Assembly: GCA_003551435.1 (NCBI GenBank) | Contig: PUMQ01000019.1 | Location: forward strand, 1 to 44,435 | From: Candidatus Nealsoniibacteriota bacterium | GTDB taxonomy: Bacteria > Patescibacteriota > Minisyncoccia > Minisyncoccales > PWPS01 | Length of the DNA: 44,435 nt | Direction: 5' to 3' | Shown: piece by piece, positions 1 through 44,435 of the stretch | Position numbering within the stretch: position 1 is the stretch's first letter | Layout: each line of letters begins with the position of its first letter | The notes under the pieces: model-generated | What the model saw: only the letters and a program-made list of their open reading frames with translations | The model's database searches: none | Told to the model about the DNA's origin: nothing | Position numbers and translations under genes: made by a program

Positions 1-1255
1 ATGGAAAATGATACAGAGTGGCCAACTCCTCGTTGCTTAACATAAACGTCTCGCCTTTTCCGCTAAGAGGAAAGGAAGTATTTACTCTTCTTGTGTAGGC
101 GCGGAACATTTTTCTTTTTTTAAGGTAAAGACGCTTATCAAGCATCCAGAACCAGTCGTACCAGTTTTGCTTCACTTTGGTAATAGTGGCGCCAAGAGGA
201 ATTATTTCCCCCTTTCCCGGATTATTAAATTGAGTAAAGTAGCTCATCGGTATTTTAAATCTTCCTGAAGAAAACTTGTCCCTCCGGGCGACATAAATAT
301 AGCGAAGGTGGCACTTAAAAAGATGCTTTGATTTTTTCCTTTCTATGGCGGAAACTATCTCCTTTTCCCCGGGAGTAAGTTTCATTTCCGGATAGGGTGC
401 TTCTTCTCCTTTTTCTTCTTCTTTTTTAGGGTAACCGGTCAAGGTGGACAGTATCTGGGAGATCAAAGAAGGAGCCGGGGGTTTCTTTTTCCTTCCTACC
501 AGTTTTTCATACTCCTCGTTAGCCTTGTCAACAAAGCCGGACTCCTGGTTAGTGAGAGGAGTGGCCTTTATCTGTATCCACATCTGCTCTCCTTCTTCTA
601 ATCTGCTAAGCCCCTCTATTAAGGAAGCCATAGGGTCAATTCTTTTTTCTTCAATAGCCTCTCTTTCCGTTTCAAAATCACGGTATGTTTTTAAAGGATA
701 GCAGTCTGACTTAAGAGGCGTGTAGTCGGTTCCCCAAGCGTCCCACCTTTCATTGGGAATGTTCTGGGGAACTTTTTTAGTGTAGTCTTCAACTTCGGAT
801 ATTTCCGCCTCCGGATACTGAGCGAAAATATGTTGCTCAAACATTACTCTCTGTTTTTTTGGAATACGGAGAAGGAAGTGAGGAACACCGTCTATAGCGG
901 CAACTTCCAGTGTAAAACCGATATCATACTGTCCCTTCCACCACTTTTCAAACCAGTTTGGCGGACCGTAAACTTGCCACATGCCCGAGAGAACAACTTC
1001 CATGGCCCTTATCGGCTTAACCACTTCTCCCGGCGTACGCACCTCCAGTATTGTTTTCGGGTTTTCTCTGTCATCCCACAAATTGTTTCTCCAGAAAAGC
1101 CACTGGTCGGCTACCACCGGCCATAAAAGAAAAGGGAGAACAATCCATCCCCATGCCCAAAAGACTTCCCAAAGAGAGAGTAAAACAGGCCCTACTCCTT
1201 CTGCCAGCTCAAACTGTTTTTGGAATATTTCGCTAAGCGACGGTATATTTCCCAT
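1..1255 (-). CDS. Partial conjugation-type membrane protein, cut by window edge
   Basis: The frame is open from an ATG at 1255 to the window edge, giving 418 residues without a stop. The N-terminus has one hydrophobic stretch rich in Trp (about residues 28-46, around the motif VFWAWGWIVLPFLLWPVVA), then a soluble domain. A proline/acidic linker (KKPPAPSL, then KKEEEKGEE) leads to a second domain whose last visible residues are FMLSNEELATLYHF. That closing motif resembles the segment in front of the ATPase domain of conjugative VirB4/TraD-like proteins of CPR bacteria, so the missing part, or the next gene, may be such an ATPase; this is inference. The start overlaps the end of the upstream HARE gene by 23 bp, which points to translational coupling. 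The assignment is not firm beyond 'membrane protein with a T4SS-like N-terminal region'. Confidence 0.6.
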   Translation of the reverse strand, partial: MGNIPSLSEIFQKQFELAEGVGPVLLSLWEVFWAWGWIVLPFLLWPVVADQWLFWRNNLWDDRENPKTILEVRTPGEVVKPIRAMEVVLSGMWQVYGPPNWFEKWWKGQYDIGFTLEVAAIDGVPHFLLRIPKKQRVMFEQHIFAQYPEAEISEVEDYTKKVPQNIPNERWDAWGTDYTPLKSDCYPLKTYRDFETEREAIEEKRIDPMASLIEGLSRLEEGEQMWIQIKATPLTNQESGFVDKANEEYEKLVGRKKKPPAPSLISQILSTLTGYPKKEEEKGEEAPYPEMKLTPGEKEIVSAIERKKSKHLFKCHLRYIYVARRDKFSSGRFKIPMSYFTQFNNPGKGEIIPLGATITKVKQNWYDWFWMLDKRLYLKKRKMFRAYTRRVNTSFPLSGKGETFMLSNEELATLYHFP

Positions 1256-2201
1256 CGGGAGTTCTTATAAAATTCTTTTTATTGCTCAGGTTTTGAATTA
1301 TCGTGTTCTTTTTGACGATTCTCTGTTTTGCAACGTAAGCAATAATATCATCTTTCCTTAAGGCTCCTTTTTCCGTAAGTACCTGGCGAATAACTTCCTT
1401 TACCTCTCCTTTAAAGTAGCCCCACTCGGAAAGGGCGTAAACTCCTCTTCCTACAAGCACAAAGCGAGAGTCTTTTATAAGTTCGTTGTGAGTAGTCTGA
1501 GGGTTTGCTTTCTCGCCCAAAAGAGAAGCTACTTGGCGAAAGTGAAGGGGCTTCCCCGCTTTCTTTAAAACAAGGTAAGCTTTATCTTTTATCCCCCTAG
1601 GATTTATCTCCGGCCAGTCGGATAGCCCGTAGTAGCCGTCACTGTTTTTTACCACCTGCTTTGAAGCTTCCAGGTAAGAAACGAGCGCTTCTTTTTTAAT
1701 ATTCAAATAATCTCCCAATTCATCAATAGTAAGGAGCTTTTTTTTCTTTTTCAACATCTCTACCGCTTTTTCAATCACCTTTTTCGCCTCTTGTACTTTT
1801 TTTCTATCACTGGTCCATACAGCGTGCATCTCCTTGTTTTCCGGAACACGGGCAAATTTATCACTTATATTTAAAAGAAAAACAACGTAGTTTTTATCTT
1901 CCTTTTTCCGGCTGAGGCATTTTACTAGCGAATTTTCTCGCTTAATTCCCCCGCACAATTCAAGCTCTTTGCCAAAAAAGGAAAAAACATCTTTAAAATT
2001 GCCGGCTTTTTTCTTGGCTTGCCTTACCCCCTCTTTCTCAATCTGGCGAACCCTCTCTCTTGTAATGCCGTACCCTTCCCCTATAGACTCAAGAGTCTCC
2101 CTTTCTTCCTGAAAAATTCCGAATCGCCGAGAGACAATATCTCTTGTCCTTTCTTGAAGAGAGCTTATAAGATCTTTACAAATTTTTTGGTATTCAAACA
2201 T
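1233..2201 (-). CDS. Sigma region 4-like HTH plus HARE-HTH regulator
   Basis: A 322-aa predicted DNA-binding protein. Residues about 20-55 match sigma-70 region 4 (motif YGITRERVRQIEKEGVRQ, the -35-recognition helix-turn-helix), but there is no region 2, so it cannot act as a complete sigma factor. The C-terminal half carries HARE-HTH-like winged helices (segments around TIDELGDYLNIKKEAL and GKPLHFRQVASLLGEKANPQ), a fold shared with the RNA polymerase delta subunit. A likely role is an RNA-polymerase-associated regulator; the target is unknown. It follows secF by 54 bp, and a promoter-like pair lies in the secF tail (2248-2276). Its 3' end overlaps the next gene by 23 bp. Confidence 0.8.
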   Translation of the reverse strand: MFEYQKICKDLISSLQERTRDIVSRRFGIFQEERETLESIGEGYGITRERVRQIEKEGVRQAKKKAGNFKDVFSFFGKELELCGGIKRENSLVKCLSRKKEDKNYVVFLLNISDKFARVPENKEMHAVWTSDRKKVQEAKKVIEKAVEMLKKKKKLLTIDELGDYLNIKKEALVSYLEASKQVVKNSDGYYGLSDWPEINPRGIKDKAYLVLKKAGKPLHFRQVASLLGEKANPQTTHNELIKDSRFVLVGRGVYALSEWGYFKGEVKEVIRQVLTEKGALRKDDIIAYVAKQRIVKKNTIIQNLSNKKNFIRTPDGKYTVA

Positions 2202-2247
2202 ATTTTTGAACTGGTGTTGATGTTGAATAATAGTGCCCGCTTATTAA

Positions 2248-2276
2248 TTTATACTTTATTTCTGTTTCTTCGTCAA
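2248..2276 (-). promoter_or_regulatory. Promoter for the sigma4-HARE gene
   Basis: Minus-strand -35 TTGACG (2271-2276) and -10 TATAAA (2248-2253) are separated by 17 bp. The -35 overlaps the last codons of secF. Transcription would start near 2241, giving a leader of about 40 nt before the ATG at 2201. Confidence 0.5.
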
Positions 2277-3152
2277 ACTGTTCCAATCCAGGAAAAGCGG
2301 TCCGGCAAGAAAAATAGAAGAGTATGTCCCAAGCACGATTCCCAGTATAAGGGCAAGAACGAAATAATAAAGCGCCGCTCCCGCAAAAAACAGTAAGGGG
2401 AAAAGAACAAAAAGAGTGGTAAGGGAGGTTGAAAGAGATCTTCCGAGTGTTTGATTTAGGCTGCTGTTTACCGTGGTTTCTAGGCTTTGGCCGAGTCTTT
2501 CTTCTTTTTTCAGGTTTTCTCGTATCCTGTCAAAAACCACTACCGTGTCATTTAGCGAGTAACCCAGAGTAGTAAGAAGAGCTACTGCCACCGGTATGGT
2601 TACTTGAGCACCGTAAAAATATCCGAGAAAAGAAAATATTCCCAAAACAATAAGAACGTCGTGGAAAAAGGCTACTCCTGCCGCCACCACTCCGTACTTG
2701 GCAGAGCTAACCGTGCCTTTTTCCTCGCGAAAACTTATCGCGATGTATAAAACAACAAGAACAGAAGCAATCAAAATGGCAACAAGAGACATGTTTTTCA
2801 ACTCTTCACCTACCGCAGGGCCGATGGATTCAAAGTGTTTTTTTTCGGCCCCTTCCAGAACTCCCATTATCGCTCCGTGAACCTCTTCGCCTGTCGCCTC
2901 TGTCCTTATCAAAACCCCTTTTTCTTCAAGCGGTTGCACATTAACTTCCCGAAGATTGATTTCTTCAAGCGCTTTTGTTATTTCCTCAATAGAAGGCCTT
3001 TCTTCCGGATACTCAACTTCCAAAACGCTTCCCCCGGCAAAATCAATTCCCGGCACAACGCCCCAGAAAAAAAGAGCACACAAAGAGACAAACAGAAGAA
3101 AAGAAGAAAATCCGTAGTATATTTTTCTATATTTTGTAAACTGAAGATTCAT
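2256..3152 (-). CDS. secF: Protein translocase subunit SecF
   Basis: A 298-aa inner-membrane partner of SecD that uses the proton-motive force to help pull proteins through SecYEG. Visible are an N-terminal membrane segment (about 11-31), the SecF signature GIDFAGGS (about 35-42), a periplasmic/extracellular domain, and five C-terminal membrane segments containing the RND-type motif GYSLNDTVVVFDRIREN (about 192-208). Length matches free-standing SecF. It starts 12 bp after secD ends, so the two are co-transcribed as usual. Confidence 0.95.
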   Translation of the reverse strand: MNLQFTKYRKIYYGFSSFLLFVSLCALFFWGVVPGIDFAGGSVLEVEYPEERPSIEEITKALEEINLREVNVQPLEEKGVLIRTEATGEEVHGAIMGVLEGAEKKHFESIGPAVGEELKNMSLVAILIASVLVVLYIAISFREEKGTVSSAKYGVVAAGVAFFHDVLIVLGIFSFLGYFYGAQVTIPVAVALLTTLGYSLNDTVVVFDRIRENLKKEERLGQSLETTVNSSLNQTLGRSLSTSLTTLFVLFPLLFFAGAALYYFVLALILGIVLGTYSSIFLAGPLFLDWNSLTKKQK

Positions 3153-3164
3153 AGTACCGTTTCT

Positions 3165-4574
3165 TTAGTGCCAAAGGGCTTTTATTTTTGAAATTTTATT
3201 TTCCGCGAAAAAGTCCAAAAGCGCTTTAGTAATCACCATAGCGCAAAAAATGCTTACCAGAATACCCAAAATCAAAGTAACGGCAAACCCGCGCACAAAA
3301 CTGGTGGTTATAAAAAAGAGGATAATAGCCACCATTAACGTGGTCAAATTACCGTCCCTTATAGACGGCCATGCTCTCTTGTATCCTTCTTCAACGCTAT
3401 TTTCCAAATTGCGGCCCTCCTTTAACTCTTCTCTTGTACGGGAAAGAATGAGAATATTCGCGTCAATAGCCATTCCCACGGAAAGAACAAATCCGGCAAT
3501 ACCCGAGAGAGTAAGAGTTACCGGTATTATTTTGAAAAGAAAAACAACAAATAAAATATAAATGGAAAGAGATAGCACAGAAACAAACCCAGGCAAGCGG
3601 TAAACAAAAATCATAAAGAGAGCCACCAAAAGAAATCCGAAAATTCCCGCTTCTACCGAAACTTTCAAAGAGTCTTCACCTAAAGCCGGTCCGATACTTT
3701 GCTGGGAAACAAGTTCAATGGGAACGGGAAGGGCTCCTATCCGAAGGTCCCTGGCAATGTTGTATGCCTCTTCTACGGAAAAAACTCCTGTAATTTGTGC
3801 TTCTCCTCCGGATATTTTTTCTTGCACAATCGCCTCCTGAAGAAGCTCTCCGTCAAGAAAAGTGGCCAGCGGTTCCCCTATATTTCTTTCCGTAATTTCC
3901 TCAAAAATCTCCGCTCCTTCCTCGCTGAAAACAAGAGAGATAACGGGCTCCTGGGTTACCGGATGCATTACCACTCTTGCGTTTTCCAAATGTCTTCCTG
4001 TCAGATCGGTTTTTTTGTAAGGATCTTCCAGTACAATCTCCCAATTTTCCACCTCCGCTTCTTCAAGTTTTGTTAAGTCTTCAAGAGTTATTTCTTCTAA
4101 CGGTTTATCCAAATACTCCGCAATCTCTTCCCATTTTTCTTCTTGCTTTTTTTCAATTTCCGGAGAAATCTCTCGGAAGTCAAGGAACGGGGTCTCTCCT
4201 ATAATATTTATCGCTTCATCCAAATCATGAGCTCCGGCAATCTCTACTGCCAGCCTTTCTCCTACCACTTGTACGGACGGTTCAGCCACTCCGTAAAGAT
4301 CAATTCTTCTTTCGATAAGATCTCGAAGCCCTCTCATTCTTTCATCTCTCTCTCCGGAAGGAACGCCGGTAAGGTCCGCTTCATAAAGAAGATATGCTCC
4401 GCCTTGCAAATCAAGACCAAGCATAAAATCACGCTCCCTCATCTCCGGAAGAGTAAAAGCGGTTCTCTTATTAATAAAATCCGCTCCTTGATTAAAAAAA
4501 GAAGGGAAAGTTACAAAAAAAGAAGTAACCGCCAAAAAGAAAAGCAAGAGGATTGTCCAATTCTTTGTTTTCAT
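3165..4574 (-). CDS. secD: Protein translocase subunit SecD
   Basis: SecD works with SecF in late steps of Sec export. The protein has an N-terminal membrane anchor, the signature LGLDLQGGAYLLYEADL, a large extracytoplasmic domain and five C-terminal membrane segments with the motif VGMAIDANILILSRTREEL. I chose the ATG at 4574 (469 aa). A TTG further upstream at 4610 is open, but it coincides with the first bases of a consensus -35 TTGACA, so it is more likely promoter than coding. The promoter's -10 ends only 7 nt before the ATG, which implies a leaderless mRNA; no Shine-Dalgarno sequence is visible. secA, with its own terminator, lies just upstream, so secDF form a separate unit. Confidence 0.95.
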   Translation of the reverse strand: MKTKNWTILLLFFLAVTSFFVTFPSFFNQGADFINKRTAFTLPEMRERDFMLGLDLQGGAYLLYEADLTGVPSGERDERMRGLRDLIERRIDLYGVAEPSVQVVGERLAVEIAGAHDLDEAINIIGETPFLDFREISPEIEKKQEEKWEEIAEYLDKPLEEITLEDLTKLEEAEVENWEIVLEDPYKKTDLTGRHLENARVVMHPVTQEPVISLVFSEEGAEIFEEITERNIGEPLATFLDGELLQEAIVQEKISGGEAQITGVFSVEEAYNIARDLRIGALPVPIELVSQQSIGPALGEDSLKVSVEAGIFGFLLVALFMIFVYRLPGFVSVLSLSIYILFVVFLFKIIPVTLTLSGIAGFVLSVGMAIDANILILSRTREELKEGRNLENSVEEGYKRAWPSIRDGNLTTLMVAIILFFITTSFVRGFAVTLILGILVSIFCAMVITKALLDFFAENKISKIKALWH

Positions 4575-4581
4575 ACAAAAG

Positions 4582-4610
4582 AGTATGTCACTTTTTATTT
4601 TTCCTGTCAA
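4582..4610 (-). promoter_or_regulatory. Leaderless-type promoter of secDF
   Basis: Minus strand -35 TTGACA (4605-4610), 17-bp spacer, -10 CATACT (4582-4587), then 7 nt to the ATG at 4574. With a usual start site 6-8 nt after the -10, transcription would begin at the start codon itself. Confidence 0.55.
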
Positions 4611-4619
4611 TTTTTACTT

Positions 4620-4658
4620 AAAAAAAGAGGGCGCAAGTTCGGTAAAACTTGACCCCTC
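4620..4658 (-). terminator. Intrinsic terminator after secA
   Basis: Minus-strand stem GAGGG..CAAGTT / AACTTG..CCCTC (4627-4658) with a short internal mismatch, followed by a run of seven T. It lies 30 bp past the secA stop and just before the secD promoter. Confidence 0.75.
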
Positions 4659-4687
4659 CCGAGCAATATGATACCACTAAATAATTT

Positions 4688-7240
4688 CTAAGTCAAATTT
4701 CCCTCCTTGCCACAACACTTCTTGTACTTTTTTCCGCTCCCGCAAGGACAAGGGTTGTTTCTTCCTACCTTTTTTATTCGAGAGCCCTTCTCGCTTTGCG
4801 GCACATTTCTTCTTATCACTATTCTCTGGCCGGTCGGTCTTTTTTTTACCGTCCTTATTTTAACAACTCTCTCGGCAATCTCAAACTCAATGTTTTCCAT
4901 AAGATTGCGGAAAGCCTGGTGCCCTTCTCTTTTGTACTCTGTGAGAGGGTCTTTCTGCCCGTACGCCCGGAGACGCACCGATTCTCTGAGCTCATCCATC
5001 ATCGTTAAGTGGTCTTTCCAAAGAAAATCCATTGTCCTTAAGGTGACAAATTTTTCCAAATTGCGTAATTCTTTTTCTGCCGCTTCCCTATCTTCTGCTT
5101 GTCCGAGCATCTCTTCTTCTTTTTTCAAATAATCTTCCTTGCCTTTTCCATGTTTTTCCAAAAGCTGGATAATATAGGCGCGCAAGCTTTCTTCGGACAT
5201 TCTGTCTTCTACTTCCGCTCTTCTTAAAATTTCATTGCGCAAGTTGTAAAATTTGGAGCGGTGTTTAAAAAGGACTTCGTCGTACTGGAGAACATGCTTC
5301 CGCGCATCAAAGTGGTGTCCCTCTACTCTTTTTTGAGCCGACTCTATAATTCCGGAAACATACTTCACATCAATGGGCGCTTCCTCGGGAAGATTGAATC
5401 GCTCCATAAGTCCTTGTATTTTTTCCGCTCCGAAAATTCTCATCAAATCATCCTCCAGAGAAATGAAAAACTGGCTCTCTCCGGGATCTCCCTGTCTTCC
5501 GCATCTTCCTCTGAGTTGGTCGTCAATTCTCCGAGCCTCGTGTCTTTCGGTACCGAGAACAAAAAGCCCGCCCAGCTTGCGAACTTCTTTTGCTTCTTTT
5601 TTATCTGGTGGATTTCCTCCTAAAATAATGTCCACCCCCCTTCCTGCCATGTTAGTAGCTACAGTTACCGCTCCCTTTTTCCCTGCTTGGGCGATAATCT
5701 CTGCCTCTTTTTCGTGGTTTTTAGCGTTTAAAAGCTCGTGAGGCACACCGACGCGCTTTAGCATTTGGGAAACTATTTCGTTTTTTTCAATAGAAACGGT
5801 TCCCACCAAAACCGGTTGTCCTTTTTGGTTTCTTTCTTTAACCTCTTTTACTACCGCCTCAAACTTCGCTCTTTGGGTTTTGTAAACAAGATCCGGAAGA
5901 GATTTTCTGACAAGAGGTTTGTTGGTAGGGATTACCGCCACCTCCATTCCGTACACCTTAAAAAGTTCTTCTGCAGATGTTACGGCCGTTCCAGTCATTC
6001 CGGATATCTTTTCGTACATTCGGAAGAGGTTTTGGAAAGTTACCGTGGCCATAGTGCTCGACTCGGGCTTTATCTCCACCCCTTCTTTCGCCTCTATTGC
6101 CTGGTGAAGTCCTCCGGACCACCTTCTTCCGGGCATCAGGCGCCCCGTAAAGTCGTCTACAATAATCACCTCTCCGTTTTTCACCACGTAGTTGACGTCT
6201 TTTTCATAAAGCGGTTTGTTTGTTTGTGGGTGCTTTGCCCGGACAAGAAGCGCCTGCTGCAGATAATGCACCGAGTTCTCCCCTTTTTCATCATAGATAT
6301 TTTCCACCCCAAGCATCTTTTCCACCTTATCCACTCCCTCTTCGGTAAGAGTGACTGTCTTTTCTCTTTCGTGAACTTCATAATCAATTCCCGCTTGTAA
6401 CCCAGGTACAATGCGAGAGGCAAATTCCTTATACAAAGCTTTCTTGTTCTCAAACTCTTCACCCTCCTCCGGGACAGAGATAATAAGAGGAGTCCGTGCC
6501 TCATCAATTAGTATGGAGTCAACTTCGTCAATAATCGCGTAATGAAAACCTCTCTGGACCTGCTCTTTCAGGCTGAGCGCCATATTATCGCGCAGATAGT
6601 CAAATCCAAACTGGTTGTTTGTCCCGTAAGTAATATCCGCTTCGTACGCTTCTTTTCTTTTACACGGGCGCAAAAAGTCCTCCTCTACATAAAAAGACCC
6701 CAGAGCATCCCTTGCTTCGTCTTTTTTTTCTTCGCCCGATTTGTATTCCGGGTCGTAAATAAAAGACTGCCTGTCGTTTATACAACCCACCGATAGCCCC
6801 AAAAAGTAGTATATCTGCCCCATCCAGACAGTATCCCTTCTTGCCAAATAGTCGTTTACCGTAACAATATGCACCCCCTTTTTGGAAAGCGCGTTCAGAT
6901 AAGCCGGAAGGGTGGCGGCAAGAGTCTTTCCTTCTCCCGTTTTCATCTCAGAAACCTTCCCTTGATGAAGAGATATTCCACCCATAAGCTGAACGTCGTA
7001 ATGCCTTTGCCCAAGAGTTCTTTTCCCCGCTTCACGCACCAAAGAGTAAGCCTCCGGAAGAAGATCTTCCGGCGGTTCTTTTTCCGCCCTCTTTTGGAGA
7101 TTTTCCGACTTTTCTCTTACCTCTTTTTCAGATAAACCCTCCAAACCTTTCTCAAGCTCGTTAATGCGAGAAACAAGAGGCTCTAGGGACTTTAAATATT
7201 TTTCATTCGGATCTCCGAAAATTTTCTTAAAAAAAGACAT
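4688..7240 (-). CDS. secA: Preprotein translocase ATPase SecA
   Basis: The motor ATPase of Sec export, 850 aa from the ATG at 7240 (an upstream alternative start would add 11 residues, but MSFFKKIFGDPNEK is the normal SecA N-terminus). Visible are Walker A GEGKT (102-106), the DEVD Walker B (238-241), TYGTNNQFGFDYLRDNM, GRGVDIILGG and the arginine-finger motif QLRGRCGRQGDPGES. The C-terminus has a complete zinc-binding SEC-C motif (NPCPCGSGKKYKKCC). About 37 extra residues sit between FLGLSVG and the EAYEADITYGT motif (roughly 157-193), longer than in E. coli SecA. The gene follows hpf by 63 bp; that gap has a hairpin (GTATAACAGC/GCTGTATAC, 7262-7283). A terminator follows. Confidence 0.97.
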   Translation of the reverse strand: MSFFKKIFGDPNEKYLKSLEPLVSRINELEKGLEGLSEKEVREKSENLQKRAEKEPPEDLLPEAYSLVREAGKRTLGQRHYDVQLMGGISLHQGKVSEMKTGEGKTLAATLPAYLNALSKKGVHIVTVNDYLARRDTVWMGQIYYFLGLSVGCINDRQSFIYDPEYKSGEEKKDEARDALGSFYVEEDFLRPCKRKEAYEADITYGTNNQFGFDYLRDNMALSLKEQVQRGFHYAIIDEVDSILIDEARTPLIISVPEEGEEFENKKALYKEFASRIVPGLQAGIDYEVHEREKTVTLTEEGVDKVEKMLGVENIYDEKGENSVHYLQQALLVRAKHPQTNKPLYEKDVNYVVKNGEVIIVDDFTGRLMPGRRWSGGLHQAIEAKEGVEIKPESSTMATVTFQNLFRMYEKISGMTGTAVTSAEELFKVYGMEVAVIPTNKPLVRKSLPDLVYKTQRAKFEAVVKEVKERNQKGQPVLVGTVSIEKNEIVSQMLKRVGVPHELLNAKNHEKEAEIIAQAGKKGAVTVATNMAGRGVDIILGGNPPDKKEAKEVRKLGGLFVLGTERHEARRIDDQLRGRCGRQGDPGESQFFISLEDDLMRIFGAEKIQGLMERFNLPEEAPIDVKYVSGIIESAQKRVEGHHFDARKHVLQYDEVLFKHRSKFYNLRNEILRRAEVEDRMSEESLRAYIIQLLEKHGKGKEDYLKKEEEMLGQAEDREAAEKELRNLEKFVTLRTMDFLWKDHLTMMDELRESVRLRAYGQKDPLTEYKREGHQAFRNLMENIEFEIAERVVKIRTVKKRPTGQRIVIRRNVPQSEKGSRIKKVGRNNPCPCGSGKKYKKCCGKEGNLT

Positions 7241-7303
7241 AATAAAAAACAATTGACCCCGGTATAACAGCAAAGCTGTATACGGTATAAGTCATAAGTC
7301 ATT

Positions 7304-7696
7304 CTATCCTCTCTTTCTCTTTGCTTTTCTTCCTTCCTTTTTTCTTGCAGTCTCGATTTTCCCTTTGTATTCTTTTATCTGGCGTTCTAGCTCGTATTTC
7401 ACTTCGTCTACAGACGCTTTTACCGTTTCTGCCACGTCCTCTCCTTTAATTACTCTCCCGGGGAGAAGCATCTGTGCTTCGGTGCGGAATATTCTCCCCT
7501 TTCCTTCTCCGGTAACCTTTTCAATTTCCACCTCTAAGACAACTCTGTCCACTTCTTTTCCTACCTGTTGTTGGTCTTCAATTTCCTTTTGCAAAAGGGA
7601 GGGAATGAAACGGCAAGCGGAACGGAGCTTCCTTTCGGCGTAATCCCTTAAATGAGAAGTAAGCTCTATGTTTTTGGTTTTGATGATAACTTCCAT
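7304..7696 (-). CDS. hpf: Ribosome hibernation promoting factor (HPF/RaiA)
   Basis: A 130-aa ribosome-associated protein that binds the decoding centre and inactivates ribosomes when growth stops. The start MEVIIKTKNIELTSHLRDYAERKL, the middle LEVEIEKVTGEGKGRIFRTEAQMLLPG and the end VDEVKYELERQIKEYKGK follow the S30AE family. It lacks the C-terminal dimerisation domain of long HPF, but ends in a very basic tail (KKEGRKAKRKRG). It is the usual neighbour of secA, located 63 bp upstream. A promoter-like pair precedes it. Confidence 0.9.
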   Translation of the reverse strand: MEVIIKTKNIELTSHLRDYAERKLRSACRFIPSLLQKEIEDQQQVGKEVDRVVLEVEIEKVTGEGKGRIFRTEAQMLLPGRVIKGEDVAETVKASVDEVKYELERQIKEYKGKIETARKKEGRKAKRKRG

Positions 7697-7726
7697 GTTT
7701 TTGTTTTAAATTATTAAAGTCTCTTA

Positions 7727-7754
7727 ATTTTAGCAGATACTAGGCAGCAATCAA
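7727..7754 (-). promoter_or_regulatory. Promoter for hpf-secA
   Basis: Minus-strand TTGATT (7749-7754), 16-bp spacer, TAAAAT (7727-7732). The start site would be near 7720, giving about 25 nt of leader before the hpf ATG. Confidence 0.45.
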
Positions 7755-7762
7755 ATCCCAAG

Positions 7763-8704
7763 TCATCCCCCAATCACTTCCACCTCTTCTTCTATATCAA
7801 TGCCAAACTTTTCTTTTATCCGTTTTTTCACGAGAGAAGAAAGCCTTTCCACATCTTTTTTGGTTGCTTCTCCGGAATTAACCAAAAAAACAGCGTGTTT
7901 TTCGGATATTTCCGCTCCTCCTATTTTTTCCCCTTTCAGGCCGCACTTTTCAATAAGGAAAGCAGCCGGAACAAATCCAAGTTCCCGAAATTTTTCCGCT
8001 TCCGGATAATTGGCGTAAAACTCCTCTCCCACTTCGGGATTTTTAAAAAAACTTCCGGCAGACGGGAGACTGGGATGTCTTTTTTTCCGGTAATCAAGGT
8101 ACTCCTGAAACTTCCCGTCTTCTTTGTTTTTTTTGGGAAACTCCATCTTTGCGCTCAAAATGATATGCTTCCCCTCTTTTTTAAAAATACTGTTTCTGTA
8201 TCCAAAGAGGCACTCTTCTTTTGAAAAAGTTTTTTCTTCCAACGTTTCCGTATCAAGGGCCTTTACCTCTTTTAGATAGTCCGATGTCGAGCTGTCAAAC
8301 GCTCCTGCATTTCCTCTTACCGCTCCCCCGACTGTTCCCGGCACTCCTCCCGCCCACTCCATTCCTTTTCCTTTCTTCTCGGTCACTTTTCGAGCTACTT
8401 CGGGAAGATAAGCCCCTGCCAAAGAGTACAAGACCACCTTACCGTCTTCTTCTGTTACTTTAAACGTGTCTATCGCCATTAAAATAATCATTCCGCTGTA
8501 AACCGGGGGCAGAATAATATTACTCCCTCTTCCGATAACAAGAAAGGGAAGTTTTTTATCACGTGCGTACGCCACTCCATTTGCCACTTCTTTCTCGCTT
8601 TCCGCTTTTAAGAAATAACGGGCGACGGACTCCAAGCGCATGGTGTTGTGCGCCTTGAGGGAAAAATCACGCTTTATTTTTTCCAAAAAATCTTTACTGT
8701 TCAT
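7763..8704 (-). CDS. murB: UDP-N-acetylenolpyruvoylglucosamine reductase MurB
   Basis: A 313-aa FAD enzyme that reduces UDP-GlcNAc-enolpyruvate to UDP-MurNAc, the second committed step of peptidoglycan synthesis. FAD-binding motifs are seen (VIGRGSNIILPP, GGVPGTVGGAVRGNAGAF). The catalytic Ser is in PSAGSFFKNP and the catalytic Glu in HAVFLVNSGEATKKDV. The YRNSIFKKEG pattern and lack of the tyrosine loop place it with type II MurB. The start MNSKDFLEKIKRDF sits directly behind a strong leader hairpin, without a Shine-Dalgarno site. It implies that the cell makes its own wall, consistent with the PGBD proteins in this window. Confidence 0.95.
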   Translation of the reverse strand: MNSKDFLEKIKRDFSLKAHNTMRLESVARYFLKAESEKEVANGVAYARDKKLPFLVIGRGSNIILPPVYSGMIILMAIDTFKVTEEDGKVVLYSLAGAYLPEVARKVTEKKGKGMEWAGGVPGTVGGAVRGNAGAFDSSTSDYLKEVKALDTETLEEKTFSKEECLFGYRNSIFKKEGKHIILSAKMEFPKKNKEDGKFQEYLDYRKKRHPSLPSAGSFFKNPEVGEEFYANYPEAEKFRELGFVPAAFLIEKCGLKGEKIGGAEISEKHAVFLVNSGEATKKDVERLSSLVKKRIKEKFGIDIEEEVEVIGG

Positions 8705-8758
8705 ATAAAAGGGCCGGAAGCGTTAACTCCAATTCTGTGAGTACTTGCCTTCCGACCC
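8705..8758 (-). promoter_or_regulatory. murB leader hairpin, attenuator-like
   Basis: On the minus strand, GGGTCGGAAG (8749-8758) pairs with CTTCCGGCCC (8711-8720), ten base pairs including one U-G, around a 28-nt loop. The stem is followed by TTTTATATG, where ATG is the murB start, so it resembles an intrinsic terminator ending at the start codon. The loop contains CAAGTACTCAC and GAATTGGAG; both are exact complements of blocks in the candidate RNA at 10877-10973. Confidence 0.6.
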
Positions 8759-8764
8759 GCTCTT

Positions 8765-8793
8765 ATTCTAAACAAAGGGAAGCAGGGTGTCAA
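8765..8793 (-). promoter_or_regulatory. Promoter of murB
   Basis: Minus-strand TTGACA (8788-8793), 17-bp spacer, TAGAAT (8765-8770). The start site would be near 8758, so the leader begins with the hairpin. Confidence 0.65.
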
Positions 8794-8926
8794 CCCCGTA
8801 TATCAACATTTAGGCATTTGCAATACGAAACCGGAATGGCTAGTTTTTTGGTATTTCTTTCTCGTGCTTCTTTCTTTTAAGAGCCAATACGAAGTATTCT
8901 AAATGTTGTATTACGGGGTCAACCCC
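8785..8926. repeat. 28-bp imperfect inverted repeat upstream of murB
   Basis: The left arm 8785-8813 and the right arm 8899-8926 share CTAAATGTTG(T/A)AT(T/A)ACGGGGT in opposite orientation. The 85-bp interior holds CCGGAATGGCTAGTTTTTTG, nearly repeated just outside the right arm at 8937-8955 (CCGGAATGCTTGTTTTTTG). A related copy lies at 10877-10903. This gap of 327 bp otherwise contains only the murB and 9032 promoters. Confidence 0.6.
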
Positions 8927-8964
8927 GCTGGTAATCCGGAATGCTTGTTTTTTGCCAATCCCGA

Positions 8965-8973
8965 TGTTATACT
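8965..8973 (+). promoter_or_regulatory. Extended -10 promoter for the 9032 gene
   Basis: TGT followed by TATACT (8968-8973) makes an extended -10; a weak TTGTTT lies 17 bp upstream. The leader to the ATG at 9032 would be about 52 nt. Confidence 0.35.
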
Positions 8974-9031
8974 CGGATTTGCTACCAATAAGGTCAATTC
9001 TTTAAAACTGCAAAAAGTTTAACATAAAACT

Positions 9032-9637
9032 ATGGAAAAAAAATCACTGCAAGAAATCGCCGATGAACTTAAAAAATTCAAGGGAAAGGTAAGAGGAGAA
9101 GCCTTTCGTACAAGAGCAAACTTTATCCGGCAGAAAGAAGGGGAAGAAGGAATAAAAAGGCTGGAAAATAAAATGGCACAATTGGGCGCACCGGTTAAGT
9201 TTGATGAAATAAAACCCACCGAGTGGGTAAACGAGGGTGTTAACTCCCTTTGTGTTCCGGTCGCCAAAGAGATATTCAACTGGACCGAAGAAGACGTTTT
9301 TGAGTTAGGAAAGTTTGCTTTTAAAACTTCTTTTCTCACAAGAAGCGTTCTGCGTTATCTTGTCTCTTTAAAGACGGCCTTAAAAATAATTCCAAAATAC
9401 TGGTCAAGCTATTACGACTTCGGGTCGCTTCAGGCCGGTGAATTTAACGAAAAGGAAAAATACGGAACGATAATAAAAAAAGGGTATAAAACTCATCCTC
9501 TTTTATGTATCCAGCACAGAGGATACTTTTTTGCCGCAGCAAACCTTATCTTAGGAGAAAAAAACGTTACCGTTGAAGAAATAAAGTGCGTGTACAAGGG
9601 GGATCCCTACGACGAGTATATTATAAGGTGGAAATAA
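9032..9637 (+). CDS. Unknown ~200-aa paralog family, copy 1
   Basis: A 201-aa soluble protein without signal peptide. It is clearly paralogous to the genes at 20380-20988 and 24111-24719: shared are SL(Q/K)E(I/T)A near the N-terminus, the central block F(N)W(T/S)(E/D)ED(V/I)F, Y..(Y/H)Y(D/N)FG, and the C-terminal (E)(I/T)KC.(Y/F)KGDPY.EY.I.W. The family has a conserved C-terminal Cys followed by GDPY, a layout that recalls V4R/heme-NO-binding-like sensor folds, but I do not recognise it and give no function. Unlike the other two copies it stands alone on the plus strand, between murB and the DapA-like gene, and shares a bidirectional terminator with the latter. Confidence 0.85.
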   Translation: MEKKSLQEIADELKKFKGKVRGEAFRTRANFIRQKEGEEGIKRLENKMAQLGAPVKFDEIKPTEWVNEGVNSLCVPVAKEIFNWTEEDVFELGKFAFKTSFLTRSVLRYLVSLKTALKIIPKYWSSYYDFGSLQAGEFNEKEKYGTIIKKGYKTHPLLCIQHRGYFFAAANLILGEKNVTVEEIKCVYKGDPYDEYIIRWK

Positions 9638-9644
9638 AAATTCA

Positions 9645-9678
9645 AAGAAAAACTGCGCTTAAAGCGCAGTCTTTGTAT
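9645..9678. terminator. Bidirectional terminator between convergent genes
   Basis: Palindrome ACTGCGCTT/AAGCGCAGT (9652-9670) flanked by A-rich sequence on the left and CTTTGTATTTTT on the right. It overlaps the stop codon of the minus-strand DapA-like gene. Confidence 0.7.
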
Positions 9679-10636
9679 TTTTGCCGACAAACTCTTTCCA
9701 AGCGTTGTCATCCCTTATTTTCTTTTCTACATCCACCTTGTAGAAATTTTCCACAGGTTCAAATAACCACCCTGCTTCCTCTCTTTTCATGATTTTTAAA
9801 AGCGCTTCTCTTATTTTCCATATCTCCGATTTTTCCACGAAAGTTGAAGGGGCGGGCATTCCCAGAACACTCATTATAATTTGGATATCCCTTCTTGCAG
9901 AGCCGGGTTGTAAAATCTTTAAAAGTGGTTCCAGTGTTTCCCTTATTTTTACTGTTTCGGAGGTGTCTTTTTCTGTGGCTTGGCTTATTGCGTTTTGCAT
10001 CACTCCGGGGAAAATATTTCCCAAAAGAGAAAAAACTCCTTTCTTTTTCTGGGGACCGGAAATCTGAAAAACATCCCTGTCGTTTCCCAAAAAAACGGTA
10101 AAATCCGGGCGGCATAATTTTTCTATCTCAATCGCCTCCCGAGCTTTGGAAATCACCCCGCAGATATTGGGAATCCTCCACTCAAGTGCTTTCAGCTCCC
10201 CGGGAGACAGAGGAGATCCGTTTTCTCTCTCGGAATTACAGATAATAACTTTCAGCAAAGGTGCGCTTCTCGCAATTTCTTCATAATACCTGTAGGTATT
10301 ACGGTAAATAACTCTCTTTAAAGATAACCTTTCGTACAAAGCAACGCCATCACACCCCGCCTTCTGCAACCTTTGTGCCTTTTCCGACGCATCTCTTGAT
10401 GATAGAAAGCTTACCCCGGCTACAACGGAAGTTTCCCTTCCCGCGTACCCAGAACACTCTTCTATCGCCAGCTTTTCCTTTTCAAACTCCCTTCCTCTAC
10501 TGCTTTTAATAAGCACTCCCTGCACTTTTCCTTGTAATAACCAAAAGTAAAGATTTTTGCGGAGTCCTTCTTGGTCAATCTGTCCGTCTTTTTTAGTTGG
10601 AATCACGGCATCTACATAGCATCCGGGTTCCCACAT
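9659..10636 (-). CDS. Divergent DapA-like (DHDPS/NAL superfamily) protein
   Basis: A 325-aa TIM-barrel protein whose overall pattern (PTKKDGQIDQEGLRKNLYF, VVAGVSF, AGCDGVALYERL, IPNICGVISKA, FTVFLGND) follows dihydrodipicolinate synthase/N-acetylneuraminate lyase. Key residues are altered. The usual GTTGE motif is replaced by KSSRGRE (about 44-50). The YN tyrosine position reads ICN (132-134). The Schiff-base Lys, normally in GIK, can only be matched by K164 in GVISKA, two residues out of register. It is therefore probably not a standard DapA; the substrate is unknown. It has a strong AAAGGAGG Shine-Dalgarno 7 nt before the ATG, unlike most neighbours, and is preceded by terminators, so its promoter is not obvious. 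Confidence 0.75.
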   Translation of the reverse strand: MWEPGCYVDAVIPTKKDGQIDQEGLRKNLYFWLLQGKVQGVLIKSSRGREFEKEKLAIEECSGYAGRETSVVAGVSFLSSRDASEKAQRLQKAGCDGVALYERLSLKRVIYRNTYRYYEEIARSAPLLKVIICNSERENGSPLSPGELKALEWRIPNICGVISKAREAIEIEKLCRPDFTVFLGNDRDVFQISGPQKKKGVFSLLGNIFPGVMQNAISQATEKDTSETVKIRETLEPLLKILQPGSARRDIQIIMSVLGMPAPSTFVEKSEIWKIREALLKIMKREEAGWLFEPVENFYKVDVEKKIRDDNAWKEFVGKNTKTAL

Positions 10637-10716
10637 TTTTTGGCCTCCTTTCTTTTAATTATGTTAAAGAGCCTGCGGCAAAAACACTTTTCTTCCCCCA
10701 AGAAAAAGAGCTTGGA

Positions 10717-10745
10717 ATAAAAAAATCTCTTTGGGGAAAGAGATT
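10717..10745 (-). terminator. Terminator after the 20-codon ORF
   Basis: Perfect 9-bp stem AATCTCTTT/AAAGAGATT (10724-10732, 10737-10745) with a 4-nt loop; on the minus strand it runs into TTTTTTTATT. It lies 25 nt past the small ORF and 80 bp before the DapA-like start. Confidence 0.7.
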
Positions 10746-10769
10746 GTGCGTTTTACTATGAATACGAAA

Positions 10770-10832
10770 CTAACCTCTTCCCCGCAAGAGACCTTTTTTC
10801 TCTTTCTTGGTCTTTTGGTTAGTAAGACTCAT
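10770..10832 (-). CDS. Candidate 20-aa basic microprotein
   Basis: ATG at 10832 to TAG at 10770, too short for usual gene calling. The product is 20 residues, with Lys/Arg at 8 positions and the ends MSLTNQKTKK and GLLRGRG. It has its own consensus promoter 9 nt upstream and an intrinsic terminator about 25 nt downstream, so it is a self-contained unit. The start codon lies in a TACTATGA/TCATAGTA inverted repeat (10754-10761, 10829-10836) and CTAACC/GGTTAG pairs inside it, so it could equally be a structured small RNA with a chance ORF. The composition recalls tiny basic ribosomal proteins (bTHX type), but there is no clear match. Confidence 0.4.
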   Translation of the reverse strand: MSLTNQKTKKEKKGLLRGRG

Positions 10833-10841
10833 AGTAGCTTT

Positions 10842-10869
10842 ATGGTAATAAAAATTTATTTTTTGTCAA
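10842..10869 (-). promoter_or_regulatory. Promoter of the 20-codon ORF
   Basis: Minus-strand TTGACA (10864-10869), 16-bp spacer, TACCAT (10842-10847), then 9 nt to the ATG. It starts directly after the terminator of the upstream small RNA. Confidence 0.5.
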
Positions 10870-10870
10870 A

Positions 10871-10892
10871 TAAAAAACGGGTTTGATCCCGT
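10871..10892 (-). terminator. Second terminator of the small RNA unit
   Basis: Minus-strand ACGGG/CCCGT stem (10877-10881, 10888-10892) with a 6-nt loop, running into TTTTTTATTTG. Confidence 0.55.
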
Positions 10893-10973
10893 AAACATTT
10901 GGCAGTGAAAGCAAAAAACCTCGCTCGAGTGAGGTTTTCTGCCGAATTGGAGCAACGGTTCCAAGTACTCACT
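10877..10973 (-). ncRNA. Candidate small structured RNA with terminators
   Basis: A consensus promoter (10980-11007) is followed by a short transcript with a stem TTGGA/TCCAA, then an intrinsic terminator hairpin (AAAACCTCACTCGAGCGAGG plus TTTTTT, 10913-10939), and a second terminator at 10871-10892. GGCAGTGA (10969-10976) can also pair with TCACTGCC (10901-10908) beyond the first terminator. The 5' part carries GTGAGTACTTG and CTCCAATTC, the complements of two blocks in the murB leader loop. A 38-codon GTG-initiated frame begins at 10972, exactly 7 nt after the -10, so a leaderless peptide or leader is an alternative reading. Confidence 0.5.
10913..10939 (-). terminator. Intrinsic terminator in the small RNA unit
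   Basis: Near-perfect stem AAAACCTCRCTCGAGYGAGG followed on the minus strand by TTTTTTG. It may also stop read-through from the flippase operon ending at 11035. Confidence 0.75.
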
Positions 10974-10979
10974 GCCCCT

Positions 10980-11007
10980 ATGATAGCAGAAAATAATTTT
11001 TTGTCAA
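10980..11007 (-). promoter_or_regulatory. Promoter of the small RNA unit
   Basis: Minus-strand TTGACA (11002-11007), 16-bp spacer, TATCAT (10980-10985); start site near 10973. It is 28 bp past the stop codon of the flippase gene. Confidence 0.6.
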
Positions 11008-11034
11008 ATCCCCCACACCTATACTAGGTACCTT

Positions 11035-12042
11035 CTATTTCTTGGAAAGCAAATTTAGCTTTTGGAAAAAAGAAATAAAAGAAAAATTAATAAATAAAAT
11101 TACTCCCAAGAGGCAGACAACCAGGTCAGCTCCCCTAAGAGCGATAGCCGCCGATACTCCGGGGAAAAACCCAAAACCCAGCGCCGTAAATCCAAGCCCA
11201 AGTATAATTTCCATTCCCCCCAAAGCGGCCGGTATCGGGAGAAGCATAGAAAGAATAGCAAGGCCGTAAATAACCGCTGCCACGCCCGGATCAATACTGC
11301 CTACCAAGAAAAAAACTATCAGAAAAACTCTCAAGAGAAAAAGAAAATGGCGCAAAAAACTAAGCGCCATTCCTTTCGCAAATTCTTTTTTCCGGGAAGT
11401 AAAAAAAAGAATTACCTTTTTTTCCACTTCCATAATTGATTTCCCGTTCTCGTTATCTCGGAAATACTTTTTTGATATCCTGAAAAGCCCGAAAATCCAG
11501 TGCAGAAAACTTTTCCTCCGCAAAACGCGGATATAAAAAAGAATCAGGGCAAGAAAAATAAAGACAATTACTCCCCCGGCATAAAAAAGAAGCCCTTCGT
11601 GAGGAGAAGTTCCGTAAAAGACAAGAAGGAAAGTACCCAAAACCAAAAAAAAGAAATGGGTGGTAGCATCCATTATCTTGTCCGTTATACAAGAAAAAGC
11701 ACTCTTTACAGGACTCACTTCTCTGCTCATAAAGTAGATGCGTACCGCCTCTCCGCCAAAAAGAGAAAAGGGAGTAAGAAAATCAACGGTAAACCCCTTT
11801 ACAAGATAGCGGGTTGCCGTAAGCAGAGATATGTTTTCTCCTTCCGATTTTAAAATTCCCTGCCAGCGATAAGCGCCGACAAGGACAATGAGTAAAGTAA
11901 GAAGAAGAATGGATATTCCTTTCCACCCACGGAAAAGAAGAGCCGCATTAAGGATGGTCTCTATACCCGTTTCCTGCACTACAAAATAAAAAAGGGAGAC
12001 CCCTACCAAAAATCCTACAAGAAACTTAATAAAGTTCTTCAT
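11035..12042 (-). CDS. LPG-synthase-type flippase (UPF0104 family)
   Basis: A 335-aa integral membrane protein with about eight hydrophobic segments. It matches the LPG_synthase_TM/UPF0104 family (AglD/MprF N-domain type): the pattern LLTATRYLVKGFTVDFLTPFSLFGGEAVRIYFMSRE, a variant of the family's usual P-x-x-x-GGE-x-x-R signature, and near the end LGGMEIILGLGFTALGF with ADLVVCLLG. Family members flip or transfer lipid-linked intermediates; here only the membrane part is present, with no synthase domain. The ATG overlaps the stop of the upstream metalloprotease gene by 4 bp (ATGA), so it is the last gene of a four-gene operon. A role in moving a lipid or glycolipid for envelope building is inference. 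Confidence 0.85.
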   Translation of the reverse strand: MKNFIKFLVGFLVGVSLFYFVVQETGIETILNAALLFRGWKGISILLLTLLIVLVGAYRWQGILKSEGENISLLTATRYLVKGFTVDFLTPFSLFGGEAVRIYFMSREVSPVKSAFSCITDKIMDATTHFFFLVLGTFLLVFYGTSPHEGLLFYAGGVIVFIFLALILFYIRVLRRKSFLHWIFGLFRISKKYFRDNENGKSIMEVEKKVILFFTSRKKEFAKGMALSFLRHFLFLLRVFLIVFFLVGSIDPGVAAVIYGLAILSMLLPIPAALGGMEIILGLGFTALGFGFFPGVSAAIALRGADLVVCLLGVILFINFSFISFFQKLNLLSKK

Positions 12043-13745
12043 CTTGTTTTCCTAAGAAGGTTGTTTACAAAACTTCTTGTTCTCTCTCCCACATAGCCCG
12101 TTCCCTCCGAAAGGCCCAATGGTACAAGAATCTCTTCCTTGTAATATTCCTGAAAGCGGATTACCGCCTTTTTTGTCAGCTCAAGAAAGTTGCCCGTCAC
12201 AAGCCCTTCAGGATAGATGTGGGTTCCTTCTTTCTTTAAAACTTTTTGTAGGGTTTCAACCTCTTTTGAGCCGGTTATTCCGTAGTAAAGATTGCTTTCT
12301 ATCTTTTTTGAGGCAACTCCCGTTGGAGGCACTCTTCCCGCTCTCTCATAAAAAAGAAGCAGTCTCTCTCTTATGGTCAACAAAAGATCACGCATTTCCG
12401 CCAGCTCTCTTTCTCTTATCTCCTCTTTAATCTCCTCTTTTTTTTCTCCGATTTCCGCCCTCCAGTTGAAAGTGAAAGTTCTCTCGGGTCCGTTAAATCC
12501 GGCAAATTTCTGCTGAAGAGAAGGAAGAATGGTTAGTGACTGGTACTCTGTTCCGAACTCTTCCACCAAGACGCTTCCTTCCTTTTTTTCGTCAAAATCA
12601 AAAAAGTAAATATCGCAATCGCCCTCTTTCCGGCAAAGAACGTAAGGAACGGCAAATCTTTCCTCAGCTTGAAACTCAAGATAAAGAACTCCTTCTCCTC
12701 CCTCAATCCGGTGCCAGTTGCCTGCCCAGTTTTTTGTTTTATACTCAATGGAAACCGGCCCTTCGCTTCTCACGGTAACCGGCCTGACCCTCATATTTTT
12801 TAAATTTTCGTTTTTAAAGCAGTAGTACTCTCCGTAAGAACAGTCGTTTAAATAAACAGCCAGTGTCCACTCTGTAAAAACCTGGGAAAAGGTTTTATCA
12901 AACCCGTTTTTTTCCAGAGCGTAATCCAGGCTTGGGATGCCCGCTATTCCCATCTGCAGAGAGTCAGATAGTATTTCTTTGCCGTAGTGATCGAGAAGAT
13001 ATTGCCCGAAAACATTCGCCACTCCGTAATCAGCCGCTTGTTCTGTCCACTCGGTAAGTGAAAAATCCGGATCACGAAGAAAACCGTTCACTCTTGACAT
13101 AAGGTTGCTTCCTTCATAATGATCGTCATACCCTAAGATGGTGATAATTACTTCCGCTCTGAGTTCATTGAGCCATATCTCTTCACTGATTCCAAACTCT
13201 TTATTTTTCTCATTAAAAGTAACCAGGTGGATAAACTCGTGTGCCAAATATCCGGGGAGATTGGCTCTCTCCATAAAATCGGCATTAAGATAAAGAATGT
13301 TTTTTTCGTTGGAGCGTGAATACTGGTAAATAGAATACTGATCCCCTGTTCTAAAATACCCTCCGGATCCGTCTTTCATCGGATGGAACAAAACATATAC
13401 TTTTTCTTTTTCCCCGACAACGTCATGCTTGGGTATGCTTCCAAAGCTTTCCGTGACACCAGGATAAATATTGTTTTTGAACTCCTCGCCAAGATGGCGC
13501 ACAACTTCTTTATTCTTTTCCTGCTCCTTTCCTTCAAGATCTTCCCACCACCGGCTGTCTATATAAAAATGGATATAGTCAGTAGTAAGAACAAGGTCAG
13601 CTTCTATTTTTTCCCGGCCCCAGTAGTCGTAAGGAGACTCAATAAAAAAGCTTTCCCCCGTTTCCGCGGCAAAAGACACGGCAAGCGGAAAAAGAAGAAA
13701 TGCCGCCAGTGCTATAAAAAATTTATCTTTTGCTTTTATTTTCAT
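12039..13745 (-). CDS. Secreted zincin protease with C-terminal PGBD
   Basis: A 568-aa exported protein. It has a signal peptide (about 1-27, ending VSFAAE), then a gluzincin-like catalytic domain with HEFIH (169-173) and a likely third zinc ligand in EEIWLNE (about 188-194). A beta-rich middle follows, then a charged coiled segment (around KKEEIKEEIRERELAEMRD). The C-terminal peptidoglycan-binding module (about 485-565) has GSKEVETLQKVLKKEGTHIY and TKKAVIRFQEYYKEEIL. It would be a wall-anchored protease; the substrate is unknown. It overlaps both neighbours by 4 bp, showing tight coupling. Confidence 0.8.
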   Translation of the reverse strand: MKIKAKDKFFIALAAFLLFPLAVSFAAETGESFFIESPYDYWGREKIEADLVLTTDYIHFYIDSRWWEDLEGKEQEKNKEVVRHLGEEFKNNIYPGVTESFGSIPKHDVVGEKEKVYVLFHPMKDGSGGYFRTGDQYSIYQYSRSNEKNILYLNADFMERANLPGYLAHEFIHLVTFNEKNKEFGISEEIWLNELRAEVIITILGYDDHYEGSNLMSRVNGFLRDPDFSLTEWTEQAADYGVANVFGQYLLDHYGKEILSDSLQMGIAGIPSLDYALEKNGFDKTFSQVFTEWTLAVYLNDCSYGEYYCFKNENLKNMRVRPVTVRSEGPVSIEYKTKNWAGNWHRIEGGEGVLYLEFQAEERFAVPYVLCRKEGDCDIYFFDFDEKKEGSVLVEEFGTEYQSLTILPSLQQKFAGFNGPERTFTFNWRAEIGEKKEEIKEEIRERELAEMRDLLLTIRERLLLFYERAGRVPPTGVASKKIESNLYYGITGSKEVETLQKVLKKEGTHIYPEGLVTGNFLELTKKAVIRFQEYYKEEILVPLGLSEGTGYVGERTRSFVNNLLRKTR

Positions 13746-14476
13746 TTATTTCCGTTTCCCAAGAGAAACGCCAGCCGATAATATATTATCCCCAAATGTT
13801 CATGGAGGGCAATACCCGAATTTCTCAAATTTTGCGCTCCGGGGATGAAATCCAACGCTCCGTAAGTAAAGGCCGATCTTCTTTTAAAGTCGGTTGGAGC
13901 CGGTATAGGGTTTGCTCCCAATCTTTGAAATTCCAGCAAAGCTCTTTCCATATGGTAAGCGGAAGTAACAAGAAAAAACGGCTTTTCTCCCACAATTTTC
14001 TTGACATTAGCCACATTTTCTTTCGTGTTGCGTGATTTTCCTTCAACAATAATATCTTTCGGATCAATTCCCCGGAACACGAAAAAATTTCTTACCGCCA
14101 TCGCCTCCTCGCTTGTTTCAATCAAAGGATCCGTCCCGGAAACAATGACTTTTATCCCTCCCTCTGACAAGTGCCAGATCCGTAAAATTTCGCTTCCCCG
14201 AAGTACATTGCTTTCCCTTCCTCCCAAAAGAAGAACTGCTTTATCCGCCTCTTGCACCCCTTCGGCAGAGAGCGGCCTGTACTTCTCTTCCAAGGGCATT
14301 ATAAGGAAATCACTTACGGGAGTTATTGAGAAAAGGTAATAGCACAAAACTCCGAGGAAAAGAAAAAATTTCCCCGCTTTCTTTTTCTTCTTTAGGAAAA
14401 TAAGCCCGAGCACGAAAAAAAGAAAAATAAAAGCACTCGGAAGGAAAAAGTTTTGAATAAATTTTAAAACAATCAT
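13742..14476 (-). CDS. DUF218 (YdcF/ElyC/SanA-like) membrane protein
   Basis: Two N-terminal membrane segments (about 10-25 and 33-53) are followed by a DUF218 domain with AVLLLGG, RNTKENVANVKKIV and the active-site-like TSAYHMERAL. Relatives in E. coli (ElyC, SanA) affect envelope integrity and lipid-carrier use. I chose the ATG at 14476 (244 aa): AAGGA lies 5 nt upstream and the previous stop codon is inside that ribosome site. A TTG at 14491 would add 5 residues. It overlaps the metalloprotease start by 4 bp. Confidence 0.85.
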   Translation of the reverse strand: MIVLKFIQNFFLPSAFIFLFFVLGLIFLKKKKKAGKFFLFLGVLCYYLFSITPVSDFLIMPLEEKYRPLSAEGVQEADKAVLLLGGRESNVLRGSEILRIWHLSEGGIKVIVSGTDPLIETSEEAMAVRNFFVFRGIDPKDIIVEGKSRNTKENVANVKKIVGEKPFFLVTSAYHMERALLEFQRLGANPIPAPTDFKRRSAFTYGALDFIPGAQNLRNSGIALHEHLGIIYYRLAFLLGNGNK

Positions 14477-14477
14477 T

Positions 14478-15485
14478 TTATCCTTTAACAATAAGATATT
14501 TACTTTTCTTTAGGGCGAAAAGCCCGTTTTCTTTTTTATCCAAATAAACGGCCTCCGGCTGAAGGTAAAAAACCCTTCCGTAGTTTATCCCGAAAACTTC
14601 GCTATTTGCCGGCCCTTTTTCAAGAAGAATGTTTTCCCCTTTTGAAAATATAATTCTCTTGTTATCAAGCTTCCCGAAAAGCCCTTTTGCGCAATCAACA
14701 GGCACCCACCCTACCTCTTCAAGATAAAACTCCGCCCATGAGTGAAACTCCTGCTTTTTTTCAATCTCTCCGAAAGCGCCCGCCACAAATCTCGCGGGAA
14801 TGCCGGCTGCCCTCATCAGGGTGATATAAAGAAAGCTTATCTCTCTTGAGTTGCCATCTTTGCTCCGAAATACCTTGACAGCTCCCCTCTCCGTGTCCGT
14901 ATTTTTCAGAGATGTGTTCTCTCTTGTCCAGTCATAAATCAGTTTTGCTTTCGCCAGATGGCTTATCTGTCCGTGGACAATTTCTTCAACCGCTTTTCTG
15001 ATATCGTCTGTTTGAGAAAGTTGTCTTTCGCTTTGCGTATACTTTCTGTAAATGGGAGACGATCTGTCGTAATCTTTAGTGCTCCAATCGTCCGCTTTAA
15101 GCTCAACCTCGCTTGTTTCAAGAGAAAAACTAACTTTTATCTGTTTTTTCCCAAACAGCTCTCTTGAGAAATCAAAAAAACCTATCAAGTTTCCACTCTC
15201 CTTGTCTTCATAGGTTCTTTGCCTCTCTATGCTATAATCGGTTGTTACGCTTTTTTGATTACTCCACTCTTTTATCTCGGAAAGCCACAAGGAAAATCTG
15301 TTCTCTCTGCCGGAAGAATTGAAGTAAAGAGCGTCCTTGCCATATACTTTTTCAAGCCCTCTTTTCACCGCCATGCTTTCCAAGTCCTTCTCTTCTGAAA
15401 GATCTCCTGTAGGAGAAAACCCCACATCCGCCTCAAGAATTAAAATTCCCCTCTTTTTTTCCGTATTTTTGTATTCTAATTTCAT
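14478..15485 (-). CDS. Transglutaminase-like protein lacking the catalytic Cys
   Basis: A 335-aa protein with a transglutaminase/protease-like core: LAKAKLIYDWTRENTSLKNT, LYITLMRAAGIPARFVAGAFG, the catalytic His in FHSWAEFYL (H248) and Asp in VGWVPVD (D264). At the nucleophile position the usual GxCR reads GNSR, encoded by TCA (14847-14849), so Ser213 replaces Cys. No signal peptide is seen; the N-terminus is a beta-rich domain. It is the first gene of the operon ending with the flippase. The ATG at 15485 is chosen over an upstream TTG because a promoter ends 7 nt before it. Confidence 0.8.
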   Translation of the reverse strand: MKLEYKNTEKKRGILILEADVGFSPTGDLSEEKDLESMAVKRGLEKVYGKDALYFNSSGRENRFSLWLSEIKEWSNQKSVTTDYSIERQRTYEDKESGNLIGFFDFSRELFGKKQIKVSFSLETSEVELKADDWSTKDYDRSSPIYRKYTQSERQLSQTDDIRKAVEEIVHGQISHLAKAKLIYDWTRENTSLKNTDTERGAVKVFRSKDGNSREISFLYITLMRAAGIPARFVAGAFGEIEKKQEFHSWAEFYLEEVGWVPVDCAKGLFGKLDNKRIIFSKGENILLEKGPANSEVFGINYGRVFYLQPEAVYLDKKENGLFALKKSKYLIVKG

Positions 15486-15492
15486 GCTCCTA

Positions 15493-15520
15493 ATTTTAAT
15501 ACAATACAAAGGAAATACAA
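15493..15520 (-). promoter_or_regulatory. Leaderless-type promoter of the envelope operon
   Basis: Minus-strand TTGTAT (15515-15520), 16-bp spacer, TAAAAT (15493-15498), then 7 nt to the ATG at 15485. It is back-to-back with the tRNA promoter. Confidence 0.45.
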
Positions 15521-15532
15521 CTCTTTTATTGT

Positions 15533-15561
15533 TTGCCTGCTTTTTCTTTATCTGCTATTAT
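15533..15561 (+). promoter_or_regulatory. Promoter of tRNA-Gly
   Basis: TTGCCT (15533-15538), 17-bp spacer, TATTAT (15556-15561), 9 nt before the mature tRNA 5' end. Confidence 0.55.
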
Positions 15562-15570
15562 TTTCAAAAC

Positions 15571-15643
15571 GCGGCGGTAGCTCAGTTGGTAGAGCGTCTG
15601 CTTCCCAAGCAGAAGATCGCGGGTTCAAGTCCCGTCCGCCGCT
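15571..15643 (+). tRNA. tRNA-Gly (anticodon CCC)
   Basis: Full cloverleaf: acceptor GCGGCGG/CCGCCGC, D-arm GCTC-AGTTGGTA-GAGC, anticodon stem TCTGC/GCAGA with loop TTCCCAA (anticodon CCC, reads GGG glycine codons), T-arm with GGTTCAAGTCC, discriminator T. CCA is not encoded (CAA follows), so it must be added after transcription. Confidence 0.97.
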
Positions 15644-15700
15644 CAACGGTTAGATTTTTACCCCGCATCGAATAGTACGGAGCCCTTCACCCGCTCAACC

Positions 15701-15724
15701 AGCCTCCCTTTGTGGAGCTTTTTT
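15701..15724 (+). terminator. Terminator after tRNA-Gly
   Basis: Stem AGCCTCC/GGAGCT with one bulged C, 6-nt loop, followed by TTTTTT. It overlaps the end of the convergent gene. Confidence 0.5.
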
Positions 15725-16565
15725 ATTTTAATTCCTTCTCGATTATTTTCTTCATCTCCTCTGTGTACCAAGAGACCAGTTGTCTTAGGCATTCTGTTTC
15801 TTCTTTTGACAAACTAATCAAACCCTCCCTTTCCAAGTCCTCCTTGGTAATCTCTTTTTCCCTTACTTGGGGATTGTTGTGGTCTAGGGAAAGGTAATCT
15901 AAGTAAACCTCAAAATAATTCGGATGCCATAAAAACATAGTTACCAGTTCGTTGGCGTCCTCTTGGGCTCTAACCGCTATTTCCGACAATCTGTTGGGAA
16001 TGGTTTTATCTTTCTTGTGGCTGTAATTTGGAGCGTTTCCCCAAACAGAAAGCCCTCTTTCTTTGTCTTTTTTCACTCCTTCATTTTGGTCTTCTTCCAG
16101 CCTTTTTTGAAAGCAAAAAGCAAAAAGGTCTCCGTAACAAGAATTCACTTTCCCTTCTATTACTTTTTGATACCAGCTTTCCGGATTTTCTCTGCTCTCT
16201 AAAGAACACAGATATTCCTGATAGGCGTGGTTTGCTTCGTGAAGAAAGCGGTATTTTTCTGTTTCCTCCCCCGGGCTGGGAAAAAGATTCTCGCCTGTTT
16301 TTTCGTTAATTCCCATTTTAAGGATACAATCCTCCCACTTTCCATGGGGCATCTCTTTTTCAGAAAGAGAAATTTTCTTAACAGCGCTGTGATAAACAAA
16401 TCCCCAATCCTCCTCTCTCTCGTCAACTTCTTTAATGTATCCTTTTTCCACTAAAAAAGCTCCCAGCTTTTTCTCTATATCCCTGTTGGCATCTCCTTCT
16501 ATCGCCTTTCGGGGAACGTTAAGCAGTTCTTCCACTTTTTTTCTTAACTTTTCTTTGTTTGTCAT
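15723..16565 (-). CDS. HExxH-containing putative metallopeptidase, cytosolic
   Basis: A 280-aa protein without signal peptide or membrane segment. The zincin-like motif FLHEANHAYQEY places His109, Glu110 and His113 as zinc ligands and base; RAQEDANELVTMFLWHP (about 205-221) could supply the third ligand. The rest is rich in charged residues and gives no further match. It ends the operon GT4, PGI/PMI, PHP, starting 4 bp after the PHP gene. Activity is inferred only from the motif. Confidence 0.65.
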   Translation of the reverse strand: MTNKEKLRKKVEELLNVPRKAIEGDANRDIEKKLGAFLVEKGYIKEVDEREEDWGFVYHSAVKKISLSEKEMPHGKWEDCILKMGINEKTGENLFPSPGEETEKYRFLHEANHAYQEYLCSLESRENPESWYQKVIEGKVNSCYGDLFAFCFQKRLEEDQNEGVKKDKERGLSVWGNAPNYSHKKDKTIPNRLSEIAVRAQEDANELVTMFLWHPNYFEVYLDYLSLDHNNPQVREKEITKEDLEREGLISLSKEETECLRQLVSWYTEEMKKIIEKELK

Positions 16566-16569
16566 AGAA

Positions 16570-17352
16570 CTACTTGTCCGAATATTCTTTTTTATAATTA
16601 AAGCTGATTTTTCTTAAGCCTATATTGTTTATTCGCAGATAATTTCTAAGAACCAATCTGTGAAAGAGAATTCTCCCCTTTGTTCGGCCGTCTCCTTCCA
16701 CTATTTTTTGCAATCTTCCTAGCCTTTTTTTCCATCTCGCGTTTCTTTCTCTAAAGCTCCCTATCTCTTCTTTGATAATAATTTCTCCTTCCTTAACCGC
16801 CCTTAGAAAACTTTCTTTGTTTATTTTCTCTTTTGTCTTTAAAACTCCCATTCCCACCTGGCCTGAAACATGGGCATCCGATCCTGCCACCCCAAGTAAA
16901 GAAAACTCTTCTTTTTTTCTAAAAGCCTTCTTTCTTTCTTCCTCTTCATCCATAGCGTTGCCCGTTTCTATTCCGTCAAGCAAAGGAAAAATGCCTTCGC
17001 TTTCTTTCGGGAAAACACCTCTTCTCCTTAAAGGGTGAGCCCAAAAAGCATACCCTCCTTGTTCTCTTATTTCCCGGACGGCTTCTTTAAAGCTCCCTCC
17101 TCTTTTTATTTCTTTTTTTAGAAAATAGGCGAGAAGATGCTCTCCGTTCTCTAGAGTAATCTCTTCTCCGGGAATAATATCCACTCCTTTGATACTCAGG
17201 GGCCCTTCGTACAATCTGTTGTGGTCAACAACCGCAATGCCGTCAACTCCTCTTCTTTTTGCTGCCTCCGCCATGTCCTTTAAAGCTCCCGGTGAATCGG
17301 CAGAGGCGGTAGTGTGGCAGTGTAAATCGTAAAAATAGCTCTTTTCCCTCAT
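16570..17352 (-). CDS. PHP-domain phosphoesterase
   Basis: A 260-aa protein of the polymerase-and-histidinol-phosphatase family. All metal-binding motifs are visible: YDLHCHTTASAD (about 8-19), GIAVVDHNR, IPGEEIT, AFWAHPLRRRG and VAGSDAHVSGQVG. These position two or three metal ions in a TIM-like barrel; relatives hydrolyse phosphate esters such as nucleoside 3',5'-bisphosphate or oligoribonucleotides. The C-terminal ~60 residues are basic and outside the domain. It lies 12 bp after the PGI/PMI gene. Confidence 0.85.
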   Translation of the reverse strand: MREKSYFYDLHCHTTASADSPGALKDMAEAAKRRGVDGIAVVDHNRLYEGPLSIKGVDIIPGEEITLENGEHLLAYFLKKEIKRGGSFKEAVREIREQGGYAFWAHPLRRRGVFPKESEGIFPLLDGIETGNAMDEEEERKKAFRKKEEFSLLGVAGSDAHVSGQVGMGVLKTKEKINKESFLRAVKEGEIIIKEEIGSFRERNARWKKRLGRLQKIVEGDGRTKGRILFHRLVLRNYLRINNIGLRKISFNYKKEYSDK

Positions 17353-17364
17353 TGCCCTTTCTTT

Positions 17365-18330
17365 TTAAACCATTCTCTTAAACTCCTCGACCATGGGCAC
17401 CTTTTCAGGATCAACGCTGTATGTTTTAGATAAGCGGTAGGCCGTCCAGGCGGAAACAAGGAAAGAAGAAAATATTTTCTCCACTCCGGAATCCCCTTCT
17501 ATTTCCACTTCCAACACTTCAAACCCTCTCTTTTCCAGAGTTTTTCTTAAAACTTCCATCCTTTTCTTATTTTTCGGATGATCCTCACTGTCGGTCAAAA
17601 AAACAAACGTTATTTTTTCACTCAAGTGTCCGGTAGAAGGCGTGGTATCAAACCCGGTCATTTCGTTGTGGTTTAGTTCGGGAAGCACGTTGTAAAAAGA
17701 AGGTATCTTCGGTGCCTCATTGAAATTTATCTTCCAAATTTTAGCAATACTTCCGTTCTTCCGAGAAGCATATACCACCGGCAACTTGTTTTCCAAAAAA
17801 GAAGAAATTTTCTCTCCCTGTTGGCGAAAGCTCTCTTTCTTTTTTTCCATGTTTTCTGCCGCTTTTTTAGTTTCTTCTTCCAAGCCGCCCTCCTCTGTTG
17901 CTTTCAAAAGAGCTTTAAGAGAATATCCTACCCCTATTCGGGGCTGGGTCTCGTTTTGCGGAAGCTCAATGTAGGGAAGTTTTTTCTCCTTTGCGACAGC
18001 CAGAAGATTGCCGCCTTTGGAAATAGCAATCGTCGGAATATCTTCCGCTACCGCTTTGTTGTAAGTATCCAAAACTTCTTCCGTGTTGCCCGAATAAGAA
18101 GCGGTAATAAGCCCCGTTTCCGGAAAAAACCCTTCAGGAAGCCCGTAGTCCGAGTATAAGGAAAGGGGGAAGTCCGGCAGTAAAGTTTTCAGAATATCTC
18201 CCTGCAAGCGCGAACCGCCCATCCCTGCCAAAACGTATCTTTCATGCCTTTTCCACTTTTCTTTATTTTTTATCTCCGGGGAGAAAAGCAGTTGTTCGGG
18301 GAAGTTATAAATATCTTTTTCCATTCCCAT
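17365..18330 (-). CDS. Bifunctional phosphoglucose/phosphomannose isomerase
   Basis: A 321-aa SIS-domain enzyme of the archaeal-type PGI/PMI family, which interconverts glucose-6-P or mannose-6-P with fructose-6-P. Seen are LAGMGGSRLQGDIL (about 32-45), the sugar-phosphate loop SYSGNTEEVLDTYN (about 94-107), PRIGVGYSLKALL, and ELNHNEMTGF with the catalytic Glu and His. It follows the GT4 gene by 4 bp, so central sugar phosphate use and glycoconjugate synthesis are coupled here. MGM offers two close ATG starts. Confidence 0.9.
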   Translation of the reverse strand: MGMEKDIYNFPEQLLFSPEIKNKEKWKRHERYVLAGMGGSRLQGDILKTLLPDFPLSLYSDYGLPEGFFPETGLITASYSGNTEEVLDTYNKAVAEDIPTIAISKGGNLLAVAKEKKLPYIELPQNETQPRIGVGYSLKALLKATEEGGLEEETKKAAENMEKKKESFRQQGEKISSFLENKLPVVYASRKNGSIAKIWKINFNEAPKIPSFYNVLPELNHNEMTGFDTTPSTGHLSEKITFVFLTDSEDHPKNKKRMEVLRKTLEKRGFEVLEVEIEGDSGVEKIFSSFLVSAWTAYRLSKTYSVDPEKVPMVEEFKRMV

Positions 18331-18334
18331 ATAA

Positions 18335-19489
18335 TTACTTTTTAAGAACCTCTTTAAAAACCTTTATTTGCTTGTCAATCATCGCCTTTTTTGAAAACTT
18401 GTTTTGCACAAATCTTTTTGCTTCTTTTACCATCTTCTCTCTCTTTTTTCTGTTTTCTAAAATATCAATCACCGCCTCGGGGAAATCTTCTCCCTTCTTG
18501 AGAACCACCGCCTTTCCTTCCGGATAAACTTCTTTTTGAATCGGAGAAACAAGAGCCACCACCGGGGTTTCGGCAAGCATCGCTTCTCCCACTACAAGGC
18601 CTTGGGTTTCCGTTTGGGAAGAAAAAACAAAAACATCACTCGCGCCGTAAATTTTTTGCGCTTCTTCTCTTTTAAGAGGTCCTGTGCAAATCACTCTGTC
18701 TTCAACCCCCATTTTTTTAGCATCTCTTTCTACTTCTTTAATATCTCCCGGACCGACAAAAAGAAGCACCGCGTTAAAGTTCCTTTCTTTGAGTTCCTTT
18801 ATCATGTCAAGTAAAACATGGAGATTTTTTTCTTTGGACATCCTTCCCAGATAAAGAAGGACTTTCATTTTTTCGGGGATTTTAAATTTTTCTTTCAGCT
18901 TCTTTTTCGTAAAAGGTTTTTCCGGCATCTCTATTCCGGTGGGAATAACTCTGATGGGAGTTTTTACTCCGTATTTTACAAGCTTTCTTTTCATCATCTC
19001 GCTCGGGGTCATTATGGCATCCACTTTGTTACAAAGCGATTTTGTCCTCCTGCGCATTACAAAGGCCCCTGTTTCCCCCGCATACAGGCGTCCGTACTCT
19101 TCAACCAAGGTATGGTAAAAAAGAACTTTCTTCTTTTTTGACCTTAACATGTGAATTTCAAAAGCGTTGGCCATCCAAGTGACGGTATGCAGCCAGTAAA
19201 CATCCGGATCAAATTCCTTTGCAATTTGGGCTATTTTTTTACCCGAATTCACGCGAAAAACCCTCTCTTCCTTGCCCAGCAAGTTGACAATTGCCTTGTG
19301 GGCTAAAGCAGAAGAAGGAACTGCGTAGTGCTCCGGCCTTGCCTTTCTCGCCTTATATTCGGGAGCTACGACTATCGCCTTGTGGCCCCGCTCTTTAATT
19401 CCGTCAAGGGCAGTGTTTAAAGAAGCGGTTACCCCGTTGGGAAGCGGGTAGGTTAAAGAACAAGCCATTACTCTTATTTTATTTTTCAT
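18335..19489 (-). CDS. Family 4 glycosyltransferase (GT-B)
   Basis: A 384-aa glycosyltransferase with the GT4 layout: an N-terminal acceptor domain beginning RVMACSLTYPLPNGVTASL, then the nucleotide-sugar domain with YLGRMSKEKNLHVLL, GPGDIKEVERDAKK, FVFSSQTETQGLVVGEAML (E-x7-E type). It most resembles enzymes that glycosylate diacylglycerol or related lipids, so a membrane glycolipid product is plausible but unproved. First gene of a four-gene operon. Upstream 130 bp contain a terminator of the preceding unit and an AT-rich TATATT close to the ATG, but no good -35. Confidence 0.88.
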   Translation of the reverse strand: MKNKIRVMACSLTYPLPNGVTASLNTALDGIKERGHKAIVVAPEYKARKARPEHYAVPSSALAHKAIVNLLGKEERVFRVNSGKKIAQIAKEFDPDVYWLHTVTWMANAFEIHMLRSKKKKVLFYHTLVEEYGRLYAGETGAFVMRRRTKSLCNKVDAIMTPSEMMKRKLVKYGVKTPIRVIPTGIEMPEKPFTKKKLKEKFKIPEKMKVLLYLGRMSKEKNLHVLLDMIKELKERNFNAVLLFVGPGDIKEVERDAKKMGVEDRVICTGPLKREEAQKIYGASDVFVFSSQTETQGLVVGEAMLAETPVVALVSPIQKEVYPEGKAVVLKKGEDFPEAVIDILENRKKREKMVKEAKRFVQNKFSKKAMIDKQIKVFKEVLKK

Positions 19490-19577
19490 ATTAATATAAT
19501 TTAACTTTCTTTAGTCTAACATAAAAAGAAATCTTTCCAAGACCGGCACCCTCAGAGTAAATGCGGCGGCCTATAGA

Positions 19578-19606
19578 AAAATACAGGGATGTTTTCCCTG
19601 TATTTT
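19578..19606 (-). terminator. Terminator after the DUF5684-like gene
   Basis: Perfect 12-bp stem AAAATACAGGGA/TCCCTGTATTTT with a 5-nt loop and terminal T-run. Confidence 0.7.
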
Positions 19607-19626
19607 CCGTGAAATAAGCACGCTTC

Positions 19627-20331
19627 CTACTCTTCTTCGCCTTTTCCCGTTTCTTCTTCCGCCTCTTTCTTCTCTTTTGCCGGTTCGTTTTTTCCCCAGA
19701 CGGTCATTCCCAGTAGAACGGCGAAAATAAGTGCACCCACCACCGGAATAAGAAGCATTAGCGGCCACCATCCGGGACGGTTCACTTTCTCAAAAATCTT
19801 CCAGTTCCAGATAAAGAAGAAAACCATAAAAGCAATGTAGGCAAGGATGTTTATAAAGGGAATAATGAAAGCGGCTATAAGAAGTACCGGCCACCAGTGC
19901 ATTTTCGCCATTTTGCTCATCAGATAAACGTTGGCTACGGGAATCCACGCCAGCCAAGCAGGCTCTGTGTTCAGCTTTTGAGCAAGCCTCATGTAAGCAA
20001 GCGAAAAGTAAACATAAGAAGCAACAAAAAACAAAATAGAGAAGATCAAAATACCTCCTCCCAAAATACCGGCAAACACTCCCGCTAAAACGTCTTCAGG
20101 CTCCCTTTCATCATACACTTCCATCCAGCCCTCGGTAAATAACTCTTCTATTTCTTCCGGAGTCATTTCCACTTCCTCCCAAGCGTCCTCCGGGTACAGT
20201 TCGTCCATTTCATCAAAATCCCAGCCGGGCTCTTCTTGTGCAACCACTACTCCCAAAGAAAGAAAACAGAAGGAAAAAACCGCAATCAGGGTAAAAATAA
20301 CCGAAAGGCTTTTTAAACTTTTTTTCTTCAT
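19627..20331 (-). CDS. DUF5684-like membrane protein with acidic exterior domain
   Basis: A 234-aa protein. A signal-like hydrophobic start (about 9-30) is followed by a very acidic segment (WDFDEMDELYPEDAWEEVEM), then four or five membrane segments with the family pattern LNTEPAWLAWIPVANVYLMSKMA, KVNRPGWWPLMLLIPVVG. It ends in a KEEAEEETGKGEEE tail. Function unknown; such proteins are common beside CPR signal peptidases and surface proteins. A box AAAGGTCG (20354-20361) lies 22 nt before the ATG, and the upstream paralog gene ends 48 bp away. Confidence 0.75.
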   Translation of the reverse strand: MKKKSLKSLSVIFTLIAVFSFCFLSLGVVVAQEEPGWDFDEMDELYPEDAWEEVEMTPEEIEELFTEGWMEVYDEREPEDVLAGVFAGILGGGILIFSILFFVASYVYFSLAYMRLAQKLNTEPAWLAWIPVANVYLMSKMAKMHWWPVLLIAAFIIPFINILAYIAFMVFFFIWNWKIFEKVNRPGWWPLMLLIPVVGALIFAVLLGMTVWGKNEPAKEKKEAEEETGKGEEE

Positions 20332-20379
20332 AAAAATTTACACGATTAATTTTCGACCTTTATTTTTTCTTCCTAAAAA

Positions 20380-20988
20380 CTAACTCCACTCTATTTTATA
20401 CTCGTGATAAGGGTCTCCTTTGAAAAAGCACTTTGTTTCTTTTATGGTTATTTTTTTGTCCGGCAGGCAGATTTTGACAAGAGTCAGAAAGTAACCCGGA
20501 TAATAGTGTTGACAGACAAGAGGATGAACTTTATACTCTTTCATCCGTACCAAGATATGGTCCTCCTCCATTTTTACGGGTTCTATATCTCCGTAATCAA
20601 AATACCTCTTCCACATGTAAGAAGTGCTTTTAAAGAGCTTTTCCACCGACAAAGTGTGGCTTAAAAGAAGGCGGAAGATAAAAGAATGCTTCACCGACTC
20701 TTTCCCCATTCGGAAGATATCTTCATCGCTCCAATTAAATACTTCCTTAGAAACGAGAATAACAAGATCGGCAAGATAAATGGGGTACCACTCAAACTTG
20801 TTTACTTTAGCAAACTCCAGAGGATACCCCAGCTCTTTTAATTTTTCTTCCACTTTTCGCAAGCCGTCATCTCCTTCCATTTTTCTAACGTAAGCCGCGT
20901 GAAGGTTTATGGCATCTCCCTTTACATTCCCTTTTACGCTCGCTATTTCATCGGCCGTCTCCTTCAGGCTCATTCCTTCTTTAAGCAT
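20380..20988 (-). CDS. Unknown ~200-aa paralog family, copy 2
   Basis: A 202-aa paralog of the 9032 and 24111 genes. It keeps SLKETADEI, FNWSDEDIFRMG, the SF.(F/R) helix, YFDYGDIE, YKVHPLVC and the C-terminal ETKCFFKGDPYHEYKIEW. It is the most divergent of the three in the middle. It starts 35 bp after the PGBD gene at 21024, so it belongs to the surface-protein operon although it lacks a signal peptide itself. A cytosolic sensor or chaperone role for the surface operon is only a guess. Confidence 0.85.
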   Translation of the reverse strand: MLKEGMSLKETADEIASVKGNVKGDAINLHAAYVRKMEGDDGLRKVEEKLKELGYPLEFAKVNKFEWYPIYLADLVILVSKEVFNWSDEDIFRMGKESVKHSFIFRLLLSHTLSVEKLFKSTSYMWKRYFDYGDIEPVKMEEDHILVRMKEYKVHPLVCQHYYPGYFLTLVKICLPDKKITIKETKCFFKGDPYHEYKIEWS

Positions 20989-21023
20989 AAATTTATCTTT
21001 AGCGAATAAATCCTGTTTGAGGG

Positions 21024-21638
21024 TTAGTCTTCTTTTTCGCTTTCTTTTGCTCTTTCTCTTATCCTTAAGAACGTCTGCAAAACTTCGGCGAATCTTTCAC
21101 GTATCTTTTCTACTTCCTCTTTCGGCTCTTCTTTTATAACAATCCCTTCGCGCAAAATTTCGTTTATCTTCGTTCTTGTTTGCAATCCCAATATCCCGGT
21201 AGCCGGTATCCCGTACTTTCTCTGGAACCTTATCAGCGCCTGCCTGGTGGCCGGTCCGAAGTAATCCGTTTCTCTCCCCGGAGATCCGACTCCGCTCTCG
21301 GCAACTCGCGTTTCAGGATCAGTGTTAAGGACAATCTGCAGGTACCGTGCCGCTTCTCCTCTCGCTCTTTCTCTTAATTCGTACCGAAAAGTAAATCCGG
21401 CCGGCAGTCTTTCCACTCTAACAAGCCTTTCTGTATACGCAGGGAGCGCGTTAAAGTCCTCCACAAGCTCCTTTATCGCCTCTTTCACTTCTTCTATCTC
21501 TTCTCTTAACTCTTCGCCTTTGTTTCTGCTATTTTCTGTGGCAAAGACCGGAGCAAGAGCGGAAAACGCAATAGCGGCCGCCATTAAGGCAACAATAAGA
21601 ACTTTTATTTTATGTTTTGTTTCCTTGTTTACTTTCAT
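21024..21638 (-). CDS. Secreted minimal peptidoglycan-binding protein
   Basis: A 204-aa exported protein: signal peptide (about 1-33, ending APVFAT), a short coiled coil (GEELREEIEEVKEAIKELVE), then one PGBD (about 90-165; ARYLQIVLNTDPETRVAESG, FGPATRQALIRFQRKYGI, QTRTKINEIL). It ends in a charged helix with no cargo domain, so it is the simplest member of the anchor family in this window. It has a good AGAGGAG ribosome site and begins 12 bp after the FnIII-PGBD gene. Confidence 0.88.
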   Translation of the reverse strand: MKVNKETKHKIKVLIVALMAAAIAFSALAPVFATENSRNKGEELREEIEEVKEAIKELVEDFNALPAYTERLVRVERLPAGFTFRYELRERARGEAARYLQIVLNTDPETRVAESGVGSPGRETDYFGPATRQALIRFQRKYGIPATGILGLQTRTKINEILREGIVIKEEPKEEVEKIRERFAEVLQTFLRIRERAKESEKED

Positions 21639-21650
21639 AAAAGCTCCTCT

Positions 21651-22868
21651 TTAAAGATCGTAATCAATGTCTTCTAGTATCTTTTCTTTTTCCGGATGCG
21701 GATAGGGACCTCCTTGCCAGTTGTAAAACCAGCTGTCTACATACTCTCCGCTGAAATCGCTTTCTTCACCGTCGATAACCTGAGTGATTACATAGTAGTA
21801 AATGGTGTAGAGTCCCAGCCCGCTGTTTACAAACTCTCTCTTGGTGCTCGTTCCGACTATGGTGTAAGGGCCTCCTTGTTTTTGTGCTCTGTAAATGCGG
21901 TACTCTTCCACATTTCTCTGGTCGGTCTCCCATGTTAGAGTAATTTCTCCTACATCGGTCGCCTCTCCCCTTATTCTAAACGGAGTAGGCTCCCAATCCA
22001 TGGTTACGACCACTTCTCTGCTGTGTCCGCTCTCTTCTCCGTCAACTGTTTGGGTGACGGTAAGGTAGTAAGTTTCCATATACTCCAATCCGCTTATTAT
22101 CCCGCTTGTATCCGCAGTATCTCCGTAAACCCGGCGAGGGCCTCCCGACCTGTCTGCTATGTATCCGGTAAAGTATTCAGCGTTTCTGTCTCCTCTCCAC
22201 GTTAATCTCACCTCTCCGTATCCGATAATCGCTCCTCGGACATTGGTCGGCGCATCAACCGCCCCTTCTTCAATATCTTCCACTCCTTCTAGTTTCGCAC
22301 GCAAAGCGGCGAGATCTTGTAAAATTTCCACCAATCTCGCTTTGAGTTCCGCTTTTTTGTCAGGCGGTATTACTTCTATTATAATTTCCCCGTCCAAGAT
22401 TTTGTTGAGCTTCTTTTGCGTTTGAATAGCCGCAATTCCGGTTGGCTCTGTAATTCCCCAAGGATGTAGAATTTCCTCGGCATATTTTTCCTGAAACTTT
22501 ATTACCGCGTTTTTTGTTATATTCCCGAACCTCTTAACTTCATTTCCCGGAGAACCAACACCGGATTCTACAAGTCTTGTCTCCGGATCGGCATTCAGTA
22601 TTATCTGCATATACATTATTTCCACTCCGTAATCTTCATATCTGTAAGGCCTTATTTCCGGAAACCTGAAACCATCGGGAATCCTCGGAAAACTGGCCGC
22701 TTCTTTCTGTTCCATCGCTTTTTCAATATCCTCCGCGATGTTTTCTATTCTTCTTCTTATGTCCCGAAGACCTTCCCTTACTTCGGCCTCCACTCCGCCG
22801 TAAACAGGAAAAGCAACGGCAAAAAGAAGGAAAGCGGCCGTTGCTCCGACAGATAATTTTTTAATCAT
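21651..22868 (-). CDS. Secreted PGBD protein with two FnIII domains
   Basis: A 405-aa protein: signal peptide (1-25), coiled coil (EGLRDIRRRIENIAEDIEKA), PGBD (about 70-160; MYMQIILNADPETRLVESG, FGNITKNAVIKFQEKYAEE), helical linker, then two fibronectin-type-III-like repeats (about 205-290 and 293-385), each with the pattern G.V.L.W.....V..Y....(S)..GP. The second repeat carries QTVDGEESG and QVIDGEESD in equivalent strands, showing internal duplication. It probably displays adhesion modules on the wall. A GGTCG box lies upstream (22898-22909). Confidence 0.85.
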   Translation of the reverse strand: MIKKLSVGATAAFLLFAVAFPVYGGVEAEVREGLRDIRRRIENIAEDIEKAMEQKEAASFPRIPDGFRFPEIRPYRYEDYGVEIMYMQIILNADPETRLVESGVGSPGNEVKRFGNITKNAVIKFQEKYAEEILHPWGITEPTGIAAIQTQKKLNKILDGEIIIEVIPPDKKAELKARLVEILQDLAALRAKLEGVEDIEEGAVDAPTNVRGAIIGYGEVRLTWRGDRNAEYFTGYIADRSGGPRRVYGDTADTSGIISGLEYMETYYLTVTQTVDGEESGHSREVVVTMDWEPTPFRIRGEATDVGEITLTWETDQRNVEEYRIYRAQKQGGPYTIVGTSTKREFVNSGLGLYTIYYYVITQVIDGEESDFSGEYVDSWFYNWQGGPYPHPEKEKILEDIDYDL

Positions 22869-22912
22869 AATTTTAATATTTATATTTATAATCTAATCGA
22901 CCGCCTTTTGGT

Positions 22913-24103
22913 TTATTCCAAAATACACCTTACGGAAACTCCGCTTCCCTGCGGAAGAATAGTTCGGTGTATTCCCGAACGGTTCTCGTAAAGATGTCTT
23001 ATCCACGAAAATGATCCCAGCGAGGTAGATGTCCAAAAGCTTCCCCCTTTTTCAATTCCTCTGAAAACTCCTGTTTCCTCTCTTCCTCCGGCAGGTAGAG
23101 CGGAAAATCCCGAGCTGTTGTTGCCGTCCCAATCGGCTCTTGATTTCAATTCACTTCCCTCGTCACTTCCTCTCCAACCGGCTCTTGCAAGCTCATCTTC
23201 ATCTACTCCCAGCTTTTTTTCAAGAATCTGAAAATCACGGTCAGTGGGAAGTCTCCACCCTGTGGGGCAGACTCCTTTGGCAGTTTCAAAATCGTACAGC
23301 CTGCCGTATTTATCACAGTTCGCTTCGTTGTTATCATAACACCAACTGCCTCTCTCCGCGTAGTTCAGGTTCTCCTCCATCCAACACTGCGTTCCTATTC
23401 CTACCAGAGAATATGTTTGGTTATCTCTAATATCCATGTGGGTTAACCTTCCTCTGCAAGGGTCGCCGACTTCCGACGGATCTGGGTCCGGAAGAGGATC
23501 GGGATCGGGATCGGGGTCCGGATCGGGAGTAGGATCAGGATCAGGAACAGGATCAGGGTCAGGAGTAGGCTCCGGTTCGGGCATCGGGGGAACTTCCGGA
23601 GGGTCGGAAGGAACTATCTCATACTCTCCTCTTAAAATGGCGTTTAGTTTTTTTCTTGTATAGCTTCCCACAAACCCCGTAGGTGCGGTAAGCCCGATAG
23701 GAGTTAAAACTTCACCGGCATACTTCTGTTGAAATCTTCTAACGGCGTTAAAGGTTGCCGGACCGAAAAACTCCGTCTCGTTTCCGGGCGACCCGGCTCC
23801 TGTTTCCGCTACCTTTGTCGCCCTGTCCTGGTTGAGAAGCATCTGTAAATATCTTACATCACTCCCTCTTGCGCCCTGTGCCAAATTCCGCGTAAACTCA
23901 AATCCCTCGGGGATCTCCCCTGTAACGCGTGCCTCATCAACTTTTTCTTCCGTTTCTACTCCAAGTCTTTGGAGCAGCTCTTCAATCATTTTTTCAATTT
24001 CCAATATCTCCCTCTGAAGATCTTCTTTGACCGTAAAACCGGGGTTAGCAAGAAGAAAAAGAGATGAAAAGATAATTAACCCAAAAGCAATTTTTTTTAT
24101 CAT
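22913..24103 (-). CDS. Secreted PGBD protein with Pro-Asp linker and FISUMP lectin
   Basis: A 396-aa protein: signal peptide (1-25), coiled coil, PGBD (about 70-165; [39 protein letters not shown]), then an extended (D-P)n spacer (about 170-215). The C-terminal domain is FISUMP (Fibrobacter succinogenes major paralogous, TIGR02145-like): [65 protein letters not shown]. This is a C-type-lectin/formylglycine-like fold usually found at cell surfaces. It begins 7 bp after the third ~200-aa paralog. Confidence 0.88.
23477..23580. repeat. Hexanucleotide tandem repeats coding for Pro-Asp spacer
   Basis: Degenerate GGATCG/GGATCA/GGGTCC units in tandem encode the (D-P)n linker of the FISUMP protein. 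A shorter version encodes the tail of the matrixin-like protein (about 32800-32850). Such tracts can change length by slippage in multiples of six, keeping frame. Confidence 0.6.
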
Positions 24104-24110
24104 GTTTTAA

Positions 24111-24719
24111 TTAATCCCACTTTATAATGTACTCGTTATAGGGGTCTCCCTTAAAAATGCACTTTATCTCTTCAACACTGATTTTCTCGCTTTTCAAAGA
24201 AAATTGGGCAATACGCATAAAGTATCCTTTCATATAAGGGCCGCAGATCAGTTCATGAAAATCGTGGTCTTTGAGTATTATTGTAATATATTTTTCTTTT
24301 TCGTTAAACTCTCCCTTTTGTAAAGATCCGAAATTATAATGTTTATCCCAGTACTGTCCGGACTTTTCAAAAACCTCTTTTATTGAAAAAAGGTGCTTTA
24401 TAAACATCTTCACGATAAACGAGTACTTCGGCGCAGAATTTCCCATGTCGAAAATATCTTCCTCCGTCCAGTTAAAGACCTCTTTTGCCGCTAAAATAAC
24501 CAGTACGCTGAGTGCTTCTTTGTGCCAATCTCCCGTCCTTACCTCGTCAAGAATAATCGGATATCCGAGCTCCTTCATTTTTTCCTCCACTCTCTTTATT
24601 CCCTCTTCTCCCTCTCTGTAACGGATGTAGATTGCGTGAGTCCGGAAAACTTCTCCCCTAACGCCTCCTTCCTTCTTCATTATCTCGTTCGCCGTCTCTT
24701 TTAAACTTTTTTCTACCAT
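24111..24719 (-). CDS. Unknown ~200-aa paralog family, copy 3
   Basis: A 202-aa paralog, closer to copy 1 (shared FGSLQ.GEFNEKEKY and VEEIKC..KGDPY.EYII.W) than to copy 2. No signal peptide or membrane segment. It is the first gene of a unit followed 7 bp later by the FISUMP-PGBD gene, so this family is twice linked to secreted PGBD proteins. Its promoter is the best in the window (TATAAT) and its -10 ends 8 nt before the ATG. Function unknown. Confidence 0.85.
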   Translation of the reverse strand: MVEKSLKETANEIMKKEGGVRGEVFRTHAIYIRYREGEEGIKRVEEKMKELGYPIILDEVRTGDWHKEALSVLVILAAKEVFNWTEEDIFDMGNSAPKYSFIVKMFIKHLFSIKEVFEKSGQYWDKHYNFGSLQKGEFNEKEKYITIILKDHDFHELICGPYMKGYFMRIAQFSLKSEKISVEEIKCIFKGDPYNEYIIKWD

Positions 24720-24727
24720 GTTCTTCT

Positions 24728-24755
24728 ATTATACAAAAAACGAAAAAACAAGCAA
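24728..24755 (-). promoter_or_regulatory. Leaderless-type promoter of copy 3
   Basis: Minus-strand TTGCTT (24750-24755), 16-bp spacer, perfect TATAAT (24728-24733), then 8 nt to the ATG at 24719. Confidence 0.6.
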
Positions 24756-24789
24756 CAAAAATGCGGCTCGGATAATTCCAAGCCGCATT
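24755..24789 (-). terminator. Terminator after the 671-aa PGBD protein
   Basis: Nine-bp stem AATGCGGCT/AGCCGCATT (24760-24768, 24781-24789), 12-nt loop, followed by TTTTTG on the minus strand. It abuts the next promoter. Confidence 0.75.
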
Positions 24790-24807
24790 CTTTTCTAACG
24801 GTTTACG

Positions 24808-26823
24808 TTAATTCCAATACAAGCTTACTCTGTTTGTTCTTAGCATTTCCACAAACTCTCCGTCCCACTCAAACTCAACCGCATTTCCGTTTTTGTCTTC
24901 CGCTATCCAGCGAAGCTCCTTCACTTCCACCCTTTCTCTTCCGGCAACGTTCTGGGTTCCGAAGTCTATTTCAAAATCCCTGGTAGCGTCTTCAAGAACG
25001 TAGTAGTAAGAGCCGGTTAGGTTCAGAGGATTGGTAGCAGAGCTTGCTTTGCTTGAGAGACTTGCAAAGTTGAGCTCAAATCCGGCAAAGTCAACCATTC
25101 CCGTGTCATCATTCTTTACATCTTCCGTTTTGTCGAAATAAACAGTTCCCCCAACCGCTTTTATCTTAAACTCTATTCCGCCAACCGCTCGGTCGTTAAC
25201 ATCTTTGGTAATTTCAATTCTTTCAATTTCCGCGCTAACGAGAGTAATCTCCGGCGCAACTACATAGAGATGCTGTTTGTCCCCGGTAACTGTTCTGTCG
25301 ATATCTATCTCTTTGTCGAATATATCGTATCCTACTTCCTTGTTATCATCCTTGAGGACAGTTGCTTTAAGCGAAGCACCTTGGTCTGCAACCTCCACTT
25401 TAAACGCGTCCGCTTTGAGAGTAAGATTTTTTGTCTCCCCCTTCTTTATCTTCATCTCCAGTTTGTCAAAAGTCGCTTTTCCGGTGCCCGTATTTACGGT
25501 AGCAACACCTACTCTCGTGTTTCCTTCATAAAGTATTACGTCTTGGAGTATCTGTCCCAAGGTAAGAGTCGTGTCGGCTTTTTCAATCAAAACCGTTAAG
25601 TTATCCAGCTCAACATCCGTGTCCTTGGCGGTAACGTTAAACTTCAAAAGATCCACCTGTGTGCGAACGCTTCTGCTTATCATGGCCACTCCTTCTTTGG
25701 GGCTGTCGGCATGTCTTCTAACTTCCAAAGCCCCTGTCTCTTCGCCGGTAAAAGTAAATGTTCTCCTTATCGCGCTTCCTCCGGCATACTGGGAAACACC
25801 GGCTCCGTCCACTCCTCTTATTGCCATATTGTCTGTCGGTCCTATTTCAAGAGTCTTTTTTTCGTCTCTTGATGTTCCGGTCACTTCCACTGTAAGATCA
25901 ACATATCCCCCTTTCTTAACCTTAAGATTTAGGTTGCTAAAGCGGATGTACTTGTCTCCCCTTGCAGGATTGGAGGTGGAAAGCTTTACTTCCTGAAGTT
26001 TTTTCCCGTCAGAGTAGACAGCCATGCTTTCCACGTACCTTCGAAACTCAGTTGCCGTTGACGAGTAAGTCCCCGTGTGGTCAAAGTAAAGATCCACTCT
26101 TTGCACGGTAATGTCCGACTCTTCCGCCTTGAGGCGGAAAACAGCCACGTCCATTTTTTGGCCCGCTCCCACTTCCGCATTACGGATATCCGCTCTTAAT
26201 TCAACCGAAAGCGACCCTTCGTCCCCGGTTGGCCTTTCGGAAAGATCAATCCTCGCCTGCAGCTTTTTTATTGATTCCGCAATCTCTTTGAGAGAGTCAA
26301 GAATGGCTTTATCAATCGAAATGGGAGTTGTCCCCGGCGTTCCCGTCCTTAAAACGGAATTCAGTTTCGCTATGGTTTGGGTTCCTACAAAACCCGTAGG
26401 AGAAACAAGCCCTATGGGCGTTAGTATTTCCCCGGCATACTTGCTTTGAAATTTTCTTACCGCCGCCTGGGTTATGGGTCCGAAATATTCCGTTTCATTC
26501 CCGGGAGATCCGGCTCCCGTTTGCGCCAATCTCGTATTCGGGTCGGAGTTAAGCACTATCTGAAGATACTTTACATCCATTCCTCTCGCCCCCACTCCCA
26601 AAGTGCGGGTAAAGGTAAATCCCGAAGGAACTCCGGTAATCGTTCCCGTTGTTCCGGTGGTTCCTGTTTGTTCGGCAACCTTCTTTTGAATGCCCTCAAG
26701 CATCTCTTGGATGGCAGCCATTTCTTTTCGTATATCGCTCTCTGCTCCTTGTACTTGTACTGCGCCAAGCGCGACAAAACAGAAGGAAAGAGCCAGTATA
26801 CCAATTGCTATTTTCTTTTTCAT
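24808..26823 (-). CDS. Large secreted PGBD surface protein
   Basis: A 671-aa protein: signal peptide (1-27, ending VQG-AES), coiled coil, Thr/Gly-rich spacer (TGTTGTTGT), PGBD (about 75-160; DVKYLQIVLNSDPNTRLAQT, FGPITQAAVRKFQSKYAGE), then about 450 residues of beta-rich sequence in several Ig-like segments (FNVTAKDTDVELDNLTVLIEK, LEMKIKKGETKNLTLKADAF). The sandwich pattern resembles S-layer-type proteins of CPR bacteria. It may be a main envelope protein, but this is inference. Its leader has a strong hairpin just before the start (26833-26860). Confidence 0.82.
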   Translation of the reverse strand: MKKKIAIGILALSFCFVALGAVQVQGAESDIRKEMAAIQEMLEGIQKKVAEQTGTTGTTGTITGVPSGFTFTRTLGVGARGMDVKYLQIVLNSDPNTRLAQTGAGSPGNETEYFGPITQAAVRKFQSKYAGEILTPIGLVSPTGFVGTQTIAKLNSVLRTGTPGTTPISIDKAILDSLKEIAESIKKLQARIDLSERPTGDEGSLSVELRADIRNAEVGAGQKMDVAVFRLKAEESDITVQRVDLYFDHTGTYSSTATEFRRYVESMAVYSDGKKLQEVKLSTSNPARGDKYIRFSNLNLKVKKGGYVDLTVEVTGTSRDEKKTLEIGPTDNMAIRGVDGAGVSQYAGGSAIRRTFTFTGEETGALEVRRHADSPKEGVAMISRSVRTQVDLLKFNVTAKDTDVELDNLTVLIEKADTTLTLGQILQDVILYEGNTRVGVATVNTGTGKATFDKLEMKIKKGETKNLTLKADAFKVEVADQGASLKATVLKDDNKEVGYDIFDKEIDIDRTVTGDKQHLYVVAPEITLVSAEIERIEITKDVNDRAVGGIEFKIKAVGGTVYFDKTEDVKNDDTGMVDFAGFELNFASLSSKASSATNPLNLTGSYYYVLEDATRDFEIDFGTQNVAGRERVEVKELRWIAEDKNGNAVEFEWDGEFVEMLRTNRVSLYWN

Positions 26824-26832
26824 GTTTTTTTG

Positions 26833-26860
26833 TCTCCCGAAAACTCTTGTTTTCAGGAGA
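26833..26860 (-). promoter_or_regulatory. Leader hairpin before the 671-aa surface protein
   Basis: TCTCCTGAAAAC pairs with GTTTTCGGGAGA (12 bp, one wobble) around a 4-nt loop; CAAAAAAAC and the ATG follow directly. No Shine-Dalgarno is seen. It could stabilise the mRNA 5' end or control initiation. Upstream, TATAAA (26874-26879) and AAGGATCG (26895-26902) sit 15 bp apart. The rest of the 26861-27153 gap holds only another stem (GCCGCT/AGCGGC) and the plus-strand promoter at 27073. Confidence 0.5.
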
Positions 26861-27072
26861 AGGTTAGTGACTCTTTATACTGCTCTGCCGCTGTCGATCC
26901 TTCTTCTCTCGCAAAAACTCGCGATAGCAAGAATAGCGGCTCACCTCCCTCTTTACCCGCAATTTCTCTTTTTAATCTTGCGGATTTTCATATCGTTTAC
27001 AATTAAGACGCAGAATCTCTCAATATGTTACATACCTTGAAAATCTTTGTTTTTACTCCGGAAAGAAACCTA

Positions 27073-27100
27073 TGGACAAGCCGTATTTTTATGTTATGCT
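27073..27100 (+). promoter_or_regulatory. Possible promoter of the 27163 gene
   Basis: TGGACA (27073-27078), 16-bp spacer, TATGCT (27095-27100). Confidence 0.35.
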
Positions 27101-27162
27101 TTAGGAAGCACCCTCTCATAAATATTGTATAAGGAAGGCGTAATACAAGGAGGTTGGGCTGC

Positions 27163-27576
27163 TTGAGAAAAATGGAAAAGCCGGGGGAATTAGGCTACCG
27201 GCAAAGACCCGGCGAGATTGTTTTTGACAAAAGACTGGCTGATTTGATTGAAAAAATGGGGTCAAAAATAGAGAAAGCTCTCAGTGGAAAGAATATAGAT
27301 AAAATAACCCAGAGAGATAAGGATCAGTTGGAGTATGCAAAAATGGTTATTCTTTTCCGTAAAAACGAACTTCCATGGGAAGAGTTGGAAAAGAAAACTC
27401 GGGCAATGAATAAAGCAATCGGCAAAGAAGAAACCCGGGCCTTGTCACTTTGGGTAAGAGGTACTAGAAGACACAAAAACGAGCTACTATCTTCCAGAGA
27501 AATGGAAGAACTTTATGAGAGGATAGATAAAAGGCTCAAAGAGCTAAAAAAAGCGCCTTCTTTGTGCAATAAATAA
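27163..27576 (+). CDS. Unknown small charged protein, TTG start
   Basis: About 137 aa, highly charged and predicted helical, with no signal peptide or recognised domain (GYRQRPGEIVFDKRLADLIE near the start, MEELYERIDKRLKELKKAP near the end). I chose the TTG at 27163 because AAGGAGG ends 9 nt upstream; the ATG at 27172 is too far from it. It is one of the few plus-strand genes and uses a strong Shine-Dalgarno like the 39860 and 42498 genes. A twin-hairpin terminator follows. Function unknown. Confidence 0.65.
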   Translation: MRKMEKPGELGYRQRPGEIVFDKRLADLIEKMGSKIEKALSGKNIDKITQRDKDQLEYAKMVILFRKNELPWEELEKKTRAMNKAIGKEETRALSLWVRGTRRHKNELLSSREMEELYERIDKRLKELKKAPSLCNK

Positions 27577-27577
27577 A

Positions 27578-27632
27578 GAGAACGCTATGAGTGTTCTCTC
27601 CCCTGAGCGCGGTCCGTCCGCGCTCTTTTTTT
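27578..27632 (+). terminator. Tandem hairpin terminator
   Basis: GAGAAC/GTTCTC (27578-27598) then GAGCGCGG/CCGCGCTC (27605-27625) followed by TTTTTTT. Confidence 0.8.
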
Positions 27633-27633
27633 A

Positions 27634-30600
27634 TCACAAAGTCGCTATTTCCCGCTCTATTCTCTGCTCTATATCTTCTGCCTTTTGAAGAATAAGGGAA
27701 AGTGTTCTTTCTGCCCCTTCTTTTTCTTCTTTTTTAGCAACCGGCAAAAGCCTTTCTACTACCGCTCTTATGGCGATCACTCTTCCTTTCCGGAAAACTA
27801 TTTTTTCTTTTTTCTCCTCTCTTTCTCTTATTTCCTTTTCTACTGTTTCTTCAATTGAGATTGCTCTTTCAAGGACAGCGGAAAGCGCATCTTGTATCCC
27901 TTTGTTTTCTTTTCTTCGTGCCGCTTCAAGTAGCACTTCCGTCAGTCTTTTTATCTCTCTTATTTTCGCTTGCCGAGCAGATAGCTCTTTTAGAGTTCTC
28001 TCTGTCCCTGTTGCCACAACCTCTTCTTTTTCATCCTCTTCCTCTTCAGAATCAGGATCATCACTGTCCCTGTCTCTCCCTCCTCCGCCTCCGCTTCCGC
28101 CACTTCCGCCTGTTGCCACTCTTTCAAAAACGGCTGTTACCGTTTTATTTTCGTCTATAGTAATCACGTTCGGATTAGTGGATCCTTTCAAATCTCCGGA
28201 CCATTCGGAGAATTTCCACCCGGAACTTGGGCTGGCCGTAAGGGAAACCTCTGTTCCGTGTTGATAGAAGGATTTTTCAGGATCTCTGCTTACCGAACCT
28301 CCTCCGTCAATTGAAATAGAAAGTGTATACTCCTTCAATTCAAAATTAGCGGTTAAAGCAATGTCTTTGGCCGGAATAGTGACGTTGGCAGTTATTGATT
28401 CTGCGTTATCAATATAATCAGTGTCCCCTGTCCACTCTGTAAACTCATACCCCGTATTGGTACTCGCTGTTATCTCTACCACTTCGTCCTTCAGGTAGTG
28501 CCCTTCCCCCGATACCGACCCTCCTTCGGAAGGAAAAGCGTTTAACTCCAGCTTATAAAAGAAGACTATTTCTTCTTCAAAGTGTGCGGTAATTTCTTTG
28601 TTTTCGCCTATAACGAGAGTTTCCGGGTTTTCATCACCTTCCAAGTCCCCCGACCAGTGGGAAAAGGTCCATCCGAAATTGGGATTAGCGGTAACGGTCA
28701 CTTCTTCTTCCGGATAAACGGCTTTGTCGGGATCTTTGGTTACCGATCCTCCTTCGGAAATATTAATAGAAAGAGCGTGTCCGCCTTCTATAAAATGAGC
28801 TGTAACCGTTTTGTCGTCATCCATTGTTACAACTCCCGGATTAGCAGACCCCGTCAAGTCGCCCGACCAGTGAGAAAAATCCCATTCGCCGTCAGTTGAA
28901 GAAGCGGTAAGCTCTACTTTTGTTCCGTAAACATAGTTTGCTTGATCGGGATCTGCGGAAACCTCGCCAATTCCCGAGTCGCCATCTTCAATGGGAACAG
29001 TAAGAGTGTACTCTTCCTCTATAAAGTGAGCGGTTACCGCTTTATCATCGTCCATAACAACTGTTTTAGGGTTGTCAGAGCCATCCAAGTCTCCCGACCA
29101 GTGGGAGAACACCCATCCCAGTTTAGCAACAGCTGTGAGCTCTAAAGAATCATCGGGCGGATAAAAACTTTTTTCGGGATCTTTGGTTACCGTCCCTTCT
29201 CCGTCAATTGAAATACTAATGGTGTGTGCGTCTCTGATAAAGTGAGCGGTTACCGCTTTATCATCGTCCATAACAACTGTTTTAGGGTTGTCAGAGCCAT
29301 CCAAGTCACCCGACCAGTGGGAAAAAGCCCATTCGCCGTCAGTTGAAGAAGCGGTAAGCTCTACTTTTGTTCCGTAAACATAGTTTGCTTGATCGGGATC
29401 TGCGGAAACCTCGCCAATTCCCGAGTCGCCGTCTTCAATGGTAATACCAAGAGTGTACTCTGTCTCCAGCCTTAAGGTTTTTTGCAAATTAACCCTTCCT
29501 TCCCCCTGTTCTTTCTCTTCATACTCTAAATTGTCAGCACCGTTTTTTAAAATATCTTTAATTTCTTCGGGAGTCCGTGTCGGATCATTTTCTTTTAGCA
29601 AGGCAGCCGCTCCGGCAACGTGCGGAGCAGACATGGATGTCCCTGACTTTGAAGTATGTCCTTCCTCTAATTTCGCTGCGGTTATAGAAACCCCCGGAGC
29701 AACAATATCCGGCTTCATTATTTCTTTCCCGTTCCACTTAACAGGGCCTCTGGAAGAAAAAGAAGCAAGGAGGTCGCTTTTGTCCGTCGCTCCGACGGTG
29801 ATAGCTTTTCTTGCCGTTCCGGGGCTCGTAATTGTTTCATCACCCGGTCCGCTATTCCCGGCCGACACCACGGCAACAACACCTTCGGCAACCGCATTGT
29901 CCACGGCGACAGAAAGAAGATCATCCGGATCTCCCGGTGCTCCCAAGCTTAAATTAAGAATATCGGCTCCGTCGGCAACCGCTTCTTCAATTCCCTTCAC
30001 CACCCAGCTTAAATATCCTCTCCCCTGAGTGTTTAAAACCCGGTAGGCTAGAATTTCCGCCCCGGGCGCCACTCCTTTTACTGTTTCTCCATCTCCGGCG
30101 GCAATAGAGGCAACGTGGGTTCCGTGCCCTTGTTTATCCATGGGATCATTGTCTTCCTCTTTTGGTTGCGCACATCCCCCGGGAATAAACTTTTCACAAG
30201 TAACAAAATCATAACCCCCAATAACTTTTTCACAATCCCCTTCTAAAAACTCTTCTTGTGTGCATTCGCCAAAATCGGCATGCGTGTAATCAACTCCGGT
30301 ATCGATAATGGCAATGGTAACTCCTTCTCCGGTTAAACAATCCTTTTTTGAAATACTGCAATCGTTTCCATCTTCATCCAGCTCTCCCGCCGGAATATCT
30401 CCTTGAATTAAAGGAACAGAATCGGAAAGCATCACTTCTACTATTTTGTTTTCCCAAACCTTTTTTACTCCCTCAACCTTTTCCAAGTCTTTTGCTTCTT
30501 TCTCAAAAAGATTGTCAATGACAAATCCGTTTAAAAGATAGTTAAATTCTGTTCCAGTAGAAAAATCCTCCGCCCTGAAAAATTCTTTTTCTGTGTCTAA

Positions 30601-30921
30601 AGCCTCCTTGATTCTGTTTTTTACTTCTCTTTTGTTTTGTTCAAGTTCCCGCCTGTACAACTCCAAACCGTCTTCTACTTCCTGAAAAGCAAAAAAGGAG
30701 CGTTCCAGTGCCGATTTTTTTTCGGCAAGCGGCGCCTTTTCAAGCTCTATAATATAGCTTTGCGCCTGCCCGGAAACCGCATTTTCTTCACCGCCTTCTT
30801 GTCCGACAGAAAAAAAGGTTAAAGGAAAAAACAGGAGAAAAGCAAAAATCAAAAAAGATGCTTTTTTAAAAAAGCCACAAGAAAAGAGAGAGAACTGTTT
30901 TCTTTCTTTAATTTTTCCCAT
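27634..30921 (-). CDS. Secreted subtilisin with six InlB-like repeats
   Basis: A 1095-aa S8 serine protease. Signal/anchor at about 20-40, an I9-like propeptide region (about 53-165), then the subtilase domain with Asp207 (IIDTGVDYTH), His266 (GHGTHVASIAAG), oxyanion Asn356 (SAGNSG) and Ser429 (GTSMSAPHVAG). Residues about 485-925 hold six ~70-residue 'bacterial repeat' units of the divergent InlB-B type, with core FSHWSGDL.GS.NP and ending (V/I)TAHF. A Gly-rich linker (GGSGGSGGGGG), an acidic stretch and a charged helical C-terminus follow. It lies 3 bp behind the CAP gene. It is likely an exported protease with stalk-like repeats. Confidence 0.93.
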   Translation of the reverse strand: MGKIKERKQFSLFSCGFFKKASFLIFAFLLFFPLTFFSVGQEGGEENAVSGQAQSYIIELEKAPLAEKKSALERSFFAFQEVEDGLELYRRELEQNKREVKNRIKEALDTEKEFFRAEDFSTGTEFNYLLNGFVIDNLFEKEAKDLEKVEGVKKVWENKIVEVMLSDSVPLIQGDIPAGELDEDGNDCSISKKDCLTGEGVTIAIIDTGVDYTHADFGECTQEEFLEGDCEKVIGGYDFVTCEKFIPGGCAQPKEEDNDPMDKQGHGTHVASIAAGDGETVKGVAPGAEILAYRVLNTQGRGYLSWVVKGIEEAVADGADILNLSLGAPGDPDDLLSVAVDNAVAEGVVAVVSAGNSGPGDETITSPGTARKAITVGATDKSDLLASFSSRGPVKWNGKEIMKPDIVAPGVSITAAKLEEGHTSKSGTSMSAPHVAGAAALLKENDPTRTPEEIKDILKNGADNLEYEEKEQGEGRVNLQKTLRLETEYTLGITIEDGDSGIGEVSADPDQANYVYGTKVELTASSTDGEWAFSHWSGDLDGSDNPKTVVMDDDKAVTAHFIRDAHTISISIDGEGTVTKDPEKSFYPPDDSLELTAVAKLGWVFSHWSGDLDGSDNPKTVVMDDDKAVTAHFIEEEYTLTVPIEDGDSGIGEVSADPDQANYVYGTKVELTASSTDGEWDFSHWSGDLTGSANPGVVTMDDDKTVTAHFIEGGHALSINISEGGSVTKDPDKAVYPEEEVTVTANPNFGWTFSHWSGDLEGDENPETLVIGENKEITAHFEEEIVFFYKLELNAFPSEGGSVSGEGHYLKDEVVEITASTNTGYEFTEWTGDTDYIDNAESITANVTIPAKDIALTANFELKEYTLSISIDGGGSVSRDPEKSFYQHGTEVSLTASPSSGWKFSEWSGDLKGSTNPNVITIDENKTVTAVFERVATGGSGGSGGGGGRDRDSDDPDSEEEEDEKEEVVATGTERTLKELSARQAKIREIKRLTEVLLEAARRKENKGIQDALSAVLERAISIEETVEKEIREREEKKEKIVFRKGRVIAIRAVVERLLPVAKKEEKEGAERTLSLILQKAEDIEQRIEREIATL
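28881..29442. repeat. Near-identical direct repeats inside the subtilisin gene
   Basis: About 115 bp at 28881-28995 recur almost exactly at 29328-29442 (repeat units 3 and 1), and about 90 bp at 29020-29110 recur at 29236-29330 (units 2 and 1). Nucleotide identity far above that of the other units points to recent duplication or gene conversion. Confidence 0.8.
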
Positions 30922-30924
30922 TTG

Positions 30925-31983
30925 CTAAATATATTCTGTCAAAAGAAAAATGTAGTGGTTAATTAGGAGTGCTGAAAAAATAACTGCCAAAAAGACTATC
31001 CCGTTTGCCGCCATAAAAGTAACGTTAACCTTTTCCATAAAAAATAATTTCAAGACGGAAAGAAAAAGGAAAATCCCCGATACGACAAAAAGAACAAACC
31101 CCGCCACTTTCCTTGAAGAAGAAACAACCATGCTCCAAAAAGAAACATACTTCGGTTCTTCCTCTTCTATAACGATAACTTCTTCCGGAGCACCGACAAC
31201 GTAAACGGGCTCTTCTTCCGTTTTTTCAATAAAGGCGAAAGACTCTTCTTTTTCTTCAACGCTTTCTGCTATTTCGGCCGTCTCCTCTTCTTCTATCTCC
31301 TCTTCTTCTCCCAAAATTACTTCTTCTTTATCTTCAACTGTTTCTTCGGGGAAATCTTCAACAAAACTGCGAGTGGCAACTGCCGCTTCTTCTAAGGGCT
31401 CTGTAGCAACTACCTGTTCTATTTGCGGCTTTGTTCCAAAAAGCTGAACAACGAAAATCGCCTCCCTCCCCTTATACTCCCCGGTAGCGGTAGCAATTCC
31501 TATCTCTTGGAATCTTTCGTTAACAATATTTTTTTTATGAGTGGGAGACTCCATCCAAGCTTTGTCAACTTGGTGTGCCTCGGTAAAGTTTACCGCCAGA
31601 TTTTCTCCCGCATACCGGTATCCGTACCCGACCTTGTCAAACCAGTGCCAAGGAGTCACTCCATCAGGACAGGTATGCGCAAAATATCCTTTTTCTGCCA
31701 TATCATTTGCCTTGAGCTGTGCCGCTTCCATAAGCAGGGGTGAAATAACAAGGGTTTTTAACTCTCTCTCTTCCCTCCTTATATTAGTAAGCTCTACCAA
31801 TTTTTCAGGGGCAATAGAGGCAAGAAAGTTCTCCAAAGATATTTTTCCGGCAAAGTTGGCCAAAAAGAGGAATTCTATAAAAACCACTCCTAAAAAAAGA
31901 AGAAGAACGCCCCTTGTTTTCAAAAAGAAAGGTTTCTTTTCTCTCTTGAGCGATGCAAAATATTCTCTGAAAGATAGGTTCAT
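30925..31983 (-). CDS. CAP-domain (SCP/PR1, YkwD-like) membrane protein
   Basis: A 352-aa protein with an N-terminal membrane segment (about 22-46). The CAP domain (about 70-180) has MAEKGYFAHTCPDGVTPWHW, YAGENLAVNF, WMESPTHKKNIVNERFQEIG and FVVQLFG; the conserved His and Glu residues of the CAP cleft are present. A long acidic region rich in Glu (about 205-275) leads to two C-terminal membrane segments. CAP proteins act outside the cell, some on wall or as proteases; the activity here is unknown. It is the first gene of the CAP-subtilisin pair. Confidence 0.9.
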   Translation of the reverse strand: MNLSFREYFASLKREKKPFFLKTRGVLLLFLGVVFIEFLFLANFAGKISLENFLASIAPEKLVELTNIRREERELKTLVISPLLMEAAQLKANDMAEKGYFAHTCPDGVTPWHWFDKVGYGYRYAGENLAVNFTEAHQVDKAWMESPTHKKNIVNERFQEIGIATATGEYKGREAIFVVQLFGTKPQIEQVVATEPLEEAAVATRSFVEDFPEETVEDKEEVILGEEEEIEEEETAEIAESVEEKEESFAFIEKTEEEPVYVVGAPEEVIVIEEEEPKYVSFWSMVVSSSRKVAGFVLFVVSGIFLFLSVLKLFFMEKVNVTFMAANGIVFLAVIFSALLINHYIFLLTEYI

Positions 31984-31991
31984 ATTGTCAG

Positions 31992-32020
31992 ATTATAGCA
32001 AAAACAATTTATTTGAGCAA
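31992..32020 (-). promoter_or_regulatory. Leaderless-type promoter of CAP-subtilisin operon
   Basis: Minus-strand TTGCTC (32015-32020), 17-bp spacer, perfect TATAAT (31992-31997), then 8 nt to the ATG at 31983. Confidence 0.6.
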
Positions 32021-32051
32021 TAAAAACCCCTCCTTTTAGTAAAAAGGAGGG
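32021..32051 (-). terminator. Terminator after coiled-coil gene
   Basis: Ten-bp stem CCCTCCTTTT/AAAAGGAGGG (32028-32051), 4-nt loop, followed by GTTTTTATT on the minus strand. Confidence 0.8.
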
Positions 32052-32070
32052 AGTTAATTTTATTTTTAAA

Positions 32071-32574
32071 TTAGTTGCCTATTCTCTCTTTAATACGGTC
32101 CTGAATTCCCTGAGCCCTTTCTCTTACCGCCTCTAAAGCACTTCTTGCTTCACTCTTGTCTTCATCGTCTCCAGTAATATCAATTAGGCCTTCAATGGTT
32201 TCTTTCATTGTTTCCATTCTCTTGTTCTGCTGGGCGAGACGCCTTCTCTCCATCGCTTGTATCAATCTTTCTTGGGCTTCTTGCATTCTTTGCCTTACTC
32301 TTTCTCCTATCTCTTCCGCTCTTTCTAGCACTCCTTCAAGAGCTTCTCTTTGAGGCGCATCTTCACCTACCTCCTTAAGAAGAAGAGAGATTACCTCTTT
32401 CATTCTCCCTACTCTTGTTTGATTTTCTTCCAGTCTCTCAATTGCTTCTTCAACTTCTTCTTCCGTCTCTTCTTCATTTACCGACTCTTCTGCGGTCACA
32501 ACAAATCCGCCCGCAAAAAGAATTGTCAAAGCAAAAACAAGTGTTCCGAAAGAAAGTAATATTTTCTTTTGCAT
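32071..32574 (-). CDS. Secreted helical protein of unknown function
   Basis: A 167-aa protein: signal peptide (about 1-28, ending GGFVVTAEE), an acidic segment (VNEEETEEEVEEAIERLE), then long amphipathic helices rich in Glu/Arg. Two similar halves (EVISLLLKEVGEDAPQREAL and ETIEGLIDITGDDEDKSEAR, each followed by ..V.ERA..I..R....) suggest an internal duplication. The pattern also resembles the helical C-terminus of the subtilisin. TAAAAT (32582-32587) ends 7 nt before the ATG and AAAGGTCG lies 16 bp further upstream. Confidence 0.75.
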   Translation of the reverse strand: MQKKILLSFGTLVFALTILFAGGFVVTAEESVNEEETEEEVEEAIERLEENQTRVGRMKEVISLLLKEVGEDAPQREALEGVLERAEEIGERVRQRMQEAQERLIQAMERRRLAQQNKRMETMKETIEGLIDITGDDEDKSEARSALEAVRERAQGIQDRIKERIGN

Positions 32575-32581
32575 GATTCTA

Positions 32582-32611
32582 ATTTTACCTAAAGTTTCTA
32601 AGCCGACCTTT
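32582..32611 (-). promoter_or_regulatory. AAAGGTCG box plus -10 before the coiled-coil gene
   Basis: AAAGGTCG (32604-32611) stands where a -35 would be, 16 bp before TAAAAT (32582-32587), which ends 7 nt before the ATG at 32574. Confidence 0.4.
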
Positions 32612-32647
32612 CATATTTTAGATTAAGTGATTATAGAAATTCAGAGA

Positions 32648-32687
32648 GAAAAAAGCAAGAACCCCGCCTTTCGGGCGGGATTCTTGC
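32648..32687 (-). terminator. Terminator after matrixin-like gene
   Basis: Long stem GCAAGAAYCCCGCC/GGCGGGGTTCTTGC with TTTC-type loop (32655-32687) followed by TTTTTTC. Confidence 0.85.
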
Positions 32688-32728
32688 ATTGCAAAACATC
32701 AGTTAACAATAAAAAGTTTCTGTTTTTA

Positions 32729-33634
32729 TCAGCAAATTCCTCTTCTTGCCCATCCGGGAGGACATTTATCTTCTGGCTCGTCAGAATCACCAGGGTCGTC
32801 TGGATCGGGATCAGGATCGGGTTCCGGTTCCGGATCAGGATCTATTCCATCCGAAGGATAAAGATATATGATTCCCGCTTCATCGTCCTCATGTAGCTCT
32901 TGCTTTACACTATTATAATAAGCATACATCACCGCTTTCGGATTTTCAGAGTGACCTAGTCCCAGTAAATGCCCGTTTTCATGAAGTATTACCGTTTCTA
33001 TGTCATAATCCCCGCCTTCAGTATCCCAATTAAATCGTGTGCTCAGGGCAATATCTACTTCAACAATATATCCTCCCTGTGAGGCAATCCAGGCAACTCC
33101 GAGAACTCCCGGGCGTAGCCTAAGCCATGCCAGATCATTATTCCCATCTAAATACTGTGGTCCACGACACTCCTGAACAAGAGAAGGGCATCTGGTAGTA
33201 TTTTCTCCATAACTTAGTGCAAAATCCGATTCCTCTACTCCTGTCCAGGTATAATGCGTATTTTTCAGCGCTTCTTTTGCACCATTATTTGGTTCTCCCG
33301 CAGAATTGTAGTTCTGCACTACATTAAGTGTTTCCCATCGGCCGATAACCGAAAACTTTCCTGAATCAAAGTGAGCTTCTTCTATTGGCCTTGCTCCATA
33401 ACTTGCCAAAGCACTGTTTACTGCTCCTTTTGCCGTTTCTCCCAGAGGAACTTCCACAAGTACGTGGACAATAACATCTTCTCCATAGATTCTCGTTACC
33501 CCAAATCCTCCGACAACTTGGGGTCTTTGCGCCTCAAATCGAGCTTCTCCCACGCTAAATCCTACGCCGACCACTAAAAACAGTACTAGAAAGAAAACCG
33601 CAAACAATTTAAATAAATACTTTTCTTTTTTCAT
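32729..33634 (-). CDS. Secreted matrixin-like metalloprotease (M10 type)
   Basis: A 301-aa protein with a signal peptide (about 1-31). The metzincin zinc motif HENGHLLGLGH (His218, Glu219, His222, His228) and Met-turn AVMYAYY (Met236) are complete. The catalytic domain ends with EDDEAGIIYLYP, typical of matrixins. The C-terminus is a D-P/E-P repeat tail of about 30 residues and a short CPPGWARRGIC end that could form a disulfide. No propeptide cysteine switch is obvious. The D-P tail matches the spacer of the FISUMP protein. AAAGGTCG (33658-33665) lies 23 nt before the ATG. Confidence 0.9.
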   Translation of the reverse strand: MKKEKYLFKLFAVFFLVLFLVVGVGFSVGEARFEAQRPQVVGGFGVTRIYGEDVIVHVLVEVPLGETAKGAVNSALASYGARPIEEAHFDSGKFSVIGRWETLNVVQNYNSAGEPNNGAKEALKNTHYTWTGVEESDFALSYGENTTRCPSLVQECRGPQYLDGNNDLAWLRLRPGVLGVAWIASQGGYIVEVDIALSTRFNWDTEGGDYDIETVILHENGHLLGLGHSENPKAVMYAYYNSVKQELHEDDEAGIIYLYPSDGIDPDPEPEPDPDPDPDDPGDSDEPEDKCPPGWARRGIC

Positions 33635-33744
33635 GCTTTAAGAGTAACTTTATAAGTCGACCTTTATACAGTCATCCTCGTTTCCTCGTTTGAATTACAC
33701 TCTCGTTCCAAGAAAACAAAGGATCTTCTTAAGAACAACGAAAA

Positions 33745-33771
33745 ACAAGCCCCTCCTTTTTTAAAAAGGAG
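33745..33771 (-). terminator. Terminator after the 1456-aa surface protein
   Basis: CTCCTTTTT/AAAAAGGAG stem (33753-33771) followed on the minus strand by GGGGCTTGTTTTT. Confidence 0.65.
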
Positions 33772-33800
33772 CGAGTTTGTCTTTCTTTTTGCCTAAAATC

Positions 33801-36800
33801 TTACTTAATCGGGTTGAAGACGTAGTAAAGAGTGAATCCGAGCATTACAAGACCGATAACAATTACCGCTATGGCTGTTCTCCCGTCATCTTCTCTTTCT
33901 TCTTCCTCATCTACATCCACGGCAACTTCTTCGTCAACCATCTCTTCTTCGTCTACTTCTCTGTCTTCTTCATCAACTATTTCTTCCGGGTCTTCTGCTC
34001 TCACATCTTCTTCTCCGGCCACCGCCATACCGGGATCTACAACTCCCACCGCTCCCGTAGTGTCGGGAATAAGAGTGGGCATCGGGAGATTAAGTTCCGG
34101 ACAGACGATCATATTAATCCACCTCTTGGTTGTAAGATAAACATATCCTGTCGGCGCTTCCAGTCCCCACGGAGTCAAAACCTCATTGGCGTGCCTCTCT
34201 TGAAAACGCTGAACCGCTTGTTTGGTCATTGCCCCGAACATTCCGCTAATCGGAAGATCTTCTCCCATGTAGGTGTTAAGAAACAGTTGAAGCTTCTTTA
34301 CCTCATTGGGATTGTTGGCTCTTCCGTATCTAAGATGGTCGTGGAGATAAACTCCGCAAATCACTTCGTCTTCTTCTCCGAGTACTTCCTCTTCCGGATC
34401 CTCCACTTCATCTTCTTCTACTTCTCTTTCATCTTCTACTCCCGCTACCTCTCCCCTCGGATCAGGAAAACGAATAGGACCACCGCCAGCCATAGGACTC
34501 GCTTCTGCGACTGGATCAAGGCTAGGGGTTGTTTTCTTATTGTAGAAATAGACAAACTTTGCATCTTCGTTTTCAATGTCTATTTCCACGCAAAGACTAT
34601 TTAGATCATTTTCTTCAGCAACGTAATCAGTCACAAGCATCCATGATCCCGTAATTGAATATTCGAATTCCCACCCGTCTTTCATAACTTCGCATACGGT
34701 ATATGATCCTTCCGGAAGTTCGCTAAAAATGCACATACCATCTCCATCTTCACCTGTAATACAATCGTCAGAAATCCCTTCTCCTTCAATAGTTATCGTC
34801 CATCCATCACGCAACGTTTGTGACAAATTGTATAATTCAAGCTCATTTTTGTACTCGTGCTTGTAAGCCGTAATGGTTCCTTTTGGATCAGGATCAACCC
34901 CGCAATATACTTGAACATCATCAACTAATCCGCCGTAAGTATTTGGCGTGCCACCATGAGAAAATTTTATAATGGTTTTTGATTCTTCAGCAGTAAAGTA
35001 ATAAGTTTCATACTGCCAGTCAATGGCACCCGAACCGCTAACTATGGTAGCGGAAAGAAGCGATGTATCATCTTCGCTCCTAACTTCCATATTTACCTCG
35101 CTATCATCTGCTTGTGATTCCGGTCTTGGAGACCAAGCAAACTTCAATTGATAACTTTCTCCGGGTATAGTATCTATTTCTTGTTCGATAGCACTCGCAG
35201 GATTTCCACCATCACTGTCAAGCTCCAAGTGTTGCTTACCGTCAGCCGAATCAAAAGCATATCTTTGCAACTCTATATAATCACCTTCTACGAGTGTCCA
35301 TCCGGGAATTGTGTCGTAAAGCTCCCAATTACTACTGTTATCCTCTACTACTGGGTCTTCAAAACTGCCGTTTTCAATAAGATTAAACGTAGGATCACAA
35401 GCCAGCTCTTCTGGAATATAACAAGTATCTCTTTCAATGTCTAATCTGTACAAAAGCCCTGCTGGGTTATCTTCTGGATCACTGGCGCCTGCTAAGTTTC
35501 TCACCTTAAACTTAATAATATTTCCTGTTTCCTTAAAACAGCTGGAGTCAACAGGGTATTCTTCAATATCTGCATAGTTGTGTTCGCCATCATCTTCTCC
35601 TACAAGACATTCATTCACCCACACTTTATAGGAGTTGTCTGCCGCCATTTGAAGCGTGGCAGAAGAAACTGTCCCGTGAACATCAAACTCCTTCTTAAAT
35701 CCGTATATTTCTTCCTGTGTTGGGTTTTCTACATATTCTGTTTTCCATATCCATTCCGCTCCGGTGATTGAGGTCCATAATTTATGGACAAACGTCTTAA
35801 CCGCATTTCCTATTTTACCAAGAAAACCGTTTTTAAAATTTTCCACTTCATAAACCTTGTTTTCTTCATTGCTTACAACAACAATATCTTCACATTCCTT
35901 TTCTTCTTCGGAAACATTAAACGCTACACAATAGTAGTAATTTCCTTTCTCCGCATTATCCACATAGTCGTAGTTATCGTATTTCCATCCATCGGTATGG
36001 CAAATTAACTCTGCACTTACCATATTATCTGTCCCATCCCATCCGGGATTAGGATAAGCAAAAGGAAGGTACCCGTCTTGAAGCACCTCTCTTACCCATA
36101 TTCTATTAGAAGGAGTTAAGTCCATAATCGTCGCTATTGCCGGACTACACTCTCCTCCTGTTGCAGAGTCAAAGTCATGCCATCCTTTGCCAATCCCGGC
36201 TTTGCCGGTCAAAGCACCATCTTGTGTTTCTGCCTCCCCATCGTAACCCCATTCAAATTCCCAACCTTCTTCAAACCAGCAATTGTTTTCCTCATCATTA
36301 ACATAATCCTTAATATCCTGCTTTGTCAGGAAATTGCCGGAATAGTAAGGGTCATTTTCGTGTGTCACCCAGTTTGGAAGATCGCTCTCGTCTGCACAAA
36401 CTACCTTTTGAGCTTTAATGGTCACGACTGGAACATTAAATGCAACACAGATATACTCTCCTCCATCTTCAGGGTTATCAACCCTGTCATAGTTATCATA
36501 TTTCCATCCATCAATATGACAAATTAATTCTGCACTAACTGAATAGGTTCCGTCATCACTGTCGCTAAAAGGTAAATATCCTTGTTTTAGCACTTCTCTA
36601 ATCCAAAAATGGCTTCTTTCTTCATGATAAGGAATGGTAACTGTCGCTTTTCCACTTTTATCTGTGGAAGTGTCAAAGCTGTTCCAAGCATTATCACTAT
36701 CATAATCGTAACTCCATCCGTAATGATTTCCAGGTATCAAATCAGTGTCTGGTTCGTTCCACTCAAAATCCCATCCTTCCGCAAATTCGCAACCTTCACG

Positions 36801-38171
36801 AGCCTCGACATAATCAATAATATCTTGCTTTGTTAGAGGATTGCCAGATTCATAGGGATAATTTTCTTCTCTTGCCCAGTTGGGTAAATCACTTTCATCT
36901 TCGCAAATCACTTTGTAAGCGTTGATAGTAACCTCTTTCTTCTCTCTATTTACGATAGTAAAAGATTCTGTGTCGCCATCAATGGTAACGTCACCCGCTC
37001 CTTCAACATGTTCCCATCCTTCTTTAAGCGTTTCACTCAACTCATATTCTCCATAAGGTACGTCCTCAAAGATTACACATCCGTGACCTTCTCCCTCTTC
37101 ATGATCTTCCGTTGTCTTAGTAAACTCTAAATCACTTTTTTTGTAAGAAAGTGTGACCTCCCAGTCGTACAACTTACTTCCCTCTTCATCCTCTTTACAA
37201 ACTTCTACATTCGTCGTTTTAGGTGCATTGAAACCGACACAGTAATATGTTTCTCCAAGAACTGGGTCTTCTATCCACTCAAAATTGTTATAATGCCAAA
37301 CATCTTCATGACAATAAAATTCTGCAGAAGGAGGACTATTACTACCGCTTGGATAAGTAAATGGAATATATCCTTCTTGTAAAACTTCTCTCATTCCGAT
37401 ATTGCCAGTAATTTGATTGGTAAAGTCCTCTTCGCTTATCGTAGTCTGAGCAAATCCATTTTCATCAGTGGGTCCAAAAGTGGTCCATCCTGTGCCAGCG
37501 TCTCCTGTATAATCTCTTCCGGGATCACTCGTACTTACATCAGAAAGCCCCCACTCAAACTCCCATCCCTCTTCAAGCCAGCAAACTTCTCGCTCTGCTT
37601 CATCATTTGCATAATCAACAAAATTTTGAGCCGTATCTCCGTCGATTCTATCTCCTTTGGGAAAACCAGGGCTCCCACCCCACTTGGGAAGATAACTCTC
37701 ATCATCACAAACTACCTTATACGCTTTAATGGTCACAGTATCACCATTTTCATTTTCATCATTTCCGTTATCCAACAAACCACATTCTGTTCCAAAATAA
37801 ATTATTGTAATTTTATCTCTTTCTTCATCGCTGCTATTTGGAAATTCATAACTTTCACTATCTATAAATATGCGGTATTTTCCACTATCTCCTCCTGATA
37901 ATGGAGATATGCCTGTTATTATAATATCTTCCTCACTTTCTATTTCTACTTTCCAATCACCAATTTCTTCGCTAAATCGACTGCCTATGCTAATCGTCAT
38001 TATATCATTGTGCGTGCTTCCAGACCTGATTGCCTGAACGCCTATTTCACAACTCTCTCTTTCTGCCCCAACCCTATCGGTCAAAGCCATCATTATTCCG
38101 CTTGAGAATATTAGAGTAAATATCAAAAGCGGCGGAACAAGCGCTCTTGATGCTTTTTTTATTTTTTTCAT
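33801..38171 (-). CDS. 1456-aa mosaic surface protein with PGBD and C-terminal anchor
   Basis: Signal peptide (about 1-37). A beta domain follows, then three homologous ~160-residue units (about 143-325, 415-580, 582-755), each with K..CADES.LPNW, EEGWEFEW, REVLQ.GYLPF and AE.ICH.DGWKYDNYD. A SpaA/Cna-B-like domain (EDVPYGEYELSETLKEGWEH) sits between units 1 and 2. Next come a jelly-roll segment (about 770-895), a DUF642-like carbohydrate-binding domain (NLIENGSFEDP; about 900-1065), a second SpaA-like domain (FSELPEGSYTVCEVMKDGW), an acidic linker, a PGBD (about 1270-1350; EVKKLQLFLNTYMG, FGAMTKQAVQRFQERHANEV) and a C-terminal membrane helix (AIAVIVIGLVMLGFTLYYVF). Probable function: adhesion or outer coat. 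The coding DNA looks more AT-rich than its neighbours, which may indicate transfer. Confidence 0.85.
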   Translation of the reverse strand: MKKIKKASRALVPPLLIFTLIFSSGIMMALTDRVGAERESCEIGVQAIRSGSTHNDIMTISIGSRFSEEIGDWKVEIESEEDIIITGISPLSGGDSGKYRIFIDSESYEFPNSSDEERDKITIIYFGTECGLLDNGNDENENGDTVTIKAYKVVCDDESYLPKWGGSPGFPKGDRIDGDTAQNFVDYANDEAEREVCWLEEGWEFEWGLSDVSTSDPGRDYTGDAGTGWTTFGPTDENGFAQTTISEEDFTNQITGNIGMREVLQEGYIPFTYPSGSNSPPSAEFYCHEDVWHYNNFEWIEDPVLGETYYCVGFNAPKTTNVEVCKEDEEGSKLYDWEVTLSYKKSDLEFTKTTEDHEEGEGHGCVIFEDVPYGEYELSETLKEGWEHVEGAGDVTIDGDTESFTIVNREKKEVTINAYKVICEDESDLPNWAREENYPYESGNPLTKQDIIDYVEAREGCEFAEGWDFEWNEPDTDLIPGNHYGWSYDYDSDNAWNSFDTSTDKSGKATVTIPYHEERSHFWIREVLKQGYLPFSDSDDGTYSVSAELICHIDGWKYDNYDRVDNPEDGGEYICVAFNVPVVTIKAQKVVCADESDLPNWVTHENDPYYSGNFLTKQDIKDYVNDEENNCWFEEGWEFEWGYDGEAETQDGALTGKAGIGKGWHDFDSATGGECSPAIATIMDLTPSNRIWVREVLQDGYLPFAYPNPGWDGTDNMVSAELICHTDGWKYDNYDYVDNAEKGNYYYCVAFNVSEEEKECEDIVVVSNEENKVYEVENFKNGFLGKIGNAVKTFVHKLWTSITGAEWIWKTEYVENPTQEEIYGFKKEFDVHGTVSSATLQMAADNSYKVWVNECLVGEDDGEHNYADIEEYPVDSSCFKETGNIIKFKVRNLAGASDPEDNPAGLLYRLDIERDTCYIPEELACDPTFNLIENGSFEDPVVEDNSSNWELYDTIPGWTLVEGDYIELQRYAFDSADGKQHLELDSDGGNPASAIEQEIDTIPGESYQLKFAWSPRPESQADDSEVNMEVRSEDDTSLLSATIVSGSGAIDWQYETYYFTAEESKTIIKFSHGGTPNTYGGLVDDVQVYCGVDPDPKGTITAYKHEYKNELELYNLSQTLRDGWTITIEGEGISDDCITGEDGDGMCIFSELPEGSYTVCEVMKDGWEFEYSITGSWMLVTDYVAEENDLNSLCVEIDIENEDAKFVYFYNKKTTPSLDPVAEASPMAGGGPIRFPDPRGEVAGVEDEREVEEDEVEDPEEEVLGEEDEVICGVYLHDHLRYGRANNPNEVKKLQLFLNTYMGEDLPISGMFGAMTKQAVQRFQERHANEVLTPWGLEAPTGYVYLTTKRWINMIVCPELNLPMPTLIPDTTGAVGVVDPGMAVAGEEDVRAEDPEEIVDEEDREVDEEEMVDEEVAVDVDEEEEREDDGRTAIAVIVIGLVMLGFTLYYVFNPIK

Positions 38172-38241
38172 ATTTTTTGTCTTCCGACTTTAATTATTAA
38201 TTTTGTCCTATTAAAAGTTGCTTATTTTATTCTTATTCTTC

Positions 38242-38480
38242 AGGTGAATTTAGCAAACAGAAACCCCCAGAACTTATTTGTTCTGCTTTCGACCTTGTTT
38301 ATTTTGTTTTCAATCCACCCTCCGAAAGAGCAAACCTTTATAGGACCGCAGCAAAATCTTTTTTACTGTTTAGATTTTTACTTCGGCCTTTCTATTTCTC
38401 TCGGTGGATTGCCGGGAGAATGTTAGAAGGTATTTTTAGCTGTTTTAGTCGCTAAAAATTACCTCACCTTCCTTTTGTAA
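38242..38480 (-). ncRNA. Candidate structured RNA or long leader of the surface gene
   Basis: This 420-bp gap holds a strong promoter (38485-38512) and, in its transcript, nested inverted repeats. They are a closing pair AGGTGA..TTTAGC / GCTAAATTCACCT (38451-38469 with 38242-38254), a hairpin AGGT(A)ATTTTTAGC/GCTAAAAATACCT (38428-38464), a long pair CAATCCACC/GGTGGATTG (38311-38319, 38403-38411) enclosing AAAATCT/AGATTTT, and CAGAAC/GTTCTG (38268-38285). I do not recognise it as RNase P, SRP, tmRNA or 6S RNA. It could be a leader for the gene at 38171. Confidence 0.4.
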
Positions 38481-38484
38481 CTCA

Positions 38485-38512
38485 CTTATACCAAACCATA
38501 AAACTTTGTCAA
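38485..38512 (-). promoter_or_regulatory. Promoter upstream of structured leader
   Basis: Minus-strand TTGACA (38507-38512), 16-bp spacer, TATAAG (38485-38490). The block GGCGCTTGACAAAGTTTT recurs with one change at 40984-40989 and its flanks. Confidence 0.6.
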
Positions 38513-38529
38513 GCGCCTAATAATTAAAT

Positions 38530-38563
38530 AAAAAAAGCGCGTTCCTAATATTACAAAACGCGC
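38530..38563 (-). terminator. Terminator of the deacetylase-GT2-LPVTG operon
   Basis: GCGCGTT/AACGCGC stem (38537-38563) followed by TTTTTTTATTT on the minus strand. Confidence 0.75.
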
Positions 38564-38594
38564 CTTTCTCGGTTAAAACTCCCCCCAAAAAGAG

Positions 38595-38759
38595 TTAATT
38601 ACCGAGATCTTTCTTGCCTTTATACAGTCGCCAACTTCCGTAGAGGGAAAGGACTAAGATTACAGCAACCAGGGCAAGTATCCAACCATAAAACATTCCC
38701 ATTGCCCCAAGAAAAGCTCCTCCTCCTGTAACTGGCAATACTTTTTCTGCGTATGGCAA
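38595..38759 (-). CDS. 54-aa LPVTG membrane peptide
   Basis: Start chosen at TTG 38759 because AAGGAG lies 9 nt upstream; an upstream TTG at 38789 has no such site. The peptide begins MPYAEKVLPVTGGG, followed by a long hydrophobic helix and a basic tail (YKGKKDLGN). This is the layout of a sortase sorting signal (LPXTG, membrane helix, positive end), but with only seven residues before the motif, so there is no mature domain to anchor and no signal peptide. It may instead be a small membrane subunit of the glycosyltransferase. It follows GT2 by 39 bp. Confidence 0.6.
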   Translation of the reverse strand: MPYAEKVLPVTGGGAFLGAMGMFYGWILALVAVILVLSLYGSWRLYKGKKDLGN

Positions 38760-38798
38760 TTGACTTCTCTCCTTTTCTATAATATGCAAGGCTTTGGC

Positions 38799-39860
38799 TT
38801 ACCACTTTTGGGGACGGCCGAAAAAAGCCAAGTAGTATGCGTAGACCCTAACTACCATCATTGAAACCGCAATAACTAACTCTGGCAAAACAACCAATCT
38901 CATTGTTATATCCGAAACCTTGATATTTTTCACATACCAAAGCTTGTAAATTCCTAAAAGATAGCCGACAATAACCACAGCTATCGGTAGAGGATGAGGA
39001 TTGAACCGAAAGGCCCATCCTCCATAAAGGCTGGAAAGTGCAACAAACCAAAATATAGAAATAAAAAGCACTATGAAGATAAAGTGATGAAGGTAGTCTT
39101 CCGCTGTAAATCTATTCAATCCGTGTTCCATAAGAACATCCACTCCCCCTCTGAGCCATCTTAATCTTTGCTTAAAAAATGACTTCAAAGTTAAAGGAAC
39201 CTCCGTCTTAGCACGCATCCTCGGATTAAACCTAGCATGCCATCCTCCTTCTTTTATTCTCAAGGTAAGATCATAGTCTTCAAGCAAATGCCCCAGTGCA
39301 TAGCCCCCCACGTCTTTAAGGACCCTAAGGCGATACACCCCACAAAGGCCGTGAATTATGGTGACGCATTTCCATGTTGCTGTTCTTTCGGCATCAAATC
39401 CGGCATACTCCAGCCTTTGCAACGTCCAAAGAAAGCTTTTTTCCATTTTTCTTAGACAAGACTCTTTTCTTGCTTTCGGTTTAAGAACCTCTGCTGTAGA
39501 ACAAACTCCTCCAAGTAAGGGATCTTCCCTAAAAGATTTTACTGCTTCCTCTAGGAGATTCGGAGCAATACGAGAGTCAGAGTCCATTATAAGAACAAGC
39601 TCATACTTTTCCTCGTCCAAGATCTCAAGCACCACGTTAATCGCTCCGGCTTTCCTATAAAGATTGTCTTTTGTTTCCATAAGACGCACTTTGGGAAAAC
39701 TTTTTTCTAAAAGCATTACTTTTTCTGCAGTGCTGTCTGTGCAGTTGTCAGCAATAACAATAATCTTCTCTAGGGGAAAGGTTTGCCGCAAAAGATCGTG
39801 GACAACCCTTTCTATGTTCTCTTCTTCGTTATGTGCCGGCACTATCGCAACAACTTTCAA
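38799..39860 (-). CDS. Family 2 processive-type glycosyltransferase
   Basis: A 353-aa GT2 synthase. The nucleotide-binding start is VVAIVPAHNEEENIERVV, then MDSDSRIAP (DxD), GLCGVYRLRVLKDVGG, EDYDLTLRIKEGGWHARF (catalytic ED) and the acceptor motif QRLRWLRGG, as in IcaA/PgaC/NodC-type enzymes. Two to three C-terminal membrane helices follow. The start is TTG at 39860, with AAAGGAGG 8 nt upstream. It lies 16 bp after a secreted polysaccharide deacetylase, the arrangement expected for making a de-N-acetylated beta-1,6-GlcNAc-type polymer; the polymer identity is inferred. Confidence 0.88.
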   Translation of the reverse strand: MKVVAIVPAHNEEENIERVVHDLLRQTFPLEKIIVIADNCTDSTAEKVMLLEKSFPKVRLMETKDNLYRKAGAINVVLEILDEEKYELVLIMDSDSRIAPNLLEEAVKSFREDPLLGGVCSTAEVLKPKARKESCLRKMEKSFLWTLQRLEYAGFDAERTATWKCVTIIHGLCGVYRLRVLKDVGGYALGHLLEDYDLTLRIKEGGWHARFNPRMRAKTEVPLTLKSFFKQRLRWLRGGVDVLMEHGLNRFTAEDYLHHFIFIVLFISIFWFVALSSLYGGWAFRFNPHPLPIAVVIVGYLLGIYKLWYVKNIKVSDITMRLVVLPELVIAVSMMVVRVYAYYLAFFGRPQKW

Positions 39861-39876
39861 TGCTTACACCTCCTTT

Positions 39877-40647
39877 CTACCACCTTATTTCCTCCGCAAA
39901 AAGCTCAAAGATGTCTCTGGGGAGAACAACCTCAAGGGAGCTTTCTTCTACTTCTTCGACAATCATTGCAAACTGCTCAGGAGTCTGCTGCCACCATCCT
40001 ACCGGATTGTTAATAATCGAGTGGAGAACGATAATAAGCCATCCCTCTTCTTCTTCCGCTTTGTTGATCCACTCTCTTATCTTCTTTCTGTCCATACACT
40101 CGGTAACAAAAAGACACTTCAGGTGGCGCTCAGGAGGAAGAGAGTTAATTTCCGAAACTGTAGATCTCCAGTAAAAATAGTTTAGCTGCACCATATCTCG
40201 AGCCTTGTCGCAACCCTTGTCTCCGTGAGGAAAGGTAAAGGACTCTACAGAAAAACCGTAGTTCTCAAGAACCTCTTTTGATCCTAATACCTCCATCTTT
40301 AGGTAGTTGAGGCTCTTCTCGTCTCCAAGTTTTTCGTGAGTCATCGAATGGTTCGATATCTCCCATCCTTTTTCCTCCATCTCCTTGACATTTTCCCAAG
40401 ACATAATCTTATCGCCTTCCTGAGCTATTTTTTCAGACATAACTACACGGCTACCAACAACAGCAAGAACTGCATTCCAGCCCTTTTCCTCAAAAACAGG
40501 AAAAGCTTTTTCATAAGTAGAAAGAAGTCCGTCATCAAACCAAAAAGTAACATATCCCCTAGTCTCTTCTTCGGTCTTGCTATCACTATCACATCCCACG
40601 ACAAAAAAAAGCAAAACTGTTAACAAAAAGAAAAAAACCTTTTTCAC
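39877..40647 (-). CDS. Lipoprotein polysaccharide deacetylase (NodB fold)
   Basis: A 256-aa protein starting at GTG 40647 (GGAG 8 nt upstream; a GTG three codons earlier overlaps that site). Its lipobox FVVGCDSD gives lipidation at about Cys18. The NodB-domain motifs are visible: FWFDDG (metal Asp), SNHSMTH (zinc histidines), FTFPHG, and IIVLHS. It would remove N-acetyl groups from an exopolysaccharide, probably that made by the adjacent GT2, outside the membrane. First gene of a three-gene operon with a consensus promoter. Confidence 0.88.
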   Translation of the reverse strand: MKKVFFFLLTVLLFFVVGCDSDSKTEEETRGYVTFWFDDGLLSTYEKAFPVFEEKGWNAVLAVVGSRVVMSEKIAQEGDKIMSWENVKEMEEKGWEISNHSMTHEKLGDEKSLNYLKMEVLGSKEVLENYGFSVESFTFPHGDKGCDKARDMVQLNYFYWRSTVSEINSLPPERHLKCLFVTECMDRKKIREWINKAEEEEGWLIIVLHSIINNPVGWWQQTPEQFAMIVEEVEESSLEVVLPRDIFELFAEEIRW

Positions 40648-40719
40648 TATTATCACTCCAATACTTTTTATTTTATTTTAAATGAGCTTTTTTTTGAATA
40701 AATCAAAAAGAACGGGCAT

Positions 40720-40748
40720 ACTATAATAGATAGTATTAAAAATGTCAA
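40720..40748 (-). promoter_or_regulatory. Promoter of the deacetylase operon
   Basis: Minus-strand TTGACA (40743-40748), 17-bp spacer, TATAGT (40720-40725); leader about 65 nt, consistent with the Shine-Dalgarno-led start. Confidence 0.65.
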
Positions 40749-40849
40749 CAGAGATTCTCAAAGAGAAGAAACCTCTTTCACTCAAAGAACAAAACTATAA
40801 ACAAAAAATTCCAGCAAAAATTTGCCTTGAGTTTTTGATATAAGAATGT

Positions 40850-40955
40850 TTATTTGCTCACTCTGCCTGCCAACAAAATGCCGGCAAACACAGCTAGAGA
40901 GTTTTAAACTTATTGTTTAAGAGAACTAATATCGCAACTCTCTTTCTGCTTGAGT
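40850..40955 (-). ncRNA. Possible structured RNA upstream of the deacetylase promoter
   Basis: Behind a promoter (40962-40989), inverted repeats AGAGAGTT/AACTCTCT (40896-40943), TTAAAC/GTTTAA inside it, TGCC/GGCA and an outer CACTC/GAGTG pair could fold a ~100-nt RNA. No terminator is seen, so it may be a long alternative leader. The remainder of the 40657-41134 gap shows no gene. Confidence 0.25.
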
Positions 40956-40961
40956 GGCTTC

Positions 40962-40989
40962 ATTATGATTATTTCCAAAACTTTGTCAA
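40962..40989 (-). promoter_or_regulatory. Upstream promoter sharing a block with 38512
   Basis: Minus-strand TTGACA (40984-40989), 16-bp spacer, CATAAT (40962-40967), inside GGTGCTTGACAAAGTTTT. Confidence 0.5.
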
Positions 40990-41018
40990 GCACCAAAATA
41001 CATATGCAAAGGTCAAAT

Positions 41019-41065
41019 TTGCGAAGGTCCGACCTTCGCAATGTGCGGAGGTCGGACCTTCGCAA
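41019..41065. repeat. Two tandem GCGAAGGTCSGACCTTCGC palindromes
   Basis: Units at 41019-41042 and 41044-41065, each a near-perfect palindrome around GGTCCGACC or GGTCGGACC; a degenerate copy (GCAAAGGTCAAATTTGC) precedes them. No T-run follows, so they do not look like terminators. Confidence 0.75.
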
Positions 41066-41134
41066 TTTATAGGGGTGTATTTTTTTGTTTTCGTGGTAGA
41101 ATAAAAGAATTAATCACCCGTAACTTTTAAAAAT

Positions 41135-41575
41135 ATGACTGATGAATACTCAAATGAGACAAGGCCAAAAGATTTTTTTGGTCCAAATGAAGAATTAAAA
41201 AACAAAATAGCGGGAATAGAAAATATAGAAAGCCCGGAAGAAAAAGAAGAAGAGGTTGTGGAAACGCTTACCACTCTTCTTGAGAGAGAGGGATATTTTG
41301 TTCGCCAAGAAAACGATAAAGATAAAAAGCCGCTTTCCGAATACGAACAAAAAAAAGGGGTTAGTCTTAACAAAAGCACTATCCCTTCCGAAGGCTACAC
41401 AAACTACCTTAGCGAAACACTGCATAACGAAGAAAAAAGCATGAAAGAAGAGCTTGTGCAATCTCTCATGTACACACCCGAACTCCAAAACACCACTCAA
41501 GAAACGTTAAGAAATTGGATAGATTTGCTAAAAGAAAAAGGATACGGCGTTTATAAGATAGTTAGGCACGAATAG
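41135..41575 (+). CDS. Unknown 146-aa acidic protein
   Basis: Acidic at the N-terminus (ENIESPEEKEEEVVETLTTL) and helical, with a C-terminal NWIDLLKEKGYGVYKIVRHE. Two segments resemble each other loosely (LLEREGYFVRQ and LLKEKGYGVYK). No signal peptide, membrane segment or recognised domain. A plus-strand gene standing alone between palindromic repeats and a terminator; no clear promoter or Shine-Dalgarno. Confidence 0.6.
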   Translation: MTDEYSNETRPKDFFGPNEELKNKIAGIENIESPEEKEEEVVETLTTLLEREGYFVRQENDKDKKPLSEYEQKKGVSLNKSTIPSEGYTNYLSETLHNEEKSMKEELVQSLMYTPELQNTTQETLRNWIDLLKEKGYGVYKIVRHE

Positions 41576-41603
41576 CTTCTCACCAATCAATTATCCTGTT
41601 TTA

Positions 41604-41631
41604 ATAAAAAAGCCGTCTATACAGACGGCTT
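41604..41631 (-). terminator. Terminator after the zinc-ribbon gene
   Basis: Perfect 9-bp stem AAGCCGTCT/AGACGGCTT (41610-41631) followed by TTTTTTATT on the minus strand. It may also serve the convergent plus gene. Confidence 0.75.
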
Positions 41632-41657
41632 GCTTCTTATAAAGCTTCTCAACAGCT

Positions 41658-41903
41658 TTATCTAGATATTTTCCCTCTGACAGCGGAAAAAACCAAGGAA
41701 ATTTCTCTTCCTGATTCCTTCAGCTCTCCCGTGACAATTCTCAGGACCCTTTGAAGCAGTCCTTCAATTGTCTCGTCTTCAGTCCACTCCTCGCCACAAT
41801 TAATACATAAAGGGAAGTGCCATCTTACGCGCCCTATTTTTTCGGAAGGACGAACAATTTCAGTTCTTTTACACTTACACACAGGACAGATAAACCTTGG
41901 CAT
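41658..41903 (-). CDS. Small zinc-ribbon protein
   Basis: An 81-aa protein. ICPVCKCKR and FPLCINCGEEW give two CxxC pairs about 25 residues apart, a typical zinc ribbon; the rest is a helical tail. The ATG at 41903 is chosen because AGGAG lies 8 nt upstream; the longer open frame lacks such a site. It follows the 41929 gene by 25 bp and is probably co-transcribed. Nucleic-acid or protein binding is possible; function unknown. Confidence 0.6.
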   Translation of the reverse strand: MPRFICPVCKCKRTEIVRPSEKIGRVRWHFPLCINCGEEWTEDETIEGLLQRVLRIVTGELKESGREISLVFSAVRGKISR

Positions 41904-41928
41904 ATAAATCGCTCCTCTCAGATACATT

Positions 41929-42324
41929 CTAGAGAAACACTCCTTTTCCCTTCGTCTTCCCGTCACTTCTCTTCTTCACATATTCTGCTATTTTCTGAGC
42001 TCTTTCTTTGAGATCACTTCTCTGTGACGCTTCTTGCACTTTATCACACTCTTCCTCTATTTCGGCCACTTCTAACGCATTCAGCGCTTGCCAGACAGTG
42101 GCTTCTATATCCTTTTCTTCCCATATTACCTCTTTTTCTCGAATGAAACTTTCTAATGTTTTCAAAATCAGCAGTGAGAGCTCTCCAGCTGTCTCTTCTG
42201 TTATTCCTTTCTTTTTTTTAAGGGTAAACAAACAGGACTCCATATTATTTAATATTACTCCCAAAAGGACTTCCTTTTCTTTCTCTATCTTTCTTCTCTT
42301 CTTCTTTCCAAAAATATCCAGCAT
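41929..42324 (-). CDS. Unknown 131-aa helical protein
   Basis: A short basic start (MLDIFGKKKRRKIEKEKE) is followed by amphipathic helices and a basic end (KKRSDGKTKGKGVFL). No recognised domain. The ATG at 42324 is placed 9 nt after AGAGGA; a TTG six bases earlier is too close to it. A promoter (42391-42418) lies upstream, divergent from that of the 42498 gene. Confidence 0.55.
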   Translation of the reverse strand: MLDIFGKKKRRKIEKEKEVLLGVILNNMESCLFTLKKKKGITEETAGELSLLILKTLESFIREKEVIWEEKDIEATVWQALNALEVAEIEEECDKVQEASQRSDLKERAQKIAEYVKKRSDGKTKGKGVFL

Positions 42325-42390
42325 TGACAACCATCCTCTCTAGACAAAAGTTAGTTATTAAAAAAGAACAAAATTAATCCCTTGAGCTAG

Positions 42391-42418
42391 ACTATACCAT
42401 ATTCCTGAAAAAAAACAA
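42391..42418 (-). promoter_or_regulatory. Promoter of the 42324-41658 pair
   Basis: Minus-strand TTGTTT (42413-42418), 16-bp spacer, TATAGT (42391-42396); leader about 60 nt. Confidence 0.4.
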
Positions 42419-42442
42419 GCTTTTATGCATTTCCTTTCGCTC

Positions 42443-42471
42443 TTGTAAAAAAAGAAAAAGAATGGTATAAT
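42443..42471 (+). promoter_or_regulatory. Promoter of the 42498 gene
   Basis: TTGTAA (42443-42448), 17-bp spacer, perfect TATAAT (42466-42471), then AAAGGAGGTG ahead of the TTG start. Confidence 0.65.
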
Positions 42472-42497
42472 GTGCACAATAAAGGAGGTGTGCCCTT

Positions 42498-42986
42498 TTG
42501 ACAGAGTATAATCCTGTCGGACCGTATATCATAAAGAGCGGGAAAAGAAAGGGAAAGTCTCTGGAAGGACTAATGTTCAGAGAACCGTCTTTCCTTTCCA
42601 GGCAGTTAAGAAGGATAGATGAGAAATCCAGAGAAAACAGAAAAAAGAACCAAATGGAACTGCACCTCGAGTGGCTTCGAGAACGCGGAGAAAACAGACA
42701 GGCCCAAAGACCCTGTCCGCAGTGCGGAAAAAGGCCTGTGAGATACTTTTCTGTCAGGTACTCCGTGGGAGGAGGATTTTCCGCATCGCCCGCCTATACC
42801 GCCTGCGAAAAATGCGTGCAAGAAATAGAAAACTATAATACACGCATATATCCTTTCCGTTTTTCGGTTATACGAAGCTTCAGCGTGAAAGCAGATCAAA
42901 AGATAATCGCAGATATTTTTGTCTGGGCTTTTAATCTCAAAAGTCCACTAAGGAAAGAAGCTTTATTCAAGTTTTTTAGCGAATAA
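42498..42986 (+). CDS. Zinc-finger protein with ExoX-C/DUF3820-like N-terminus
   Basis: A 162-aa protein starting at TTG 42498 with AAAGGAGG about 10 nt upstream. The N-terminal GPYIIKSGKRKGKSLEGLMF followed by REPSFL resembles the GKYKGK..........DPSYL motif of ExoX C-terminal/DUF3820 modules linked to nucleases. A zinc finger follows: CPQCGKRP (about 72-79) and CEKCVQEIE (about 105-113). The end is helical. A nucleic-acid-related role is plausible but unproved. A terminator follows directly. Confidence 0.6.
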   Translation: MTEYNPVGPYIIKSGKRKGKSLEGLMFREPSFLSRQLRRIDEKSRENRKKNQMELHLEWLRERGENRQAQRPCPQCGKRPVRYFSVRYSVGGGFSASPAYTACEKCVQEIENYNTRIYPFRFSVIRSFSVKADQKIIADIFVWAFNLKSPLRKEALFKFFSE

Positions 42987-42992
42987 GGCACG

Positions 42993-43019
42993 GCACTCTG
43001 TAAAGAGTGCTCTTTTTTT
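42993..43019 (+). terminator. Terminator after the 42498 gene
   Basis: GCACTCT/AGAGTGC stem (42993-43010) followed by TCTTTTTTT. Confidence 0.85.
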
Positions 43020-43030
43020 CGCAAAATTAC

Positions 43031-43126
43031 AAAGGTCGAGTCTCCACAAGCCTGCGAAGGTCGGACCTTCGCAATTATAGACATAGCAAGACATTCCGAT
43101 TCCCAAAGGTCCGACCTCCGGGAATT
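43031..43126. repeat. Further AAGGTCGGACCTT palindromes
   Basis: A half copy AAAGGTCGAGTCTCC (43031-43045), a full palindrome TGCGAAGGTCGGACCTTCGCA (43053-43073, 21-bp unit given here as TGCGAAGG...CCTTCGCA in core), and a variant AAAGGTCCGACCTCCGGGAA (about 43105-43124). Same family as 41019-41065. Confidence 0.7.
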
Positions 43127-43189
43127 AAAAAGACCTGATCTCATTTTTTCAAAGGCCAAAGATCAAGAGCTTTCAATATGAAACGATTA

Positions 43190-44062
43190 TTATGGATTGT
43201 CGGAGGCAACACAACGGATAGGGTAGGTGTAATCCTTGTAATAGAAGCCTAAGTAACTTCCGTGGAGGTCGCATAGTTGCCCCATCTCATCATCCATTTC
43301 CCTAGAACTCCAGTAGCTCCCCGACGCATAGTCTTCCCATCTTTTTTCAAAATCTCCTTTGTCCATCCAGTCGAACTGCCAATACACCCCCATGTCTTGA
43401 AGTTGTTCGCCCGCTGGAAGATACCAATCGTTTCTTCCGTACGTATATAAGCCATCGCAAAGTTCCGCTGCTGGGTGATCTCCTCCTGTGTCGGCAACTA
43501 GTGTTGCAGTGTTACTTTTTCCGTCCGTATTGGATGTAGCTCCAGTTCTGATGTAATGTGTTCCCCATATTATACCGGTATGATTATCAGTGGGGTGGAT
43601 ATAGAGTACGTCTCCATTAACATCTATACTGGGAAGTACGAAATCCCATACACCGGCTATAATCGGGTCGTCTCCTTCATAGCAAGGAGCCCATACCCCC
43701 ATTCTTCCGGCGCTGTCTTTTTTTACCTCGTACCCGCTTTGTACGTCATCTCCGCAAGTGGGGTCTTTGGGGATACTGCTAAGGTAGGTAGGTACAAGGT
43801 CTGCGTCGCAGTATATGGCATCTTGAGGAGCTTCTTCAATACAACCGGGAAGAGCAAAATCATTCTCATACACATAGTTTTTAAGAGAAGTATAAATCGC
43901 CTCTACATCCGCTCTTCTTCTGTTGTCTCGTGCCCCGGAGAGCATTTCTCCCGGATTGATGGCAACAACCACTATTCCGGCAAGAATAATGATTACGCCA
44001 ATAACAACGAGAAGTTCAATTAATGTAAATCCGCTACCGAGCTTTAAATCTTTAGTTTTCAT
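43190..44062 (-). CDS. Type IV prepilin-like protein with lectin-like C-terminus
   Basis: A 290-aa protein. The prepilin cleavage/methylation motif GSGFTLIELLVVIGVIIILA (about 10-29, cleavage after the Gly before F, Glu at +5) is followed by a pilin helix (GARDNRRRADVEAIYTSLKN). The middle contains a GspG-like PKDPTCGDD segment. The C-terminal ~140 residues look like a DUF1566/Lcl domain (HTGIIWGTHYIRTG, RNDWYLPAGEQLQDM, YWSSREMDDE, PIRCVAS), a C-type-lectin-like fold related to FISUMP. It would be a minor or tip pilin for adhesion or DNA uptake. AT-rich DNA lies upstream, with TATATT 7 nt before the ATG but no clear -35. Confidence 0.9.
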   Translation of the reverse strand: MKTKDLKLGSGFTLIELLVVIGVIIILAGIVVVAINPGEMLSGARDNRRRADVEAIYTSLKNYVYENDFALPGCIEEAPQDAIYCDADLVPTYLSSIPKDPTCGDDVQSGYEVKKDSAGRMGVWAPCYEGDDPIIAGVWDFVLPSIDVNGDVLYIHPTDNHTGIIWGTHYIRTGATSNTDGKSNTATLVADTGGDHPAAELCDGLYTYGRNDWYLPAGEQLQDMGVYWQFDWMDKGDFEKRWEDYASGSYWSSREMDDEMGQLCDLHGSYLGFYYKDYTYPIRCVASDNP

Positions 44063-44226
44063 TTTTGATAATATAATTTAGTTTTTTGCACTAACTTGAT
44101 TATATCTTTTTCAAGATTAATGCGTCAAATAATAATATTATTTTAAAATCAAGAATTTTTTATTTCTCGCAAAAAAACCAGAAACCCGGACTAAAATAGA
44201 TCTGTCCCCTCTTCATTCATTACTCT

Positions 44227-44435
44227 TCATTTGCGGATGTTTTCCGTTGCATAAAAAGTTTTCTCAAACTCGTACTCTTCTCTTCCCGCAGGGTTGCGAA
44301 ACTTTACGGTCATCTCTATTCTCACCGCCCCCGAGGCTTCCTCCGAGTAAGTAACGTTGGTAAAGCTCAAACTGCTAATTTTAACTTTGCCGGAAACAAG
44401 CGCCACTGCTTCGCTTGTTCCTTTTGTTATTTGCA
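44227..44435 (-). CDS. C-terminal end of a gene cut by the window edge
   Basis: The frame is open from the edge to TGA at 44227-44229, giving 68 residues that end FRNPAGREEYEFEKTFYATE then NIRK. The alternating hydrophobic pattern (VKISSLSFTNVTY, VRIEMTVKF) suggests beta strands, as in the C-terminal domain of pilin-like proteins. Given the prepilin next to it this may be another pilus gene, but the fragment is too short to say. The 164-bp gap before the prepilin is AT-rich and shows no gene. Confidence 0.5.
   Translation of the reverse strand, partial: QITKGTSEAVALVSGKVKISSLSFTNVTYSEEASGAVRIEMTVKFRNPAGREEYEFEKTFYATENIRK

Follow-up and report, generated by a model that had tools for sequence, protein, structure and literature searches.

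In antisense control systems such as CopA/CopT, RNAI/RNAII, and pT181, the two RNAs meet through kissing loops, and their complementarity is automatic because both are encoded in the same DNA segment, one on each strand. Synthetic small transcription activating RNAs (STARs) target a terminator-like hairpin by invading the 5' strand of its stem. The RNAs described here come from a large class of ultra-small, uncultured bacteria; for Parcubacteria and Patescibacteria, whose genomes are extremely reduced, no small-RNA system was found in the literature searched. Hfq was not detected in 30 relatives of the bacterium considered here. In Campylobacter jejuni, which also lacks Hfq, the small RNAs CjNC140 and CjNC110 bind each other (PMC10470494). 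Listeria Rli51 is described as a leader-derived small RNA that originates from the mpl 5' UTR and acts in trans (PMC11394854).

The window (the whole 44,435-nucleotide stretch of DNA that was analyzed) carries two short elements, here called RNA1 and RNA2, and all features given below with coordinates lie on its minus strand. RNA2 (8707..8758), matched by covariance model R1 at 79.7 bits, is a hairpin with a 10-bp GC-rich stem and a 28-nt loop. Directly 3' of it, both here and in most of the order, is murB (7763..8704), which was identified from the Pfam domains MurB_C and FAD_binding_4 and from synteny. The murB ATG (8704) begins 6 nt after the end of the RNA2 stem, and only four U residues follow that stem. 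A strong sigma-70-like promoter match is predicted to serve the RNA2/murB transcript at 8765..8793 (TTGACA, a 17-nt spacer, and TAGAAT). RNA1 (10908..10974), matched by covariance model R2 at 78.5 bits, follows another strong sigma-70-like match at 10980..11007 (TTGACA, a 16-nt spacer, and TATCAT, with TG before the -10 element). Alignment and folding place an intrinsic terminator at 10911..10942, with a 12-bp stem, a conserved ACUCGAGC loop, and a U-run. A DHDPS-family gene stands between RNA1 and RNA2, which are separated by 2.2 kb. When upstream regions are aligned, RNA1 (n=95) yields the promoter logo TTGACA plus TGcTAtAAT, and RNA2 yields TTG and TANAAT, the latter immediately before GGG. 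By these signs each RNA is predicted to have a separate promoter, and we infer expression of both from promoter-like and terminator-like signals only.

The 5' end of RNA1 consists of block B1 (GTGAGTACTTG, 10962..10972), the exact complement of block B1' (CAAGTACTCAC, 8737..8747) in the RNA2 loop. Farther along RNA1, blocks B3 and B2 (GTTGCTCCAATTC, 10944..10956) are complementary to B2'-B3' of the loop (GAATTGGAGTTAAC, 8722..8735) and include a 9-nt block (CTCCAATTC, 10944-10952) whose complement occupies 8727-8735; for both regions the partnership is also seen in covariation. The perfect 11-nt and 9-nt complements that an earlier note had reported between a small RNA and the murB leader loop are confirmed at these positions, and its judgment that such a match is unlikely by chance was borne out by a count over the window. 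Among 29,340 other 74-nt stretches, taken from both strands, none contains an 11-nt complement to the RNA2 loop and none contains two complementary blocks of at least 8 nt, the best single block being 9 nt. The small transcript that had been proposed at 10877-10973 corresponds to RNA1, although its length does not stand, as the terminator at 10942-10911 would give an RNA of about 65 nt that need not reach 10877. Likewise correct was the statement that the 5'-3' order of the blocks does not differ between the two RNAs, and for this reason a single continuous RNA1:RNA2 duplex is impossible. Pairing would produce two helices, of which H1 (~7-11 bp) would join the extreme 5' end of RNA1 to the first RNA2 block, and H2 (~9-15 bp) would join the stretch immediately preceding the RNA1 terminator to the second.

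RNA1 begins with B1, where transcription is predicted to start, and continues through a small hairpin (present in most genomes), B3, and B2 to the terminator. RNA2 comprises its promoter, the first stem strand, B1', a short linker, B2', B3', and the second stem strand. The linker hairpin of RNA1 has a folding energy of -4.22 kcal/mol, compared with -0.76 kcal/mol for shuffled sequences. The conserved parts of RNA2 are GCACUCAC and GGAGU.

A MurB search of 60 relatives yielded loci in which RNA1 and RNA2 are immediate neighbors just 5' of murB and both blocks are altered in concert. Covariance models were built for both elements (R1 and later R3 for RNA2, R2 for RNA1), with E-values from a shortened calibration. 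Of the 246 genomes of the order that were scanned, 107 contain RNA2 (E<=0.01) and 111 contain RNA1 (E<=0.001), each usually as a single copy. Both RNAs occur in 83 of these genomes and neither in 111 (Fisher p 5e-20); after local rescans the number with both is approximately 109, and contig breaks in MAGs may hide further partners of either RNA. At the level of the class, 108 of the 384 genomes scanned with R3 have RNA2. Sampling the phylum more widely (287 genomes) gave eight RNA2 matches, all within the same class, and the covariance-model search found RNA2 in no sampled genome of any other class. Named records that carry the elements are mostly Candidatus Nealsonbacteria, Parcubacteria, and Paceibacterota.

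Several established identities were considered and set aside. Neither element matches an Rfam 15 family at gathering score, and permissive scans returned only sub-threshold, unrelated families, which rules out a known Rfam family for either RNA; the pair is also not described in the literature searched. Both tmRNA and RNase P RNA are present elsewhere in the relatives, including the genome of the window, so the pair is neither of these. SRP RNA (two models) and 6S RNA had no match in 15 relatives and are excluded by model, a strongly diverged form aside. A type I toxin-antitoxin system is rejected, as inverted copies of RNA2 have a U-run directly after the hairpin and no room for an ORF, and the potential reading frame of RNA1 is broken in relatives (for example, by ATGAGTGCGTGA in locus L012). 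A phage origin is rejected as well, the RNA2 pattern being without a match in IMG/VR.

Comparison of relatives reveals that the two RNAs change together. At locus L012, GAGTGCGTG is accompanied by CACGCACTC and CTCCAATC by GATTGGAG, and at L022, from another family, GTGAGTG is found with CACTCAC and CTAAGTC with GACTTAG. Over 104 pairs, cognate partners give lower duplex energies than swapped partners for both H1 (-13.9 versus -11.6 kcal/mol) and H2 (-15.9 versus -10.8 kcal/mol), and 0 of 5000 shuffles reach the cognate value in either case. When partners are swapped only within families, z is -7.0 for H1 and -8.5 for H2 (0 of 5000 for both); because relatives within a family share ancestry, such shuffle counts are not probabilities, although swapping inside families protects against the crudest form of this effect. 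The intermolecular covariation score, computed on fixed blocks from 81 genomes that were each located blind to the partner RNA, is 0.207, against 0.116 for shuffled partners (0 of 500) and 0.056-0.065 with a slid register. The proportion of H2 paired in this register (71%) is lowered by the RNA2-only placement of B2', which is wrong in many rows.

A third block tracks its partner in the same manner, with RNA1 carrying CCC in 7 of 16 cases where RNA2 has GGGG versus 1 of 87 where RNA2 has GGAG. The RNA2 stem itself covaries, with two-sided changes at all ten pairs. Outside the order, 12 class-level pairs retain the signal for H2 (0 of 5000 shuffles), whereas H1 alone is not significant among them (722 of 5000); this test counts only pairs picked by homology and leaves out RNA1 candidates that had been picked by complementarity. 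Pairing is poor in one listed case (G124), which possibly includes a false partner. The earlier note had named independent change of the two blocks in relatives as the outcome that would speak against its proposal. No such change occurred, and its small RNA contacting the murB-leader loop at two sites in trans is supported by the covariation of both blocks across the order. We consider it almost certain that trans pairing of RNA1 and RNA2 is under selection.

The arrangement of the two genes is informative in this regard. In one genome (G046), RNA1 and RNA2 are 50 kb apart on a single contig, and in four others (G082, G048, G102, and G199) they are on different contigs, with the complements kept in every case. 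Since RNA1 can be as far as 50 kb from RNA2, it acts in trans. This distance also rules out a single read-through transcript that folds on itself, and the positions of the two loci, 2.2 kb from each other in the window and 50 kb in G046, are incompatible with a cis-encoded antisense pair of the CopA/CopT type. In common with sRNA-sRNA sponge pairs, RNA1 and RNA2 are encoded in trans and their base pairing is under selection, on the evidence of covariation, partner swaps, and G046. Such a sponge role is weakened by the lack of any sign of further RNA1 targets in its own genome, where sites for B1 with one mismatch number 7 compared with 5 for a reversed control. Without an excess over that control, the idea that RNA1 has several targets through B1 in its own genome was set aside.

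Both blocks are short, and chance complementarity or a shared repeat must therefore be weighed, although the window count given above (0 of 29,340 segments match as well) and covariation over ~100 genomes, which refutes a chance reading, reduce this explanation to a negligible one. Another possibility is that the shared blocks are binding sites for a protein, in DNA or RNA, that lie in opposite orientation and evolve in step with that protein, not with one another. The near-palindromic B1 core (AGTACT in the window) and the position of both copies just 3' of a promoter would suit such sites. However, departures from Watson-Crick pairing are far more often G-U than A-C (56:13 in H1 and 30:3 in B2), a bias that is unexpected for DNA sites, disfavors a DNA operator, and indicates pairing at the level of RNA rather than DNA repeats. 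Furthermore, B2 and B3 vary among genomes yet are complementary within each, and the spacing of the blocks is unequal between RNA1 and RNA2. Protein sites are accordingly a very improbable source of the pattern.

More demanding are the explanations that accept the RNA contact and differ on what it does. RNA1 could be a trans regulator of the murB operon that binds the leader hairpin and alters termination, translation, or stability of the mRNA. The order has a conserved gene block (peptidoglycan-binding-domain protein - RNA1 - RNA2 - murB - hpf - secA), and RNA2 is directly upstream of murB in most of its genomes, where the start codon often follows after 3-20 nt. In many genomes the RNA2 near murB has no U-run and must belong to the murB mRNA, an arrangement that fits cis-regulation equally. 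In a cofold of the window's two RNAs, RNA1 could also pair further, with the 3' strand of the RNA2 stem, an extension that was not seen in relatives on inspection by eye. Against a murB regulator, pairing with RNA1 is kept in eight genomes whose RNA2 is inverted relative to murB and has a promoter (-10 element) of its own and, usually, a U-run, and in other orders of the class where RNA2 precedes hpf or a peptidoglycan-binding peptidase-like gene or has no close downstream gene. Because RNA2 occurs inverted, before other genes, or alone, the contact outlives any particular neighbor gene. A run of at least four U residues follows RNA2 in 88% of inverted copies, 60% of those co-oriented with murB but far from it, and 34% of those near it, so a terminator or attenuator switch for murB is contradicted as a general function. 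These observations oppose the suggestion, made from the window, that a terminator ending at the start codon controls murB, and they make a murB regulator of any kind unlikely. A two-piece structural RNA deserves serious consideration beside a regulatory pair. RNA1 and RNA2 would then be halves of a split non-coding RNA, a heterodimer that forms a structured, non-regulatory ribonucleoprotein particle, and the two separately transcribed pieces of this obligate RNA would function only together, with a role that differs from target control by known small RNAs. The pair is conserved class-wide, usually in single copy and independently of the neighboring gene; the RNA2 loop is paired almost throughout; RNA2 has the two conserved parts given above; and a further RNA1 target is not apparent from B1 sites in its own genome. 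Yet ~45% of the sampled genomes of the order have no detectable copy of either RNA, and B2 drifts freely (40 different heptamers). On balance we find the split particle rather unlikely, and the same holds for its obligate joint function.

The reading that we prefer is a trans-encoded pair of RNAs that forms two helices on a hairpin loop and is most likely regulatory, to which as a whole we assign a probability of roughly 60%. Two short RNAs with their own promoters would bind each other in trans, with RNA2, a GC-rich hairpin, presenting two adjacent target blocks in its long loop. As RNA1 and RNA2 share one block order, the helices would have to sit side by side on the RNA2 stem. With this stem closed, H1 and H2 would leave it next to each other, the RNA1 hairpin would form the fourth arm of a junction, and the two helices would resemble a double kissing contact that closes it. 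Selection has kept the contact across a class of Patescibacteria, and for that reason the RNA1:RNA2 complex itself is taken to be the functional unit. RNA1 would be the small RNA and RNA2 its dedicated hairpin partner. Next to murB or related genes, RNA2 would act as their 5' leader, and copies that carry a terminator of their own would be free RNAs, either decoys or partners. A regulatory or decoy function, with whatever regulatory outcome we infer from it, is a tentative proposal whose odds we place slightly below even.

Compensatory mutation in ~100 sampled genomes provides direct sequence evidence of a selected trans RNA-RNA contact, which is normally hard to obtain. As judged from sequence, the data favor a hitherto undescribed complex of two RNAs over a switch that serves a single cell-wall gene. 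With lengths of about 65 nt for RNA1 and about 55 nt for RNA2, the pair offers a ready test case for structure and function, and the covariance models can extend annotation of the group.

There are both parallels and differences between this pair and the known systems. Like CopA/CopT, RNAI/RNAII, and pT181, it appears to place a short RNA in loop contact with a leader hairpin, but RNA1 and RNA2 are trans-encoded and their complementarity is kept by compensatory change. STARs likewise are trans RNAs that act on a terminator-like hairpin upstream of a gene, whereas RNA1 is predicted to pair with the loop, and the RNA2 hairpin before murB is mostly not a terminator. Rli51 (PMC11394854) is similar in being a 5' leader RNA element able to act in trans, although RNA2 is matched by a dedicated RNA partner that co-evolves with it, and RNA2 can stand detached from any gene or inverted. 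The likeness to CjNC140/CjNC110 (PMC10470494) lies in two base-pairing small RNAs, a bacterium without Hfq, and possible mutual control. Unlike in that pair, two distinct helices, with their blocks in matching order, would engage the RNA2 hairpin loop, the two RNAs covary class-wide from genes that are usually adjacent, and RNA2 can double as an mRNA leader.

The terminator loop of RNA1, a small RNA gene of the window, contains the palindrome CUCGAG (terminator at 10911-10942, minus strand), which is kept in much of the order to which the host genome belongs, but not across the class. This palindrome could allow RNA1 to dimerize through a kissing contact.

A possible third small RNA lies at 10713-10869 on the minus strand, where a promoter (TTGACA / TACCAT) is followed by approximately 100 nucleotides of predicted structure and then by a terminator hairpin, AATCTCTTTCCCCAAAGAGATTTTTTT. 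BLAST comparison of this stretch with the fetched loci of other genomes gave no match.

Just upstream of the promoter for RNA2, the hairpin preceding murB, is a long imperfect inverted repeat (8786-8926) with 28-nucleotide arms that are 79% complementary and an 85-nucleotide spacer. One arm overlaps the -35 box of this promoter, and among the fetched loci the repeat is present only in the genome of the window. The segment separating RNA1 from RNA2 in this genome also carries, between RNA2 and the DHDPS-family gene, a 201-amino acid ORF (9032-9637) on the plus strand, opposite to both RNAs, for which there was no Pfam match.

Some genomes of the order hold additional copies. Two RNA2 copies lie near a single RNA1 in G134 (L077:2320-2378 and L077:4060-4118), and G061 has two RNA1-RNA2 pairs (loci L055 and L082), one of them convergent.

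Neither SRP RNA, using both Rfam bacterial SRP models, nor 6S RNA was found in 15 relatives including the genome of the window, and the same searches gave detection in control genomes. Members of this order may possess an SRP RNA that has diverged strongly. The RNA2 pattern is also matched by records labelled Nanopelagicus and Lachnoclostridium (L136 and L151), which are probably misbinned Patescibacteria contigs.
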